Assembly (NCBI GenBank): GCA_024401855.1
Contig: JAKSKH010000003.1
Coordinates: forward strand, 29,879-93,878
From: Bacteroidales bacterium
GTDB lineage: Bacteria > Bacteroidota > Bacteroidia > Bacteroidales > UBA932
Direction: 5' to 3'
Length of the DNA stretch: 64,000 bases
Below are positions 1-64,000 of this stretch, in pieces. Both the position numbers and the translations under genes were made by a program. Below the pieces are notes generated by a model that was given only the letters and a program-made list of their open reading frames with translations, had not been told where the DNA came from and did not search any database. Every line of letters starts with the position of its first letter. The first letter of the stretch is position 1.

Positions 1-528
1 GCAATTTATCTATATGTATGCTTCAAGTATGATACCGGCAGTGAAGAGCAGGATGGGAGTTGTGCGGAAAATGTTCCCCTCTGGAAATCGGCGGCCCTGT
101 CGGTCCTCGGTATAGGCGGTCTGATATTCGGCGGAACGCTGTTTGTGAATTCGGCTACGGATATAGCGAGAGCGGTGGGCGTAAGCGACAAATTCATTGC
201 CATAACCCTTCTGGCCGGTGGCACTTCCCTTCCGGAGCTGGTTACATGCATTGTGGCCGCCGTCAAGCACAAGGAACAGCTGGCTCTTGGTAACATACTT
301 GGCTCCAATGTTTTCAATATTCTCCTTATTCTTGGTCTGTCGGCGATTGTCACCCCGTTGTCTTTCAAATCCATCAGTCAGGTGGACGTGGGGATTCTGC
401 TCCTGAGCGCCGTTCTTGTCTGGCTGTGGACATATACGGGAAAGAAGGATAGGATTGACAGAATGGAAGGTCTGATCATGCTGCTGTGCTATTCGGCATA
501 CATGGTCTGGCTGTTTTTGTCCGTCTAG
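1..528 (+). CDS. Calcium/sodium antiporter (CaCA family), C-terminal part
   Basis: The frame is open from base 1, so the N-terminal half lies outside the window. It carries the second alpha-repeat of the CaCA exchanger family: GGTSLPELVTCIVAA followed by LALGNILGSNVFNILLILG. These segments bind and exchange Ca2+ and Na+ across the inner membrane. The tail is hydrophobic and ends with a transmembrane helix just before the TAG stop. A paralogue with a near-identical second repeat starts at 63208. Its stop codon overlaps the stop of the convergent gene downstream. The family call is strong; ion specificity cannot be read from sequence. Confidence 0.9.
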   Translation, partial: AIYLYVCFKYDTGSEEQDGSCAENVPLWKSAALSVLGIGGLIFGGTLFVNSATDIARAVGVSDKFIAITLLAGGTSLPELVTCIVAAVKHKEQLALGNILGSNVFNILLILGLSAIVTPLSFKSISQVDVGILLLSAVLVWLWTYTGKKDRIDRMEGLIMLLCYSAYMVWLFLSV

Positions 529-1142
529 AAGTTGAAGGCCGTTGATATGCAGATTGCCCCGTAGAAAGCCTTGCTTGTGCGTATGTCCGTATCCGGGACG
601 TATGTGATTGTGTCCGGATCTATGATCAGGGGGTTTTCGTACGAAATCTTGAGACTTAGCATGAAATCAAGGCTGCAGAACGAACTCAAGGCCATTCTGT
701 AGCCTGATCCCAGTCTTCCTATGATGCACGGAGACTGGACGCGTGTGTCCGTCTTGGGGACGTGCAGTCCGATTCCTGCATCCGCATAATAGAACATGCC
801 GTTCCGGGAATACTGATTCCGGTTGAATGTATATCTCAGGGACAGGGGGAATACCCTGTTGCCCTCGCAGATGCCGCTGTATCCGCCGTATAATGCAAGG
901 GTCGATTTCTCCTTCAGTCTTATACCGGCGTTCAGCAGTATGCTTCCGTTCGTTGCGTAGCGTGCCCCCATCCATTTGTCATTGATGCGGTAACCTTCGG
1001 AGGACAGGTAATTGAAATGGTGGAATTCCATGAAACCGGCGTCGTATCCCCATTCGACACCGAATTTCAGGAAAGGCAGGCGCGCGGCAAGATCGGTACC
1101 CGACACCATCAGAACAATTATTGCGGCTATCAGTTTTTTCAT
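525..1142 (-). CDS. Hypothetical secreted beta-barrel-like protein
   Basis: 205 aa with a clear signal peptide (MKKLIAAIIVLMVSGTDLAA). The mature part has alternating hydrophobic/polar strands, many Tyr and Gly residues, and a C-terminal aromatic (FNF) typical of small outer-membrane barrels in Bacteroidota. I recognise no named family. It lies one base downstream of the similar-looking secreted protein at 1144-1701, and the pair is probably one operon. It may have arisen by duplication, but I see no convincing aligned motif. Confidence 0.7.
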   Translation of the reverse strand: MKKLIAAIIVLMVSGTDLAARLPFLKFGVEWGYDAGFMEFHHFNYLSSEGYRINDKWMGARYATNGSILLNAGIRLKEKSTLALYGGYSGICEGNRVFPLSLRYTFNRNQYSRNGMFYYADAGIGLHVPKTDTRVQSPCIIGRLGSGYRMALSSFCSLDFMLSLKISYENPLIIDPDTITYVPDTDIRTSKAFYGAICISTAFNF

Positions 1143-1143
1143 C

Positions 1144-1701
1144 CTAGAATTCTATCATTATCGACAATTGCGGGTAAAGCGCCTGGAATATGCCGTTCTT
1201 GTACCAGTTAAGTTCTGTCTTTCCGGTAGTGGCATTCCTCCTGACGTGTATGCCGAGCTCCGCCGTCCAGGAGAGGTTTATGAATATCTTCTTGCTGAAG
1301 TCGACTATGCAGCCTGCGGTACCGCTGAGCGAGGTCATCCCTCCCGGATTGTTCTTCAGATGAAGGGAAAGGTTTTCGTAATATCCGTGCTCATAGTCCC
1401 TGACGTAGCCTAGGGATGCTCCGGGACCGGCGTAGAATTTAAAAATGCATTCTTCCGACGGTATTTCGCTGAACACGTAGGCGCGCGTATAGTTGAATTT
1501 GATGCCCACCTCCCTGGCGCGTCCGGTGGGGACGCCGTAAAAATCGCCGAACAGATGCGCGATATGCATATCCTTGACCGATGCTCCGTTGAACTGCGCT
1601 GTTACGCCGATTCCCTTGAAGGAGTTGTAAATGCCCGCCGACGGAACTCCTGCACGTAAACAAGGGCAGATGAAAACTGCGGCAAGGCAGCAAAGCATAT
1701 G
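1144..1701 (-). CDS. Hypothetical secreted beta-barrel-like protein
   Basis: About 185 aa. The frame is open to an ATG at 1734, but the ATG at 1701 puts a compact signal peptide (MLCCLAAVFICPCLRAG) at the N-terminus, so that start is preferred. The mature protein is rich in Gly, Tyr and Phe strands and ends in IEF, consistent with an outer-membrane barrel. No known domain is recognised. It is co-directional with and adjacent to the 525-1142 gene. Function unknown. Confidence 0.6.
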   Translation of the reverse strand, partial: HMLCCLAAVFICPCLRAGVPSAGIYNSFKGIGVTAQFNGASVKDMHIAHLFGDFYGVPTGRAREVGIKFNYTRAYVFSEIPSEECIFKFYAGPGASLGYVRDYEHGYYENLSLHLKNNPGGMTSLSGTAGCIVDFSKKIFINLSWTAELGIHVRRNATTGKTELNWYKNGIFQALYPQLSIMIEF

Positions 1702-1837
1702 ATGTTGAAGTCGCACAAACACGAAGATAGACAATTTTTTTGTAACTTAGCAAGTGTGAAATCGGATAGAAGTGTTATTTTAGATAAATAACTTATTTGC
1801 AATAAATAAAACTTAATAGTTATACGTGGTAACAAAA

Positions 1838-3118
1838 ATGTTAGCACCGCTTCCGGAGCGGATGAGACCAAAAAATCTTCAAGAATACGTTGGACAGCGT
1901 CATCTTGTAGGGGACGGATGCATAATGCGGAACATGATAGATTCCGGCAACTTGAGCTCCTTTATCCTGTGGGGGCCTCCCGGTGTCGGGAAGACTACTC
2001 TGGCAAGAATTATTTCCGAAACTCTTGACAGGGAGTTCTACACTCTTTCAGCGGTCAGTTCCGGAGTCAAGGATGTACGGGAGGTGATTGATGCGGCCAA
2101 GGCGAAAAGCCTTTTTTCAAATGCGGCCGCTCCGATTCTGTTCATCGATGAGATACACCGTTTCAACAAGGCCCAGCAGGATGCCCTGCTCGGGGCTGTG
2201 GAGTCCGGTACGGTTGTTCTCATAGGAGCCACCACGGAGAACCCCTCGTTCGAGGTTATCACTCCCCTTCTCTCCCGCTGTCAGGTTTTTGTCCTGAAGT
2301 CTCTTGAACAGGCTGATCTGAAGATCCTTCTCGACCGTGCCCTCAGCTGCGATGAGGTGCTGAAGGAAAGGAATATCAGGATCTCAGAGACCGATGCCCT
2401 CTTCCGCCAGAGTGGCGGCGATGCGAGAAAGCTTCTCAATATCCTTGAGATAGTGGTTGATTCGAATCTTTCCGGGGATACTATAGTGATTGACAACAGG
2501 TCGGTTACTGAATGCCTTCAGGAAAACGTTGCCATATATGATAAGGACGGGGAAATGCATTATGACATCATTTCCGCCTTTATCAAAAGTGTACGCGGGT
2601 CCGACCCTAATGCGGCCGTATATTGGATGGCGCGCATGCTCGAAGGCGGAGAAGACCCTTTGTTCATAGCAAGGAGGCTGTGCATTCTCGCTGCGGAAGA
2701 TATAGGGCTGGCCAACCCGAATGCCCTGCTTCTTGCGAATTCAACCTTTCAGATCGTTCATTCCATAGGGATGCCGGAGGCGAGGATTCCCTTGTCGGAG
2801 TGTGCCATATACCTGGCATCCTCCCCGAAGAGCAACTCCGCGTATCTTGCGATAAATGAGGCTATTGAATGTGCAAAGAAGGATAGTGTGGCTCCTGTGC
2901 CCCTGTATTTGAGAAACGCCCCCACAAAATTGATGGAGGAGCTTGGCTACTCCGACGGATACAGGTATGCCCATGATTTTCCGGGGCATTTCGCCGATCT
3001 GGAATTCATGCCGTCGGGGATGGAGGGTAAGGCGTTCTATGAACCTCAGCCGAACAGGCACGAGGACGGTCTGAAGACCTATCTCATGAGCTGCTGGCCG
3101 AAGTATTATTCGAAATGA
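1838..3118 (+). CDS. rarA: Replication-associated recombination protein A, AAA+ ATPase
   Basis: About 426 aa, the usual length for RarA/MgsA. This cytoplasmic clamp-loader-like ATPase acts at stalled replication forks. Walker A GPPGVGKT is near residues 46-53 and Walker B is [13 protein letters not shown] sensor-type ATTENPSFE segment and the C-terminal MgsA domain ([17 protein letters not shown]) follow. A GTG at 1826 is in frame, but the ATG at 1838 gives the family's normal N-terminus ([13 protein letters not shown]). The 3' end overlaps the convergent amylase gene by 13 bases. Confidence 0.95.
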
Positions 3119-4404
3119 ATTTCCGTTATTGAGAAGTCGTCAGCTCCGGCTTCCATATTGACCGTCGTTCCTTTACCGTTGATTTCCGGTGGGATTGCGA
3201 TACTGACAGATGCCGGACTGTCCGAGAAGTTGCACAGCACTGCATAGGCCGTCTTCTCTTCCGGCAGGAATCTCAGGAAGGCGCTGTGTCTGTCGGCATC
3301 GAAACCGCGTTCCGCTTCCTGGCAATAGCAAAGGTCCCAGCAATTGCCTCTCCTGAACTGGGGCATGGCTGCGTAACGGAGAATTTCGCGGAATTTGTGC
3401 AAATAATGTTTCTCCTTGTTATTTAAGGATTTGCCATTGTTTATGTAATTTGTCAGTTTAGATATCGAACTTGGCTTGCTCCACTCAAATATCGAAGTTC
3501 TTCCCTCATGTCCTTCCGATGCATTTTCGCCTGCCTCCTGACCGAAATAAAGCATGAAAGAGGCTTCGTTGAACAGTGCGGCGTAGGCAACGGCGGCAAA
3601 TGTGCGGTCCGCGCTTCCTGCAAACCAGGGCGATGCGGCCCTCTGTTCGTCATGATTCTCCAGAAAGTTCAGCATTCTGGGCTGAAGGTCCCGGAGCCCC
3701 TGCCAGTTCCAGCTGAGTTTCCTGGCTGAATCCCCGTTGCATATTATGCCCCTCAGGATGTCATATACTCCGGATTTGTCATAGAGCAGGTCGAAGCCGA
3801 CGTAGTCGGTGAATGACCTGTAGTTATTCCTGTCATAGGCTTCCGCTATGAAAACCGTACCAGGGTATTCCTGTTTGATGCTGGAAATCATGTACTTTAA
3901 GGCATCCTGCGGAACCAGTTCCACCATATCGCATCGGAATCCGTCAACGCCTTTCTCCGCCCAGAAGCGCAGGACATCCAGAAGCGCCTCTGTGGTCCGG
4001 GGCGAAGTGTAATCGTTCTTGAAGGTGTCCGTCCAGTCTCCGTCACAGTATTCGTAATGCACGATATCACCGCTGTAGTTCCTGGCAACATGGTTGGGAA
4101 TGAAATCGATAATGCACTTCAGACCCGCTCTGTGCGTGCGTTCCACGAGCGCGAGGAATTCCTGCATCCTGTTGTCCGGATCGTCGGCCAGATATGGATT
4201 GACGTCTTTCCAGTCGCTGATGGAATAGGGCGATCCGGGATTGCCCTTCACGAAATCTTCTCCGGAAGCATGTCTCGGAATACCTGTGTACCAGATGCAG
4301 TCTACGTTCAACGTCTTGAGGTAATTGAAGGCGGGAGTGTCCCATGCCGACATTTTACCGCTGCCCCATAATCTTGTAAGAACTTGATATATAATTTGTT
4401 TCAT
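3106..4404 (-). CDS. Alpha-amylase family glycoside hydrolase (GH13)
   Basis: 432 aa without a signal peptide, so probably a cytoplasmic alpha-glucan or maltooligosaccharide enzyme. The GH13 motifs are intact: DFIPNH (residues 100-105), GFRCDM with nucleophile Asp159, FIAEAYD with acid/base Glu188, and ENHDEQR with the transition-state Asp252. A small C-terminal beta domain follows the TIM barrel. Its start overlaps the tamL stop by one base (TGATG), so the two are probably translationally coupled. Exact substrate cannot be decided. Confidence 0.92.
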   Translation of the reverse strand: MKQIIYQVLTRLWGSGKMSAWDTPAFNYLKTLNVDCIWYTGIPRHASGEDFVKGNPGSPYSISDWKDVNPYLADDPDNRMQEFLALVERTHRAGLKCIIDFIPNHVARNYSGDIVHYEYCDGDWTDTFKNDYTSPRTTEALLDVLRFWAEKGVDGFRCDMVELVPQDALKYMISSIKQEYPGTVFIAEAYDRNNYRSFTDYVGFDLLYDKSGVYDILRGIICNGDSARKLSWNWQGLRDLQPRMLNFLENHDEQRAASPWFAGSADRTFAAVAYAALFNEASFMLYFGQEAGENASEGHEGRTSIFEWSKPSSISKLTNYINNGKSLNNKEKHYLHKFREILRYAAMPQFRRGNCWDLCYCQEAERGFDADRHSAFLRFLPEEKTAYAVLCNFSDSPASVSIAIPPEINGKGTTVNMEAGADDFSITEIHFE

Positions 4405-6449
4405 CAGAATGGATATCCTACGCCGAAATGAATTGCAAAACCGTTTTTATTGAACCATTTGTCCGGTCCTCTCCATATTTGTCCGCAGGGCTCGTACAGT
4501 TTGATTCCCGCGTCAAGGCGGAGAAGAATGAAATCAAGGTCGAACCTGAGCCCGAAGCCCCAGTCTGCCGCAATGGTCTTGAAGAAGTCTCGGTCCAGAT
4601 TATGGTAGTCCCAGACATTTCCGGCCTCTGCGAACAGCGCCCCTTCCAGTTTCCATATCAGGTGAAACCTGTATTCCATGTCCAGTTCCAATTTCATGTT
4701 TCCCGTCTGGCTTGGAATTATGAATGTGGTATTGTAGGGTGATGCGCCCGGACCGAGCATTCTTGCCTGCCATCCTCTCATGCTGCTGGCTCCTCCAACG
4801 TAGAACTGCTGCTCGAAAGGCATTGAGACAGAGTTCCCGTATGCGTAGCCGGCTCCTCCCGCAAGTCGGAGCGCAAGAGCCTGTCCGTCGTCGGCTCCGA
4901 ATCTGAAGGTCTGCCCCAGGGCAAGTTCTCCCCGGACGTACTGGTAGAAGGGCGAACCGAGTATGGTCCTCTCCCCGGAATCCGCGAGAGGAAGAAGTCT
5001 GGAGAAAAGGCTTATGAGGTTTCCGGAAAGGTCCGTTGAGAATCTTAGATAGTGGTATGACGTCCTGGGGACAATGTCGGAGTTGGAGGTGAGGTAGACG
5101 CTTCCGCTCATGCCTGCGTCAAGGTGGTCCGTGTACATGCTGAGCATGTACGGATTTTCCTTGAGGGTTTTTGCGAAACTTTCACTCATGTCCTTGAGTG
5201 AAACATAGTTGGCTCTTGCAGGATATAGCTGGTAAAAGAAGTTTTTCTTGAACTGTCCGGAATAACCGAATGAAAATCCCACGACGTTTCTCTTGTATTC
5301 GGGCCTGTTCTGATAATTGAACGAGGCGTTTATTTCCATTCTGGGAATGCTGTTGAGGAAGAATCTCGGAATGCTCAGGCTGGCGTTGGCGCCGTATTCC
5401 ATGGCCCGGATATCAGTTCCCGGCTTGAACTGGAAATTTCCGGTGAATCCCAGGTTAAGCCACTCCCCTCCGTGAAATATGTTTTTGTGATACCAGTTGA
5501 GGTGTGGAGACACGCCTATGAGCCCGGAAGAGTTCGTGGATGCCTCGATGTTGGCTTTCACGCCCTGGGACTTCGACTCGGCAAGCTTGATGTTGCAGTT
5601 CACTGTGGAACTGTCGTCAGCCGCCATCTCTATGTTCACGCCGCTGAAAATCCTCAGGGCGGACATTCGTTCGTAGGTCGTGTTGACGAGATTTTCGCTG
5701 TATGTGTCTCCGGGATATATACGGTTGATTTTCCTGAGCAGCCTGGAATTGACTTTCACCTGCTCCGAGTGGCTGATTGTCACGTCTCCGATGCTGAATT
5801 TCCTGAACGGTACGGCTTCGGACTCCGCTTCGTTCCTCGTGTATTCCCGGATGTGATATTCAAGTATTGTCTTTCCCTGCAGGGTGTCGGCGTAAAAGAA
5901 ATAATGGTTCTTGGTGAGGGTATAGTATCCGAGGTTTCTGAAGTGCGATGCGCTGCGCACCGATTCCTTTTCAAGCCTGTCTTCGGATAGAAAGTCCCCG
6001 GTGCGTATGGATATATTGCTGCTGTCGGCCATGAACTCTTCGGCGAATTCCGGATTCGGCGGCAGGACAAAACGTACGGAATCTATTCTGTACCGCTTGC
6101 CCGGAGTCACGGTGTATGTGACGGATATCCTGCGTTTGGACGTGTCTTTCCTGGATTCGATGACGGAGTTGTAGTATCCAAGGTAGTCAAGATGCCCCGC
6201 GATGTTCTCCACGGAACTTCTGACCAGGTTCTCACGGAAAATCACCGGCTCAGTCCCGATAATGGAGAGGCTGGTGTTCGGCCTTTGTTTGATGTAAGGA
6301 GTTATGTCGTTCTGTGTCAGCTCATTGCTGCCGTTTATCCTAACTATGTTTTTGCTAAGGAGATACGACCCTTCCGGCAACTTGCCGGCCGGGCTGCAGG
6401 CGCAGATCAACAATAATGCTGCAAGAGAAGATACAACGCTCCTTTTCAC
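4404..6449 (-). CDS. tamL: Translocation and assembly module lipoprotein TamL (BamA/Omp85 family)
   Basis: 681 aa. The start is GTG at 6449. A lipoprotein signal (LLLICAC, Cys18) precedes POTRA-like repeats in the first ~330 residues. A 16-stranded Omp85 barrel ends in FGVGYPF. The barrel contains the family's lid-lock signature region (GGASSMRGWQARMLGPG). In Bacteroidota this lipidated Omp85 protein works with TamB in outer-membrane biogenesis. No tamB is present in the window. The call as TamL rather than BamA rests on the lipobox and the small number of POTRA repeats. Confidence 0.88.
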   Translation of the reverse strand: MKRSVVSSLAALLLICACSPAGKLPEGSYLLSKNIVRINGSNELTQNDITPYIKQRPNTSLSIIGTEPVIFRENLVRSSVENIAGHLDYLGYYNSVIESRKDTSKRRISVTYTVTPGKRYRIDSVRFVLPPNPEFAEEFMADSSNISIRTGDFLSEDRLEKESVRSASHFRNLGYYTLTKNHYFFYADTLQGKTILEYHIREYTRNEAESEAVPFRKFSIGDVTISHSEQVKVNSRLLRKINRIYPGDTYSENLVNTTYERMSALRIFSGVNIEMAADDSSTVNCNIKLAESKSQGVKANIEASTNSSGLIGVSPHLNWYHKNIFHGGEWLNLGFTGNFQFKPGTDIRAMEYGANASLSIPRFFLNSIPRMEINASFNYQNRPEYKRNVVGFSFGYSGQFKKNFFYQLYPARANYVSLKDMSESFAKTLKENPYMLSMYTDHLDAGMSGSVYLTSNSDIVPRTSYHYLRFSTDLSGNLISLFSRLLPLADSGERTILGSPFYQYVRGELALGQTFRFGADDGQALALRLAGGAGYAYGNSVSMPFEQQFYVGGASSMRGWQARMLGPGASPYNTTFIIPSQTGNMKLELDMEYRFHLIWKLEGALFAEAGNVWDYHNLDRDFFKTIAADWGFGLRFDLDFILLRLDAGIKLYEPCGQIWRGPDKWFNKNGFAIHFGVGYPF

Positions 6450-6697
6450 ATTTCAAACTTACATAAAATCTTTTGATTTTACGTCCGCTTATAGATATTT
6501 TCTCTCCTTTTCTCTCTTTAAAAAGATGTATATTTGCACTTCATTATCCGGATGAAATGGCTTCGGTGTTCATCCTCCCTTCGATCTTCGGGATAGATGG
6601 CATATGCTTTCATACTTTCATTCTCCCTTTTGCTGGCATTCAGGAAAAGATATGGATATTTTTAGTATTTTTGTATAATAAAAATTAAATTATCATT

Positions 6698-7666
6698 ATG
6701 AATTTCAGATTGTTGAAAATTATGGCCGCTGCATCGGCGGCAGTTATTGCAATCGCTTCATGCGCCGGGAACGGGAATGGATGCAAAGAAGGTTCCTGCT
6801 GTGGAAACTGCGTGGAATTCGCCAAAAAGCTTCCTGTGGGCGTGCAGCTTTACAGTGTCCGTACGGACCTTGAAAAGGATTTCTACGGGACGCTCAAGAA
6901 AATCAGCGAGATGGGTTATGCCGGCGTTGAGTTCTACGGTGAGTATTACGGTCATTCCGCAGTTGAAGTGAAGAAGATGTGCACCGAACTGGGGCTCATC
7001 CCTTTCTCCAACCACGTTCCCTTCCAGCAGATGATAGATGACGTCGACAAGGTTATTGCGGACAATACCGTCATCGGTGTGCAGTACATTGTTTTCCCCT
7101 ATATGGACGAGGCCAGCCGTCCGGGAATCGATCCCGCACAGTTCAAGGCAACGGTTGCGAAGATAGGAGAGGTCGGTGCCAAGGTTAAGGCCGCAGGTTT
7201 CCAGCTGCTGTACCACAACCACGATTTCGAATTCGTCACTCTTGCCGACGGAACGTTGGGTTACGATTATATTTTCTCAAGCAACGACCGTTCGAATCTC
7301 CAGAACGAGCTTGATGTCTGCTGGGCCGACTATGCCGGATTCAATCCCGCTGAGGTCCTTGCAAAATATGCAGGAAACATTCCCGTGGTTCACTGCAAGG
7401 ACTATCATCTTGAAGGAAAACTCAATTCCGCCCCTTACGCTCTCATAGGCATAACAACGGACAATTCCATGAAGGATGACGGCGGCTGGTTCGAGTACCG
7501 TCCCCTCGGAATGGGTCAGGTGGATATTCCCGCAGTCATCAGTGCCGCGATCGACGGCGGAGCAAGATGGCTTTGTGTTGAACAGGATGAACCCTGCGAG
7601 GGCCTTTCCAGACTGGAAGGCGTGGCAAAGAGCGTTGAATATCTCAGGTCCCTCGGACTTATGTAA
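6698..7666 (+). CDS. Sugar phosphate isomerase/epimerase-like lipoprotein
   Basis: 322 aa. A lipoprotein signal ends at IASC (Cys22), so the enzyme is anchored outside the cytoplasm. The rest is a xylose-isomerase-like TIM barrel (AP endonuclease 2 family). Metal-site candidates are visible in LLYHNHDFEF, NELDVCWADYAG, VVHCKDYH and the final CVEQDEPCEG. Such exported proteins are frequent in Bacteroidota saccharide catabolism, for example keto-sugar or inosose-type steps. No substrate can be assigned here, and the neighbours are unrelated housekeeping genes. Confidence 0.85.
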   Translation: MNFRLLKIMAAASAAVIAIASCAGNGNGCKEGSCCGNCVEFAKKLPVGVQLYSVRTDLEKDFYGTLKKISEMGYAGVEFYGEYYGHSAVEVKKMCTELGLIPFSNHVPFQQMIDDVDKVIADNTVIGVQYIVFPYMDEASRPGIDPAQFKATVAKIGEVGAKVKAAGFQLLYHNHDFEFVTLADGTLGYDYIFSSNDRSNLQNELDVCWADYAGFNPAEVLAKYAGNIPVVHCKDYHLEGKLNSAPYALIGITTDNSMKDDGGWFEYRPLGMGQVDIPAVISAAIDGGARWLCVEQDEPCEGLSRLEGVAKSVEYLRSLGLM

Positions 7667-7667
7667 T

Positions 7668-8372
7668 TTATTTCCTTCTGCGGAATTCTGCGACTGTCAC
7701 GGCTGTAGCTACTGCTACGTTAAGTGATTCTGCACCTGAATTCCCGTATGACGGTATGCGCAGCCTGGAGTTGACTTCTTTCTCCACCGCTGCGCATATT
7801 CCGTTTGACTCATTTCCCATTATTATGAGCCCTTCGCCGGAAAGCCCGTTGCTGTAGATGTCCGTTCCGTCGAGGAATGTACCGTAAACGGGAAGACCTG
7901 CGGCATTGAAACGCCTGCAGGTTTCGGCAATGTCGGCAGTGACCACCGGAACACGGAAAATGGAACCCATCGAGGATTGGATGACTTTCGGGTTATAAAT
8001 CTCAACACAGTCCCCGGAGACGAAAAGCTTTTCAATCCCGAACCAGTCGCATATGCGGATAATGGTTCCCATATTGCCCGGATCGCGCACGGAATCAAGA
8101 GCAAGGCAGAGCCCCCTGCATTCCTCGACGCCTTTCTCCGGCTCCGGTTTCCGGACCAGGGCAAGCACCGGTGAGGGACTGCTGAATGAGCTGATTCTGG
8201 ACATCGCCTCCCTGCCTATGTCTTCAATTTTCCATATCTTCTCCACCTTGAATCCGGAAGACACCGCCTCTCCCACCATCTTCTCCCCTTCCACGGTGAA
8301 CATACCCGAGAGGTCACGGAATTTCTTCTCCCTCAGCGACCTTATCAACTTAATTTCTGCATTGCTTATCAT
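7668..8372 (-). CDS. RNA 2'-O-methyltransferase, SpoU/TrmH family
   Basis: 234 aa. An N-terminal substrate-binding domain is followed by the SPOUT knot. Motif 1 is DSVRDPGNMGTIIRICDWFG, motif 2 is GLIIMGNESNGI, and motif 3 is AESLNVAVATAVTVAEF. These place it in the RlmB/TrmH-like group that methylates ribose 2'-OH in rRNA or tRNA with S-adenosylmethionine. The target nucleotide cannot be predicted. The gene is convergent with the sugar isomerase and divergent from PPi-PFK. Confidence 0.9.
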   Translation of the reverse strand: MISNAEIKLIRSLREKKFRDLSGMFTVEGEKMVGEAVSSGFKVEKIWKIEDIGREAMSRISSFSSPSPVLALVRKPEPEKGVEECRGLCLALDSVRDPGNMGTIIRICDWFGIEKLFVSGDCVEIYNPKVIQSSMGSIFRVPVVTADIAETCRRFNAAGLPVYGTFLDGTDIYSNGLSGEGLIIMGNESNGICAAVEKEVNSRLRIPSYGNSGAESLNVAVATAVTVAEFRRRK

Positions 8373-8379
8373 ATGTGTG

Positions 8380-8387
8380 CAAAAATA
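8380..8387 (-). promoter_or_regulatory. -7 box for the SpoU methyltransferase gene
   Basis: On the minus strand this reads TATTTTTG, matching the Bacteroidota sigma -7 consensus TAnnTTTG. It lies only about 8 bases upstream of the start codon. No clear -33 TTTG is seen, so it is tentative. Confidence 0.35.
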
Positions 8388-8396
8388 TCAAAAACA

Positions 8397-8427
8397 TTCG
8401 GTAATCGCTCCATTTTTGTTAAATTTG
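8397..8427 (+). promoter_or_regulatory. Bacteroidota-type promoter of the PPi-PFK gene
   Basis: TAAATTTG at 8420-8427 matches the -7 consensus TAnnTTTG. TTCG at 8397-8400 is one mismatch from the -33 TTTG, with 19-base spacing. Predicted transcription starts near 8434, leaving a leader of about 40 bases before the ATG at 8477. Confidence 0.55.
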
Positions 8428-8476
8428 CAAGATTGGCGCTTACACGAAGTGTAAATTTAATTTTTTCAATAAGAAT

Positions 8477-12156
<3,680 letters not shown>

Positions 12157-12161
12157 CGGCT

Positions 12162-14327
12162 ATGAGTTTTTCTGAATTCTCACAGGATGATCTCAATCTG
12201 ATTGCCAGGGAGCGTGATGCCTTGTTCGAACTTGCAGGGGCCCGTTGCCGGGACGACCGTGAACTGGAGACCGTCAAGAAGGCTTTCGAGTTTGCCAATG
12301 AGGCGCATCTCAATGTAAGAAGACGTTCCGGAGAACCGTTCATCATACATCCCGTCAAAGTGGCGGAAATTGTGGTTGAGGAGGTCGGACTCGGATTCAA
12401 GTCAATATGCGCCGCACTTCTGCATGATGTTGTGGAGGATACCGAATATTCCGCGGACGACATACGCAATCTTTTCGGTGACAAGATCGGAGCCCTGGTC
12501 GATGGTCTTACCAAGATCAAGACAGTACTTAACAATGAAGAACAAAAAGGCGGTGCGGTAATCTCCGAAAGCCTGCAGGCGGAGAATTTCAAACGTATAC
12601 TGCTTACAATGAACGACGATGTGAGGGTTGTGCTCATAAAACTTTGTGACCGCCTTCACAACTGCCGTACAATAGAATATCTTCCGGAGCACAAGCGTGA
12701 CAGGGTTTTGTCCGAGACTATGTTCATATTCATACCCCTCGCCCATCGGCTTGGCCTGTATGAAATAAAATCCGAGATGGAGAACATATGGCTCAAATAC
12801 AAGGAGCCGGATGAATACAATGCCATATCCCGGAAAATCAACACCGACGTGGATGTCAGGAACCATGAAATAGATGAATTCATCTCCCCCATCAGGGATG
12901 CGCTCCTGGAATACGGTTACAAGTTCGAAATCCGCAAACGCATAAAGACACCATATTCCATCTGGTACAAGATCCACAACAAACAGGTTCCGTTTGAACA
13001 GATATACGATCTTTATGCCGTCAGAATCATATTCGATCCTGCCGAAGAGACCATGCAGGCGGAACGCAGCCAGGCATATCTGATATATTCCGTGGTGACA
13101 AACCTGTACCGCGAGAATCTTTCGAGGAGAAGGGACTGGATATCGCAGCCCAAGAGCAATGGCTATGAGGCGCTCCACTGTACCCTGATGAGCCATGTCG
13201 GGGTATGGATAGAGGTCCAGATACGTTCCAGACGTATGAATGATATAGCCGAAAAGGGAATTGCAGCCCATTGGGCATACAAGAATGACGGATATATCAC
13301 CGAGAACGATTCCGAGATGGACAAGTGGCTTGCGGAAGTGCAGGACATTCTGGGGAGCAAAGATGTAGGGGACATGGAGATCCTCGATCTCATCCACAGT
13401 GATCTTGTAAGTTCGGAGATAGTAGTGTTCACTCCCAAGGGAGAGCAGAAATCCATCAAATACGGTTCGACCGCCCTTGATTTTGCCTATATGATACACA
13501 GTCATATAGGAGAAAAGGCAATTGCCGCGAAGGTGAACATGAAGCTCGTTCCCCTCTCCCATGTGCTGAAATCCGGAGATCAGGTGGAGATAATTACTGC
13601 GGAGAGCGCAAAACCGAAAATAGAGTGTCTGCAGTTCCTGACCACAAGATATGCAAAGTCCAGGGTGATTGACTACTTCCGAAAGGATTATGACGTCATT
13701 TCAAGCAACGGGGAGAAGATATTCATGGAACGTATGAAAGCCATGGGGGTCTCTGCCGGAAACGATATCCTTAAGAAATTCATCAATTATTCCAAAATCA
13801 ACGACCTGGGCGAGTTGTATTTCCGCGTCGGCCTTGGCATCCTGGGGCCTGAAGAGTTCCGTACAATCCTTACGGAAGACGCTTTGCAGCTTCCTGTCGG
13901 GGCTTCCGACAAACTGGAATACGTGATGGCCGACTGCTGCAATCCCATTCCCGGAGACTCGATTGTCGGATTCATGTCGGGAGAAAACACCATAATCGTA
14001 CATAAGAAAACATGTCCCGTTGCAGAGAACCTTGCCAGCAAGTTCGGCAACAGGGTTGTTGTACCTCAGTGGATGCTTCTTACCAAGGAATATCCTATAA
14101 GGCTTTCTCTCAGGGGAATAGACAGGGTCGGGATACTTTCGGACATTTCCTTTTTCATAAGCGGGAGCCAGGGTTCCAACATCAGGAAGATTCAGCTTTC
14201 AACGGAAGAAGGCCTGTTTGACGGGTATATCGAGCTTCTTGTCAGGGACAAGAAGAACCTGGACAGCATGGTCGCCGGACTCAAGAAGATAGACGGGATA
14301 CAGGACGTTGTAAGGACAGACATTTAA
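12162..14327 (+). CDS. Bifunctional (p)ppGpp synthetase/hydrolase (Rel/SpoT)
   Basis: 721 aa from the ATG at 12162; a TTG three codons upstream is the alternative. It has an HD hydrolase domain (LLHDVVEDTEY, His89-Asp90), the synthetase domain (RIKTPYSIWYKI, YDLYAVRIIFD), a TGS domain (VFTPKGE...STALDFAYMIHSHIG) and a C-terminal ACT domain. Both catalytic halves look intact. It sets alarmone levels in the stringent response. It begins 5 bases after the ligA stop, so the two are probably co-transcribed. Confidence 0.95.
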   Translation: MSFSEFSQDDLNLIARERDALFELAGARCRDDRELETVKKAFEFANEAHLNVRRRSGEPFIIHPVKVAEIVVEEVGLGFKSICAALLHDVVEDTEYSADDIRNLFGDKIGALVDGLTKIKTVLNNEEQKGGAVISESLQAENFKRILLTMNDDVRVVLIKLCDRLHNCRTIEYLPEHKRDRVLSETMFIFIPLAHRLGLYEIKSEMENIWLKYKEPDEYNAISRKINTDVDVRNHEIDEFISPIRDALLEYGYKFEIRKRIKTPYSIWYKIHNKQVPFEQIYDLYAVRIIFDPAEETMQAERSQAYLIYSVVTNLYRENLSRRRDWISQPKSNGYEALHCTLMSHVGVWIEVQIRSRRMNDIAEKGIAAHWAYKNDGYITENDSEMDKWLAEVQDILGSKDVGDMEILDLIHSDLVSSEIVVFTPKGEQKSIKYGSTALDFAYMIHSHIGEKAIAAKVNMKLVPLSHVLKSGDQVEIITAESAKPKIECLQFLTTRYAKSRVIDYFRKDYDVISSNGEKIFMERMKAMGVSAGNDILKKFINYSKINDLGELYFRVGLGILGPEEFRTILTEDALQLPVGASDKLEYVMADCCNPIPGDSIVGFMSGENTIIVHKKTCPVAENLASKFGNRVVVPQWMLLTKEYPIRLSLRGIDRVGILSDISFFISGSQGSNIRKIQLSTEEGLFDGYIELLVRDKKNLDSMVAGLKKIDGIQDVVRTDI

Positions 14328-14334
14328 CGGAAAA

Positions 14335-16119
14335 ATGAAAAGACACCTACCGATATTATTAGCAGCGGCGGCGGTTCTGACGCCTCTGTTCTTCATGCAT
14401 TCGTGTGCCAACACCACACAGCCCCCGACCGGAGGCCTGAAGGACACCATACCTCCGTACATCATTGATATCAATCCCTTGCCGGGTGCCGTTAATGTCC
14501 CCCGTACGGGAGCGAAATTCGTCTTCACATTCAACGAGTACTGCGTAATCAAGAATCAGAAGAACATATTTCTGTCCCCTCCGGTTACCAAGCCTGTAAA
14601 GGCTCGGTTCCAAGGGAAGAATCTGCTGGTTTCTTTTGAAGATACACTCAAGGCCAATACCACGTATACCCTCAGTTTTACAGATGCGATAGCAGATAAC
14701 AATGAGGGGAACATGTTCCCGGGTTTCTCCTATGCCTTCTCTACAGGGGAAAGAATCGATTCCATGATGATCACGGGGACGGTCAGGGATTGCAACACCC
14801 TGAAGCCCGTCAAAGGCGCCACGGTGATGGTTTATAAAAACCATTCCGACTCCGCCATCTTCCTTGAAAGGCCTTTCGCCGCAGCGAAGACGGACGACTG
14901 GGGGTATTTCTCGATGCCCTATCTGAAAGATACGCTATACAGGCTATATGCAATCAAGGATGCTTCGGACAACAATATCTATGATCCTGATAACGACTTG
15001 GTTGCATTCTGTGACACTTCGGTCCGTCCAGTTATGGTTGTCAACGACACGATACCTGAGATGCTCAAATATGAGATGAAAGACACGGTGTCCTGTCTTG
15101 CCAGAAGAAGTGAATATGAACTTAATCTTTTCAGGGAGAAGCCTACAAAGCAGTACATTGTGAATAAGGTCCGTCCTTCCGACAAATGCGCGTACATAAC
15201 ATTCATGGCGCCCAATGCCTGGATTGATTCATTGTGGATAAAGGGATACAGGCCGGACCGCATAATAAGTGAATTCAACATTCTTCAGGACAGTCTTGTC
15301 ATATGGTTGAATGACCGCAGGCGCGCCCCGGACACACTTCACCTGTATGTGAATTACCGCAAGACCGATTCTACAGGCATACTCAAGCCCTTTCTTGAGC
15401 ATGTAAGGCTGACACCGGAAGGAGGACCACGCAAGAGGTATGTTTCCAGAAGGGATATCAAGCATGAGGATACGACCTGTATGTTCAAGCTTGATGCGAA
15501 TCCTGAAACAGTTGAGCAGAACGGCTTGTCCCTCGAGTTCACAAAACCGGTAGTCACCGCCCGTTTCGATTCCATGGTGTTCCGTTCCGTGAATCCCAGA
15601 CAGAAGGAGGAACGTCATCAGTTTTCTGTAGAGAGGGATTCCCTGAATCTCAGACGTTACATCATAAGGCCAAGGGTCTCTATGAAGAGGGGCTATGATT
15701 ACTATCTCAGAATACCTGCCCGCACATTCAGGGATATAGACGGTTTCTACAGCGACAGTACGGAGGTGAAGTATTCCCTGCCTGAAGACGAAACCCTCAG
15801 CATCCTCAAGCTTGAGATGAAGAATGTAAAGAGAAAGTACATTGTGGATTTGCAGGATGAAAAGAGCGGCAATACAGTGAGAAGCCATATCATCGACACC
15901 GACTGCAGCCTGGATTTCCCGTATCTCAAGGAGGGGTCCTACTGTTTGCGCATTACAGCGGACGGGAACAGGAATTCCATTGTGGATACAGGCTCACTGC
16001 TTGAGCACAGACAGCCCGAGAAGGTTATTTTCTATTCCAGGAACGGAGACAGATTCATAAAGGTCATGCCCAGTTCCGAAATTACACAGGAGATTGATTT
16101 GGAGGAGATGTTCAAATGA
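14335..16119 (+). CDS. Ig-like domain lipoprotein
   Basis: 594 aa with a lipoprotein signal ending at MHSC (Cys24). A bacterial Ig-like (Big_5/SbsA-type) domain follows immediately: PPTGGLKDTIPPYI, then GAKFVFTFNEYC. This N-terminal sequence is highly characteristic of a conserved Bacteroidota lipoprotein. The remaining ~400 residues are beta-rich without a recognised catalytic domain. It starts 7 bases after the rel gene and overlaps the next gene by 4 bases (ATGA). It is probably periplasmic or outer-membrane; role unknown. Confidence 0.85.
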   Translation: MKRHLPILLAAAAVLTPLFFMHSCANTTQPPTGGLKDTIPPYIIDINPLPGAVNVPRTGAKFVFTFNEYCVIKNQKNIFLSPPVTKPVKARFQGKNLLVSFEDTLKANTTYTLSFTDAIADNNEGNMFPGFSYAFSTGERIDSMMITGTVRDCNTLKPVKGATVMVYKNHSDSAIFLERPFAAAKTDDWGYFSMPYLKDTLYRLYAIKDASDNNIYDPDNDLVAFCDTSVRPVMVVNDTIPEMLKYEMKDTVSCLARRSEYELNLFREKPTKQYIVNKVRPSDKCAYITFMAPNAWIDSLWIKGYRPDRIISEFNILQDSLVIWLNDRRRAPDTLHLYVNYRKTDSTGILKPFLEHVRLTPEGGPRKRYVSRRDIKHEDTTCMFKLDANPETVEQNGLSLEFTKPVVTARFDSMVFRSVNPRQKEERHQFSVERDSLNLRRYIIRPRVSMKRGYDYYLRIPARTFRDIDGFYSDSTEVKYSLPEDETLSILKLEMKNVKRKYIVDLQDEKSGNTVRSHIIDTDCSLDFPYLKEGSYCLRITADGNRNSIVDTGSLLEHRQPEKVIFYSRNGDRFIKVMPSSEITQEIDLEEMFK

Positions 16120-16985
16120 GAAAACAACTGACAATTCTGATGTTCCTTCTGGTCTCAGGTACTGCCTGGGCCGGTATCAGGGATACCCTCGAATTTTCCA
16201 GGCCGGATTCGACTCTGGTTTTTTCCGACGAGTATCTTGACACGGTGAGTGTTCATAGGCAGAAAGATATAAACGACTATTCCCTCATAGGTCTGAATTA
16301 CGGATACACCTTTTCCTCTTTCATTTTCAATCCTGTCAAGACCAATGCCGTGTTTACCGGGAGACCGAACTACATATCCCTTATGTACACGCATTACAGC
16401 AAGATGTTCGATGTCCTGCCATATTGCGGATTCGTTATCGGAGCCCAGTTCGGACACGAGGGCTTTACCTTCAAAGCCGACGATGACGGTTGGATATCCG
16501 ACGTCGACGGCGCCACCCACTGTACCCTGACGGTGATCCAGATTCCTGCGATGTGTCAGATTCACGTTGATTTCGATCCCTGCAAGATTATGGTGAACCT
16601 TGGTGTCTATGGAGGATACAGGACTGCTGTCGAGCGCGGTGGCGGCCCTGATTTCGAAACGGAATTCGCAAGAAGCTTCCGCAGTTACGAGAGGCGTTTC
16701 GATTATGGTCTGCAGGGAGGTCTGGGCTTCGGCATAATGTTCGATCCGATAGAGATTCACTTCAACTGCATGGCCCTTTGGGGCTGGTCGAGCCTGTATG
16801 CCCCGGATTACGTCAACCCTAAATATCACAAGGATCCGCAGTACTATTACCGGTATGCCACACCTATAGATATTGTTGCCAGTGTGGGTATAAACTTCCA
16901 GCTCAGCAAGAGGAAGGGAAAAACGACATCAGAGATAAGAAAGGAAGCAAAAAAGCGTGTATATGGAGAGATTAAAGACAATTAA
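16116..16985 (+). CDS. Hypothetical outer-membrane beta-barrel-like protein
   Basis: 289 aa with a signal peptide (MRKQLTILMFLLVSGTAWAG). The mature part has repeated barrel-like strands with Tyr, Gly and Trp. It ends in a short basic, charged tail (KRKGKTTSEIRKEAKKRVYG), which is unusual for an outer-membrane barrel, so the last part may be periplasmic. Coupled by ATGA to the Ig-like lipoprotein upstream, and its 3' end overlaps ispG. No named family recognised. Confidence 0.7.
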   Translation: MRKQLTILMFLLVSGTAWAGIRDTLEFSRPDSTLVFSDEYLDTVSVHRQKDINDYSLIGLNYGYTFSSFIFNPVKTNAVFTGRPNYISLMYTHYSKMFDVLPYCGFVIGAQFGHEGFTFKADDDGWISDVDGATHCTLTVIQIPAMCQIHVDFDPCKIMVNLGVYGGYRTAVERGGGPDFETEFARSFRSYERRFDYGLQGGLGFGIMFDPIEIHFNCMALWGWSSLYAPDYVNPKYHKDPQYYYRYATPIDIVASVGINFQLSKRKGKTTSEIRKEAKKRVYGEIKDN

Positions 16986-18189
16986 AGTCAAGGTAGGTGA
17001 CAGTCTCACAATAGGCGGAGACTCCCCCATTGTCATCCAGACTATGTGCAATACGCATACGGATGACGTTGATGCCACGGTACGCCAATGTCTTGAACTC
17101 GCTGCGGCGGGCGCAGGGATGATACGCATTACCGTTCCCGGAATGCAGGATGTTCCGCATATTGCTTCAATCAAGTCAATCCTGCGCTCGCAGGGGTGCA
17201 TGGTACCTCTGGTTGCGGACATCCATTTCTCATCGGAAACGGCGATTGCCGTCGCTGAGGTCGTGGAGAAGGTCAGGATAAACCCGGGTAATTTCCATCC
17301 GGACCATGAAAAGGCCCGGGAGCAGTTCTCACGTTTCCTGAAAGTATGCAAGGAGCATGGGACAGCGGTAAGGATAGGTCTCAATCACGGCTCGCTTGGG
17401 AAGTATATCACCGATCTTTATGGAAACACCCCCCAAGCCATGGCCAGAGCCGCTATGGAATGGCTGGAAATGTGCATTGATGCATCATTCTACAATGTGG
17501 TCGTTTCTCTCAAGGCCAGCAATACTGTGGTGATGGTTCAGGCATACCGTGAACTTGTTGCCATGATGAAGGAGCGCGGTGTCGTCTTCCCTCTCCATCT
17601 TGGGGTGACCGAGGCCGGCAACGGTGTGAGCGGCCGCATAAAGTCCTGTGTCGGAATAGCTTCTCTGCTCAGGGAAGGCATAGGTGACACCGTGCGTGTT
17701 TCCCTTACGGAACCTCCTGTCAATGAATTGCCGGTGGCAAGATATATTGCGGAAAAGTTCGGTTCATGCCCCCCGTCCGAAACGGATAAAATGCTTGATA
17801 TGGCTTGCGAATGGGGTCCTGAACTGCTCAACCGTGAGGTTGATGACATGCCTGACTGTGAGTGGAAGGACGAGATTATGCAGGCCGCGAGAAGAAAATT
17901 CTATCACCCCGAATATATTGCCTGTCCGGGATGTGGCAGGACGATGTACAATCTTCAGGATACCTTTGAGGAGGTCAAGAGACGCACCTCCCATCTGAAG
18001 GGTATGGTGATAGCCGTAATGGGGTGCATCGTTAACGGACCCGGAGAGATGGCCGATGCCGACTGGGGATATGTAGGAGAAGGCGGCGGAAGGGTGTCCA
18101 TATACAGAAAGGGCGTGCCCGTATTGAAGCACGTCCCTGATTCTGAGGCTATTGACCGTTTGCTGGAGTTGATAGAAACTACAGCTTAG
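16963..18189 (+). CDS. ispG: 4-hydroxy-3-methylbut-2-enyl diphosphate synthase
   Basis: 408 aa. It converts ME-cPP to HMBPP in the MEP isoprenoid pathway using a 4Fe-4S cluster. Cluster ligands are visible in CPGCGRTM and MGCIVNGPGEM. The TIM barrel carries VQTMCNTHTDDVDAT and LGVTEAGNGVSGRIKS. Motif style is that of the Bacteroidota/plant lineage, yet the extra ~200-residue A* domain usual in that lineage is absent. A GTG at 16957 is an alternative start. It overlaps the preceding gene by about 23 bases and pssA by 11 bases at its 3' end. Confidence 0.93.
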   Translation: MERLKTIKVKVGDSLTIGGDSPIVIQTMCNTHTDDVDATVRQCLELAAAGAGMIRITVPGMQDVPHIASIKSILRSQGCMVPLVADIHFSSETAIAVAEVVEKVRINPGNFHPDHEKAREQFSRFLKVCKEHGTAVRIGLNHGSLGKYITDLYGNTPQAMARAAMEWLEMCIDASFYNVVVSLKASNTVVMVQAYRELVAMMKERGVVFPLHLGVTEAGNGVSGRIKSCVGIASLLREGIGDTVRVSLTEPPVNELPVARYIAEKFGSCPPSETDKMLDMACEWGPELLNREVDDMPDCEWKDEIMQAARRKFYHPEYIACPGCGRTMYNLQDTFEEVKRRTSHLKGMVIAVMGCIVNGPGEMADADWGYVGEGGGRVSIYRKGVPVLKHVPDSEAIDRLLELIETTA

Positions 18190-18901
18190 CCAGGTAATAG
18201 ACAATATTCTTCACTATATAGAGAATGAAGCTGATCATTGGAACGAATGACCAGTTGAGGTGCAGTACAATCGCAACGACTGTCGTGGCAAGCACCAGAA
18301 TGGCGAACAGTATTCTCTTGCGGTTTGTTATATCCATTCCGCTCCCGAACTTGATTTTCATGGAAAACATCGGAATCTCGCATACCAGCAACGCGGACAG
18401 GATTACGGACAGTACCGGAACAAAGACCGGACCCGCCGCCCATTCTGCCAGGAAGCAGGAAGGATAATGAGCTATGAAACAGCACATCGATCCACAGAGA
18501 ACGGCGCATGCGGGAGTGGGCAGGCCAAGGAAATTGACGTGCTGACGCTCATCAACGTTGAATTTGGCCAGCCTGAGGGCGCTGAAGACTGCAATGACAA
18601 GCGGAGTCCAGCAGAGCCAGCTCTCGCCGAAACTGCATATGCACATCAGCTTGTACAGCATAACGGAAGGAAGTACTCCGAAACTTACGAGGTCGCACAG
18701 CGAGTCGAGTTCTTTTCCGAAATCGGAGTAAGCGCCAAGCGCCCTGGCTGCGAATCCGTCGAAGAAATCAAAGACAGCGGCGGCCAGCATCAGCGGAAAT
18801 GCGTAGTCGAAGCGTCCCTTGAAGGCGAAAACCACGGCGATGATACCGCATACGATATTCATCGCCGTGATAAAGTCGGGAATGTATTTCGTGATTTTCA
18901 T
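18179..18901 (-). CDS. pssA: CDP-diacylglycerol--serine O-phosphatidyltransferase
   Basis: 240 aa integral membrane enzyme making phosphatidylserine, the precursor of phosphatidylethanolamine. The CDP-alcohol phosphotransferase signature is intact: DFFDGFAARALGAYSDFGKE followed by LDSLCD. Several hydrophobic helices follow. The start (ATG at 18901) overlaps the stop of the C1 peptidase by one base (TAATG), indicating an operon with it. The 3' end overlaps ispG on the other strand. Confidence 0.93.
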   Translation of the reverse strand: MKITKYIPDFITAMNIVCGIIAVVFAFKGRFDYAFPLMLAAAVFDFFDGFAARALGAYSDFGKELDSLCDLVSFGVLPSVMLYKLMCICSFGESWLCWTPLVIAVFSALRLAKFNVDERQHVNFLGLPTPACAVLCGSMCCFIAHYPSCFLAEWAAGPVFVPVLSVILSALLVCEIPMFSMKIKFGSGMDITNRKRILFAILVLATTVVAIVLHLNWSFVPMISFILYIVKNIVYYLAKL

Positions 18902-20097
18902 TACCTGCAGCTTGTTTTCTTCTGAAGATCCTTGGAGAGAGCAGACTTATGGACCATGAAACTGAGTGTCTGGGCCTTGACATAGGCTTCGGTCGCATAC
19001 CATATTCCATCGTATTTTCCTGTAACTCCCCAGGAGTTCTTGACCATGTAGTATTTCTTGCCGTTCTGGTCCTTTGCGATTCCGAAGATGAGCATGCCGT
19101 GGTCGTCCGTCATTGTCTTGTTGTCGAATTCGGTCTGCCTGCTTTCCTGTGTGGGAACAAGTTCCACGGGCTCTTCAACGGGAGCCGGTTTTCCCTCTTC
19201 CTTACCTACCCAGTGCTCCTGGTCCGAACCGGCTGTCTTCGCTCCTGTCTTGGGATCGACAAGGATGGCGAGTCCGTTCCTGGTGAATCCCGGTGAGCTT
19301 ACATCTGCTCCCCATTCAACGGTATAGCCGTTCTCGATCGCTCTGTCCAGAACTGCCATAAGCTCATCTATGGGAATGTTGTATGACTCTTTGTTGCGCC
19401 AGTTGTCGCAAACCTCGAGGGGGAACCATGTATAGAAAGGATGGTGTGTGAAGGAGGTGAGGCTTACGTAGTCTTCAGGTTTGAAATTGAATGAGTCACG
19501 GTAGCTTGCGGGAGTGTATGTTTTGCCGTTTGCGGTGAAAGTTTCGGGATACTTTCCAAGATATTCCGCCACTACGGCATCGAATCCCCTCTTCCACGCT
19601 GTTGAAAGGGTTCTGTTGGGATTTTTAACTATTGCGTTCACGTATGCCTTGAGAACGGCGTCGAGTTCAGCCTGCCTGGGCAGATCGGTTCCGTAGTTCA
19701 TTCCGCTCATCTCCTGCTGGGGAACGAGTCCGTATTTACTGATGATTTCCATAACATCGTCACCTTCCGAACCTGCGCTGAATCCGAGGGCTCCGTCAAG
19801 ACGGACAAACTTTTCGGCTCTTTCTGAATAAGAATGGGCCACAACAAAGAATTCCGAGAAATCGGGGTAATCCTCTTCATTCTTTATGCCGTTGATCCTG
19901 ATGATTTCGGATTCTACGAACCCGATAGTGGAGAAAGCCCAGCATGTGCCGCTGGATGCCTGGTTCTTCACGGATGTGATGGGGTTCTGCTTTACAGTGG
20001 TGAACTCATACTCGGGGAACTTGACCTGCTGCTTGGGCTGAGCCGTGGCCAATACGCCCGTAACAGAGAGGAGAATAGGTAAAAACAACTTTTTCAT
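18901..20097 (-). CDS. C1 family cysteine peptidase (aminopeptidase C/bleomycin hydrolase-like)
   Basis: 398 aa with a signal peptide (MKKLFLPILLSVTGVLATA), so the enzyme is exported. The papain-fold triad is visible: Cys52 in SSGTCWAFS, His333 in DDHGMLIFG, and Asn354 in KNSWG. The overall layout matches the bleomycin hydrolase/PepC branch rather than classic papains. It probably degrades peptides in the periplasm. It is the first gene of a two-gene unit with pssA. Confidence 0.92.
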   Translation of the reverse strand: MKKLFLPILLSVTGVLATAQPKQQVKFPEYEFTTVKQNPITSVKNQASSGTCWAFSTIGFVESEIIRINGIKNEEDYPDFSEFFVVAHSYSERAEKFVRLDGALGFSAGSEGDDVMEIISKYGLVPQQEMSGMNYGTDLPRQAELDAVLKAYVNAIVKNPNRTLSTAWKRGFDAVVAEYLGKYPETFTANGKTYTPASYRDSFNFKPEDYVSLTSFTHHPFYTWFPLEVCDNWRNKESYNIPIDELMAVLDRAIENGYTVEWGADVSSPGFTRNGLAILVDPKTGAKTAGSDQEHWVGKEEGKPAPVEEPVELVPTQESRQTEFDNKTMTDDHGMLIFGIAKDQNGKKYYMVKNSWGVTGKYDGIWYATEAYVKAQTLSFMVHKSALSKDLQKKTSCR

Positions 20098-20139
20098 ATT
20101 GGTGTTCTATTATTGTTGTATGCTTCGAAGGTGTCTTTA

Positions 20140-20147
20140 CAAAGATA
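20140..20147 (-). promoter_or_regulatory. -7 box upstream of the C1 peptidase
   Basis: Minus-strand TATCTTTG matches TAnnTTTG and sits about 43 bases upstream of the start at 20097. No convincing -33 element was found. Confidence 0.4.
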
Positions 20148-20158
20148 AGTATTTTTTG

Positions 20159-20166
20159 TATTTTTG
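20159..20166 (+). promoter_or_regulatory. -7 box upstream of the 20187 lipoprotein
   Basis: TATTTTTG matches TAnnTTTG, about 20 bases before the ATG at 20187. It is back to back with the divergent peptidase -7 box. No clear -33 was found. Confidence 0.4.
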
Positions 20167-20186
20167 TATTTTCAACGAGTGTTTTG

Positions 20187-21287
20187 ATGATAAGGAAATT
20201 CATATTGCCTCTGCTTGTCCCCGTACTGCTGGTCAGTTCATGCAAGCCAAAGGTTGCGGAAATTGAGTCGGACCTTGGCATAGTGAAGGAGATAAGCGGA
20301 AATACCGGTAACCGTTATCGCCGGTTGATGTCGGAAAATCGCGTATCTCCTTCCGGCTGCATATGTCTTGTCGGGCAGGAAGACATTTTAAGGCGCATTT
20401 CCATGGGCTTGAGAAGATTTGACAGCAGGGACAACGCATCAGGTTCTTTCGGGGCCGACGGTCTTCCTGATTTTGCAGGTGAAACGATAGTTTCCATAAT
20501 AGACACGGTGAATGTCCCGTATTCCATGCCGTCCGGTCAGAATGCGCATGCACTGCGAGAAATGACAGTCTGCCAGGCGATGCTTGCGGTGGATACGCTT
20601 AGCCACATAAGCCCGTATGATTGCAAGGGACTTGGCGAGAAGAAATCTTCTAAAATCATTGTTCTTGCGGATCCCTACCCCGCCTGTTTCGGAAGTGATG
20701 ACGTCAGGGGGCTCTTCTCGTATTTCGGTTATGGTGTCCCCGTCATGTCATCTCTGGAGATAATGCTTAAGGAAATCTTCAAGGAAATGCCTTCCGCCAA
20801 CGTCGGGATCCTGTGTGACGGCAGATATGAAGGTTCCGGCATATACGAAGAATCCTTCAGGAAATACAGGGATGAATACGGTGCGGAAGGTGCGGAGTGC
20901 TTCGTGCTCAGCCTGGATGACAGGAATGCCGTCCTCAGGAATTTTCTTGACAGATATCAGGAAGCCGGCAATTCTCGTCCACTCGACGTCCTTGTGGTAG
21001 AAGACATACGTCTTGATGCGGACAATGTCAAGGCCGAAGTGGCGGGCCTTGTGTCTCTTCTCAGCCAGGATTCCGTCAAATACGGGAATCTGCTGTCCGC
21101 CAGGTTCCACATCAAGGATGCCATTTCTTCCATAGCATCCGAAAGCTACGATTACCTCAGGACTTCCAATCTGTTCTCTCACAAGATATCTCTGCCTGTC
21201 TGCGAGTATTATTTCGCTGTGCCGTCGCTCAGTGAGAATGATGAAGGGGCGTACATTCTGATTCAGGACAACTATGTACAAAATTAG
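20187..21287 (+). CDS. Hypothetical lipoprotein, possibly periplasmic-binding-protein-like
   Basis: 366 aa. The ATG at 20187 directly follows an in-frame TTG. The signal peptide ends in a lipobox (LLVSSC, Cys near residue 19). The middle has alternating alpha/beta stretches (SANVGILCDGRYEGSG, LDVLVVEDIRLDADNV) recalling a substrate-binding-protein fold, but no family is recognised with confidence. The 3' end overlaps the RNase D-like exonuclease gene by 14 bases, so expression is coupled to RNA-processing genes. Function unknown. Confidence 0.7.
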   Translation: MIRKFILPLLVPVLLVSSCKPKVAEIESDLGIVKEISGNTGNRYRRLMSENRVSPSGCICLVGQEDILRRISMGLRRFDSRDNASGSFGADGLPDFAGETIVSIIDTVNVPYSMPSGQNAHALREMTVCQAMLAVDTLSHISPYDCKGLGEKKSSKIIVLADPYPACFGSDDVRGLFSYFGYGVPVMSSLEIMLKEIFKEMPSANVGILCDGRYEGSGIYEESFRKYRDEYGAEGAECFVLSLDDRNAVLRNFLDRYQEAGNSRPLDVLVVEDIRLDADNVKAEVAGLVSLLSQDSVKYGNLLSARFHIKDAISSIASESYDYLRTSNLFSHKISLPVCEYYFAVPSLSENDEGAYILIQDNYVQN

Positions 21288-21927
21288 CATTCAGAACGAC
21301 GAGATAGAATCATTGCCTCTTGGATCTTTCCCCGGCAGGATACATATCATTACAAAGGGAGGTCTGGATTATGCGTGGGCTGTCTCTTATCTCAAGAAAC
21401 AGAAAGTGATAGGGTTCGATACCGAGACCAGACCCGTGTTCGAGCCGGGCAAGCCTCACAACCATGTTGCTCTTCTTCAGCTCTCGGGTCCCGACCATGC
21501 GTTCCTGTTCCGCGTGAACAAGCTTGGAATGCGCCGTCTTGTCTGCTCCATTCTGTCAGACAGAAACATAATTAAAGTCGGAGCCGCTGTTCATGATGAC
21601 GTGCGCGGACTGCAATATTATACGAAATTCACTCCCGCCTCTTTCGTTGATCTTCAGAAGATAGGCTGGGAATGGGGAATCAAGGATAAGAGCGTGAAGA
21701 AAATGGCGGCCAATATCCTTGGCTGCAGGATCTCAAAGGCGCAGCAGCTCTCGAACTGGGAAGCTCCCGAACTCTCGGCCTCCCAACAGATGTATGCCGC
21801 TACGGATGCCTGGATATGCCGGGAAATGTATCTCAAGCTTCTTGATTCCGAAAAACATCCGTTGACTCCAGAGCAACTCGCTCCACAACAGCCTCAGCAT
21901 GATAAAAGTAATACTAAAGAAAGGTAG
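21274..21927 (+). CDS. 3'-5' exonuclease, RNase D-like (DEDDy)
   Basis: 217 aa, a single exonuclease domain without HRDC. The DEDD motifs are visible: FDTET (Exo I, near residue 47), VGAAVHDDVRGL (Exo II) and YAATDAWICREMY (Exo III, the DEDDy type). It is likely a cytoplasmic RNA or DNA 3'-end trimming enzyme. It overlaps the upstream lipoprotein by 14 bases and the downstream methyltransferase by 29 bases, so the three form one unit. Confidence 0.9.
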   Translation: MYKISIQNDEIESLPLGSFPGRIHIITKGGLDYAWAVSYLKKQKVIGFDTETRPVFEPGKPHNHVALLQLSGPDHAFLFRVNKLGMRRLVCSILSDRNIIKVGAAVHDDVRGLQYYTKFTPASFVDLQKIGWEWGIKDKSVKKMAANILGCRISKAQQLSNWEAPELSASQQMYAATDAWICREMYLKLLDSEKHPLTPEQLAPQQPQHDKSNTKER

Positions 21928-23086
21928 GGAGGAATCTCTCAGGAGGTTTCATCCGTGGGTGTTTTCCGGGGCAATTGCTCAGATAAACGGAAATCCTTCC
22001 GAGGGAGACATTGTTTCCGTTCATGCCTCTGACGGCTCGTTCCTTGCGGCCGGACATTATCAGATAGGCTCCATTGCCGTAAGGATACTTTCCTTTGATT
22101 CGGATCCTTCAAGTCCCGGTTTCTATTACGATATGATTTCCAGGGCTTATTCGGTCCGTGAAGCCTCCGGCTTGGCCGGAAACGCGGAAACCACCTGCTT
22201 CCGTCTCGTTCACGGAGAGGGTGACGGGCTGCCGGGACTTATTATAGACTGGTATGACGGCGTTTGTGTAATGCAGGCACACAGTGTGGGGATGTTCCGT
22301 GCAAAAGGCCTGATATGCGATGCCCTGCGCAAGCTGTTCGGAGATTCTCTGAAGGCCGTTTACGACAAGAGTTCGGGAACGGCGCCGTTCAAGGCCGGTC
22401 TGAACCTTATCGACGGCTATCTGTATAAGAAGGAGGGCTTTGATTCCGGAGAACTTGAAGTGCTCGAGAATGGCAGGCGTTTCCTTGTGAACTGGGAGGA
22501 AGGACAGAAAACCGGTTTCTTCCTTGACCAGAGGGACAACAGGGCTCTTGTGGGAAAATATGCGGCCGGCAGACATGTCCTGAACCTGTTCTGCTATACC
22601 GGTGGATTCAGCATTTACGCCCTGAGCGCAGGTGCCGCTTCTGTATGTTCCGTGGATTCATCCGCCAGGGCCATGAGCCTTGTTGACAGGAACGTTGCCC
22701 TGAACAAGCTTGACAATCATACGTCCGTCTGTGACGATGCAATTGAATTCCTTGGGAAAAGCGAAGCCGGGAAATATGATCTCATAATAGTTGACCCACC
22801 TGCATTTGCCAAGCACCGCGGCGCGTTGAAGAATGCCCTGCGCGCATATCAGAGACTGAGTGCCGCGGCTATCTCAAAAGTTGCCCACGGAGGACTGGTG
22901 TTCACTTTCAGCTGCTCTCAGGTTGTGGACAAGATAAGTTTCGCGAATACGGTGTTCTCTGCCGCGGCGCAAACGGGACGCAACGTCAGGATTCTTGACA
23001 GACTCTGCCAGGGATGCGATCATCCTGTGAATATCTATCATCCTGAAGGGGAATATCTTAAAGGCCTTCTTCTATACGTTGAGTAG
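21899..23086 (+). CDS. Class I SAM-dependent rRNA methyltransferase (RlmI-like)
   Basis: 395 aa. An N-terminal PUA domain (VILKKGREESLRRFHPWVFS) is followed by a central EEHEE-like region. The Rossmann methyltransferase has motif I LNLFCYTGGFSIYALSAGA and the catalytic-type motif IVDPPAFAK. The architecture matches RlmI, which methylates a cytosine C5 in 23S rRNA. The specific site is inferred from family only. The end overlaps convergent lpxB by 15 bases. Confidence 0.9.
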   Translation: MIKVILKKGREESLRRFHPWVFSGAIAQINGNPSEGDIVSVHASDGSFLAAGHYQIGSIAVRILSFDSDPSSPGFYYDMISRAYSVREASGLAGNAETTCFRLVHGEGDGLPGLIIDWYDGVCVMQAHSVGMFRAKGLICDALRKLFGDSLKAVYDKSSGTAPFKAGLNLIDGYLYKKEGFDSGELEVLENGRRFLVNWEEGQKTGFFLDQRDNRALVGKYAAGRHVLNLFCYTGGFSIYALSAGAASVCSVDSSARAMSLVDRNVALNKLDNHTSVCDDAIEFLGKSEAGKYDLIIVDPPAFAKHRGALKNALRAYQRLSAAAISKVAHGGLVFTFSCSQVVDKISFANTVFSAAAQTGRNVRILDRLCQGCDHPVNIYHPEGEYLKGLLLYVE

Positions 23087-24196
23087 AGCATCCTTCATAG
23101 CCTTTGCAATGGCCCTTGATGCTCCTTTTCCGCCCAGTCTTTCCCTTATCTCCGCGTAATCCTCCAGCATGGCGGAACGGTATTCCCTGTCTTCCAGAAG
23201 CCTTGTGACCTCAGCCGTGACGTTGTCGGCATTGAAGTCATCCTGAATGAGCTCGCGGAAAACTCCCTTGTCCAGGCACAGATTGCCCAGGGATATGAAT
23301 TTTATGTTCCTTTGAATCCTCAGTATGCGTGTCGCTATGAAATAGGTGGCTGCGGAGGTGCTCCAGCATACGACCTGCGGAGTGCCTGTCAGGGCGGCTT
23401 CAAGTGAAGCCGTTCCGGAGTTGATGATGGCGGCGTCTGCAAATTTCAGGATATCGTAAGTCCGGTTGAACACAAGCCTGACATTTTTCCTGTTCCCTAT
23501 GTAAGGTTCATAGTCCGAGGCGCTTCTGGATGGGGCCCCGGCTATTATCATGTTGCACTGCAGTCTGTCGCACACTTCCATGCACACAGGCATCATCCGT
23601 GATATCTCCCCTTTCCTCGATCCGGGAAGCAGCGCGATATAGGGTTTGTCCGAGAGTTTTTCATACTTGTAAGTATCTATGGCATCTATCAATGGGTTTC
23701 CTTTGTATGTAAAAGGGATTCCCTTCTTTTGGAAGTACGGTATCTCGAACGGGAACACTATGAATATTCCGTCTGTATATCTGCGGAGTCTGCTGTTCCT
23801 TCCCTCGCGGGACGCCCATGTCTTCGGAGGTATGTAATAAAAGACCTTGATTCCTCTCTTGTGGCAGAATTCGGCGATTTTCATATTGAATCCCGGATAA
23901 TCGATGAGTATAACAACGTCCGGGTGCCATTCGAGAATGTCTTTTTTACAGAATCTGATATTCCCTATCAGTTTTCCAGCCTTGGCCACCACATCGCTGA
24001 ATCCCATCACCGCTCCCTCCCTGTAGTGCCTTACGAGTATGTCTTCTGTAGCGTCGGCTTTCTGTGCCGCCGCCTGCATCAGATCCCCGCCCCATATTCT
24101 GAAAACCGGGTTTTCGTCTTCTGCAATGAGTCCCTTGATCAGGTTGCTGCCGTGCAGGTCTCCGGAGGCTTCCCCCGCAATGATATAGTAACGCAT
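23072..24196 (-). CDS. lpxB: Lipid-A-disaccharide synthase
   Basis: About 374 aa. It condenses UDP-2,3-diacylglucosamine with lipid X in lipid A synthesis at the inner membrane. Diagnostic motifs are the N-terminal YYIIAGEASGDLHGSNL, PGFNMKIAEF, YIPPKTWASREGRN and INSGTASLEAAL. The frame is open further upstream, but the ATG at 24196 overlaps the surE stop by one base (TGATG) and gives the family's standard N-terminus, so it is preferred. Confidence 0.95.
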   Translation of the reverse strand: MRYYIIAGEASGDLHGSNLIKGLIAEDENPVFRIWGGDLMQAAAQKADATEDILVRHYREGAVMGFSDVVAKAGKLIGNIRFCKKDILEWHPDVVILIDYPGFNMKIAEFCHKRGIKVFYYIPPKTWASREGRNSRLRRYTDGIFIVFPFEIPYFQKKGIPFTYKGNPLIDAIDTYKYEKLSDKPYIALLPGSRKGEISRMMPVCMEVCDRLQCNMIIAGAPSRSASDYEPYIGNRKNVRLVFNRTYDILKFADAAIINSGTASLEAALTGTPQVVCWSTSAATYFIATRILRIQRNIKFISLGNLCLDKGVFRELIQDDFNADNVTAEVTRLLEDREYRSAMLEDYAEIRERLGGKGASRAIAKAMKDALLNV

Positions 24197-25038
24197 CAGA
24201 ACAGATTGTTTATTCCGCATTCTTCAAGGCGGGAGATTTCTTCGTAATCGCTTGTATCTATGTTATGGGCAACTATGCTGATGTAGCCTTCCTTCATCTT
24301 TATCTGGTCGGCCTGACTTGTATTTGCAGGGTCGTCAACCGCATCTCCCACCATCATGTAAACCTGTTCCCCCTCTTCTGTCTCCGGGAAGAAACGTATG
24401 CCCCTGTCAATGGGCTTCAAACCTTTCTTCTCAAAAATTTTCCAATCGTAATCCTGAAATTCCCTTACCCAATGGATAATGCCCTGGTGACATACACGTA
24501 TTCCCTTGACTTCCCGGATATTGATTGATGGAACGTTTATGTTATAATACACTCCCCTCTTTTTCCCATTGTATTTCAGCAGAAATTCGAAAATCCTCGG
24601 GAAGAAATTCCGCACAGTTGAGAAGTCCGCATCGTCGGAAAAGTCATTCAACGAAACCGCTATGGACATTATTCCCGCAAGGGCCGCTTCCTTCGCCGCT
24701 CCTATGGTGGCAGAATACAGTTCAGCCGTTCCGGCGTTCGAGCCGTGGTTTATTCCGCTTATCACGACGTCCGGGCAGGAATCGGTGAAAATGTTGTCTA
24801 TGGCGAATTTGACGCAGCTTGCAGGGGCATCATCGACGTACCACCAGTCGGCACCGTCAGTGCATCCAAGTCTTTTCACAGCTATGGGCTTGTATCCAAG
24901 ACCCACGGCCATGCTCATTCCTGATTGGTGGAACTTCGGGGCTACCACGGTAAGCTCTCCGTAAGGTTTCATCATCGAGACAAGTTCTTTCAGACCTTTG
25001 GCCCTGTAGCCGTCATCGTTGGTAAGCAGTATCTTCAT
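24196..25038 (-). CDS. surE: 5'/3'-nucleotidase SurE
   Basis: 280 aa. The family signature sits at the N-terminus: MKILLTNDDGYRAKGLKEL, with the Asp-Asp metal site, then SGINHGSNAGTAELYSATIGAA. It dephosphorylates nucleoside monophosphates in the cytoplasm. It is coupled directly to lpxB through a TGATG overlap. It is divergent from gap; the shared 175-base intergenic region holds promoter boxes for both. Confidence 0.95.
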   Translation of the reverse strand: MKILLTNDDGYRAKGLKELVSMMKPYGELTVVAPKFHQSGMSMAVGLGYKPIAVKRLGCTDGADWWYVDDAPASCVKFAIDNIFTDSCPDVVISGINHGSNAGTAELYSATIGAAKEAALAGIMSIAVSLNDFSDDADFSTVRNFFPRIFEFLLKYNGKKRGVYYNINVPSINIREVKGIRVCHQGIIHWVREFQDYDWKIFEKKGLKPIDRGIRFFPETEEGEQVYMMVGDAVDDPANTSQADQIKMKEGYISIVAHNIDTSDYEEISRLEECGINNLF

Positions 25039-25109
25039 ATTTTTCCTGAAGTTGTCCGGACCGGCCTGGCTTTCTTCAGGCGGGCACCGTTTAATATTCT
25101 AATTTTATA

Positions 25110-25117
25110 CAAAGATA
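25110..25117 (-). promoter_or_regulatory. -7 box of the surE-lpxB operon
   Basis: Minus-strand TATCTTTG matches TAnnTTTG, about 72 bases upstream of surE. A -33 TTTG at the right distance is not evident. Confidence 0.4.
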
Positions 25118-25118
25118 A

Positions 25119-25149
25119 TTGATTTTGACCATTATTTTTGATAAATTTG
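25119..25149 (+). promoter_or_regulatory. Promoter of gap
   Basis: TTG at 25119-25121 and TAAATTTG at 25142-25149 are separated by 20 bases and fit the Bacteroidota promoter pattern. Transcription would start near 25156, giving a leader of about 58 bases before the ATG. The leader is AT-rich, as is common for highly expressed genes in this phylum. Confidence 0.55.
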
Positions 25150-25204
25150 TGCGATTGATTGAAGGGTTGGAAAGAACAACAAAGTGTTTAACTTATTATA
25201 ATAA

Positions 25205-26212
<1,008 letters not shown>

Positions 26213-26231
26213 TCCAAACCGTCCATACAAT

Positions 26232-26263
26232 AAAGAATCCGGCCCATCAGGACCGGATTCTTT
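26232..26263. terminator. Bidirectional intrinsic terminator between gap and nagB
   Basis: Perfect 11-base inverted repeat AAAGAATCCGG / CCGGATTCTTT with a 10-base loop. It lies between two convergent genes and is T-rich on both flanks. Confidence 0.85.
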
Positions 26264-26285
26264 CGTTTTTGTTCAGCTTGGTCTT

Positions 26286-28220
26286 CTACTGCAATTTGAC
26301 AAAGACCTCGATTGCCTGATACTCCGCCATACCAAGGGCGTCATACTGGTTTGCCGTACTCTGGGTCCTGTCTTCAGCCCTCTGCCAGAATTCACGGGGA
26401 TCGTCTCCAGGGAACGGAACTATATCCTTCTGTGAGAGGTGATGATAAATTGCATATCTTTTTTCAACGACTTCTTCCGGGCTCAGAGGAATGGCCATGT
26501 CAACTCTTCCAAGTTCCCACTCCATCCATGCTCCGCGATAAAGCCAGACATTGCATTCTGAAGCCCATTCTGCGCCTTCCTCCTTCAGTTGCTCAAGCGC
26601 TTCCAAAGCCGCTTCAGTACAAACACGGTGTGTTCCATGGGGATCTGCAAGGTCTCCGGCCATGTAAATCTGGTCAGGAGCCACTTCCGCCATCAGTTTC
26701 TTAATAATATCAACGTCCACCTGGGAGCAGGGCAGCTTTGTTACACCTCCGGATTCGTAGAAAGGAAGATTGAGGAAATGAACGTTGTTCTTGGTGTCCA
26801 GTCCGAAACTTCTGACGGCTCCCTTTGCTTCGGAGCGGCGGATTGCCGCCTTGATTGCAAGAAGTTCCCTGGGCTCCGGTTCTCCCGGCACCTTGCTCTC
26901 TATCAGCTTCCTGACGTTACCGAACTGATTTTCGAAACCAAGTTCAAAGGCTGCATCCATATGCTGGAGGACAACGTCATCGTGTACGGCCACATCTCCT
27001 GAAGTTTCATAGGCAATGTGCACATTGTGCCCCTGGTGAACCAGGCGGATGAATGTTCCTCCCATTGAAATGACATCATCATCGGGGTGAGGTGAGAAAA
27101 TGAGTACTTTCTTCGGGAATGGAGAAGAAGGAACGGGTCTTGTGCTGTCATCTGCGTTCGGCTTTCCTCCCGGCCATCCTGTAATGGTATGCTGGAGGTC
27201 GTTGAAGACATCAATGTTTATCTTGTCGAAAGGACCGTAAAGGTCGAGCAGTTCCTCAAGCGAATTTTCCAAATAGTCACTGTTCGTGAGCTTCAGTATG
27301 GGTTTTCCGACCTTCTGGCAGAGCCATATGACAGCCTTTCTGCGGAATTTGGGTGTCCATTCGCACGGACCTATGCACCACGGGGCCACCAGCCTTGTAA
27401 GAAGACTCGCCGCTGTTTCGTCAACGTACATGCTGATATTGTCGTGCCTCTGGAAATACGATGCCGGACAGGATGAGGAGACATCATCTTCGACTATATT
27501 CTTCACAACTTCTGTCTTCCCTTCTCCGAATGCCATCAGGATTATTCTTGATGCGGTCATCATTGTGCTGATTCCCAGTGTAATGGCCATGGTTGGAGTG
27601 TCCGAAATCATTCCGTTGAAATTCTTTGCCTGACGCTTTCTGGAGGCATAGGAAAGGAGTACCGTACGTGTCCGGCTCAGTTCCGACGATCCCGCTTCAT
27701 TAAAGCCGACCTGACCGTTCTCTCCAACCCCTATTACCAGAAGGTCCATATTTCTTGCCTTTTTGTCGAATTTGTCGCAATAGGCATTTATCTGGTCATT
27801 GGGTATTGTTGCGTCGGGGATATGTATATTTTCTTCCTTGATGTCGATAAGGTTCAGAAATTCGGAATGAAGCCTGTAATTGCGGCTTTGCATTTCCGAT
27901 TTGTGGACGGGATAGTATTCATCTATCGAGAATACTTCAACGTCCTTGAAAGACACTTCGCCGTTCTTGTATCTGCCGGCGAGAATGCGGTAAAGGGATG
28001 CAGGAGTCTTGCCGGTTGTGAGACCGAGTTTGAACGGTCTGCCGGCGGCAGCTGCATCGAATTTCCTGATTTCTTCGATAATAACATCGGCAACCGCCCC
28101 GCAGGCGTTTGTCTCAAGGTCGAAGATGTTGGTAACAATCTTTTCGTGGCCGTGAAGAATTCCGCTTGGGATATTCTTTTCAATGATGCCACCATCCTTG
28201 GGAAGAGTAAAATGTCTCAT
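26286..28220 (-). CDS. nagB: Glucosamine-6-phosphate deaminase fused to a PIG-L deacetylase domain
   Basis: 644 aa with two enzymatic domains. Residues ~25-280 are NagB-like (FKLGLTTGKTPASLYR, FSIDEYYP with Asp100, GVGENGQVGFNEAG at 165-178). From ~370 a PIG-L/LmbE N-deacetylase domain begins with the metal motif SPHPDDD (378-381) and later DPHGTHR. This suggests coupled deacetylation and deamination in amino-sugar use, as in the large NagB proteins of Bacteroides. The usual NGH of NagB reads NGQ here. It overlaps yggS by four bases (ATGA). Confidence 0.87.
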   Translation of the reverse strand: MRHFTLPKDGGIIEKNIPSGILHGHEKIVTNIFDLETNACGAVADVIIEEIRKFDAAAAGRPFKLGLTTGKTPASLYRILAGRYKNGEVSFKDVEVFSIDEYYPVHKSEMQSRNYRLHSEFLNLIDIKEENIHIPDATIPNDQINAYCDKFDKKARNMDLLVIGVGENGQVGFNEAGSSELSRTRTVLLSYASRKRQAKNFNGMISDTPTMAITLGISTMMTASRIILMAFGEGKTEVVKNIVEDDVSSSCPASYFQRHDNISMYVDETAASLLTRLVAPWCIGPCEWTPKFRRKAVIWLCQKVGKPILKLTNSDYLENSLEELLDLYGPFDKINIDVFNDLQHTITGWPGGKPNADDSTRPVPSSPFPKKVLIFSPHPDDDVISMGGTFIRLVHQGHNVHIAYETSGDVAVHDDVVLQHMDAAFELGFENQFGNVRKLIESKVPGEPEPRELLAIKAAIRRSEAKGAVRSFGLDTKNNVHFLNLPFYESGGVTKLPCSQVDVDIIKKLMAEVAPDQIYMAGDLADPHGTHRVCTEAALEALEQLKEEGAEWASECNVWLYRGAWMEWELGRVDMAIPLSPEEVVEKRYAIYHHLSQKDIVPFPGDDPREFWQRAEDRTQSTANQYDALGMAEYQAIEVFVKLQ

Positions 28221-28879
28221 TTGCTATAATTTCTTTCACCGAATATTGCTGTTCCTATGCGGACCATTGTCGCATTGTGCCTTATTGCAGTCCGCCAGTC
28301 TCCTGACATGCCGATAGACAGTTCCTTGAATTCCTCCATTTCCGGGAACAGATCCCTGAGATACTCGAAAAAGGAACTGATCCTGCGGAAATCGGTTTCA
28401 ACGGTTTCTTCGTCATCCGTGTTTGTGGCCATGCCCATCAATCCGCATATCCGCACATTTGCGAATTTCCGGGAATCGAACATGATGTCCAGGATTTCTT
28501 CTTCGTAAAATCCCTGCTTCGTTTCTTCCGACGCAATATGCATCTCAAGAAGTATATTCACCGTCCTGCCGTTCTCTTTCCCCCATTTGTCTATTTCCTG
28601 AATAAGATGTAGGCTGTCTACAGAATGGATAAGCCCGGCGTAAGGGAGAACCATCTTCAGTTTGTTTGTTTGAAGATGCCCTATGAAATGCCACTGGATA
28701 TCGTCCGGCAGGTTTCTGACTTTTTTCTCGAATTCCTGGGGGCGTGATTCTGCAAATATCCTCTGACCTGCTTCATACGCCTCGGAAATTTCTTCCTCAC
28801 TATGGTATTTAGAAACAGCCACCAACTTGACCGTTGGTGGCAATTCCTGCATTAAGTTTGTCAGATTATTCTTAATCAT
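28217..28879 (-). CDS. YggS family PLP homeostasis protein
   Basis: 220 aa. Fold-type III PLP-binding protein (YggS/PLPBP) that buffers pyridoxal phosphate and has no known catalysis. The PLP lysine lies in VKLVAVSKYHSEEEI. Downstream are the conserved WHFIGHLQTNK, LMGMAT and ELSIGMSGDWRTAI segments. The start overlaps the yidC stop by one base, and its end overlaps the nagB start by four, so DUF349-yidC-yggS-nagB read as one operon. Confidence 0.94.
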   Translation of the reverse strand: MIKNNLTNLMQELPPTVKLVAVSKYHSEEEISEAYEAGQRIFAESRPQEFEKKVRNLPDDIQWHFIGHLQTNKLKMVLPYAGLIHSVDSLHLIQEIDKWGKENGRTVNILLEMHIASEETKQGFYEEEILDIMFDSRKFANVRICGLMGMATNTDDEETVETDFRRISSFFEYLRDLFPEMEEFKELSIGMSGDWRTAIRHNATMVRIGTAIFGERNYSK

Positions 28880-30747
28880 CAGCGGCGTTTCTTCTGCTGG
28901 GCCTTCAACTGCTGTTCCTGCATCTTCTGTGCCGCTTCAAGTCTCTGCTGCCATTTGCTCTTCGGAAGCGGTTTGCCTTCAGAAGCCTTTACCCTTGCCA
29001 GTATCTCATCCGGATTGACGAACCATTTCCTGATTATCCAGTTCTGTACTATCGAGTAAAGCTGGGAAAGCAGATAATAGTAACTCAATGCCGCAGACAC
29101 GCTGTTGCAGATGAAGAACATCATGACAGGCATCATATACAGGCTCATGAACTTCATGGATGCCGCGTTGGGATCGTTAGCCGTGGGCTGGTTTGCCATT
29201 GTCATCTTGGAATACAGCCACATCGTGACAGCCATGAGGAGCGCGAACAGGGAGAGGTGGTCTCCGAGAATGGGGATTCTCCTGCCGTAGTCCAGGATGG
29301 AATCGTAGGCCGAAAGGTCATGACACCAAAGGAAGGGTTGCTGACGCAGTTCTATGGATGCAGGGAAGAAACGGAACATCGCCCACAGAATAGGCAGGGT
29401 GATAAGCATGGGAAGGCATCCTCCCATGGGGCTGACGTTGGCTCTCTTGTAGAGGTCCATCGTGGCCTGTTGCTTTTTCATTGCATCCTCCTGTTTGGGA
29501 TACCTGGCGTTTATCTTTTCAATTTCCGGCTTGAGCGCGGCCATCTTGGCGGATGACAGGAAAGACTTGTTCGTGAAAGGAAGGACGACAGTCTTTATCA
29601 CAAGCGTCATCAGGAGGATTATGAGTCCGAAATTGTCAATGAACTTGTGGAAGAAGTTGAAAAGAGGGATAATGACATACTGAGTGAACCATCCCACAAG
29701 CCATCCTCCCAGAGGAATGATCTTCTCGTATTTGTTGTCGAAACTCTTCAGAGTCTGGAAATGGTTGGGTCCGAAATAGAATTCAAATGGAATCTGAACG
29801 TCCGACCCGTTCTTGAAATCACAGCGCATCTTGGCACTGCAGGCCATAAGATTGCGTTCAGGGTCATCCTGAGCCATGAAGTTTATGCTCAACTCGCCTG
29901 AAGCGAACTCCTGCGGTGCACGGAGTATTGCGGAGAAGAACTGCTGCTGGAATGCGAACCAGCTCAATTTCGAGTCTATACGCTTCTTGGAATTGCGGCC
30001 CCTGCCCATTTCGACAGGTTTTTTGTCGCCGTTGAAATAATAGTCGAGCTTGGAGTACTGGCTTTCGTTCTTGTAGCCTTTCTCCATGCGTGGAATCACA
30101 ACATCGTAATCGAGGTCGAATACGCTCACGTTACGAGGAATTACATTGTCGAGTCCTACGAAGGAAAGGAGGTTGTCAACGCTGTAGCTTCCGGGACGAA
30201 GGATGTATTTCTGCTCGATGTATCCACCTCCATCGAAGGGAAGGCGCATCACGAGGGTGCTGTCGGTATGTTCGGCGACGCGGAAATTGAAGTTCCTGGT
30301 TTCTATGTATTCCCCTGTGTAGATGCTGAGAGAATATTCGCAGCCGCCCGGTTTGTAAATGTAAAGAGCCGTGCTGTCGTAATTGAAATAATTCTTTACA
30401 AGCACGGAATACGGCTTTGCTCCCTTTGTATTGAATTCCACCTTTATCAGGTCGTTTTCGAGGGCTACTATACTCGATTCCTCCCTGTATGCCGAATCGA
30501 GAAGAGCATCCTTGAATATTGCGGTCTGTTTCAGGACGTTCACGCTGTCCGTCGCATACTCCCCTGCCGCTTCGGCGGCATTGTCAGCAACGGCGGGAGC
30601 CTCGCGTACGAGACTTTCAACCATTGCGATGGAATCAAGTTTTGCCTGGACTTCCGCCTGTTTGCGAGCCTGTTTGGACTGATAGAAGGTGAATCCGAAG
30701 AAAATAGCGATAATGAGGACAAAACCTATTACAGAATTCTTGTCCAT
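28879..30747 (-). CDS. yidC: Membrane protein insertase YidC
   Basis: 622 aa. An N-terminal transmembrane helix (FVLIIAIFFGFTFY) precedes a large periplasmic domain. The conserved insertase core has about five membrane helices (LIILLMTLVIKTVVLPFT, GCLPMLITLPILWAMFRF). It ends in a basic, Gln-rich tail (QMQEQQLKAQQKKRR) that may contact ribosomes. It inserts inner-membrane proteins alone or with Sec. The start overlaps the DUF349 gene stop by one base. Confidence 0.96.
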   Translation of the reverse strand: MDKNSVIGFVLIIAIFFGFTFYQSKQARKQAEVQAKLDSIAMVESLVREAPAVADNAAEAAGEYATDSVNVLKQTAIFKDALLDSAYREESSIVALENDLIKVEFNTKGAKPYSVLVKNYFNYDSTALYIYKPGGCEYSLSIYTGEYIETRNFNFRVAEHTDSTLVMRLPFDGGGYIEQKYILRPGSYSVDNLLSFVGLDNVIPRNVSVFDLDYDVVIPRMEKGYKNESQYSKLDYYFNGDKKPVEMGRGRNSKKRIDSKLSWFAFQQQFFSAILRAPQEFASGELSINFMAQDDPERNLMACSAKMRCDFKNGSDVQIPFEFYFGPNHFQTLKSFDNKYEKIIPLGGWLVGWFTQYVIIPLFNFFHKFIDNFGLIILLMTLVIKTVVLPFTNKSFLSSAKMAALKPEIEKINARYPKQEDAMKKQQATMDLYKRANVSPMGGCLPMLITLPILWAMFRFFPASIELRQQPFLWCHDLSAYDSILDYGRRIPILGDHLSLFALLMAVTMWLYSKMTMANQPTANDPNAASMKFMSLYMMPVMMFFICNSVSAALSYYYLLSQLYSIVQNWIIRKWFVNPDEILARVKASEGKPLPKSKWQQRLEAAQKMQEQQLKAQQKKRR

Positions 30748-32483
30748 TACTGCTCGCCCTCCTCTGCCTGGCGGATTTTCTCTTCAAGAGTCTTAAGCTC
30801 TGCCTTGGCCTGTTCAATCCTCTCCTTCATCTGCTGAATCAGCGGTTCGCTGTTCTTGGAGGTGGAGAAGAAACCTATATTGTTTTCATAAGTTGTAACA
30901 TCCTGCTGAAGAGCGCGGTATTTCTCCATCAAAGTGTCCTTGAGGCTGCGGGGTGCTGAACTGCCGTTCCTGGCTCCCCTGTTCTGTGAGAAGAACGGGA
31001 ATTTCTCCTGCATCGCCTCCTTGAAAGCTTTGGCGATATTGTCCTTCTCCTTGAATGGAACGTGTCCTATGGCCTGCCAGCGCTCGTTGAATGAACGCAT
31101 TGCCTCGGCCTTCTTCCCCTCATCTTCGCAATTCTCGAAACCGAGTATTTCGTCTATGAGTTTCTTCTTTGCCTTAAGGTTGCCGTAGAAATCGTTCTCA
31201 GGGGTGGAATTGGCATCCCTGTTGGCGAAGAACTCATCGCATGCCCCACGGAACTTCTTCCAGAGCTGTTCTGATTTCTTGCGGGGAACGGGTCCTATTT
31301 CCTTCCACCTTTTCTGGAGGGAGATGAAGAGGTCCGTGGCCTTTTTCCAGTCGGTGCTGAGCTTGAGCTCCTCGGCCTGTCTGATGAGGTCCAGCTTCTT
31401 TTCAAGGTTCTCGTTCATGTTGTCCTTGAATTCCGTATAGAAATCACGCTTGCGGGCATAGAAACTGTCACAGGCGGCGCGGAAACGGTCATATATCTTC
31501 TGATTCTCCTTCTTTGTGGCGAAACCGATCTTGCGCCACTCCGCCTGGAGCTCCTCTATCTGTTTGGAAAGGGTGTTCCACTCTCCGGAGGACTTCACTT
31601 CCTTGCCGACAATTTCCTCGAGTCTTTCGCACAGGGTGGTCTTTGCTGCGAGGTTGTCTTCCTGCTGGCCCTTGAGCTCCTCGAAATGGGCCTGATATTT
31701 CTTGTTGATCACGGCTGTGGCGGCCTTGAAACGGTTCCATATGTCGTCCCGGTACTCCTTTGCAACAGGACCGAATTCCTTCCACTGCTCGTGAAGTTTC
31801 TGAAGTTCATGGAAAGCGTTGACCACGTTCTCGTTCTCGGCAAGCTTCTCGGCGGCTGCGCAGAAGGCTTCCTTGGCCTCCAGGTTCTTCTTGAAATCAA
31901 GGTCCCTCAAATCGCGGTTGATCTTGACCATGTCATAGAATTTCTCCACGTAGAACTGGTATGTGTCGTTGATGTTCCTGAAAGCGGTTGCGGGCACCGG
32001 TCCGGCCTCCCTCCAGCGGTTCTGGATTTCACGGAATGCGGGGAACTGGGCGCTGACGTCGTCCTGTCCTTCGACAATGGCCTTCAGTTCCTCTATGATT
32101 GCTTCCTTCTTCTTGAGATTCTCCTCCCTCTGGGCTTCCTGCTGCTTGTTGAAATCTGAGCGCTCCTTCTTGTAGTCTGCGTAGAGAGCCTTGAAATTCT
32201 GCTCTACCGCCTCGAAGGGATTGTTTGTTCCGGCTTCCGTGTCATCCACGTTGTTCTCGCCCTTCAGCTTCAGCAGAAGCTTGTAGAAAGCCGATTTGAT
32301 TGATTCGGCTTCCTTGGAACGGGACATCCTGTCTGCGCTCTCCTTGAGGTTCTGGAATAATTCTGAAAGTTCTGCAAGGGATTTGTCTGCATAATTGACT
32401 ACCTCGGCGGCCACTTCCCGGGCTGTTTCTTCTACGTCTGAAGTGATGTTCTTAATCGCTTCAGGAATGTTCTTTTCGCTCAT
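30747..32483 (-). CDS. DUF349 domain-containing protein
   Basis: 578 aa, highly charged and predicted mostly alpha-helical or coiled coil. Several tandem DUF349 repeats are recognisable by recurring W-x-x-x-G segments: IQNRWREAGPVP, LHEQWKEFGPVA, LQAEWRKIGFAT, LQKRWKEIGPVP, FNERWQAIGHVP. The open frame extends further upstream into the trmD region, but the ATG at 32483 (MSEKNIPEAIKN) is the natural start. Cytoplasmic; molecular function not established. First gene of the yidC operon. Confidence 0.9.
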   Translation of the reverse strand: MSEKNIPEAIKNITSDVEETAREVAAEVVNYADKSLAELSELFQNLKESADRMSRSKEAESIKSAFYKLLLKLKGENNVDDTEAGTNNPFEAVEQNFKALYADYKKERSDFNKQQEAQREENLKKKEAIIEELKAIVEGQDDVSAQFPAFREIQNRWREAGPVPATAFRNINDTYQFYVEKFYDMVKINRDLRDLDFKKNLEAKEAFCAAAEKLAENENVVNAFHELQKLHEQWKEFGPVAKEYRDDIWNRFKAATAVINKKYQAHFEELKGQQEDNLAAKTTLCERLEEIVGKEVKSSGEWNTLSKQIEELQAEWRKIGFATKKENQKIYDRFRAACDSFYARKRDFYTEFKDNMNENLEKKLDLIRQAEELKLSTDWKKATDLFISLQKRWKEIGPVPRKKSEQLWKKFRGACDEFFANRDANSTPENDFYGNLKAKKKLIDEILGFENCEDEGKKAEAMRSFNERWQAIGHVPFKEKDNIAKAFKEAMQEKFPFFSQNRGARNGSSAPRSLKDTLMEKYRALQQDVTTYENNIGFFSTSKNSEPLIQQMKERIEQAKAELKTLEEKIRQAEEGEQ

Positions 32484-32512
32484 TTTATAAGAGTTATGAT
32501 AGTTGTATTTGG

Positions 32513-32520
32513 CAAATATA
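32513..32520 (-). promoter_or_regulatory. -7 box of the DUF349-yidC-yggS-nagB operon
   Basis: Minus-strand TATATTTG matches TAnnTTTG, 30 bases upstream of the DUF349 start. No clear -33 was found. Confidence 0.4.
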
Positions 32521-32541
32521 CATATTTTGCAAGAAAATCGG

Positions 32542-32549
32542 TAATTTTG
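32542..32549 (+). promoter_or_regulatory. -7 box of trmD
   Basis: TAATTTTG matches TAnnTTTG, 20 bases before the trmD start. It is divergent to the DUF349 box. The -33 is unclear. Confidence 0.4.
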
Positions 32550-32568
32550 CGGCGGATAAAATAATGAT

Positions 32569-33252
32569 ATGAGGATAGATATTCTTACGGTTGTTCCGGA
32601 ATTGCTGGAAAGCCCGTTGAGCCATTCCATAGTTGGGCGTGCAATCAAGAAGGGACTTGTTGACATTCAAGTACATAACCTTAGAAAATACGGATTGGGA
32701 CCGCGGAGGAACGTGGACGATTATTCATACGGCGGAGACGCCGGGATGGTAATGATGGTGGAACCCGTGTTCCGCATGATAGAGGAACTGAGGTCGCAGC
32801 GGAAGTATGACGAAGTCATATATATGTCACCGGACGGAGAGAGGCTCAACCAGTCAATCTCCAACGAAATGTCCATGTTGGACAACATCATCATAATATG
32901 CGGACATTACAAGGGGATAGACCATAGGATACGCGAGCATCTCGTGACAAGGGAGATCTCCGTCGGTGATTACGTTGTGAGCGGAGGTGAGATCCCCGCC
33001 GCCCTGCTTGCCGACTCCCTTGTACGGCTTATTCCCGGGGCTCTTACGGACGAGACCTCGGCGTTGAGCGACTCTTTTCAGGACAACCTCCTCTCCCCTC
33101 CCGTCTATACGCGTCCGGTTGAATTCAACGGATGGAGAGTTCCCGATGTGCTTCTTTGCGGCGATCCTAAAAAAATTAGAGAATGGCAGGATGAACAGTC
33201 TCTCGAAAGGACAAAATTACTTCGCCCGGAATTACTTAATAAAATTCTTTAA
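32569..33252 (+). CDS. trmD: tRNA (guanine37-N1)-methyltransferase
   Basis: 227 aa. SPOUT methyltransferase placing m1G37 in tRNA, which prevents +1 frameshifting. Visible motifs: the start [20 protein letters not shown]; the SAM knot [15 protein letters not shown]; and [13 protein letters not shown]. The C-terminal domain has [15 protein letters not shown]. Its usual ribosomal operon partners (rpsP, rimM, rplS) are absent here; it stands alone and is convergent to the glutaminyl cyclase gene. Confidence 0.96.
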
Positions 33253-33290
33253 AAACTAAAAAAGTTTTTTCTAAAAAATTTTTGAAAAGT

Positions 33291-33321
33291 TTTGCAGAAA
33301 TAAAAAATAGCCTTATATTTG
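33291..33321 (+). promoter_or_regulatory. Consensus promoter of a candidate small RNA
   Basis: TTTG at 33291-33294, a 19-base spacer and TATATTTG at 33314-33321 fit the Bacteroidota TTTG/TAnnTTTG promoter exactly. No protein gene follows. The next feature is a short RNA-sized region ending in a strong terminator. This is one of the best promoter matches in the window. Confidence 0.7.
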
Positions 33322-33327
33322 CATTCG

Positions 33328-33450
33328 AGAAATGAAAACAACTCTACTCCGTTCTAACCGGAGCAAAACTAACCAACAATAATTAACCTTCTATAGGTAT
33401 ACACTACTAACTAACCGTAAAACCTCGCTGTGACAGCGAGGTTTTGTCGT
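33328..33450 (+). ncRNA. Candidate intergenic small RNA
   Basis: About 120 bases between a consensus promoter and a perfect intrinsic terminator, in the gap between convergent trmD and the glutaminyl cyclase gene. The 5' part folds as CTCCG/CGGAG around a 7-base loop (33347-33363). The centre is A/C/T-rich and apparently unpaired, and holds four TAACC motifs (33355, 33370, 33384, 33412). A 16-codon ORF (33332-33382) starts almost at the 5' end and could instead be a leader peptide. No family is recognised. Confidence 0.55.
33419..33445. terminator. Intrinsic terminator of the candidate small RNA
   Basis: A perfect 12-base stem AAAACCTCGCTG / CAGCGAGGTTTT with a 3-base loop. Runs of A and T on each side make it functional in both directions, so it may also end the convergent cyclotransferase transcript. 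Confidence 0.85.
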
Positions 33451-33467
33451 ATATATTGTGTTGGAAT

Positions 33468-34220
33468 TTATTTTTTTGTCTCCACGATGCGGACTTCGTA
33501 GAGCTTGGGCCAGTTTTTTCCCGTCAGATATATTTTGCCGTCCGAATATGCTATTCCGTTCAGAACGTCGGTGTCTTTCGTCCGCAGTTTGTCCGGAAGC
33601 AGACCGGAGCAGTCTATGACTCCCTCAACGTTTCCGCTTTCCGGATTAATGATGACGATCAGGTCCGTAGTGTAGATGTTGGCCCAGATTCGGCCGTCTA
33701 TCCACTCGAGTTCGTTGAGATATTTCACCGCCTTTCCGTTCAGCTTTACGTTGACGCTTCTTTTAAGACGGAAGGAATCGTCAAGGAAGTACAGGGTTGA
33801 AGTGCCGTCCGAGGCAATCAGTTCCTTTCCGTCGGTTGTAAGGCCCCATCCTTCTCTCGGGTACGAAAACGTCTTTTCGTACTTGAGGGTGGATGCATCG
33901 TAGATAAATGCCACCTTGTTGAGCCAGGTGAGCAGGAAAAGCTTCCCGTTGAGCATTACGGACCCTTCGCAGAAGTACTTTTTGTCAAAATCGAGTTTTC
34001 TCAGCACCTTGCCGGACTCGAGATCGACCTTCCTGAAACTGCTTCTGCCGAACTGACCGGTGCTCTCGAACAGGGTTCCTCCGTTGAAAAACAGTCCCTG
34101 AGTGTAAGCCTTGGAATCGTGGCAGTATTCTCTGATGATCTCCGGCTTGTACCGGATGACCCCGGCGGTGCAGTTGATGCACAGCAGAACGGTCACGGTC
34201 AAAATAAGCAGTCTCCTCAT
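33468..34220 (-). CDS. Glutaminyl-peptide cyclotransferase (beta-propeller type)
   Basis: 250 aa from the ATG at 34220; the longer open frame upstream runs antisense through RNase P RNA and is rejected. An N-terminal signal or lipoprotein-like segment (LLILTVTVLLCINC) targets it out of the cytoplasm. The family motifs DSKAYTQGLFFNGGTLFESTG and YLNELEWIDGRIWANIY match plant-type glutamine cyclotransferases, which form N-terminal pyroglutamate on exported proteins. Cys at the signal end suggests lipidation. Confidence 0.9.
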   Translation of the reverse strand: MRRLLILTVTVLLCINCTAGVIRYKPEIIREYCHDSKAYTQGLFFNGGTLFESTGQFGRSSFRKVDLESGKVLRKLDFDKKYFCEGSVMLNGKLFLLTWLNKVAFIYDASTLKYEKTFSYPREGWGLTTDGKELIASDGTSTLYFLDDSFRLKRSVNVKLNGKAVKYLNELEWIDGRIWANIYTTDLIVIINPESGNVEGVIDCSGLLPDKLRTKDTDVLNGIAYSDGKIYLTGKNWPKLYEVRIVETKK

Positions 34221-34248
34221 ATCAGAATCAAAAATACAGAAAAAATCA

Positions 34249-34256
34249 TAACTTTG
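34249..34256 (+). promoter_or_regulatory. -7 box of the RNase P RNA gene
   Basis: TAACTTTG matches TAnnTTTG and lies about 15-20 bases upstream of the predicted RNase P RNA 5' end. No good -33 was found. Confidence 0.45.
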
Positions 34257-34269
34257 CAACCATCTTTGA

Positions 34270-34582
34270 AAACTGAGGTCGGGCGATTCGTCGCTCAGCA
34301 ATGAGAGGAAAGTCCGGACAGGAAAGGGCGGCTCCCTGCAGAAAGTGCAGATAGGGGTAACCTTATGCATACTGTAACAGAGAATTTCTGCCGAAAGGCG
34401 ATGGTGAAAACGCGGGGTAAGAGCCCACGGCGCAATTCCGGCGACGGGTTGCGGGTACAGCGCGGAGTCCTGCAAAACCAAATATACTGACAGATGAGGG
34501 CGGCCCGCCCGATGTCAGGGGGTAGGTTGCGAAGATAAATGACGAATTCAAAAACAGAAACCGGCTTACGGCCTGACCTTTT
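34270..34582 (+). ncRNA. rnpB: RNase P RNA (M1 RNA, bacterial class A type)
   Basis: Catalytic RNA that trims tRNA 5' leaders. The universally conserved P4-region strand GAGGAAAGTCCGGAC is at about 34303-34317. A matching downstream core is present around GGTGAAAACGCGGGGTAAGAGCCCAC, and the 3' side reads ATGAGGGCGG then GGTAGGTTGCGAA-type sequence. The ends pair as helix P1: AGGTCGGGC (34276-34284) with GCCTGACCT (34571-34579), with one G-U pair. A run of T follows as terminator. Ends are accurate to a few bases. Confidence 0.93.
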
Positions 34583-34597
34583 TTTCAAAGTTTTTAT

Positions 34598-34605
34598 TAT
34601 TTTTG
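34598..34605 (+). promoter_or_regulatory. -7 box of the DUF1846 gene
   Basis: TATTTTTG matches TAnnTTTG and lies only 9 bases before the ATG at 34615. If used, the mRNA would be almost leaderless. Read-through from rnpB is the alternative. Confidence 0.4.
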
Positions 34606-34614
34606 CATCCCGTT

Positions 34615-36084
34615 ATGAAATACGGGTTCGACAACGAGAAATATCTCAAGATTCAATCGGAACACATAAAGCAGAGAATCGCCCAGTTCGGCGACAAGCT
34701 GTATATGGAGTTCGGCGGCAAGCTTTTCGATGACAATCATGCAAGCCGCGTCCTGCCTGGGTTTGAGCCCGACAGCAAATTCAAGATGCTCATGCAGCTG
34801 AAGGACGATACTGAAATAATTATCGTCATCAGCGCCGTTGACATAGAGAAGAACAAGATGCGCAGCGACCTCGGCATCACTTACGACATGGACGTCATAC
34901 GTCTGCGCGATGAGTTCATGTCCAGGGGATTCCTTGTAGGCTCGGTGGTCATCACACACTATAACGGACAATCCAGCGCGGACGCTTACAGGAGACGTCT
35001 GGAAAGGATGGGTATCACGGTCTACTATCACCACACCATCGAGGGTTACCCCGAAAACGTGAGCCTCATCGATTCGGAGGAAGGGTTCGGAAAGAACGAC
35101 TACGTGGAGACCTCGCGTCCTCTCGTTGTGGTCACCGCTCCCGGCCCCGGAAGCGGGAAGATGGCGGTATGCCTGAGCCAGCTGTATCAGGAGAACCTGC
35201 GCGGCATCAAGGCCGGATATGCCAAGTTCGAGACCTTCCCCATCTGGAATCTTCCCCTGAAGCATCCCGTCAACATCGCATACGAGGCTGCGACGGCCGA
35301 TCTGAACGATGTCAACATGATTGACCCGTTCCACCTTGAGGCTTACGGGAAAACAGCGGTCAACTACAATCGCGACATAGAGATATTCCCTGTCCTGAAT
35401 GCCTTGTTTGAAGGTATATACGGGGAAAATCCCTACAAATCGCCCACCGACATGGGTGTGAATATGATAGGAAACTGCATATCTGACGATGAAATATGCT
35501 GCGACGCCGCCAGGAATGAAATCATATGCAGATACTACAATGCGCTTGACAAACTTGCTGAAGGAGCCTGCAACGACAGCGAGGTCAACAAGATATCCAT
35601 CCTGATGAAACAGGCCAAGATTACCACCGACTTCCGCAGGGTGACTCTGGCCGCCAAGGAAAGAAAGGAAAAGTCAGGAGTGGCATCGGCCGCAATCGAA
35701 CTTCCGGACGGTACTCTGATATCCGCTGAGACCAGTCCCCTCCTCGGCCCGAGCGCGGCCCTTATTCTGAATGCAACCAAACATCTTGCCGGCATAGACC
35801 ACAGCATAAAGCTTATTCCCCAGAATATGATCGAGCCTATCCAGAAGACCAAGGTTACATATCTGCACGGGCATAACCCCAGGCTTCATACGGATGAAGT
35901 CCTTGTGGCCATATCGATGCTGAGTCTCTTCGATGAGAACTGCCGCAAAGCTCTTGAATGCCTTCCTTTGCTCAAAGGTTGTCAGGTTCACTCCACCGTG
36001 ATGCTGAGCGAAGTGGACCAGAAGATATTCAAAAGGCTTGGAGTGGGTCTTACCTGCGACCCTGTCATAAAGAAGAAAAGTTAA
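34615..36084 (+). CDS. DUF1846 domain-containing protein
   Basis: 489 aa. The ATG at 34615 gives the family N-terminus (KYGFDNEKYLKIQSEHI). A TTG at 34603 is in frame but lies inside the -7 box. A P-loop-like APGPGSGKMAVCLSQLY stands near residue 175, followed by YAKFETFPIWNLPLKHPVN. Members are cytoplasmic and widely conserved in Firmicutes and Bacteroidota; the biochemical role is not established. The 3' end overlaps rimO by 4 bases on the other strand. Confidence 0.9.
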   Translation: MKYGFDNEKYLKIQSEHIKQRIAQFGDKLYMEFGGKLFDDNHASRVLPGFEPDSKFKMLMQLKDDTEIIIVISAVDIEKNKMRSDLGITYDMDVIRLRDEFMSRGFLVGSVVITHYNGQSSADAYRRRLERMGITVYYHHTIEGYPENVSLIDSEEGFGKNDYVETSRPLVVVTAPGPGSGKMAVCLSQLYQENLRGIKAGYAKFETFPIWNLPLKHPVNIAYEAATADLNDVNMIDPFHLEAYGKTAVNYNRDIEIFPVLNALFEGIYGENPYKSPTDMGVNMIGNCISDDEICCDAARNEIICRYYNALDKLAEGACNDSEVNKISILMKQAKITTDFRRVTLAAKERKEKSGVASAAIELPDGTLISAETSPLLGPSAALILNATKHLAGIDHSIKLIPQNMIEPIQKTKVTYLHGHNPRLHTDEVLVAISMLSLFDENCRKALECLPLLKGCQVHSTVMLSEVDQKIFKRLGVGLTCDPVIKKKS

Positions 36085-37349
36085 CCGGCAATTCCGGCCG
36101 TAAGGTCATAATCGTCGCATCCGTTTATCTTCACGTTGATGAAAGAGCCGGGTGCGGCGTTTCCTTTTACGATTATCTCCCCGTCAACCTCAGGGCTTTC
36201 ATACTGGCTGCGGCAGACAAGAATTCCGTCCGCAACGTCATCTACCAGGACCTTTTCAGTCTTTCCTATCCTTGAACGGTTGAATTCCATGGATATTTCC
36301 CTCTGGGTATTCATGAGCCTGTCCAGTCTGTCCGCCTTAACTTCTTCAGGAATATCGTCCCTGAAGTTCAGGGCTCCGAAAGTCCCCTCTTCCTCGGAAT
36401 AGGTGAACGCGCCAAGCCTCTCGAACCTGGCTTCGCGGACAAAATCAAGAAGTTCCTCAAATTCTTCCGGGCCCTCTCCTGGATGTCCCACGATCATGGT
36501 AGTACGCAGGACGACTCCCGGGATTCTCTCCCTCATCCTGTGGACGAGATCTCTTGTCCAGGCGGATGTCACGTGGCGGTGCATCTTGTCCAGAACAACA
36601 TCTGAAATGTGTTGTAGCGGAATATCCAAGTACTTGCATACTTTTGGGTTGTTTGCCATAAGCTCAAGTACATCTTCAGGAAAATCGGCAGGGTATGAGT
36701 AATGGATCCTTATCCATTCTATGCCCTCTATTTCGGACAGTCTTGCAACAAGCTCGGCAAGAGCCCTTCTGCCGTAAAGGTCAAGGCCGTACCAGGTTGT
36801 GTCCTGCGCAATGAGAATGAGTTCCCTGACACCCTTTCCGGCCAGGGACCTTGCCTCCAGCACCAGATCTTCCATCGGAACGGACCGGTGCGCGCCCCTT
36901 ATGTAGGGAATTGCACAGTAGGAACATCTTCTGTCGCATCCTTCGGATATCTTAAGGTAAGCATATCCCCTCGGGACGGTGATGAACCTGTCGGTGCATT
37001 TGCGCGGGGTCGCCCCCAGGTATCTGACTATCGGGTCCAGGTCCCTTGCTCCGAACCATGCATCGACTTCCGGTATTTCTGCAGGAAGTTCCTTTGCATA
37101 GCGCTGTGAAAGACATCCGAACACCACAACCTTTTTTGTCTCTCCCCTCTTCTTGGCTTCCACCGCTTCGAGTATTGCGTTGACGGACTCTTCCTTTGCG
37201 TCTCCGATAAAGCCGCAGGTGTTGACAAGAAGGCAGTCTATGTCCTCTTCGGCCAGACAAAAAGAGTCTGCCGGCAGTTGCGCCAGCAGATGCTCCGTAT
37301 CAACGCTGTTCTTCGAGCAGCCCAGGGTGATTGTCTTAAGCCTTGTCAT
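36081..37349 (-). CDS. rimO: Ribosomal protein S12 methylthiotransferase
   Basis: 422 aa radical-SAM enzyme. It adds a methylthio group to an aspartate of ribosomal protein S12. It has an N-terminal UPF0004 domain with cluster cysteines (Cys11 in LGCSKNSVDTE). The radical SAM CxxxCxxC is in SEGCDRRCSYCAIPYIRG. The C-terminal TRAM domain is around KTEKVLVDDVADG. RimO rather than MiaB is indicated by the LGCSKNSVDTE start. It overlaps the DUF5606 gene by 14 bases. Confidence 0.95.
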   Translation of the reverse strand: MTRLKTITLGCSKNSVDTEHLLAQLPADSFCLAEEDIDCLLVNTCGFIGDAKEESVNAILEAVEAKKRGETKKVVVFGCLSQRYAKELPAEIPEVDAWFGARDLDPIVRYLGATPRKCTDRFITVPRGYAYLKISEGCDRRCSYCAIPYIRGAHRSVPMEDLVLEARSLAGKGVRELILIAQDTTWYGLDLYGRRALAELVARLSEIEGIEWIRIHYSYPADFPEDVLELMANNPKVCKYLDIPLQHISDVVLDKMHRHVTSAWTRDLVHRMRERIPGVVLRTTMIVGHPGEGPEEFEELLDFVREARFERLGAFTYSEEEGTFGALNFRDDIPEEVKADRLDRLMNTQREISMEFNRSRIGKTEKVLVDDVADGILVCRSQYESPEVDGEIIVKGNAAPGSFINVKINGCDDYDLTAGIAG

Positions 37350-37779
37350 CGGCTTTCTCTTCCGCTTCCTTCCTGCGGTCTTCGTCTGTCACGAAATCGA
37401 AGGATGCATACTTTGCTATCTGGCTGTACCAGTCTGAGACCTTCTTCATATGTGAAAGATAAAAGCGGTCTTCGTCATAGTTGGGGATGGCTTTCTTGAA
37501 AAGGGCCTTGATTTCCTTTTCATCAGCCTTGGGAGAAGGAGCCTCGGCTGTTCCGAGAACCTTGTTGAGAGCCTGGAACACTTCGGCGAGTTTCATTTCC
37601 CCTTCGCTGGTGTATATTGCTATATCCTCAAGTGTCGTAATGCGGGAGCTGGCGCTGAAAGTTGTGCGTTTCTTGCTTTCGAGGCTTTCCGCGATGGCGC
37701 CGTTGCGCGCCTGGGCGATGAACTGGTAAAGACCGTGCTGGCCTGATACCGAAAGAATCTTTGCTAAATCAGTTTTCAT
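37336..37779 (-). CDS. DUF5606 domain-containing protein
   Basis: 147 aa, small, charged and cytoplasmic. The N-terminus TDLAKILSVSGQHGLYQFIA and the segment TTLEDIAIYTSEGEMKLAEVF are characteristic of this Bacteroidota-restricted family. The tail is acidic and Lys/Glu-rich. It is linked by 4-base and 14-base overlaps to coaE and rimO. Function unknown. Confidence 0.85.
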   Translation of the reverse strand: MKTDLAKILSVSGQHGLYQFIAQARNGAIAESLESKKRTTFSASSRITTLEDIAIYTSEGEMKLAEVFQALNKVLGTAEAPSPKADEKEIKALFKKAIPNYDEDRFYLSHMKKVSDWYSQIAKYASFDFVTDEDRRKEAEEKADDKA

Positions 37780-38288
37780 GACAATTTATCTATTTTCTTG
37801 TGTAACTCGCTTATTGATGCGTCGTTAATGATTATCTTCGATGCTTCTTCACGATCGAATGACTGAATTCCGTCACGTACGGCCGCTTTTGGATTACGGG
37901 CCTTCCGTACGTCAAGCGGTGCGTCAATCAGCCACACCTCATCGTAAAGAGCCTTGAATATGTCTTTCCCGGCCGCAACCGCCGACTCGATGAAAACAGT
38001 TTCCGCCCCTTTCTGTGCTTCCTTCCACTTCTGTATGTCGTCCGCAACGAGGGGATAGACTATTTCTTCCAGCTTCTCTCTTTTCGAGCTGTCGCTGAAT
38101 ATTATTCCGAATTCGCGGAACGGTACTCCAAGAGCCTCTTCCAAACTGTCCAGAAGTCCGGGAACACTCCAGTAGAGATGCTTTGTGCGTGAATCTGAAT
38201 CGTACACGGGAAATCCCTTCGATTCAAGATAACGGCATACTTCGGACTTGCCTCCTCCTATAGGACCTGTTACAAGTATGGTTTTCAT
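37776..38288 (-). CDS. coaE: Dephospho-CoA kinase
   Basis: 170 aa from the ATG at 38288; an ATG at 38300 is also in frame but overlaps the upstream ybbR gene. The P-loop GPIGGGKS is near residues 8-15. Family segments YDSDSRTKHLYW and FIESAVAAGKD follow. It phosphorylates the ribose 3'-OH of dephospho-CoA, the last step of coenzyme A synthesis. Slightly shorter than many homologues (about 200 aa), with a reduced lid/C-terminal region. Confidence 0.92.
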   Translation of the reverse strand: MKTILVTGPIGGGKSEVCRYLESKGFPVYDSDSRTKHLYWSVPGLLDSLEEALGVPFREFGIIFSDSSKREKLEEIVYPLVADDIQKWKEAQKGAETVFIESAVAAGKDIFKALYDEVWLIDAPLDVRKARNPKAAVRDGIQSFDREEASKIIINDASISELHKKIDKLS

Positions 38289-38289
38289 A

Positions 38290-39222
38290 TCATTCGGCAT
38301 TACGTATAAGGCATTCGCAGACTTCCGGCGTCATTCTGCAGTCTATCACGCCGTCCGGCAGATCCGTGTGTACCGCGCATTTCCCTGTCGTGGAATTCTC
38401 GAAATCCCTGTAGTCGATGTAGAATTCGGCATTGCCGAAAGGATCCGACGTTATGGGGAAGACACAGCGGAGCACCGCATGCAGGCTGGAGGGAAGAATG
38501 GTGAATTCCACATCCTTGGGAACGTTCCTGGCATTGATGACTGCATCGGATGCCAGTTCCACATATCTTGTCACGTTGACGGAATATGTCACAGTCCGGT
38601 TGGAAATCCTTATTCCGCCCGGGACTTCAAGACCTATTGTACCATGTGTGTTACGCTTGAGGTCCGTAAGTACAAGATGTTTTGTCAGAACGCTTTCAAT
38701 CTTGCCGAGCATGGCCGGGTCACCGTAGACGGTCACTGAGTCGGGAGTTACCGAAGTCCCCCCGCTTGTCATGTACTGCGGACGGCAGTAAACCGACTGA
38801 ACCACCTTGACGGGGACCTTCTTGTGGTTCTCCACCGCAAAGCGGAACCTGAGTTCATCGGTCACGAAAGACTCCACCGTTGAATTGGATCCGAAAATCT
38901 GCTCCGAATATTTGCTCAATGCCGGTTGGTGGATGATGTACACGGTGCTGTCTGCCGGATCGCGGACGAAATCCTCCTCATTGAACCTGACTGTGACGGG
39001 ATTCTGTCCGGACAGGTTCAGGGCAAGGAGATGGAATCCGCTGGATTTGATTCTGGCAGACACAGTCACATCACCGGATGACTGTTGTGCGCGTCCGGTA
39101 ATGTTACTCTCCGCAACCACTTGCCTGGCCGTAAGGTCGGAGTATGATTGCGACATATTATGTATCAGCCAGATACCTGCAGAAAACAGCAGGCACAGCA
39201 GAAAACTAACCCACTTTCTCAT
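38290..39222 (-). CDS. YbbR-like (CdaR-type) domain protein
   Basis: 310 aa. One N-terminal membrane anchor (WVSFLLCLLFSAGIWLIHNM) precedes an extracytoplasmic region built from YbbR-like repeats, seen in VKVVQSVYCRPQYMTSGGTSV and VTPDSVTVYGDPAMLGKIESV. In Firmicutes YbbR proteins regulate the c-di-AMP cyclase CdaA. No cyclase gene is next to it here, so this role is not assumed. It overlaps yajC by 17 bases. Confidence 0.82.
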   Translation of the reverse strand: MRKWVSFLLCLLFSAGIWLIHNMSQSYSDLTARQVVAESNITGRAQQSSGDVTVSARIKSSGFHLLALNLSGQNPVTVRFNEEDFVRDPADSTVYIIHQPALSKYSEQIFGSNSTVESFVTDELRFRFAVENHKKVPVKVVQSVYCRPQYMTSGGTSVTPDSVTVYGDPAMLGKIESVLTKHLVLTDLKRNTHGTIGLEVPGGIRISNRTVTYSVNVTRYVELASDAVINARNVPKDVEFTILPSSLHAVLRCVFPITSDPFGNAEFYIDYRDFENSTTGKCAVHTDLPDGVIDCRMTPEVCECLIRNAE

Positions 39223-39520
39223 TCGGGTCCCTCTGAAGGGAGGTCTTGTCTATGCGGATCTTGACCTCTCCGTCAATCTTGAGCAGGACGGTGCGTTCTT
39301 CAACTTCTGCTATGGTTCCGTAGATTCCACCCGCGGTGATCACCTTGTCGCCTTTCTTGAGTTCGCTGCGGAATTTTTCCATTTCCTTCTGCTGCTTGCG
39401 CTGAGGACGGATCATGAAGAGCCACATCACGAGAACGATGAGAATCATCATAATCCAGAAACTCATGGAACTTGCTCCACCCTGTGCTCCTGCCGGAGCT
39501 GCCTGTAAAATGTATAACAT
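39206..39520 (-). CDS. yajC: Preprotein translocase subunit YajC
   Basis: 104 aa. A single transmembrane helix (MSFWIMMILIVLVMWLFMIR) is followed by the conserved cytoplasmic KKGDKVITAGGIYGTIAEVE domain. Part of the SecDF-YajC accessory complex that helps Sec export. It lies one base downstream of nusB and overlaps ybbR. Confidence 0.95.
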   Translation of the reverse strand: MLYILQAAPAGAQGGASSMSFWIMMILIVLVMWLFMIRPQRKQQKEMEKFRSELKKGDKVITAGGIYGTIAEVEERTVLLKIDGEVKIRIDKTSLQRDPNEKVG

Positions 39521-39521
39521 A

Positions 39522-40433
39522 TCAGTGTTTGTTTATTAATTTGTCCAATACTCCGTTTACGAATCCGCGGCTCTCCGGCGTGCTGTAGTATTTGGAAATC
39601 TCCACGAATTCGTTGATGGTTATGCTGGAAGCGATATTCCGGAATGTGTCCGCCTCGGCGAGACCGCAGACAATTAGAGCCAAGTCAGTGGCGCAGATCC
39701 TGCTCTTGTCCCATTTGGGCGTGCTTCCGGCAATCTTCTCATAGTACTTTCCGAAGCCGCTGTAGGCCGCTCTCACAAGCTTGACCACGAAGGCCTTGTC
39801 GTCTTCGGTCTTTTTGTCGGCATCACTCTGGTAGAGGGCCGGCAGTTCCCACCTCTGACCTTTGCCGAGGTTCTCAAGAGTCTTGCAGCACCATATGAGC
39901 GCGTAGGAAAGGTCGTCGTTCCAGTAGATGGACAGTTCCTCGAGAATTGGAACGAGTTCGGCGTTGTCCTCGAATTCGTTCTCGAAGATTTTCACCCACA
40001 GTTTCGCATCCTTTGCAAGACTGTCTTCCTCAGCTTCAAGATACCTCTTGAAATAGTCACGTTCCCGGATGTTTTCATACAGATGCCTCAGGAACATGTC
40101 GTACTGCTCCCAGGAGAGTTTCTTTCTGGATATCATTTTCTGGAAGTCGGGATCTTCTTCCAGCATTGCGGCAAGCCTGTTGTTGACGAACTTCAAATTC
40201 GGGTGGAGTTCCTCTTCCGTCGGATTGAACTTGTTCTGTGCGGCTGTGATGCGCGCTGACGCCTCTTTTGTGACCGGGACTATCACCGACATCATGAATA
40301 AATACAAGTCCCTTACAGACTCGCAGGAGTGTTCGAGAAGGGCCTCGGTGTCTCCCATGGTCATTCCGGGGTTTTCCGCGTAACTGTATATGGCTTTGAA
40401 AGCCTTGATACGAAGAATTCTACGGTTGAGCAT
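39522..40433 (-). CDS. nusB: Transcription antitermination factor NusB
   Basis: 303 aa from the ATG at 40433 (MLNRRILRIKAFKAIYSY). That is about twice the E. coli length, as is usual in Bacteroidota where an N-terminal extension precedes the NusB fold. The C-terminal part contains the NusB core (ATDLALIVCGLAE, SITINEFVEISKYYSTPES, VNGVLDKL). It binds boxA RNA with NusE in rRNA antitermination. First gene of nusB-yajC-ybbR-coaE-DUF5606-rimO. Confidence 0.93.
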   Translation of the reverse strand: MLNRRILRIKAFKAIYSYAENPGMTMGDTEALLEHSCESVRDLYLFMMSVIVPVTKEASARITAAQNKFNPTEEELHPNLKFVNNRLAAMLEEDPDFQKMISRKKLSWEQYDMFLRHLYENIRERDYFKRYLEAEEDSLAKDAKLWVKIFENEFEDNAELVPILEELSIYWNDDLSYALIWCCKTLENLGKGQRWELPALYQSDADKKTEDDKAFVVKLVRAAYSGFGKYYEKIAGSTPKWDKSRICATDLALIVCGLAEADTFRNIASSITINEFVEISKYYSTPESRGFVNGVLDKLINKH

Positions 40434-40454
40434 ACTTTCAAACAAAAATTTATG

Positions 40455-40462
40455 CAAAGATA
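40455..40462 (-). promoter_or_regulatory. -7 box of the nusB operon
   Basis: Minus-strand TATCTTTG matches TAnnTTTG, 22 bases upstream of the nusB start. No clear -33 was found. Confidence 0.4.
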
Positions 40463-40485
40463 ACAATCAAATCCGTAAAAAATTA

Positions 40486-40493
40486 TAATTTTG
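40486..40493 (+). promoter_or_regulatory. -7 box of the DUF3276 gene
   Basis: TAATTTTG matches TAnnTTTG. It is 29 bases before the ATG at 40523 and back to back with the nusB box. Confidence 0.4.
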
Positions 40494-40522
40494 TATGTTT
40501 GCAAATAAAAACATATTTGAAT

Positions 40523-40858
40523 ATGTACAAAGAGGATTATGATTCCGCTCGTTTCGAGAGCCGTGACGGTGAAGATGTTTTTTCAAAGCCTGTAAGAGCC
40601 GGGAAGCGCACTTATTTCTTCGACGTCAAAACCACCAAAGGTCAGAATGATTACTACCTTACCATTACGGAGAGCAAGCGGCGCGTGAATCCGGACGGGA
40701 CATTCACCTATGACAAGCACAAGATTTTCCTTTACAAGGAGGATTTTGAAAAGTTCAGCGAAGGTTTCAACGAGGTTGTGGATTATATCAAGAACACCTG
40801 TTTCAACGGGGAAATACCTCAGCGCGAGCATACCGACGTAGAATTCGAAGACCTCTAG
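40523..40858 (+). CDS. DUF3276 family (PUR-alpha-like) protein
   Basis: 111 aa. An upstream in-frame TTG overlaps the promoter, so the ATG at 40523 is used. The PUR domain is evident in VFSKPVRAGKRTYFFDVK, DYYLTITESKR and KHKIFLYKEDFEKF. PUR proteins bind single-stranded, purine-rich nucleic acid. In Bacteroidota and spirochaetes they are small cytoplasmic proteins of uncertain physiological role. Leads directly into the amidohydrolase gene one base downstream. Confidence 0.93.
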   Translation: MYKEDYDSARFESRDGEDVFSKPVRAGKRTYFFDVKTTKGQNDYYLTITESKRRVNPDGTFTYDKHKIFLYKEDFEKFSEGFNEVVDYIKNTCFNGEIPQREHTDVEFEDL

Positions 40859-40859
40859 A

Positions 40860-42134
40860 ATGGGGGCTATCCTGCTCAGGGACATCACCGTTGCCGGATT
40901 GCAGAAGGATATGCTCATAGACAAGGGGCATATCTCAAGGATAGGGGCGGCCGGGGCAAGTTCCGTGTGGCCTCTCGTGGGTGATGTCGAGATAATGAAT
41001 TGCACGGGCAAGGTCGCGATACCGGGCTTCGTAAACATGCACACGCACTCCCCCATGTCCCTTATGCGTGGGATCGGGGAGGATATGAAATTCCACGAAT
41101 GGCTTTCCACAATCTGGAAAGTGGAAGAAAATCTGGACAGTGATTTCGTATATTGGGGCACCAGGGTTGCGTGCCTCGAGATGATACGTACCGGAACCAC
41201 CACGTTCAACGACCATTACTGGTTCTTTCCGGATTCCTATCGGGCTGCAAGTGAGATGGGGCTGAGGATAGCCACGGGCTACGAAGTGATGGACAAGGGG
41301 GATCCCGAAGAGACGGAAAGGCAGAAGGAACAGTGTGTCCGTATGTTCGAGCAGGCCATGCGTTCCTGGAACAGCAATTCGGCCTATCAGGTGGCGTTCC
41401 ATGCCATATATTCCGTAAGCGAGGAACTCATGGTCTGGATAAGCGATTTCGCAAAGGCCCATGGTCTCAACCTTCACATACATCTCAGCGAAACCAGAAA
41501 GGAGGTCGAAGACTGCCGCCTGCAGCATGGAGGACTCTCCCCCGTCGAGTATCTTGACCGACTGGGGGTGCTCGGTCCCAACCTGATTGCGGCCCATACC
41601 CTCTGGGTTTCGGAGCACGACATCGAACTTCTTGCATCGCACGGGGTGCATTGCGTCCACAATATCAACAGCAACACCAAACTTGCATCCGGATACCGCT
41701 TCCTTTACAATGAGATGCGCGACGCCGGCATCAATCTCTGCATAGGAACGGACGGCTGCGCCTCGTCAAACAATCTGGATATGCTTGAGGCAATGAAGAC
41801 TTCAGCCCTTTTCCAGAAATCCTGGAGGGACGACCCCACGGCCCTGCCTCTTCCCGAATTGCTTGATATGGCGACGATAAACGGGGCGAAGGCCCTCAGG
41901 ATCGATTCCGGCAGACTCGAAGAGGGAGCGCTTGCGGACATGTCCATCATAGACACGGACAACACCTTTTTCCTTTCCAACGGTCCCTTCCTTGCCAACT
42001 TCATCTACTCCGCCCATTCGGACTGCATAGACTCCGTCATCTGCAACGGAGCCTTCGTCATGCGCCACAGGGAGATAAAGGATGAAAAAGAGATAATCAG
42101 CGAAGCACGCAAGGTGCTTTCCAAAATAGCATGA
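40860..42134 (+). CDS. Amidohydrolase, MTA/SAH deaminase-like
   Basis: 424 aa. Metal-dependent amidohydrolase of the MtaD/TrzN/SsnA group. Metal ligands are visible in NMHTHSP (His61, His63), LHIHLSET and GTDGCASSN. The most likely reaction is deamination of 5'-methylthioadenosine or S-adenosylhomocysteine. That fits co-transcription with the purine nucleoside phosphorylase, whose start codon overlaps its stop (ATGA). Other aromatic amine substrates remain possible. Confidence 0.87.
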   Translation: MGAILLRDITVAGLQKDMLIDKGHISRIGAAGASSVWPLVGDVEIMNCTGKVAIPGFVNMHTHSPMSLMRGIGEDMKFHEWLSTIWKVEENLDSDFVYWGTRVACLEMIRTGTTTFNDHYWFFPDSYRAASEMGLRIATGYEVMDKGDPEETERQKEQCVRMFEQAMRSWNSNSAYQVAFHAIYSVSEELMVWISDFAKAHGLNLHIHLSETRKEVEDCRLQHGGLSPVEYLDRLGVLGPNLIAAHTLWVSEHDIELLASHGVHCVHNINSNTKLASGYRFLYNEMRDAGINLCIGTDGCASSNNLDMLEAMKTSALFQKSWRDDPTALPLPELLDMATINGAKALRIDSGRLEEGALADMSIIDTDNTFFLSNGPFLANFIYSAHSDCIDSVICNGAFVMRHREIKDEKEIISEARKVLSKIA

Positions 42135-42967
42135 TGAAAATGAACGATTACATCAATCTTATCAAAGCCTCAGCGCAGTATATCCGGGATATCGCCGGAA
42201 GTGAAGCTCCCGTAGCGGGAATTGTCCTCGGCAGCGGCCTCGGCAGGCTCGGGGACTCCATAAAGGATCCTGTTGTCATACCTTACAGGGATATTCCCGG
42301 TTTTCCCGTTTCCACGGCTGTCGGACATAAAGGGAATTTCATAATAGGAACTCTCGGCGGCAGGCGTGTCATAGCGATGCAGGGCCGATTCCACTACTAT
42401 GAGGGCTATCCCATGCAGATGGTGACGATAGGCGTTAGGGTCATGAAGGTTCTCGGCATAGAGTACCTTTTCGTCTCCAATGCGGCAGGAGGCTGCAATC
42501 CTGATTTCCGTGTCGGAGACCTCGTCGTCATCAAGGACCATATAAATATGTTCCCCAATCCGCTCGTCGGACCCAATATGGAAGAATTCGGTCCACGTTT
42601 CCCCGACATGACCTGTGTATATGACAAGGAACTCCGCGAACTCGCGGAAAAGGTGGCGTCCGATATGGGCGTTTCCCTCAGGAGCGGCGTATATTTCGGT
42701 TCCACCGGCCCTACATACGAGACACCGGCGGAAGTACGTTTCTACAGGACTGTAGGCGCGGATCTCCTGGGCATGTCAACTATTCCTGAAGTCATTGTTG
42801 CCCGCCACTGCGGACTGCGTGTGTTCGGAATGTCCGTTGTAACCAACGAAAGCAATGCAGACACCGATGCGGAAACTCTCAACAGCGGGGACAGCGTGGT
42901 TGTCCAGGCAGACAGGGCCGCGGCTGTGATGACGGAACTTTTCACACGCATAATTGCTGAATTATAG
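42131..42967 (+). CDS. Purine nucleoside phosphorylase
   Basis: 278 aa, trimeric (class II) PNP. Motifs are VLGSGLGRLGDSI, GRFHYYEGYPMQMVT, LFVSNAAGGCNP and the base-binding VTNESNAD. It splits purine nucleosides with phosphate in salvage. It is coupled to the upstream deaminase, suggesting a two-step nucleoside or methylthioadenosine recycling unit. Ends just before the promoter region of the surface operon. Confidence 0.94.
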   Translation: MMKMNDYINLIKASAQYIRDIAGSEAPVAGIVLGSGLGRLGDSIKDPVVIPYRDIPGFPVSTAVGHKGNFIIGTLGGRRVIAMQGRFHYYEGYPMQMVTIGVRVMKVLGIEYLFVSNAAGGCNPDFRVGDLVVIKDHINMFPNPLVGPNMEEFGPRFPDMTCVYDKELRELAEKVASDMGVSLRSGVYFGSTGPTYETPAEVRFYRTVGADLLGMSTIPEVIVARHCGLRVFGMSVVTNESNADTDAETLNSGDSVVVQADRAAAVMTELFTRIIAEL

Positions 42968-42998
42968 TCCGTTTAGGCACTTATTGATAAAAATTCAC

Positions 42999-43006
42999 TA
43001 CATTTG
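42999..43006 (+). promoter_or_regulatory. -7 box of the surface lipoprotein operon
   Basis: TACATTTG matches TAnnTTTG. It overlaps an in-frame TTG at 43004, so translation must begin further downstream, supporting the GTG at 43025 or 43028. The -33 element is weak: no TTTG at 19-20 bases. Confidence 0.4.
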
Positions 43007-43024
43007 TGCACCTTTTGCACAAAA

Positions 43025-44863
43025 GTGGTGGATTTTTATGCAAAAATATCGGGAGCGCTTCTGTTCATTGCCTCCTGTATGTTCCTTCCCTCTTCCTGTG
43101 AAAAGGGAACTTATGATTGTTTCGAGCCGGACGGACCGTCAATCCTCAGTTTTTCCGTAACGGAAAGTTCCACAAAGACGGCAATCGATGCCGCTGGAAT
43201 AGGGACGAAATGGGTTGATGGCGACAAAATCAATCTCTGGGCCTGCACTCAGGACGGTACTGAACAGATTTCCGGACATCCATTCTTCATGCTCGGACAT
43301 TTCGGCAGTGAGGCCGTATTTTCCGCACAGTTCGCCAATCCCATGCCGGAAGGCCGGTATACCTACTATGCCTGTTATCCAACACCTCTTTCATCAAACG
43401 GGAACACACTGAACTTCTCCCTCCCCTCTGAACAGGACGGCAGGGCCTCCGGGGGTGCAGACATCCTTATTGCCGAGCCTGCTGTCTCCGGAGAGCTCAA
43501 ATCTTACAGTTCGGAAGGCGGGGGTCTCGGGCTTAAAATGAAGCATCTGGTCCATATCCTCAAGTTCTACCTGCCTTCGGGCTCAAACGGTCTGAATGGA
43601 GAGGGAATCAGGAGAATAAGGATAGAAATGCCGCAGGCTGTGACGGGAATTCTCTCTGCCGACAGGACAGACCCCACTGCCGGAGTCGTGCTTTCTGATG
43701 GTAACTCAATTGTTTCTCTTGATTTGGATGAACCGCTTACACCATCTTATACAGATGTAAGAAAATATGCCTTCGCTTCTATATTCCCTATATCCTGCAA
43801 TGCCGGAGACAAGATGAAAGTGACTCTATATTCAGATAACTGGATGGCCGTTGTTCCTGAATATCTGATAGGAGGAAGGGATTTCAAGCCCGGTCATACG
43901 ACCCCGGTACAATTGAGCGTCACTTCCGTCGAGCCTTATTATACACTTAATTTCAAGCTCTCCAACAACTATCTCGGTGAGCCGGTAAAAAAGGTGACTT
44001 TCAGCTCCGATGACCCGTCCGTGAAATTCTCGGACAGCGGAAGCCAGACTTATGAGTGGGATCCGGGACGCGATCTGGAAATAGGAGAAACCATAAGCTT
44101 CGCCTATACCAATGCTGCCAATTACCTCAATCTCGGCGAACACAGTATAACGGTCACCTACGATTCGGAGCACGTCAGGAGCACCCAGACAGTCGATCTT
44201 CCAAAGCTTGACACTTACAGAAGCTATTCTGTCGGCCTTACAGTCCCCTACCTCCTGTTTGAGGATTTCAGTGGTATAGCTTCCTTCTCTTCCAACGACC
44301 AGTATTCTTCCGGTTTCCTCAGCGGAAGCAAGGACGCTTACAGTTTCCTTGGCGGCTGGACCGGAGGCCGGTGCGGCGCCGAGGCCGGCAAATGCGTCCG
44401 TATCGCATGCCGCAGGGAAACGTCGGTGGACTACGATGCCAGAATCGACTCGGCACCTCTCAACGGCATTCTTAAGCCGAATGCCCGCCTGAAAGTCAGC
44501 TTCGACTATGGCGCCAACCTGAAATACTCCACGATTACGGTGCTCGGAATAGATATAGACAACGGGGCCACTGGGCAGAACTGTTATGTGGGATATACGG
44601 ACAGCGCTTCCGGCTTCAAGAGCGGCAGCGACAGCGGAACCTTCGATAAAGAGAACAATGTCCTCAATGTACAGCAGAGCGAGAAAAGCGGTTCGTATGA
44701 CTATACTCCCAATCATGCCGAATTCATCCTGCAGAATCTCCCTTCCGGAAATGAAGTCATAAGGATAGCATGGAGAACGGCCTGTGAACACAGAGCGGGA
44801 GCGCATAATTGCACAAACTGGCTGTATGTAGATAATGTTAAAGTAGAAATAGCAAATAATTAA
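43025..44863 (+). CDS. Fimbrillin-like surface lipoprotein
   Basis: About 612 aa. There is no ATG before the signal peptide, so a GTG (43025 or 43028) is the likely start. The signal (KISGALLFIASCMFLPSSC) ends in a lipobox. The N-terminal half resembles fimbrillin/Mfa-like domains: an FSVTESSTKTAID opening, then TKWVDGDKINLWA. The C-terminal ~200 residues form a separate beta-sandwich-like module (YLLFEDFSGIASF to WLYVDNVKVEI), recalling carbohydrate-binding or choice-of-anchor folds. First gene of a seven-gene operon. Fimbria-like or adhesive role is inferred. Confidence 0.72.
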   Translation: MVDFYAKISGALLFIASCMFLPSSCEKGTYDCFEPDGPSILSFSVTESSTKTAIDAAGIGTKWVDGDKINLWACTQDGTEQISGHPFFMLGHFGSEAVFSAQFANPMPEGRYTYYACYPTPLSSNGNTLNFSLPSEQDGRASGGADILIAEPAVSGELKSYSSEGGGLGLKMKHLVHILKFYLPSGSNGLNGEGIRRIRIEMPQAVTGILSADRTDPTAGVVLSDGNSIVSLDLDEPLTPSYTDVRKYAFASIFPISCNAGDKMKVTLYSDNWMAVVPEYLIGGRDFKPGHTTPVQLSVTSVEPYYTLNFKLSNNYLGEPVKKVTFSSDDPSVKFSDSGSQTYEWDPGRDLEIGETISFAYTNAANYLNLGEHSITVTYDSEHVRSTQTVDLPKLDTYRSYSVGLTVPYLLFEDFSGIASFSSNDQYSSGFLSGSKDAYSFLGGWTGGRCGAEAGKCVRIACRRETSVDYDARIDSAPLNGILKPNARLKVSFDYGANLKYSTITVLGIDIDNGATGQNCYVGYTDSASGFKSGSDSGTFDKENNVLNVQQSEKSGSYDYTPNHAEFILQNLPSGNEVIRIAWRTACEHRAGAHNCTNWLYVDNVKVEIANN

Positions 44864-44874
44864 ATATATCTGAA

Positions 44875-45597
44875 ATGAAAAAGAAACTCTTATTCGCTCT
44901 TGCCTGTATTCTGGCATCTGTTTCCTGCAGCAAGGACGGGAATGCGGGCAGCGTGCAATTCACGCTGACCAGCGACATTGCCGTTCAGGAAATTGTAAAG
45001 AGCCGCGTTTCCGACTTTACGGAACTCCCGTCTCCTAATGACTTTGTACTGACAATCAAGGATTCAAATGGAGAGAAAGTCTGGGAAGGCAAACTTTCGC
45101 AATGGTCTGCAGCCACTGCAATTTCTGTCGGAACATACTCTGTTACCGCCACTTATGGTGATGTTACCGTAGAAGGGGCCGGCAAACCCTGCTATGAGGG
45201 AAGCACCAATTTCTCAGTAGCAGGCTCCTCCACGTCAAATGTGAAGATTCCCGTTGACCTGAAGAACTGCATCGTGAAACTTGTTTTCTCCGATGCGTTC
45301 AAGAATTACTTCACTTCCGGCAAATTCACCATTACTACAGGTAATTCCTCCAAGTTCGTGGTTGATAACTACTCCCCCGATGCCCTTTTTATGGAACCAT
45401 ACCAGTTCAACCTGAAGGCTGAACTGACCAATCAGGGCAAGGCCGTGCAGAATTTCGAAAAGAACTACAACGATCTTGCAGCCGCTACGCTTTACACCCT
45501 CAAATTCGATGCAAGCAACATAGGGGGCCTTGTAGTTACCGTAACTTTCAATGACAACGTCACCACTGTAGATCTCGGTGATGTGGAAATCAATTAA
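44875..45597 (+). CDS. DUF4493 domain lipoprotein
   Basis: 240 aa. The lipoprotein signal ends at ASVSC (Cys19 region). The mature protein is a single DUF4493 module: GSVQFTLTSDIAVQEIVKSR, then FVLTIKDSNGEKVWEG and TAISVGTYSVTATYGD. DUF4493 proteins are surface or fimbria-associated lipoproteins of Bacteroidales with no proven function. It lies 11 bases after the fimbrillin-like gene and shares the YSVTA-type strand with the next two genes. Confidence 0.8.
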   Translation: MKKKLLFALACILASVSCSKDGNAGSVQFTLTSDIAVQEIVKSRVSDFTELPSPNDFVLTIKDSNGEKVWEGKLSQWSAATAISVGTYSVTATYGDVTVEGAGKPCYEGSTNFSVAGSSTSNVKIPVDLKNCIVKLVFSDAFKNYFTSGKFTITTGNSSKFVVDNYSPDALFMEPYQFNLKAELTNQGKAVQNFEKNYNDLAAATLYTLKFDASNIGGLVVTVTFNDNVTTVDLGDVEIN

Positions 45598-45609
45598 ATA
45601 TTCCGGATT

Positions 45610-46878
45610 ATGAAAAAGACAATAATACTTTCCATAGCCGCGCTGCTCGCATTTTCTTCCTGCGATGAGAAACTCAATATCAACACGAATCATAATATCG
45701 AAGGGTCCGGAGAAGGCTACCTTTCCTTTGCCGGTTGGGAACTTACCGTGGATGATGAAGTTGAAAAAACCAAGGCATCAGAACCTGCGGACGGAAGCTA
45801 TGCCGTCATCATCAACTCGAAAAGCGATGAATCAGCTTCCGTTATAACAACCTACCAGGCTGTAAAGGAGGCCGGAAACAAGATTTCCCTTGCCGCCGGA
45901 GAATACAGTGTTACCGCCCGTTCTAAATCAGAGGATGTACCCGCAGCAAAGTTCGATTATCCCGTATATGGCGTGCAGAAAGACGTCACCATCGAGTCCG
46001 GCAAGGTTACCGAACTCGGTGAAATGGTATGCAAGCTCCTTCAGACTAAGGTCACGATCGACTACAGTGACGAATTCCTCGCAATGGTGACAGGAGACTG
46101 CACGGCAACCGTGTCAGTGTCGCCTACGGCTCCCCTCACCTATAATATCCAATATGTCGGAGGCAAGGCCTCTTACGATCACAGGGCCGGGTATTTTGCA
46201 GTGAACAACGGTGGCAACACAACCATGGAGGTGTTTTTCAAGGGTAACGTTGAAGGAGGGCAGAAAACCATGAGCCAGTCTTTCAGCAATATCAAGCCCT
46301 GCACCTGGCATCAGATAAAGTTTGTCAAGAAGGTGTCCGAGGACGGAACTGCAGACATTGACATAGTCATAGAAGACCTCGTGGAGGATGTTGAACTCAA
46401 AGACAATATAAACGGCTCCGAAAGCATTATCGGAGACGACCCCGATGCTCCCAAGGGTGACGGTGGAATAATGCTCGAGAGTACCTGCGACTATGACATA
46501 ACGCAGCCCATCGTCGTTCCCGCAAAAGGTAATTCCTTCGTTCTTACCATGAAGGCTACAATACCCAACAAAGTGCTCAAGTTCAGCGTTGACATCATTT
46601 CCACGTCCCCGGATTTTGTAGATGCGGTAAAAATCATCAACGACGGTTCCGCCACGCTGGACCTTGTGGATCCTTCTTCGGGCGCTATCAGCGTGTTCAC
46701 TACAATCATCCCCTTCCCCTACGGTGCCGCAGTTGCCGGAAAGTCCGAAATTTCATTCAACCTTTCCGATGCGCAGGTACCTATCCTCGCTTTCAAAGGC
46801 ACTCACACATTCTCTATGAACGTGATGGACCAGCAGGGTTGCAAGAAGACAATTAATGTAACTATGATAGTTGAATAA
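45610..46878 (+). CDS. DUF4493 domain lipoprotein with C-terminal extension
   Basis: 422 aa. Lipoprotein signal MKKTIILSIAALLAFSSC. Residues ~30-255 are a DUF4493-like module (YLSFAGWELTVDDEVEKTKA, YAVIINSKSDESASV, SLAAGEYSVTARSKSE). A linker and a C-terminal ~150-residue domain of unknown type follow. Twelve bases separate it from the upstream paralogue. It is probably a larger member of the same surface assembly. Confidence 0.78.
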   Translation: MKKTIILSIAALLAFSSCDEKLNINTNHNIEGSGEGYLSFAGWELTVDDEVEKTKASEPADGSYAVIINSKSDESASVITTYQAVKEAGNKISLAAGEYSVTARSKSEDVPAAKFDYPVYGVQKDVTIESGKVTELGEMVCKLLQTKVTIDYSDEFLAMVTGDCTATVSVSPTAPLTYNIQYVGGKASYDHRAGYFAVNNGGNTTMEVFFKGNVEGGQKTMSQSFSNIKPCTWHQIKFVKKVSEDGTADIDIVIEDLVEDVELKDNINGSESIIGDDPDAPKGDGGIMLESTCDYDITQPIVVPAKGNSFVLTMKATIPNKVLKFSVDIISTSPDFVDAVKIINDGSATLDLVDPSSGAISVFTTIIPFPYGAAVAGKSEISFNLSDAQVPILAFKGTHTFSMNVMDQQGCKKTINVTMIVE

Positions 46879-46889
46879 AACAGGAGGAA

Positions 46890-48707
46890 ATGAAAATGAA
46901 CAGGAACATATACTTCATAGCTGCAGCTATAGCTCTAGCCTCCTGCACAGGAATGAACATACAGGATACCGTTGCCGAAGGTTCTTTGACCCTGAACCTG
47001 GAGATAGACGGGACCACCAAAGCGGCAATGACCTCCGAGGAGCTGCTCTCAAGCTCAAACGTCAAGATATACAAGGGAGATTTCTCCGGACTTGTCCGCA
47101 GTTACAAATATTCTACGGCTCCGGAAGTGATTTACCTTCCGGCAGATTCGTACAGAGTTGATGTCGAGGCCGGTGAACTGTCATCCCAAAGCCCTTCCAT
47201 AGCATCATGGGAACAGAAGAGCTACAAGGGCTCGGCCAAATTCACCATCACGGCGGGAACAAACCAGTCTGTCCAGGTTGCCGCGAATGTTGTCAATGCC
47301 ATCACCAAGGTGACTTTTGACGCCTCCATTGCTGAAAATTTCGGCGGCAACTGCAGCTTTACCATAGGAGTTGACGAGGCGGATGCGTCCAAACAGCTTG
47401 TTTATGATTCCGGGAAAAGCGGTAAGGAAGGATATTTCATTGTCCCCGACGTTGAACCTCAATTGTTCTGGTCTTTCAGCGGCACTCTTACCAAAGACGG
47501 CTCTTCTGTAACCAAAAGCGGTAAGTTCGGAAATATAGAGAAGGGCAGACTGTATAAGCTCTCGCCTAAATTCACCATCAAGGAAGGCGATCTGGACTTT
47601 GAACTTTCCGTAGATTACGATACCGAGGTATTCAGTGACATCATCATATTCGAGCCGGTCTCAACGGGTCTGCTCAAGAGCAACACAATGGAAATCTGGG
47701 CAGGACATGCTACTGTCCATGCTACGGTGGATGAAGCCGAGTTCAATGACCCCGACAAAATAAAATTTGCCTTCACACAGGATGGCTCAACGTGGACAAC
47801 TGTCAATTCAACAAGAATTTCTGAAGGCTCATATGAAGCTGTTCTCAAGAATCTTGCCGGGGGTACCCAATACACATACAAACTGGTGATAGACGGTGAA
47901 GACATAGGAGATTCATTGACCCTCACCACCGATTCCGCCCCCCAGCTTCCCAACTGCGGGTTCGAGACAACCAGCAACTGCGAAAGTGCGAAATACATCA
48001 GCTTTTTCGATTCTTCGCTGTCCGACATGCAGCTTAAAGTTAAATACTGGGACAGCGGAAGTTCAGCTTCTACATCAGTTGGCGCCAGCGGAGCGATCTG
48101 CTATTCCAGCACTGATGTCCCTCCGGGCACAGGTTCCACAAAATCCGCATTGCTTCAGTCAAAGTACGTTGTGGTGAAATTTGCGGCAGGCAACCTTTTC
48201 ACCGGCGAGTTCGCCGAGCTCGTCGGTACAGAGGGCGGAAAAGTGAATTTCGGCCGTCCTTTCACCGGCCGTCCGACCGCAGTGCGTTTCTGGTACAAAT
48301 ATATTTCGGGCAAGATAGATAATGACTCCTCCAACACTCCAAGTGACGGAAAGAAAGGAAACTGGGACCAGTGCAGCATAAAGGTGATGCTGGGCACGTG
48401 GAAAGGTGGAAGCAAGGGATATCATGGAAGCACCTCCTGCCCCCTGCAGGTCAATACGACAGATCCGAGCACTTTCTGGGATTATCCCAATCTGCCCGAG
48501 ACAATTGCCTATACCGATTTCTATAAGGCCGCAAATGAAGCTGCGACCGACTGGACACAGGTTACCCTTCCTCTCGACTACAAGAATCTGAACGTTATTC
48601 CAACGCATATCGTGGTGTCCTGCGCTGCAAGCCGTTACGGCGATTATTTCGCCGGTTGCAGCACCAGCCAGCTGTATCTTGACGATTTTGAGCTTATCTA
48701 CGAATAG
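46890..48707 (+). CDS. DUF4493 and PCMD domain lipoprotein
   Basis: 605 aa. Lipoprotein signal ends at ALASC. Three parts are visible. A DUF4493-like module fills residues ~30-240 (GSLTLNLEIDGTTKAAM, YLPADSYRVDVEAGE). A fibronectin-like linker follows (NLAGGTQYTYKLVIDGEDIG). From ~360 comes a PCMD domain ('putative carbohydrate metabolism', NCGFETTSN...YVVVKFAAGNLFTGEF). The PCMD part is closely similar to that of the gene at 50159. Possibly glycan-binding. Confidence 0.8.
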   Translation: MKMNRNIYFIAAAIALASCTGMNIQDTVAEGSLTLNLEIDGTTKAAMTSEELLSSSNVKIYKGDFSGLVRSYKYSTAPEVIYLPADSYRVDVEAGELSSQSPSIASWEQKSYKGSAKFTITAGTNQSVQVAANVVNAITKVTFDASIAENFGGNCSFTIGVDEADASKQLVYDSGKSGKEGYFIVPDVEPQLFWSFSGTLTKDGSSVTKSGKFGNIEKGRLYKLSPKFTIKEGDLDFELSVDYDTEVFSDIIIFEPVSTGLLKSNTMEIWAGHATVHATVDEAEFNDPDKIKFAFTQDGSTWTTVNSTRISEGSYEAVLKNLAGGTQYTYKLVIDGEDIGDSLTLTTDSAPQLPNCGFETTSNCESAKYISFFDSSLSDMQLKVKYWDSGSSASTSVGASGAICYSSTDVPPGTGSTKSALLQSKYVVVKFAAGNLFTGEFAELVGTEGGKVNFGRPFTGRPTAVRFWYKYISGKIDNDSSNTPSDGKKGNWDQCSIKVMLGTWKGGSKGYHGSTSCPLQVNTTDPSTFWDYPNLPETIAYTDFYKAANEAATDWTQVTLPLDYKNLNVIPTHIVVSCAASRYGDYFAGCSTSQLYLDDFELIYE

Positions 48708-48708
48708 T

Positions 48709-49455
48709 ATGCGTACCGGACGGCTTCTGGCTTCTGTCATTCTTCTCTGCGGGGCGGCTTTTCCCTCCTTCGCGGGGAGGACCGACAGGGGCGTTGCGTC
48801 ATTTAAGACCGATTCCGTCTTCTTCGCCCGTAAGGGTAGCATCATCGCAGGCGGTTCCCTGGCTCTTTCCAATACGAAGAGCGACGATTTTGACGCGGCC
48901 GTCATCCGGAACGCGAACTGCCACGGATACTCCGTTAACGTTCGTCCCGCCGCAATGTACTGCATCGCCGATGACCTTGCCGTCGGAATCTGCGGCATAT
49001 ACAGGCGCTCGCTTACGGATATCGCGTCCGCCTCGCTCGGAATCGAGAGTCTTTCTCTCGATGTCGAGGATTACTATGCGCTCGGGCACAAGTACGGCGC
49101 CGCCGTATTCCTGCGCAAGTACATGCCTCTGGGACGCAGCGGAAGGTTCTCGTTGTTCGTGGATGTACAGGCGGAATTTCTGGGAGGTCAGTCCAAGATT
49201 ACCAACAAGCGTAACGAAACCGTTTCGGGAACATATCAGACTTCATCAACTTTCGGGCTCGGTGTAAATCCGGGGGTTGCAGCCTACATTACAGAGCATT
49301 TTGCCCTGGGGGTGGGGCTTGGCATTGTGGGAATTGAGTTCAACCGTGTAAGGCAAGAGCACAATCATATAGACAACGGCACGCGCAACGCATTCTCGGC
49401 GTCGTATAATCTTAACCTGCTATCACTTTCATTGAGCGCTTATTACTGTTTCTGA
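48709..49455 (+). CDS. Outer-membrane beta-barrel-like protein
   Basis: 248 aa from the ATG at 48709, one base after the previous stop. The signal peptide is RTGRLLASVILLCGAAFPSFAG. The mature sequence has regular amphipathic strands with many Gly/Ala/Ser and aromatic girdle residues, and ends in LSLSAYYCF, a typical terminal barrel strand. Likely a small (8-10 strand) outer-membrane barrel. With the next gene it forms a tandem pair inside the lipoprotein operon. Confidence 0.75.
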   Translation: MRTGRLLASVILLCGAAFPSFAGRTDRGVASFKTDSVFFARKGSIIAGGSLALSNTKSDDFDAAVIRNANCHGYSVNVRPAAMYCIADDLAVGICGIYRRSLTDIASASLGIESLSLDVEDYYALGHKYGAAVFLRKYMPLGRSGRFSLFVDVQAEFLGGQSKITNKRNETVSGTYQTSSTFGLGVNPGVAAYITEHFALGVGLGIVGIEFNRVRQEHNHIDNGTRNAFSASYNLNLLSLSLSAYYCF

Positions 49456-49456
49456 T

Positions 49457-50155
49457 ATGAAGAAGTTGTTTATCATATTGCTTGCGGTAATGCTTCTCCC
49501 TTCCGTCCTGCGGGCGGGCGATGCGGAAAAGCGCTTCAAGACCTATACCGTCCTGGAGAAAGGAGAATGGACAGCGGGGCTCAGCTTTCTTGCCACCTCC
49601 ATAGGGAGCGACAACAGCCAGTTCCTGCTGCTTGTAAATGGTCTTGATGCTCAAGGGAAACTGGTCCGTGTCGCTCCCGCGTTTACCTATGCTTATAAAG
49701 ACAATGCCAGCATGGGCCTGCGCTTCTCTTACGGCAAGGCTGATCTCTCTCTCGACAACGTGGACCTGTCTCTGTTGAGCGACGACCTCGCCATCAGCCT
49801 GGCCGATATGGACGCGTCTTTCTCTTCCTGGTCGGTGGCCGCTTTCCACAGAAACTACATCGGTCTTGAGAAGAGCGGCACCGTGGGCCTTTTCTGCGAG
49901 TTCCGCCTTGCGTATTCCGGAAGCAGGCTCGGCGTAGGCCAGTCCGCCATCCCGTTGAATCAGATAAAGCTGTGCTTCGCACCTGGCGTGGTACTCTACA
50001 TTTTCTCCTTCGTGTCCGTGGAGGCTTCCGTCGGCATTGCTGATTTCGCATACACTTCCTCCAAGGCCGTAGATACGGGTTCCCTTTCCAAGGTTTCCGG
50101 AGGGGTGAACTTCAATATACTGAACTGCAATTTCGGAATCAACTTCCATTTTTAA
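49457..50155 (+). CDS. Outer-membrane beta-barrel-like protein
   Basis: 232 aa. Signal peptide KKLFIILLAVMLLPSVLRAG. Repeated amphipathic strands end with CNFGINFHF, a C-terminal aromatic barrel signature. It begins with EKRFKTYTVLEKGEWTAGLS, a start seen in small Bacteroidales barrel proteins. The two-base gap from the previous gene implies co-translation. It could serve as an outer-membrane anchor or partner for the neighbouring lipoproteins; this is inferred from context only. Confidence 0.75.
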   Translation: MKKLFIILLAVMLLPSVLRAGDAEKRFKTYTVLEKGEWTAGLSFLATSIGSDNSQFLLLVNGLDAQGKLVRVAPAFTYAYKDNASMGLRFSYGKADLSLDNVDLSLLSDDLAISLADMDASFSSWSVAAFHRNYIGLEKSGTVGLFCEFRLAYSGSRLGVGQSAIPLNQIKLCFAPGVVLYIFSFVSVEASVGIADFAYTSSKAVDTGSLSKVSGGVNFNILNCNFGINFHF

Positions 50156-50158
50156 TCC

Positions 50159-51757
50159 GTGAAACACTATATCCCGCTCATATTCCTTTGCCTGCTTCCC
50201 TTCGCATCCTGCATAGAGAACGATATTCCCTACCCTGTATCCGTGCCTACTATTGCAGAGCTTGAAATAAAAGGAGCGAAGTCTTTGGATATCAATGCTT
50301 CAACACGTACTGTCAGCCTAGTCCTGGATGAATCTTCAGACCTGTCTTCCGTATGCATAGACAAGGCTGTGTGCGACCCGGCGAACACGGTATCCAGCCC
50401 GGATCTGGTGGGGACCTTCGACCTGACTTCCCCCCTCCCCTTCACGCTTACCACCTATCAGGACTATGACTGGAAACTGGAAGCCGTCCAGCATATAGAA
50501 AGATACTTCAATTTTACCGGTCAGGTTGGTAAATGCGTGATAGATGACGTGAATCACAGGGTTGTGGCACATGTTTCAAGCAAGGTGTCCCTTTCAAGCA
50601 TAAGCGTTGCGGAATATAAGCTCGGACCGGAAGGCAGGACTGAATATTCCACCGATCTGCTTAATATGCACGACTTCACCGAGCCTGTGGAAGTGGATGT
50701 TACCTTTGATGGCAGGACGGAACATTGGAGAATTATCATAGAACAGACCGAGTCTGCGGTATCTTTCTCCGCCCTTGATGCATGGACCCGCGTGGCCTGG
50801 ATGTACGCATCCGCTCCTGAAGGGGCCGTGAACGGGTTCCGCTACCGCAAAGCCGGCGATGAGGGCTGGAAGGAACTCTCCGGTGAGAGCATCATAACCG
50901 ATGGAGGCAGCTTCAGCGCCTGCGCGGACGGTCTCGAGCCTCAGACGGAATACGAGTGCTGCGCCTTCAGCGGCGACGATTCTTCGGAAACGAGGACCTT
51001 CACCACGGAGGCTGAGGCCCAGCTTCCCAACTCCGGCTTCGAGGTGTACTCAAATGCTGAATCGAAGAATTTCCTCTCGTGGTACGATCCGGCCGATGCC
51101 GCCCTTTCTTCCAAATGGTGGGATTCTGGCAATGTGGGCTCTACAATGGTTGGCGCATCCGGAGTCATCTGCGCTCCCGATACCGACTGCCATGCCGAAG
51201 GCGGCGCGTCCGCACGTCTCAACTCACGCTACGTTGTTATCAAGTTTGCTGCGGGAAACCTTTTCAGCGGCGAATTCGCGGGCCTTGTGGGCACAAGCGG
51301 AGGAATAGTCAACTTCGGCCGTCCTTTCACGCTCAGGCCCCGCAAACTCACTCTCATGCTTAAATACGACTGCGGAAAGATAGACAATATCGGAGGCGTT
51401 CCTTCCGGTACCACCGTCAAGGAGGGCGACCCGGACAGATGCCAGGTTTTCGTTGCCCTTGGAGATTGGAATCCGCGCAAGTACGGAGGTTCTGCAAACT
51501 GCCCCGTACAGGTCAATACCACCAAGCCCGAAACTCTGTTCAATCCCTCGTCCGAGGCTGTGATAGCCTACGGCGCTTTCACGAGCGACAAGACCATAGC
51601 GGAATGGACGCGGGTGGAGATTCCTCTGGATTATGTGTCAACCTCCCGCGTGCCGACGCACATCATAGTGTCCTGCGCGGCGAGTATGCTGGGCGATTAT
51701 TTCACCGGTTCGTCGTCAAGCGTTCTCTGGGTGGATGACGTCCGCCTTGAATACTGA
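50159..51757 (+). CDS. PCMD domain lipoprotein
   Basis: 532 aa with a GTG start three bases after the previous stop. Signal peptide HYIPLIFLCLLPFASC is lipidated. Two Ig-like regions (VPTIAELEIKGAKSLDI, VEVDVTFDGRTEHWRI) and a short fibronectin-like linker precede the C-terminal PCMD domain (NSGFEVYSNAESKNFLSW to WVDDVRLEY). That domain is strongly similar to the one ending at 48707 (YVVIKFAAGNLFSGEFAGLV versus YVVVKFAAGNLFTGEFAELV). Its last 42 bases overlap the convergent AraC-type gene. Confidence 0.82.
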   Translation: MKHYIPLIFLCLLPFASCIENDIPYPVSVPTIAELEIKGAKSLDINASTRTVSLVLDESSDLSSVCIDKAVCDPANTVSSPDLVGTFDLTSPLPFTLTTYQDYDWKLEAVQHIERYFNFTGQVGKCVIDDVNHRVVAHVSSKVSLSSISVAEYKLGPEGRTEYSTDLLNMHDFTEPVEVDVTFDGRTEHWRIIIEQTESAVSFSALDAWTRVAWMYASAPEGAVNGFRYRKAGDEGWKELSGESIITDGGSFSACADGLEPQTEYECCAFSGDDSSETRTFTTEAEAQLPNSGFEVYSNAESKNFLSWYDPADAALSSKWWDSGNVGSTMVGASGVICAPDTDCHAEGGASARLNSRYVVIKFAAGNLFSGEFAGLVGTSGGIVNFGRPFTLRPRKLTLMLKYDCGKIDNIGGVPSGTTVKEGDPDRCQVFVALGDWNPRKYGGSANCPVQVNTTKPETLFNPSSEAVIAYGAFTSDKTIAEWTRVEIPLDYVSTSRVPTHIIVSCAASMLGDYFTGSSSSVLWVDDVRLEY

Positions 51758-52660
51758 TTTCTGGAATTCGCCGGGTGTCATTCCTGTGGCTCCCTTGAAA
51801 TAGCGGTTGAACTGGGCCTGGGTGCTGAAGTCAAGGATGTCGCATATCTCAGATATTGTGTACTCCCCCGAACTCAGCATTGACTTTGCATCTATTATCA
51901 CCTGTTCCCGGATGATGTCGAGCGGATGCTTGCCGCTTGCGTTGAAAATTTGCCTGGCGAAGTATTTGGATGACAGTCCGGCCGCGTCGGCGTAGAAACT
52001 TACGTCCTTGTGCGCCCTGAAGTTGGTTGACAGTGTTTTGAGAAAGTCTTTGTAAACCGTTTCCGCGGCGCTCAGCTTGTTTTTCTTCCTGTTCTCTATC
52101 TGGGTGTGGAGCCCCACTGCGGCAAGTCCCCCCATCAGAGTTATGTATGCCTTCACGAGGTCTTTGTTGACCTTGTTGCCGTTTTCTTTCAGGATGCTTC
52201 TAAGCTGGCGGTATGTTTCTATTCCGCTCTGCGTGGTTTTTTCGTCAAGCTGGACGGCGACCGATGAAGTGAAGTTGCTTCTGGCATAGGTGGCGTTGTG
52301 GAAGGATGCTTCGGGGGCGTATTCGTCATCCGGGACCATAATGACTATCATTTTGCTGTCCGGGTCGAAATCCAGGCTTTCGGCTGTTGTTCCGGGCACA
52401 AGCACAAGCAGTCCCCCGTCTGTGATGCAGAATTCCTCGAGGTCGCATTTTATCGAGAACCTGCCTGTAACGCAAAGCAGGGCGATCACGAAGTTGATTT
52501 TCTTCGGAAGATGGGAAATGACGGAACGTACCTCCTGGTTTACCGTGTCGGCAAGGGGGACGTCAAGGTTGTCGTACATCACGAGCCTGTCCGAGTACTT
52601 GACCATGGTCTCGGCCTTGGGCATCATCTTGAAGATGATAGTGTTGATAAGTCCTTTCAT
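51716..52660 (-). CDS. AraC family transcriptional regulator
   Basis: 314 aa. The N-terminal ~180 residues form a cupin-like sensor (FCITDGGLLVLVPGT, MIVIMVPDDEY). The C-terminal ~100 residues carry the two-helix-turn-helix AraC DNA-binding domain (VSFYADAAGLSSKYFARQIF and YTISEICDILDFSTQAQFNR, then GMTPGEFQKS). It lies convergent to the surface lipoprotein operon and 13 bases downstream of the plug protein gene. It is a plausible regulator of one or both, which is inferred from position. Confidence 0.92.
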   Translation of the reverse strand: MKGLINTIIFKMMPKAETMVKYSDRLVMYDNLDVPLADTVNQEVRSVISHLPKKINFVIALLCVTGRFSIKCDLEEFCITDGGLLVLVPGTTAESLDFDPDSKMIVIMVPDDEYAPEASFHNATYARSNFTSSVAVQLDEKTTQSGIETYRQLRSILKENGNKVNKDLVKAYITLMGGLAAVGLHTQIENRKKNKLSAAETVYKDFLKTLSTNFRAHKDVSFYADAAGLSSKYFARQIFNASGKHPLDIIREQVIIDAKSMLSSGEYTISEICDILDFSTQAQFNRYFKGATGMTPGEFQKSVFKADVIHPENA

Positions 52661-52673
52661 CCGCGATTCCCTT

Positions 52674-53117
52674 TCAATGCTTGGTTGTGATCAATATTGC
52701 TCCGTTCGCGCCCCTGACTCCGTAGATAGATGCGGATGCATCCTTGAGCACTGTTATCGTGTCTACGTCCATGGGGTTGAGATATTTGATACTGGACACT
52801 TCCAGGCCGTCCACGATGAATGCCGGCTGGGTGTTCCCATATATGGTGCTGACTCCGCGTATGTAAACCTCCTCCCCTTCCACTACTACGCCGGCCACTC
52901 TTCCGCGGAGGTATTCGAATATGGAGGTGTAGGAAGCCATTTCCTCGTCCTTGACTTTCAGCTTTGAAACTGAGTTTGTGTTGCGTTTGCGCGTGGTTGT
53001 CCCGTAGCCAATGTCTATTTCTTCGTCCTGCGAATTGGATTCAATCCTTGTGGCGGTGCCGCACGAAGCGCAGGTTATGATTATTGCCAGTAGAACTTTT
53101 GTGAAACAAGTATTCAT
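52674..53117 (-). CDS. Orphan TonB-receptor plug domain lipoprotein
   Basis: 147 aa. The signal ends with a lipobox (LAIIITCASC, near residue 19). The rest is a SusC-type plug: YLRGRVAGVVVEGEEVYIRG, QPAFIVDGLEV, DVDTITVLKDASASIYGVRG and ANGAILITTK. No beta-barrel follows; the gene stops after the plug. Such stand-alone plugs are found in Bacteroidales but have no settled role. It is co-directional with the AraC-type gene, so the two are probably co-transcribed. Confidence 0.85.
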   Translation of the reverse strand: MNTCFTKVLLAIIITCASCGTATRIESNSQDEEIDIGYGTTTRKRNTNSVSKLKVKDEEMASYTSIFEYLRGRVAGVVVEGEEVYIRGVSTIYGNTQPAFIVDGLEVSSIKYLNPMDVDTITVLKDASASIYGVRGANGAILITTKH

Positions 53118-53121
53118 AGTT

Positions 53122-53129
53122 CAAAGGTA
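53122..53129 (-). promoter_or_regulatory. -7 box of the plug/AraC gene pair
   Basis: Minus-strand TACCTTTG matches TAnnTTTG, 5 bases upstream of the ATG at 53117. If used, the transcript is nearly leaderless. No clear -33 was found. Confidence 0.35.
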
Positions 53130-53159
53130 ACATTTATTCTCTATTAATTCGAGTGCAGT

Positions 53160-53189
53160 TTTGATTTATTTAAAAAATACCTATCTTTG
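53160..53189 (+). promoter_or_regulatory. Promoter of tRNA-Cys
   Basis: TTTG at 53160-53163 and TATCTTTG at 53182-53189 with 18-base spacing. This is a near-perfect Bacteroidota promoter, with transcription predicted about 5 bases before the mature tRNA. Confidence 0.7.
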
Positions 53190-53200
53190 CACTCCGGAAC

Positions 53201-53271
53201 GGTGCGTTGGCCGAGTGGTTAGGCGCAGGTCTGCAAAACCTGTCACAGTGGTTCGATTCCGCTACGCACCT
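53201..53271 (+). tRNA. tRNA-Cys (anticodon GCA)
   Basis: 71 bases with a complete cloverleaf. The acceptor GGTGCGT pairs with ACGCACC, the anticodon loop is CTGCAAA, and the T loop is GTTCGATTC. The discriminator is T (U73), a hallmark of cysteine tRNA. The CCA end is genomically encoded at 53272-53274. It marks the edge of an accessory island; no integrase or direct repeat of its 3' end was found in the window. Confidence 0.96.
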
Positions 53272-53276
53272 CCAGC

Positions 53277-53307
53277 AAATGCCTCTCAGATATCTGAGGG
53301 GCATTTT
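53277..53307 (+). terminator. Intrinsic terminator of tRNA-Cys
   Basis: The stem runs AAATGCC-T-CTCAGA against TCTGAG-G-GGCATTT, with one G-T pair and a tight TA-containing loop, followed by T's. Confidence 0.8.
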
Positions 53308-53654
53308 CAATTTCAAATTTTCCTACAACTTTCCTACAAATTGAAAATCCTTTAACGAATCAGCCCAGGAGCAATCGCTGCTTCTGGGCCTTTTCGACTT
53401 TTAAAGCAAATCCGTATGGCGGACTCACTTCAAAAAGAACGTATAATCTTGCAAAGATACTTCAATATTCCGGTCGTATCAACAAGAGAGCAATCAATTT
53501 GTAAAGGACTGGTTCCTGACAGGATACTCAGTGGGTAAAAATCATATGTATGCACGGATGAATATAACTAAGTTGGCTATTTGGAATGTAAAAAATCCAG
53601 TTCCTGAAAAAATCGGTATCTTCGTGTCATAAACAATCGGCAGAGCCATCCGGC
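53308..53654. other. Gene-free stretch downstream of tRNA-Cys
   Basis: About 350 bases without a supported gene. It holds the hairpin at 53363-53394 and an in-frame 40-codon ORF at 53416-53538 that has no recognisable motif. The composition is AT-rich. It may be the eroded remains of something inserted at the tRNA, but nothing identifiable survives. Confidence 0.4.
53363..53394 (+). terminator. Second terminator-like hairpin in the post-tRNA gap
   Basis: GCCCAGGAGCA pairs with TGCTTCTGGGC (one G-T pair) around a 5-base loop, followed by CTTTT. No gene ends directly before it, so it may be a relic of a lost gene. Confidence 0.6.
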
Positions 53655-54749
53655 TCAAATTCTTTTCCCCGATTCCGTTTCGTGTTCGAACTCAGGCAAC
53701 CCGCTTTTCCGTTTTTTATTTACTTGCGAAACTAAAATATCATATACTTGCCATATCGGTTTCATTACCAGCACTCTTATCTTGTCAAACAGGCAGCTGA
53801 CAATGGGAATTGTGATTGCAAGTCCCGTGAATATAAGGAAACTACCCCCCCCCTCATAGGTGTCTGACAAAAATTTCACCTTAGGATAGAGATATTCCTC
53901 GGCAACAGGGGCTGATTGAATCATATATACTGCCAAAGCGCTTGCGGAAAGCCAATTGACTATGCGGTTTTTGAAACTAAATGTCATTGCAAACAGGAAG
54001 AATGCAATTGATCCTAATATGTTGAAGGGATGGTTGTATGTGAACAGGCCTTTTTTTGTCTGGATTAATCCTGATATTGCCCATAATGCGCCACAAAGCA
54101 CATAAGCGGAAATCAATATCCAACGCTTGTTTTTCAAGTTCTGAATATTTACAAAGCGCTTGATGAAACCGCCAATAACATACATATAGACCATCTGCAT
54201 TGCGCAGTAGCCTGCATTGATTCCAGATTTATTTCCAAAATACCCGAGCCAAACATTCGCGAATGTCAGAAGTATTATTGTGATTCTGAATTCTTTCCTG
54301 CTGCTTTCCTGTATGAATCTGTTCAGTAGAGGGGCCATACAGAAAAGGGCGATGTAACACGGGATAAACCAATATGACGAATTGGCGAACGGGAAAAATG
54401 TGTTTATAATCAGAGATATCCACATATGCTGCCCGGTAGCGATGATTCGTGCGAAGTAGTTCAACATCCCGTAGAATGCACAGAATGTATATAGATTAAA
54501 GAACTTCCGTACTGTCGGTTTGATGCCATAATATCCGCTAATCAGAATGAAGATATTGACGGCAGGGAAAAACAATCCATTCAGGAATAGTGCAATCTTT
54601 GCATTTGTTGTGGATATTGCCGCACCGCGTTCAAGTAGCTCCGGGCATGAACCATGCACCAGAATGTGATGGAACACGATGAAGAACATACATACCAGCC
54701 GAAGCAGTTCTGCGTTGGAGTCTCGCGCTATTTTAGTTCTATCTGCCAT
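53655..54749 (-). CDS. Acyltransferase 3 family membrane protein
   Basis: 364 aa with about ten hydrophobic helices. The N-terminal RDSNAELLRLVCMFFIVFHH contains the family's R-x10-H-type motif, and NIFILISGYYGIKP is also typical. These inner-membrane proteins O-acylate (often O-acetylate) cell-surface sugars. The AT-rich composition and the position after tRNA-Cys suggest acquisition. There are no polysaccharide synthesis genes next to it, so the acceptor is unknown. Confidence 0.9.
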   Translation of the reverse strand: MADRTKIARDSNAELLRLVCMFFIVFHHILVHGSCPELLERGAAISTTNAKIALFLNGLFFPAVNIFILISGYYGIKPTVRKFFNLYTFCAFYGMLNYFARIIATGQHMWISLIINTFFPFANSSYWFIPCYIALFCMAPLLNRFIQESSRKEFRITIILLTFANVWLGYFGNKSGINAGYCAMQMVYMYVIGGFIKRFVNIQNLKNKRWILISAYVLCGALWAISGLIQTKKGLFTYNHPFNILGSIAFFLFAMTFSFKNRIVNWLSASALAVYMIQSAPVAEEYLYPKVKFLSDTYEGGGSFLIFTGLAITIPIVSCLFDKIRVLVMKPIWQVYDILVSQVNKKRKSGLPEFEHETESGKRI

Positions 54750-54840
54750 TGCTTCTTTCAGTGAATAACACCTTATCTTGCAAACTCCCTAATCGGAATA
54801 GTATCTTATATTCCATATTGGTAAGATTTCAAATACCGTA

Positions 54841-54849
54841 ACTGCAAAG
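54841..54849 (-). promoter_or_regulatory. -7 box upstream of the acyltransferase
   Basis: Minus-strand TAACTTTG (positions to within a base or two) matches TAnnTTTG, about 95 bases upstream of the start. No clear -33 was found. Confidence 0.3.
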
Positions 54850-54930
54850 TTATAAATAATGATTCATTTTAACTTAAATCATCATGAATTTTTCAAACAG
54901 AATCGACACGCATGTTTCTGGTAGTAATGC

Positions 54931-55022
54931 TATTTTTGCACAGAAGAAAAGACCTGTGCAACATGAAGTGCTAAGCTCCTACTTGAAGGGTTTGTAGTGT
55001 TGGCGGAGCTTTTCTTTTTTTG
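54931..55022 (+). ncRNA. Possible short transcript with operator-like inverted repeat
   Basis: A -7-like TATTTTTG (54931-54938) overlaps a perfect 8-base inverted repeat TTGCACAG (54936-54943) / CTGTGCAA (54954-54961). About 45 bases on, AAGCTCC (54973-54979) pairs with GGAGCTT (55005-55011) and is followed by a T-rich run to 55022. Together this could encode a regulated RNA of about 75 bases. No -33 box and no known family, so it is tentative. Confidence 0.3.
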
Positions 55023-55078
55023 TTTGATCTATCCAGGAACTACCCGGGGGCGTCCCGAGAATTACTCGTTGGTAGTTG

Positions 55079-55330
55079 CTATTGATTTTCTTCGAGTTGC
55101 CGCAGCAGGAATTTTTCCAGTGTGCTTTCGTCAGGCAGCTGGAGCTGATAGGTTGAGACGAAGAGTTTGTTGTCCATTCCAGCTTTGGCGTACTCGACCA
55201 TTTTCTTGCTCTTCTTTGTGCAGAGTAGAAGTCCCACCGGAGGATTGTCGCCGGGCTGCATTTCGTTCTCTTTCCAGTAGGATACGTAGGAGTTGAGCTG
55301 GCCGAAGTTCTCGTGCGAGAAGGCACCTTC
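55079..55330 (-). pseudogene. Remnant of a PDDEXK nuclease (DUF1016/YhcG) C-terminus
   Basis: The minus-strand frame from about 55330 to the stop at 55079 reads a recognisable DUF1016 C-terminus: SHENFGQLNSYVSYWKENEM, then NPPVGLLLCTKKSKKMVEYA and MDNKLFVSTYQLQLPDESTL. The upstream part, including the N-terminal domain and most of the nuclease core, is missing: the frame meets a stop and a foldback element immediately before. An intact homologue would be about 340-380 aa. Clearly a truncated gene. Confidence 0.8.
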
Positions 55331-55337
55331 ACTAAAT

Positions 55338-55366
55338 GCCTCTGATGTATGTCAGGGGCTTTTTTT
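55338..55366 (+). terminator. Terminator-like hairpin next to the foldback element
   Basis: GCCTCTGA pairs with TCAGGGGC (one G-T pair) around TGTATG and is followed by seven T. It resembles the tRNA-Cys terminator (shared AAATGCCTCT), suggesting a common origin. Confidence 0.6.
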
Positions 55367-55498
55367 GTGGTACATGCCTGACGGAAGCCTTCGTCTGCCT
55401 GCGGCAGACTCATCCCACCGCTGCGCTCCGCCTGCGGTCTCCCCGCTATCAAGCGCGGGTGCTTAGGGCTTCCCGCCAGGCCTGCACCACGAAAAAAA
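55360..55498. repeat. 139-base foldback (imperfect inverted repeat) element
   Basis: Nested complementary arms: TTTTTTTGTGGT (55360-55371) with ACCAC plus the A-run (55486-55498), GCCTG with CAGGC, and GGAAGCC with GGCTTCC. An inner perfect repeat GTCTGCC/GGCAGAC lies at 55393-55409. The block is GC-rich inside an AT-rich island and separates two truncated genes. It could be a MITE-like element, a recombination site or a structured RNA. Confidence 0.6.
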
Positions 55499-55571
55499 CG
55501 GCATCCTTTCAGGTTGCTGCAAATCACCTTCCACGGTATCCCCTTCCCCAGCGGCCTGTATGCTGCCATGC

Positions 55572-55608
55572 CGTGCCAGGTGTCGGTATAATGGTTACAC
55601 CTGGCACG
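55572..55608. repeat. Perfect 12-base inverted repeat
   Basis: CGTGCCAGGTGT (55572-55583) and ACACCTGGCACG (55597-55608) flank a 13-base loop. It lies directly upstream of the truncated amidase frame. Too long to be chance; it may be a protein-binding or recombination site. Confidence 0.65.
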
Positions 55609-55645
55609 CTTGAATGCCTCTGAGTGCCTTCAGAGCCATTACTGT

Positions 55646-56095
55646 GTGGAAGGCGTTTTGCAGGAAGCAGACGTCCCGCTCAAAGAGCGCGCAAGCCGCA
55701 TAAACGCCCGCTGTGCCGCACTTGGCAAGGAAAACGTTATCTTGGTCAGCATCCACGCCAACGCCGCCGGAAACGGCTCAAAATGGCTCAATGCAACTTG
55801 CTGGAGCGTCTATACGAGCAAAGGGCAGACCAAAGCAGATCTTCTCGCTGATGATTTGGCCAGAGCTGCCATGAAGTATCTCGGATCAAAGGCCGTGCGT
55901 GGAGATTTCGCTGACGGGGATATCGACTATGAGGAGGGCTTCTACATCCTCAAGCACACAATCTCACCTGCAGTACTGACGGAGAATCTGTTCTTCACCA
56001 ATGAAGATGACCTTGCATTTCTGGAGCCCAAGGAAGGTAAGCAGGCAATCGTCGACCTGCATGTGGAAGGAATAATCGACTACCTAAGCCGATAG
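55646..56095 (+). pseudogene. N-terminally truncated N-acetylmuramoyl-L-alanine amidase (amidase_3)
   Basis: About 149 aa matching the C-terminal two thirds of amidase_3 domains. LKERASRINARC, VILVSIHANAAGNGSKW with a zinc-ligand-type His, and SPAVLTENLFFTNEDD with the catalytic Glu are visible. The first ~50-60 residues, including the usual INPGHG-like zinc ligand segment, are missing. There is no ATG; only a GTG at 55646 or a TTG at 55610 could start it. It is probably a dead phage-type lysin gene. It ends one base before the convergent YdeI-like gene. Confidence 0.72.
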
Positions 56096-56096
56096 A

Positions 56097-56678
56097 TCAG
56101 TAGCCGAGCAACTTGCCATTATCATCCCAACCTGGCTGCATCTTGCCTTTTCGGGCATCATCAATAAGCGTTTGGAGCATGTGCTGAGCATACTCCGGGC
56201 GTTTCGTATTGTTGTAGTATTGGATGCGGTCAACCTTGATGCGCTGATATGCACCAGGGAACGAATTGAAGTTCTTCCATACAATCGGGTCGGCCTTCAG
56301 GGCGTCGATGACCCACTGCTCAAAGACGAAATTTGCAGGATCATAGTCAGGCAATACGGCAAGCCCTGCAGGAGACATTTCGCCCAGATCAATGAGACGA
56401 CGGCATCGCTCGATATTGTTCCAGCACCAGTTGCTTCTCTTGCGGCGTGGAGAAAATCGCTGGATGGGTTTGCCTTCGTCAATGCGTTTTTGTGTGCTGT
56501 CAATCCAGCCGAAACACAAAGCCACCTCCACGGCATCCACGTATCCTACGACGCCAGGTAATGTTTCCTTGGCCCTGTTGATGCGAAGCCAGAACTCCGA
56601 TACCTTGTCCTGATTCTCAAGGTACCAGGCGTAGAGTTCTTCGCGTGTGTGAATATCAATGAGATTGGTGACTTCCAT
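56097..56678 (-). CDS. YdeI/OmpD-associated family protein
   Basis: 193 aa, cytoplasmic. The N-terminal part (HTREELYAWYLENQDKVSEF, FWLRINRAK, EVALCFGWIDSTQKRID, QRFSPRRKRSNWCWNN) matches the YdeI family, members of which have been linked to stress or bacteriocin tolerance. The C-terminal half (FNSFPGAYQRIKVDRIQYY, NTKRPEYAQHMLQTLIDDAR) is also typical. It lies 6 bases downstream of the broken deoxyribosyltransferase-like gene and is probably co-transcribed with it. Confidence 0.85.
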   Translation of the reverse strand: MEVTNLIDIHTREELYAWYLENQDKVSEFWLRINRAKETLPGVVGYVDAVEVALCFGWIDSTQKRIDEGKPIQRFSPRRKRSNWCWNNIERCRRLIDLGEMSPAGLAVLPDYDPANFVFEQWVIDALKADPIVWKNFNSFPGAYQRIKVDRIQYYNNTKRPEYAQHMLQTLIDDARKGKMQPGWDDNGKLLGY

Positions 56679-56684
56679 CTAATG

Positions 56685-57113
56685 CTACTCGGCAAGGAGT
56701 TTCACGAGTTCATCAAGATTGCCAGTTACGGCAGAGAAGAGTTTGTACATCAGCTCTGCCTCCTGCATCTCAGGAATGTAGGCGATGGTCTTGCAACCAC
56801 GGCCAGCAAATCAGCCTGCCTCTGTGTGAGCGCTGCGGCCACATGGAAGCACAAGAACACAAGTGTCAGCCCATTCCATGGCCTCAAGATCGCTCTTGAA
56901 CTGCTGCTCTGACCAAGGATCCTTCAAGCCCTTGCAATACTGCTCAACGGTCCAGTTCTGAAAATCAGGATCTACATCAGACCAATGGAAGCCACCTTTG
57001 CCATAAGGAGGATTGCGGAAGTCATATACCTCGTGACCAGCCTCGCGGAGTTTGGTCACAACATCAGGATAGAAGGCGTTGCGCCAGCTGCTTGCTACAT
57101 AGATTTTTGCCAT
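56685..57113 (-). pseudogene. Nucleoside 2-deoxyribosyltransferase-like gene with an in-frame TGA
   Basis: The N-terminal 100 codons read a deoxyribosyltransferase-like protein: MAKIYVASSWRNAFYPDVVT, HEVYDFRNPPYGKGGFHW, EWADTCVLVLPCGRSAHTEAG. Codon 101 (56811-56813) is TGA. The same frame then continues FAGRGCKTIAYIPEM and LMYKLFSAVTGNLDELVKLL to a TAG at 56685, restoring a 142-codon family-length protein. Homologous proteins normally carry Trp (TGG) there. A point nonsense mutation is the simplest explanation, or a sequencing error. Other genes here use TGA as stop. Confidence 0.75.
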
Positions 57114-57133
57114 GGTATTATTGCTTACTCCTA

Positions 57134-57141
57134 CAAAGATA
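57134..57141 (-). promoter_or_regulatory. -7 box of the deoxyribosyltransferase-like/YdeI pair
   Basis: Minus-strand TATCTTTG matches TAnnTTTG, 21 bases upstream of the ATG at 57113. No clear -33 was found. Confidence 0.4.
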
Positions 57142-57170
57142 ACGGAAAAAGCCTAGATCAGGTAATCTTT

Positions 57171-57320
57171 CTTGCCCCGCCGCTGGCAAATACGCCAGCC
57201 AGCGGCTCTCTGGATTAGAGGCACCAGCGCCGCGCATAAGCGTACGCGGCGCTTGCGGTCCGGCGGTGCGGGGGCCTCAGCCCAAAGGGCCTCCTCCCGC
57301 CGGCCGCTGACTGCCTGGCA
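57171..57320. repeat. GC-rich block of three hairpins
   Basis: Three nested or adjacent inverted repeats: GCCGCTGGC/GCCAGCGGC (57179-57206), GCGCCGCG/CGCGGCGC (57227-57252) and a longer imperfect arm CCGGCGG/CCGCCGG (about 57255-57308). The block is far more GC-rich than its AT-rich surroundings and codes for nothing evident. It recalls the foldback at 55360 in composition and could be a mobile-element end or recombination site. Confidence 0.55.
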
Positions 57321-57360
57321 GCAACCATTAAAATAGATTCTTGGAAAGGGAGAGTAATCT

Positions 57361-57942
57361 TTACGACGGCAACCCCTTGCCGTGCTCTTCTACATCAACA
57401 GGCTCACAAAGAATTTTCCCGAAATATATCCACCACGCAAGGCAGAAAAGATGCCTGTAATCCTGTGCCTTGAAGCAATCATTGCAAGCAATCACAGCGT
57501 ATGTGAACAATCCTATGCACAGCATCAGGTTATTGGTGTTGTCCTGGGGTATGCCGCCTTCTTTCATCGTCTCGTCGGCACGCATGGCAATAAGAGAAGC
57601 TGCAGCACCAATCTCAGGATAGATATCATTCCAACGGCCAGACTCGACTTCTCGTTTCTTCATCTGATTGGCAAAGTCAACAAGTGGTCCCAATCTCTTA
57701 GCGAATCCTCCACAGAATGTAATGAGTGCGTCCTCACACCTGTCGAAATACTCATTCATGGCACCAGCCAGGTCCTCTGAAACGGGATATGCAGGAATGT
57801 TCTCATTGCAGAACGAAACGAAACGCAGAGTCTCTCGGGGCAGCCGCAGATTCACTCCAACCCTATGGGCTATGTAGATGACGGCGAGAATCTGGAATTC
57901 AGGAATAATGCAGTGATTGAATTGCAGTAGAATCTCACTCAA
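57361..57942 (-). CDS. Hypothetical protein
   Basis: 193 aa, but the only start near the full frame is TTG at 57942; the first ATG (MNEYFDRC) lies about 60 codons in. The sequence is moderately hydrophobic and helical (NNLMLCIGLFTYAVIACNDC, LFCLAWWIYFGKILC) with several Cys. No domain is recognised. Island location and odd start make it a possible 5'-damaged gene, although the downstream frame looks protein-like. Confidence 0.5.
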   Translation of the reverse strand: MSEILLQFNHCIIPEFQILAVIYIAHRVGVNLRLPRETLRFVSFCNENIPAYPVSEDLAGAMNEYFDRCEDALITFCGGFAKRLGPLVDFANQMKKREVESGRWNDIYPEIGAAASLIAMRADETMKEGGIPQDNTNNLMLCIGLFTYAVIACNDCFKAQDYRHLFCLAWWIYFGKILCEPVDVEEHGKGLPS

Positions 57943-58000
57943 TTACGGACATTATTGTTATACTTGTTACTGCAAGCAAAACAAAACACACTACATAATT

Positions 58001-58220
58001 ATGGCATACGAGCATAAAGAAGGACAGGGCTCACTGTTCAAGAACGAGAAGGCTAACGATCGTCAGCCGGATTATAAGGGTACCATTGTCATCGGTGGCG
58101 TAACATACGAAGTTGCGGCATGGGAGAAGACATCTCAGAGAGGCACAAAATTCTTCAACTCCTAAATATCAACATGACGAATTCCCTGTTGCAGAAGAAT
58201 TCGAAGATTTACCTTTCTAA
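58001..58220 (+). pseudogene. Small DUF736-like ORF with a frameshift before an SSB-like tail
   Basis: ATG at 58001 starts a 54-codon ORF (EGQGSLFKNEKANDRQPDYK, GTIVIGGVTYEVAAWEK, RGTKFFNS) ending in TAA at 58163. In the +1 frame, coding resumes at once as KYQHDEFPVAEEFEDLPF and stops at 58220, 11 bases before the RecQ-like gene. The combined ~73 aa product resembles small mobile-element proteins and ends in an acidic DLPF tail like that of single-stranded DNA-binding proteins. Either a one-base indel or a +1 frameshift at TCC-TAA-A. Confidence 0.55.
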
Positions 58221-58231
58221 AATGATGTAGT

Positions 58232-60529
58232 ATGACAAACTATAATTATACGAGAGAGGAGGCGGAAAAAATCCTCAAAGAACGATTCAATATTGAGCAT
58301 TTCAAGGATTCTCAATGGGAAGGAATCAAACATATTCTTCATGGCGAGCGTGTACTTATGATACAGCCTACTGGCTTTGGAAAATCATTGTGCTTCCAAT
58401 TCCCTGCGACTGTATTTGATGGGCTAACACTTGTAATCTCCCCTTTGATTGCGCTGATGAAAGATCAGGTTAAGAATCTGAAGAAGAAAGGGATAGGTGC
58501 CGAGTTCCTTAACACATCAATTGAGGATGAGAGTGAAAAACAAAGAATTCTTCAGGATGCAATTGATAATAAGATAAAGATGTTATACATAGCCCCTGAA
58601 AGAATGGATAATGACGAGTGGCAGGAAGCGCTTACTAAGATGAAAATATCATTTGTTGTTATAGATGAAGCGCATTGTATTTCTTCATGGGGGCATGTTT
58701 TTAGGCCGTCATATCGTAGGCTTGTTAGGTTGGTTAATCTCTTACCTAAAAGTTGCCCTGTGTTAGCGGTTACTGCTACGGCAAACAGTAAAACTCAAAA
58801 AGATATCGAATCGCAGATTGGACGTAATGTCATTACGATACGTGGAGATCTTACGAGGAAAAATATTGCACTCCAGGTTTCGACGGTGACTGATGATAAT
58901 CAAGTGTTTCTGTCTTTAGCTCAATATCTTCAAACAGCACCTGGCAGCGGAATTGTATATGCAGGTAGTACTATGAGAACAGAAATTTTCTCAGACTGGT
59001 TGAACTTCGTCGGCATACCAGCAATTAACTTCTATGGCAGAATGGATTCTGAGGATAAGAACGCTGTGTTGGAAGATCTAATGCAGAACAAATGGAAGGC
59101 TATCGTTTCTACAAGCGCATTGGGAATGGGTATTGATAAACCTGATGTGGCTTTTGTCGTGCATACACAAATCCCCGAGTCTCCGATTCATTATTATCAG
59201 GAGGTCGGTAGGGCAGGCCGTGATGGAAATGCCTCTCAAGCACTTTTGATATATAATACAGATTTGACGCCAGATGGAATTCCAGAAGGCATGTCCATGT
59301 CATATTCATTTGTTCAAAATGCTCGCCCTGAATTGTACAAGTATGAAGCTGTAATTGAGTCTTTGAAGAATGAAAGAAGTACTCAGAAATCTCTGGAAAA
59401 CGCTTTGGATATAAACTCAAGTTCAATGAAGACCATTGTCGAGGATTTGGTTGACCAAGGCATAGTACGGTGTGTGCGGGAGAAAGAACTTGTGGAAACA
59501 AAACTTCTTTCACTTCCATCCCGTAATGATGACTTCAATAAAGCGAAATCTCTAACTTCGGAGCAGATGGCAACCATAAAGTCATGTTTGATTGGTGGTA
59601 GAATGTCGGTATTTAACCTGTGTAGAGAAGCAAAAGTTCCTCAAAAAGTTCTAATCGGCTTAGCAGAGGAAGGTTGCTTAACTATGGAAATAGAACAGAA
59701 AGTGCAGGTTAAACAGTTCCTGGAGTATATACCTGGCGCTCCGTCCCTTTCCACAGTAGACTTCACATCTCAAAAAAGAGATGCAATGGAGGACCTGAAT
59801 CAAATGGAAGCATATGTTACGACAAAGGAACCACGTATGGGCTTTCTATGTCACTATCTTGATAGCGATGAGAACAAATGTCATCAGAATTGTGATAATA
59901 CCACTCTTTCTAAGTTTGAGTATCATTCCGATTCGTTTTTGGAGGCGAAACTCAAAGAATTTCAGGAGAATACATTTCCTACTATTACAGTAGGCAATCC
60001 ACCCAAATGTTTGCTTCCAGGCATAGCTGCTGGGTATTATGGCATGTCTAACATAGGCGCAAGAATTCGCGCTTCGAAGTATTGCAATATTGAGCCGGGT
60101 GAGGACTATCCTGATTTTGATGATTATTTGGTTGAACAAACAGTGAAAGCGTTTAAATCAAAGTATGAGGTGGATGAAAATACTTTTATTCTGTTTGTTC
60201 CTCCAACAAAACATCGTAACTTAGTCAAAAATTTTGCAACTAAAGTAGCTGAGGCCCTTGGATGTCCCATCAATGATGCGATAATAAAGACCAGAGAAAC
60301 TGATGAACAAAAAAAATGGGTGACTACTGCCAAGAAAAAGGCTGCTATTAAAGATGCTTTTAATTATGTAGGCTCAAATGACCTTGGCTGTAAGCGAATT
60401 ATCTTAATTGATGATATTTGTGATTCAGGAGCTACAATAGCTGAAATTGCGAGAATGTTAGGAAAGAAAGGTGCTCAAGAAGTCATTCCTTTAGTAATCG
60501 CAAAAACAGTTGGAGGCGATAAATTATGA
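58232..60529 (+). CDS. RecQ-like helicase with C-terminal phosphoribosyltransferase domain (PsyrTA-type)
   Basis: 765 aa. Superfamily 2 RecQ motifs: QPTGFGKS (Walker A, residues 45-52), VVIDEAHCISSWGH (DEAH 145-148), STSALGMGIDKPDVAFVVH and QEVGRAGRDG. A Cys cluster (CHYLDSDENKCHQNC) lies near residue 545. The C-terminus is a PRTase fold with the PRPP-binding loop IILIDDICDSGAT (727-735). RecQ-PRTase next to a DprA-like gene is the make-up I associate with the PsyrTA toxin-antitoxin/anti-phage pair. AT-rich codon use unlike the core genes suggests transfer. It overlaps the next gene by four bases (ATGA). Confidence 0.85.
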   Translation: MTNYNYTREEAEKILKERFNIEHFKDSQWEGIKHILHGERVLMIQPTGFGKSLCFQFPATVFDGLTLVISPLIALMKDQVKNLKKKGIGAEFLNTSIEDESEKQRILQDAIDNKIKMLYIAPERMDNDEWQEALTKMKISFVVIDEAHCISSWGHVFRPSYRRLVRLVNLLPKSCPVLAVTATANSKTQKDIESQIGRNVITIRGDLTRKNIALQVSTVTDDNQVFLSLAQYLQTAPGSGIVYAGSTMRTEIFSDWLNFVGIPAINFYGRMDSEDKNAVLEDLMQNKWKAIVSTSALGMGIDKPDVAFVVHTQIPESPIHYYQEVGRAGRDGNASQALLIYNTDLTPDGIPEGMSMSYSFVQNARPELYKYEAVIESLKNERSTQKSLENALDINSSSMKTIVEDLVDQGIVRCVREKELVETKLLSLPSRNDDFNKAKSLTSEQMATIKSCLIGGRMSVFNLCREAKVPQKVLIGLAEEGCLTMEIEQKVQVKQFLEYIPGAPSLSTVDFTSQKRDAMEDLNQMEAYVTTKEPRMGFLCHYLDSDENKCHQNCDNTTLSKFEYHSDSFLEAKLKEFQENTFPTITVGNPPKCLLPGIAAGYYGMSNIGARIRASKYCNIEPGEDYPDFDDYLVEQTVKAFKSKYEVDENTFILFVPPTKHRNLVKNFATKVAEALGCPINDAIIKTRETDEQKKWVTTAKKKAAIKDAFNYVGSNDLGCKRIILIDDICDSGATIAEIARMLGKKGAQEVIPLVIAKTVGGDKL

Positions 60530-61473
60530 TACCATTAGAAGAACTTCCATATTGGATATGCCTGGCCCATATCCCCAAAATGAAAACCGTTCAGAAGAAC
60601 GGAATAGTAGTCTCGTGCTTTAAGGAGAAGATTCAGTTATCCACGTTTTTCAATGAGATAGATAATTGGAAAAATAAGTTCCAGATAGATGATTCTTCTT
60701 GTAGTGCAATAAAAGTGGCTGCTGAAAGTATGACAAACCTGGCGTTCTTTGTGGAAGACCTTCTAAATCAAGGCGTCTCAATAATTCCTATAATCGACAG
60801 TAACTATCCTGAAAGTTTGAAGCGCAATATGAAGTACAACGCGCCTGTTGTCCTGTATGTTAAGGGCGATGTGTCTTTATTAAATAAAGATTGCGTCTCT
60901 ATAGTGGGTAGCAGGAATGCAGATGGCGTTTCATTGGAATTCACAGACAATATAGCGAAGGCATGCGCTAACCAGGGATACGTTATCGCATCTGGCTTCG
61001 CTAAAGGTGTTGATAAGCAGGCACTAGAGTCTGCTTTATCTGTTGATGGAGAGAGTATTATTGTTCTACCACAAGGGATATCTACGGCCACTAGCAGTTT
61101 AAAAGCGTATTATAAACCTATAGTCGATGGTAGGGTTATTGCTCTGAGTACATTCCATCCTAAATCTCCATGGAGTGTGGAAAATGCCATGTCAAGAAAT
61201 TCTATTATTTATGGTTTAGCGCAAAGCATTTATGTGGCGCAATCAGATTCGAAAGGTGGAACATGGTCAGGGGCGATAAACGGTCTTCGTAAGGGACAAA
61301 GGATATATGTTAGAAAACCGTCTTCTGACGAGAAGGTTGCGAATAACTTGTTGATAGATAAAGGTTGTATCCCTGTTGATATGGATGGACATCCTATATG
61401 TTCAACATCAGTCGAGGAAAAGCCAGAAGCCGTTGAAAGTGCATCACTTTTTTCCGATGCAGATTTCCAATGA
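60526..61473 (+). CDS. DprA/SLOG-like nucleotide-binding protein (PsyrTA-type partner)
   Basis: 315 aa. The central Rossmann-like SLOG/DprA domain is clear: CVSIVGSRNADGVSLEF, GYVIASGFAKGVDKQALESA, SIIVLPQGIS and NSIIYGLAQSIYVAQSDSKG, then GGTWSGA. The N-terminal ~100 residues (SIIPIIDSNYPESLKRNM) also resemble DprA. It lacks the usual winged-helix tail of transformation DprA. Coupled by ATGA to the RecQ-PRTase helicase, so the two act as a pair, probably in phage defence. Not a competence gene by context. Confidence 0.85.
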   Translation: MIPLEELPYWICLAHIPKMKTVQKNGIVVSCFKEKIQLSTFFNEIDNWKNKFQIDDSSCSAIKVAAESMTNLAFFVEDLLNQGVSIIPIIDSNYPESLKRNMKYNAPVVLYVKGDVSLLNKDCVSIVGSRNADGVSLEFTDNIAKACANQGYVIASGFAKGVDKQALESALSVDGESIIVLPQGISTATSSLKAYYKPIVDGRVIALSTFHPKSPWSVENAMSRNSIIYGLAQSIYVAQSDSKGGTWSGAINGLRKGQRIYVRKPSSDEKVANNLLIDKGCIPVDMDGHPICSTSVEEKPEAVESASLFSDADFQ

Positions 61474-61518
61474 AGTTTTTAAATGAAATTTAGATTCATA
61501 TTTGTTGAATAGATATCG

Positions 61519-61553
61519 AAACTCCCGATCCGCGTTCTGCGGGTCGGGAGTTT
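61519..61553. terminator. Intrinsic hairpin after the RecQ/DprA pair
   Basis: A 15-base stem AAACTCCCGATCCGC / GCGGGTCGGGAGTTT with one G-T pair and a 5-base loop. It lies between the convergent DprA-like and BRO-N genes and could stop both. Confidence 0.75.
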
Positions 61554-61573
61554 CACACGCCTGAACGGATGAT
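61552..61573 (+). repeat. Interspersed palindromic repeat, copy 1
   Basis: 22 bases TTCACACG-CCTGAA-CGGATGAT. It shares the exact 15-mer CGCCTGAACGGATGA with copy 2 at 62582. Degenerate left arm. Confidence 0.55.
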
Positions 61574-61596
61574 TCTTTACAGCCAACACGAGGTTT

Positions 61597-62460
61597 TTAC
61601 TCCTCTCCGTCCTCCTTCCCCTCTGAAAAGTCGAGTTGGGGTTGCTGACTTTCGAGGAAGCGCTTCATACTGAGGTCGGTTACGACTTTCTTGCCGGTTT
61701 GCTGCTCGAAGGCTTCACGGGCTACTCTGGCAACGGAACCACCTCGGGAAGCGGCTTGTGCGTGCTCGTCCATGGTGATGGGGTGTTCTTCTTTGGTGAT
61801 GTTGGTGGTGGTCAGTTCGGCCAACATATTCATTACCAGTTCTTCGTTGGTCATGTTGTCTCGAAGGTTCTCCTTGTGAAGGCCCTTGAGTCGCTTATAT
61901 TCTCTGGCGGTAAGGCCTGCCCAGGTTTGGTAGATGATGTCGGTGAGGGTAGCATAACCGGTGCCCTCTTCGACTCCGTGCTCTTTCCACTGGTCTGTGA
62001 GGTCTTTGCGGATCTCGATGGACTTGAGGCGCTGGTTGATCCAGTTGTCGGAATAGCCGAGGCGCTTGAAGTCAGCGAGCGACTGTTGGATGCCGAGTTC
62101 CGGGTCCTGCATCTGATGGATGCGGTCCGCTCCTACCTGTGCGAGCCAGCGCTTGAAGGGTTCGGCCTTCTTGGATGGGATGGACTGGACAATGCGGAGA
62201 AGCCCTTGGATATCAATGCATTTGGGATTATGCCGTTTGCCATCGGAGGAGATGAATTTGTAGGGGGGACAATTTGTCCCCCTCACGAACGCATCAAGTT
62301 CGGGGTCGCGTTTGCGAAGCTTCTTGAAGTATCCTGCCGGATCCTTGCTGTCGGTGAGAGCTTCTACGGCATCGATAATGCAGAAGTAGTATTTCTCCTC
62401 ATTATCGTTCCAATATGTGCGTATCTGCCTGCCGGCAAACAACTGTATCTCCTGTGGCAT
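61597..62460 (-). CDS. BRO-N domain (phage antirepressor-like) protein
   Basis: 287 aa from the ATG at 62460. The N-terminal BRO/antirepressor domain reads IQLFAGRQIRTYWNDNEEKY, YFCIIDAVEALTDSKDPAGY and FISSDGKRHNPKCIDIQGLL. The C-terminal region (GYATLTDIIYQTWAGLTARE, HAQAASRGGSVARVAREAFE) is typical of chromosomal BRO-N proteins in Bacteroidota. These bind DNA and often sit in prophages or defence islands. Flanked on both sides by copies of a palindromic 22-base repeat. Function here unknown. Confidence 0.85.
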   Translation of the reverse strand: MPQEIQLFAGRQIRTYWNDNEEKYYFCIIDAVEALTDSKDPAGYFKKLRKRDPELDAFVRGTNCPPYKFISSDGKRHNPKCIDIQGLLRIVQSIPSKKAEPFKRWLAQVGADRIHQMQDPELGIQQSLADFKRLGYSDNWINQRLKSIEIRKDLTDQWKEHGVEEGTGYATLTDIIYQTWAGLTAREYKRLKGLHKENLRDNMTNEELVMNMLAELTTTNITKEEHPITMDEHAQAASRGGSVARVAREAFEQQTGKKVVTDLSMKRFLESQQPQLDFSEGKEDGEE

Positions 62461-62483
62461 AATCAAATCACACTTATTCTGGA

Positions 62484-62491
62484 CAAATTTA
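62484..62491 (-). promoter_or_regulatory. -7 box of the BRO-N gene
   Basis: Minus-strand TAAATTTG matches TAnnTTTG, 24 bases upstream of the ATG at 62460. No clear -33 was found. Confidence 0.4.
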
Positions 62492-62581
62492 GCAATTATT
62501 CATTATTCTGACATACATGTTAGTACTGAGTGTAGGAACTAAATATACATGGCTATTGGTTTGGTTTCCGATCATGTTCGG

Positions 62582-62603
62582 TTCATCCGCCTGAACGGAT
62601 GAA
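62582..62603 (+). repeat. Interspersed palindromic repeat, copy 2
   Basis: TTCATCCG-CCTGAA-CGGATGAA with perfect 8-base arms. This is the best-preserved copy. Confidence 0.6.
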
Positions 62604-62640
62604 TCCGATATGGAAAAGCCGCCTAACCCTGTCTGTTATA

Positions 62641-62662
62641 TTCACCCGTCTGCGTGGATGAT
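62641..62662 (+). repeat. Interspersed palindromic repeat, copy 3
   Basis: TTCACCCG-TCTGCG-TGGATGAT, a diverged copy of the same 22-base pattern, 59 bases after copy 2. Confidence 0.45.
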
Positions 62663-62745
62663 GCTCTCGGGGCTGTTCTGGCCATTTCTGTCAGAATGAA
62701 TTCTGTAATCAAGTATTTTTTCGTAATTTTGCTCAAACGAACAGC

Positions 62746-63147
62746 ATGAAACTTATTCTCATCATAATTGGTCTTATCCTGTCCTGCAATATCAGTGACC
62801 GGTCATCCGCTGATGAGAAAGTCCGTGACATTGTGCAAGGCTCCGTTATCGGGGCTGACAAGCAGGATACAGGCACACGTGATTATGACTGCAAATCGTT
62901 CGGCATTCTCCCTACCCGCACCGCAGGGTATTCCGGTGAGAACAACAGCGTCACACCTTCCGTCAGATCTACAAACTCCGGTCGCAGGATTCAGCCTTCC
63001 GGCAAAGCTCCTTTCCGTGTCATCAAGGACGGAAAAGTAATCGACAGACACAATTTCTACACATTCCAGACGGACTTGAAGCAATTTTCGTCAGGAATAC
63101 ATTCTTCTATCCGATATATCTATTCTATCTGTCAGCTGCTGATTTAG
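62746..63147 (+). CDS. Hypothetical short lipoprotein
   Basis: 133 aa. The signal KLILIIIGLILSC ends in a lipobox (Cys14). The mature part is Ser/Arg-rich and disordered, then ends in a conserved-looking module: GKAPFRVIKDGKVIDRHNFY, then TFQTDLKQFSSG and a C-terminal YSICQLLI. I recall similar short Bacteroides hypotheticals ending this way. A -7-like TAATTTTG lies about 20 bases upstream. Function unknown. Confidence 0.6.
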   Translation: MKLILIIIGLILSCNISDRSSADEKVRDIVQGSVIGADKQDTGTRDYDCKSFGILPTRTAGYSGENNSVTPSVRSTNSGRRIQPSGKAPFRVIKDGKVIDRHNFYTFQTDLKQFSSGIHSSIRYIYSICQLLI

Positions 63148-63207
63148 CCTATCCCCGTTATTTACCAAGGCTAACCAATATCAGTATCAACTAACAGAGT
63201 ATCAGCA

Positions 63208-64000
63208 ATGACAATCATTTTGTTGCTGGTCGGCCTAGGACTCATAGTCCTCGGTGCAGACTGGCTTGTTGACGGGGCTTCCGCAATAGCTCGCAGAGCC
63301 GGAGTCAGCGAATTCGTCATAGGCCTCACAATCGTAGGCTTCGGAACATCGTGTCCGGAACTTGTAGTGAGTCTGACGGGAGCCATACAGGGCAATGCGG
63401 ACATTTCAATCGGCAATGTAATCGGCTCAAACATATTCAACGCCCTTTTCATTCTCGGCATCACGGCACTTATAATGCCAGTGTCTATGACCGATGAGAA
63501 CCGAAAGCGGGATATCCCTATCACCCTGGCGGTCTCCGTCATTCTCGTGCTCTTCGGAATGAGCAGGACATTGTTCGACATCGGTGGTGCAGATTCATTG
63601 TCAAGAGTCGAAGGCATCGGATTCCTTCTGCTGTTTGCCGCATATCTGTACTTCTGCTTCAAGTTTGATTCAAAAGAGCAGACAGATATGCCTGAGCAGA
63701 AGCAGATGAAACTGCCGCTTGCTATCCTCGCAGTTACCGCCGGCCTTGCCGGGCTCATTTTCGGAGGTGAACTGTTCGTTGATTCGGCCACAGACCTTGC
63801 AAGGAGCCTCGGCGTCAGCGACAAGTTCATTGCAATAACCATTCTTGCAGGAGGTACTTCCTTCCCTGAACTTGCCACCTGCATCGTGGCGGCAGCCAAG
63901 CACAAGGATCAGCTCGCTCTGGGGAACATCCTCGGCTCGAACGTATTCAACATCCTGCTGATTCTGGGATGCTCTTCCGTCATCACACCGCTCTCATTCA
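63208..64000 (+). CDS. Calcium/sodium antiporter (CaCA family), truncated by window end
   Basis: 264 codons are visible and the frame runs off the window. Both CaCA alpha-repeats are present. The first is FGTSCPELVVSLTGA then SIGNVIGSNIFNALFILG. The second is GGTSFPELATCIVAA then LALGNILGSNVFNILLILG. About eight transmembrane helices are separated by a short charged loop (FDSKEQTDMPEQKQMK). It exchanges Ca2+ for Na+ or H+ at the inner membrane. Its second repeat is close to that of the antiporter at position 1, making them paralogues. Confidence 0.93.
   Translation, partial: MTIILLLVGLGLIVLGADWLVDGASAIARRAGVSEFVIGLTIVGFGTSCPELVVSLTGAIQGNADISIGNVIGSNIFNALFILGITALIMPVSMTDENRKRDIPITLAVSVILVLFGMSRTLFDIGGADSLSRVEGIGFLLLFAAYLYFCFKFDSKEQTDMPEQKQMKLPLAILAVTAGLAGLIFGGELFVDSATDLARSLGVSDKFIAITILAGGTSFPELATCIVAAAKHKDQLALGNILGSNVFNILLILGCSSVITPLSF

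What the first reader, a model, noticed from the sequence alone, without database searches (positions are those of the whole stretch)
58232..61473. RecQ-helicase-PRTase plus DprA-like pair: PsyrTA-type defence module in a tRNA-linked island
Seen: a 765-aa SF2 RecQ helicase with an added Cys cluster and a C-terminal PRPP-binding loop (DDICDSGAT), coupled by ATGA to a 315-aa SLOG/DprA-like protein. The AT-rich codons and setting beside a BRO-N gene and broken genes point to transfer. Established, from memory: this gene pairing corresponds to PsyrTA, a toxin-antitoxin with anti-phage activity. Inference: this is a divergent Bacteroidota version, possibly with an additional upstream component.
Basis: partly seen in the sequence, partly recalled or inferred. 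Interest (0 to 1): 0.72.

Follow-up and report, generated by a model that had tools for sequence, protein, structure and literature searches.

The report
Acquired PsyrTA toxin-antitoxin pair, modified
A bacterium carries a two-gene module, apparently acquired from elsewhere, that belongs to a known family of DNA-linked toxin-antitoxin (possibly anti-virus) systems, with an extra protein segment not seen in the relatives compared and a family tail that resembles a hook for the DNA replication machinery.

Summary
[quoted passage not shown] PsyrT and PsyrA are the best defence profiles for the two; housekeeping RecQ and DprA equivalog models score below cut-off, and the genome has separate copies. 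The pair belongs to the known PsyrTA (= RqlHI) family, where in E. coli the PRTase is toxic and the DprA-like partner binds and restrains it. It was not found in 120 same-genus genomes; its GC3 (0.35-0.36, window genes 0.61 +/- 0.05) indicates acquisition as a unit.

Variant features: an extra ~75-residue PsyrT segment absent from 87 of 87 full-length relatives, and a PsyrA without the usual C-terminal HTH.

By-product: PsyrA proteins often end in QxxLF, like a sliding-clamp-binding motif (50 of 85; 4 of 463 other ORFs; 0 of 17 housekeeping DprAs scored). The window copy keeps only the LF half.

Not supported: a third upstream component, an "added" Cys cluster, an integrase-type tRNA island, or origin of the extra segment by duplication of the winged helix. 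Antiphage activity is untested here; one E. coli PsyrTA showed none.

The parts
58232..60529 (+). psyrT-like toxin gene: RecQ helicase + C-terminal PRTase, 765 aa
   Evidence: two other RecQ-type helicases elsewhere in the genome
58250..59260 (+). RecQ SF2 helicase core (aa 7-343); K51, D145, E146, R327, R330 identical in 88 of 88 aligned sequences
59327..59473 (+). winged-helix-like region between RecA2 and zinc subdomain (aa 366-414), shared by the family
   Evidence: sub-cut-off HTH hits; alignments; family profile of this region matches aa 364-416 at 38.1 bits
59474..59722 (+). extra segment (aa 415-497), about 75 residues longer than in relatives, predicted mostly helical, identity unknown
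   Evidence: 0 of 87 distinct full-length relatives have it; absent in 5 named proteobacterial/cyanobacterial PsyrT; model pLDDT 45-76 per block of ten; not a detectable copy of the family winged helix
59768..59899 (+). degenerate RecQ zinc-binding subdomain (aa 513-556)
60233..60499 (+). PRTase domain (aa 668-756); PRPP loop RIILIDDICDSGATI aa 722-736; D731 aligns with E. coli RqlH D663
   Evidence: role of D663 in toxicity from PMC4670107
60526..61473 (+). psyrA-like antitoxin gene: DprA/SLOG protein, 315 aa, no C-terminal HTH
60526..60529 (+). ATGA stop/start overlap coupling the two genes
   Evidence: a 4-nt overlap occurs in 44 of the 94 loci (of 100) that have a downstream PsyrA
61438..61452 (+). 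SASLF in the low-confidence tail of PsyrA: degenerate form of the family QxxLF (clamp-binding-like) motif
58004..58165 (+). upstream 53-aa SSB-like remnant, not part of the module; an acidic ...EEFEDLPF piece lies in another frame at 58173-58220
   Evidence: phrog_18154 E=1.3e-10; no homologue among ORFs of 100 PsyrTA loci
61597..62466 (-). neighbouring Bro-N gene (PADLOC candidate PDC-S13), apparently independent of the module

Best explanation
The pair is a horizontally acquired PsyrTA/RqlHI-type toxin-antitoxin module. PsyrT's PRTase domain is the toxic effector; its RecQ helicase part places it on DNA and, going by E. coli, also helps to restrain the PRTase. PsyrA, made from the translationally coupled downstream gene, binds PsyrT (in E. 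coli this needs the PRTase part) and holds it in check. The inferred trigger is abnormal replication or ssDNA during phage infection, which disturbs the complex, frees the PRTase and causes DNA stress and growth arrest. Shown here: homology, domains, catalytic residues, gene coupling, foreign composition, the extra PsyrT segment, the missing PsyrA HTH. Shown by others in E. coli: PRTase-dependent toxicity and physical interaction. Inferred: trigger, defence role, and any role of the extra segment (one guess is that it takes over a DNA- or partner-binding task of the lost PsyrA HTH).
For: PsyrT and PsyrA are the top defence profiles, 1.1e-211 and 5.1e-77. DprA equivalog score 115.1 bits, cut-off 191.15, in the range of other PsyrAs (about 100-123 bits); 18 of 20 genomes searched that carry PsyrT have a separate DprA over the cut-off, as does the own genome (191.9 bits), which also has two other RecQs. 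87 of 93 distinct PsyrT relatives have PsyrA directly downstream. K51, D145, D727, D731 identical in 88 of 88. Models: PsyrA pLDDT 93.5, best PDB match ShosA 8zva; PsyrT pLDDT 81.9, best match RecQ core. PMC4670107 (abstract, passages, sections 11, 12, 15): D663A or loss of the PRTase domain removes most toxicity, RqlI co-precipitates with RqlH unless the PRTase part is missing, and RqlI without its HTH still inhibits RqlH, which fits the HTH-less window PsyrA. Not found in 120 same-genus genomes; GC3 0.35/0.36.
Against: No experiment on this pair. PMC12409345 (passages, sections 6 and 8): deleting PsyrTA in its native E. coli strain did not seem to affect any of the 10 phages tested, and cloning it in K-12 gave no detectable protection against 15 phages, with a growth defect. 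PMC4670107: PRTase alone is not toxic, helicase-dead RqlH still lowers viable counts and RqlI does not rescue that, and many strains have RqlH without RqlI, so a simple TA picture is incomplete. The genome is a 67-contig, 85%-complete assembly.
Confidence: 0.72

Rival explanations
1. The pair is a DNA repair or recombination operon (RecQ plus DprA), not a toxin-antitoxin pair: the helicase remodels DNA and the DprA-like protein protects ssDNA.
For: Helicase core closest to RecQ in sequence and fold and over the cut-off of the RecQ-family model TIGR00614; DprA fold.
Against: Below both housekeeping equivalog cut-offs; separate RecQs and DprA in the genome; sparse distribution; PRTase domain with intact PRPP loop.
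Confidence: 0.12
2. The pair is a selfish addiction module kept by the DNA that carried it, with no defence role.
For: Foreign composition; TA behaviour of the E. coli homologues; no protection by PsyrTA in one E. coli study.
Against: Named relatives sit inside a BREX operon and a type I restriction operon; a DprA+PRTase pair from a P2-like phage protects against T7 and lambda (PMC9122126 passages).
Confidence: 0.32
3. This copy is decaying: the extra segment and the shortened PsyrA tail are signs of a non-functional pair.
For: Extra segment modelled with low confidence and unique among those compared; PsyrA tail motif degenerate; a broken gene directly upstream.
Against: Both frames open, the catalytic residues checked are kept, the segment has the gene's GC3 (0.361 vs 0.347), short-tailed PsyrAs occur in 9 other members.
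Confidence: 0.12

Closest known systems
PsyrTA (Pseudomonas syringae) / RqlHI (extraintestinal E. coli)
   Same: RecQ helicase + PRTase protein upstream of, and overlapping with, a DprA/MoCo-like partner; PRPP-loop aspartate and helicase motifs conserved
   Different: Bacteroidota-type clade; extra ~75-aa segment between winged helix and zinc subdomain; degenerate zinc site; PsyrA lacks the C-terminal HTH
ShosTA (PRTase + DprA; absence of a helicase is recalled)
   Same: DprA-like partner (best PDB fold match 8zva ShosA) and a PRTase (ShosT profile 1.1e-08 on aa 641-760)
   Different: Helicase present here; PsyrA profile scores far better than ShosA (257.6 vs 114.4 bits)
Housekeeping RecQ and DprA
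   Same: Helicase core; Rossmann-type DprA fold
   Different: Below both equivalog cut-offs, linked as a pair, PRTase domain, accessory distribution; other copies in the genome

Membership tests
PsyrTA / RqlHI | RecQ-type helicase with intact ATPase motifs | tested here: met
   (K51, D145, E146, R327, R330 in 88 of 88)
PsyrTA / RqlHI | C-terminal PRTase domain with PRPP loop | tested here: met
   Pribosyltran 37 bits, cut-off 26.3; D727 and D731 in 88 of 88
PsyrTA / RqlHI | Adjacent downstream DprA-like gene matching PsyrA | tested here: met
   PsyrA 5.1e-77; 4-nt overlap
PsyrTA / RqlHI | C-terminal HTH in PsyrA (usual; dispensable for inhibition in E. coli) | tested here: not met
   27-aa tail after the core, low confidence in the model; 9 of 89 other PsyrAs compared also have short tails, so I do not treat it as defining
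PsyrTA / RqlHI | Toxicity of PsyrT alone, neutralised by PsyrA | not testable with these tools
   needs expression experiments
PsyrTA as an anti-phage system | Protection against phage | not testable with these tools
   a negative report for an E. coli PsyrTA; a positive one for a DprA+PRTase pair
ShosTA | Stand-alone PRTase toxin without helicase (recalled) | tested here: not met
   helicase core present
Housekeeping DprA (TIGR00732) | Score over the curated cut-off 191.15 | tested here: not met
   115.1 bits; own-genome DprA 191.9 bits
Housekeeping RecQ (TIGR01389) | Score over the curated cut-off 640.2 | tested here: not met
   362.8 bits; the broader RecQ family model TIGR00614 is passed

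The most novel reading that the evidence does not exclude
PsyrA is a replisome-tethered sensor. Many PsyrA proteins of Bacteroidota and neighbouring phyla, and one cyanobacterial member, end in a sliding-clamp-binding-like peptide (QxxLF, or QLxLxL/QLSLL variants), so the antitoxin would ride on the DnaN clamp and release PsyrT when replication is hijacked or stalled. The window copy would be a branch that has weakened this tether (SASLF), lost the PsyrA HTH, and gained an extra module in PsyrT that may take over part of their task.
Probability: 0.32. Interest if true: 0.62.

Novelty: new variant of a known kind. Interest (0 to 1): 0.38.

Why it matters
How PsyrTA-type systems sense their trigger is not settled in the papers I saw. 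If PsyrA carries a clamp-binding tail, the question becomes directly testable: does PsyrA bind DnaN, and does losing the tail abolish sensing but not toxin inhibition? The window copy, with its extra PsyrT segment and HTH-less PsyrA, is a natural variant that separates antitoxin function from accessory parts.

Tried and rejected
Third upstream component: the 58004-58165 ORF is an SSB-like remnant; it, the Bro-N protein and the 57361-57942 protein have no homologue (blastp E 1e-3) among ORFs of 100 PsyrTA loci; rejected.

Mobile carrier: no PsyrT relative was confirmed in viral contigs. In phages, 38 records match, none over 80% of the query; the 15 rows listed cover the helicase and winged-helix part only, at most 53%. 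No integrase appeared among the nine window proteins given to Pfam. The tRNA-Cys neighbourhood differs between relatives, but integration at the tRNA was not shown, and a clean empty site was not found: the left-flank and right-flank matches that I looked at lie in different genomes or on different contigs.

Identity of the extra segment: best Pfam hit PuR_N, E=0.019, below cut-off; no PDB sequence match up to E=5; one plasmid hit at E=0.7. Idea that it is a second copy of the family winged helix: a profile of that region from 87 relatives gives at most 1.7 bits per domain on it, while shuffles of it reach 6.6; rejected as a detectable duplication. A wHTH-like fold remains a guess. Because of this, and of the fuller reading of the two papers, I lowered the best explanation from 0.75 to 0.72, the novel case from 0.35 to 0.32 and the interest from 0.40 to 0.38, and raised the addiction rival from 0.30 to 0.32.

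Clamp-motif controls: Y-family polymerases had QxxLF in the last 60 aa in 2 of 14 scored (17 loci; in 3 my pattern found no polymerase). Other clamp-like forms were seen there (QISMF, QLNMF, QLSLGF), but this positive control is weak. 17 of 19 housekeeping DprA loci given to one search were scored, 0 with the motif. Related PsyrAs are not independent, which shuffles and background do not correct; on the FastTree tree the motif changes about 20 times and the HTH about 10 (supports not inspected). In the E. coli and Acinetobacter PsyrAs read, the motif is not at the C-terminus (the E. coli chromosomal copy has an internal QPELF). I could not model PsyrA-DnaN or PsyrA-PsyrT complexes.

Promoter-like sites were fewer than in shuffles (5 against a mean of 10.4); not used.

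Papers: one search returned unrelated papers and was redone. I found no paper reporting a clamp motif in PsyrA/RqlI; searches were (listings) and a find in PMC4670107 ('clamp' and 'DnaN' 0 occurrences). The library holds open-licence PMC papers only, no preprints.
Full report
Observation. Both genes are present as described: a 765-aa ORF at 58232-60529 and a 315-aa ORF at 60526-61473, coupled by ATGA. The first has DEAD and Helicase_C domains, a RecQ zinc-binding subdomain and a phosphoribosyltransferase domain; the second a DNA_processg_A (DprA) domain. Profile scores are far beyond chance: PsyrT 702.8 bits, PsyrA 257.6 bits.

What it is. Among PADLOC models PsyrT and PsyrA are the best for the two proteins. 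Against curated equivalogs both are below cut-off: RecQ 362.8 of 640.2 bits, DprA 115.1 of 191.15; the broader RecQ-family model TIGR00614 is passed, 324.2 of 219.8. In 20 order-level genomes that carry PsyrT, 18 have a separate DprA over the cut-off, while their PsyrA-type loci score about 100-123 bits, the range of the window protein. The window's own genome has its own DprA at 191.9 bits, just over the cut-off, and two other RecQ-type helicases.

Distribution. In 398 same-family genomes (own included), five of other genera had strong matches to the C-terminal part, and two further hits were weak, one of them in the genus. In 393 genomes of the order 21 including the own had a match. In 395 of the phylum 89 matched at E 1e-5, but only eight besides the own at E below 1e-50 in one piece; most of the others listed are weak and cover only part of the query, chiefly the PRTase part. 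A scan of named genomes gave 250 confirmed relatives, of which the best 80 were kept, mostly Bacteroidota and Ignavibacteria with some other phyla. So the gene is accessory. The pair differs sharply from its surroundings: GC3 0.347 and 0.364 against 0.608 +/- 0.047 for 31 ORFs before 53 kb. The adjacent Bro-N gene has GC3 0.669 and 89-91% identical copies in two of 250 same-genus genomes searched, so it probably travels separately.

Gene linkage. Of 93 distinct PsyrT relatives (100 loci), 87 have a PsyrA on the same strand within 400 bp downstream; of the six loci without one, one ends 112 bp after PsyrT.

Anatomy of PsyrT. The helicase and PRTase residues checked are identical in all or most of 88 aligned sequences. 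The window's D731 aligns with D663 of E. coli RqlH. PMC4670107 (abstract, passages, sections 11, 12, 15) reports that D663A or loss of the PRTase domain removes most toxicity, that the PRTase alone is not toxic, that helicase-dead RqlH still lowers viable counts, that RqlI co-precipitates with RqlH only when the PRTase part is present, and that RqlI's HTH is dispensable for inhibition. The 'added Cys cluster' is the RecQ zinc subdomain: Cys540 is kept in 86 of 88 and Cys554 in 88 of 88, other positions vary.

Extra segment. Between a winged-helix-like region and the zinc subdomain the window protein has 85 residues where the 87 relatives have 7-12. Five named proteobacterial and cyanobacterial PsyrTs lack it too, and four same-family relatives have open frames of 674-688 aa, too short to be expected to hold it (one of them with an internal stop; not aligned). 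The segment has the gene's own GC3 (0.361) and is modelled mostly as helices at pLDDT 45-76. It has no confident family match and is not a detectable duplicate of the family's winged helix: at most 1.7 bits, while shuffles reach 6.6. Its role is open.

Anatomy of PsyrA. The model is confident (pLDDT 93.5) and closest to ShosA and DprA structures. Its last 25 or so residues have low confidence and there is no HTH. Ten of 90 compared proteins, the window included, have such short tails, with about ten changes on the tree.

Tail motif. Many PsyrA tails end in QxxLF. PMC12309361 (passages) gives QL[S/D]LF or QxxLF as the sliding-clamp-binding consensus and QLSLPL as a tight binder. QxxLF lies in the last 16 residues of 50 of 85 distinct PsyrAs, against 4 of 463 other ORFs of 300 aa or more in the same loci, about 1% of shuffled tails, and 0 of 1844 inner 16-mers of the same proteins. 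It is in 0 of 17 housekeeping DprAs scored, of 19 loci. Of nine HTH-less relatives, six have QxxLF, two have QLSLSF or QLKLPL, and one ends QKIFSF. A cyanobacterial PsyrA ends in QLSLL. Against: the sequences are related, the motif is lost repeatedly, the E. coli and Acinetobacter PsyrAs read here do not have it at the end, and my polymerase control was weak, 2 of 14. The window copy has only SASLF. I rate clamp binding as a prediction for the family, not a finding about this locus.

Mechanism. I commit to a PRTase-toxin, DprA-antitoxin module of the RqlHI/PsyrTA kind, perhaps abortive-infection-like. For a defence role: one relative lies inside a BREX operon, another inside a type I restriction operon, and a DprA+PRTase pair protects against T7 and lambda (PMC9122126 passages). 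Against: PMC12409345 (passages, sections 6 and 8) saw no contribution of PsyrTA in its native E. coli strain against 10 phages and no protection against 15 phages in K-12, with a growth defect. PMC10732053 (passages) names ShosTA among systems activated by, or responding to, phage SSB or replication intermediates, which makes a replication-derived signal plausible.

Surroundings. Upstream is an SSB-like remnant, downstream the Bro-N gene; neither recurs in 100 PsyrTA loci. In one same-genus genome tRNA-Cys is followed by the amidase and the 57361-57942 gene without the YdeI/nucleoside-deoxyribosyltransferase genes, and then by a different ORF; another has an ATPase-like ORF (judged by eye) and the Bro-N gene beside this tRNA. 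The region is variable, but no integration mechanism was shown.

Verdict. A real, probably recently acquired member of a known toxin-antitoxin and candidate defence family, with a variant architecture. Interest is moderate; the clamp-tail prediction is the part most worth testing.

Noticed in passing
window 58004-58220: SSB-like 53-aa ORF (phage-type SSB profile) that ends early, with an acidic EEFEDLPF piece in another frame directly before psyrT; looks like a broken SSB gene.
   Followed up: partly
window 61552-62664: The Bro-N gene (PADLOC candidate PDC-S13) is flanked by 24-nt direct repeats (61552, 62582, 62641); 89-91% identical copies of about the same extent occur in two same-genus genomes, suggesting a small mobile cassette.
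   Followed up: partly
L232 (same-genus genome): A ~126-bp repeat, also at window 53566-53691, occurs as two inverted copies downstream of the tRNA-Cys near the Bro-N gene.
   Followed up: no
window 56057-57044 and L237: The stretch with the YdeI-like and truncated nucleoside deoxyribosyltransferase genes has a second, 76%-identical copy elsewhere in the same genome (G000 contig 9).
   Followed up: no
window 55610-56095: The amidase ORF is 161 aa here and 196 aa in the same-genus copy of L231; its N-terminal part seems to be missing.
   Followed up: no
L169, L172: PsyrTA pairs sit inside a BREX operon (Acinetobacter plasmid) and a type I restriction operon (E. coli plasmid).
   Followed up: partly
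L043-L142 (PsyrT): The RecQ zinc site is degenerate across the PsyrT relatives aligned: only two of the cysteines are conserved.
   Followed up: yes
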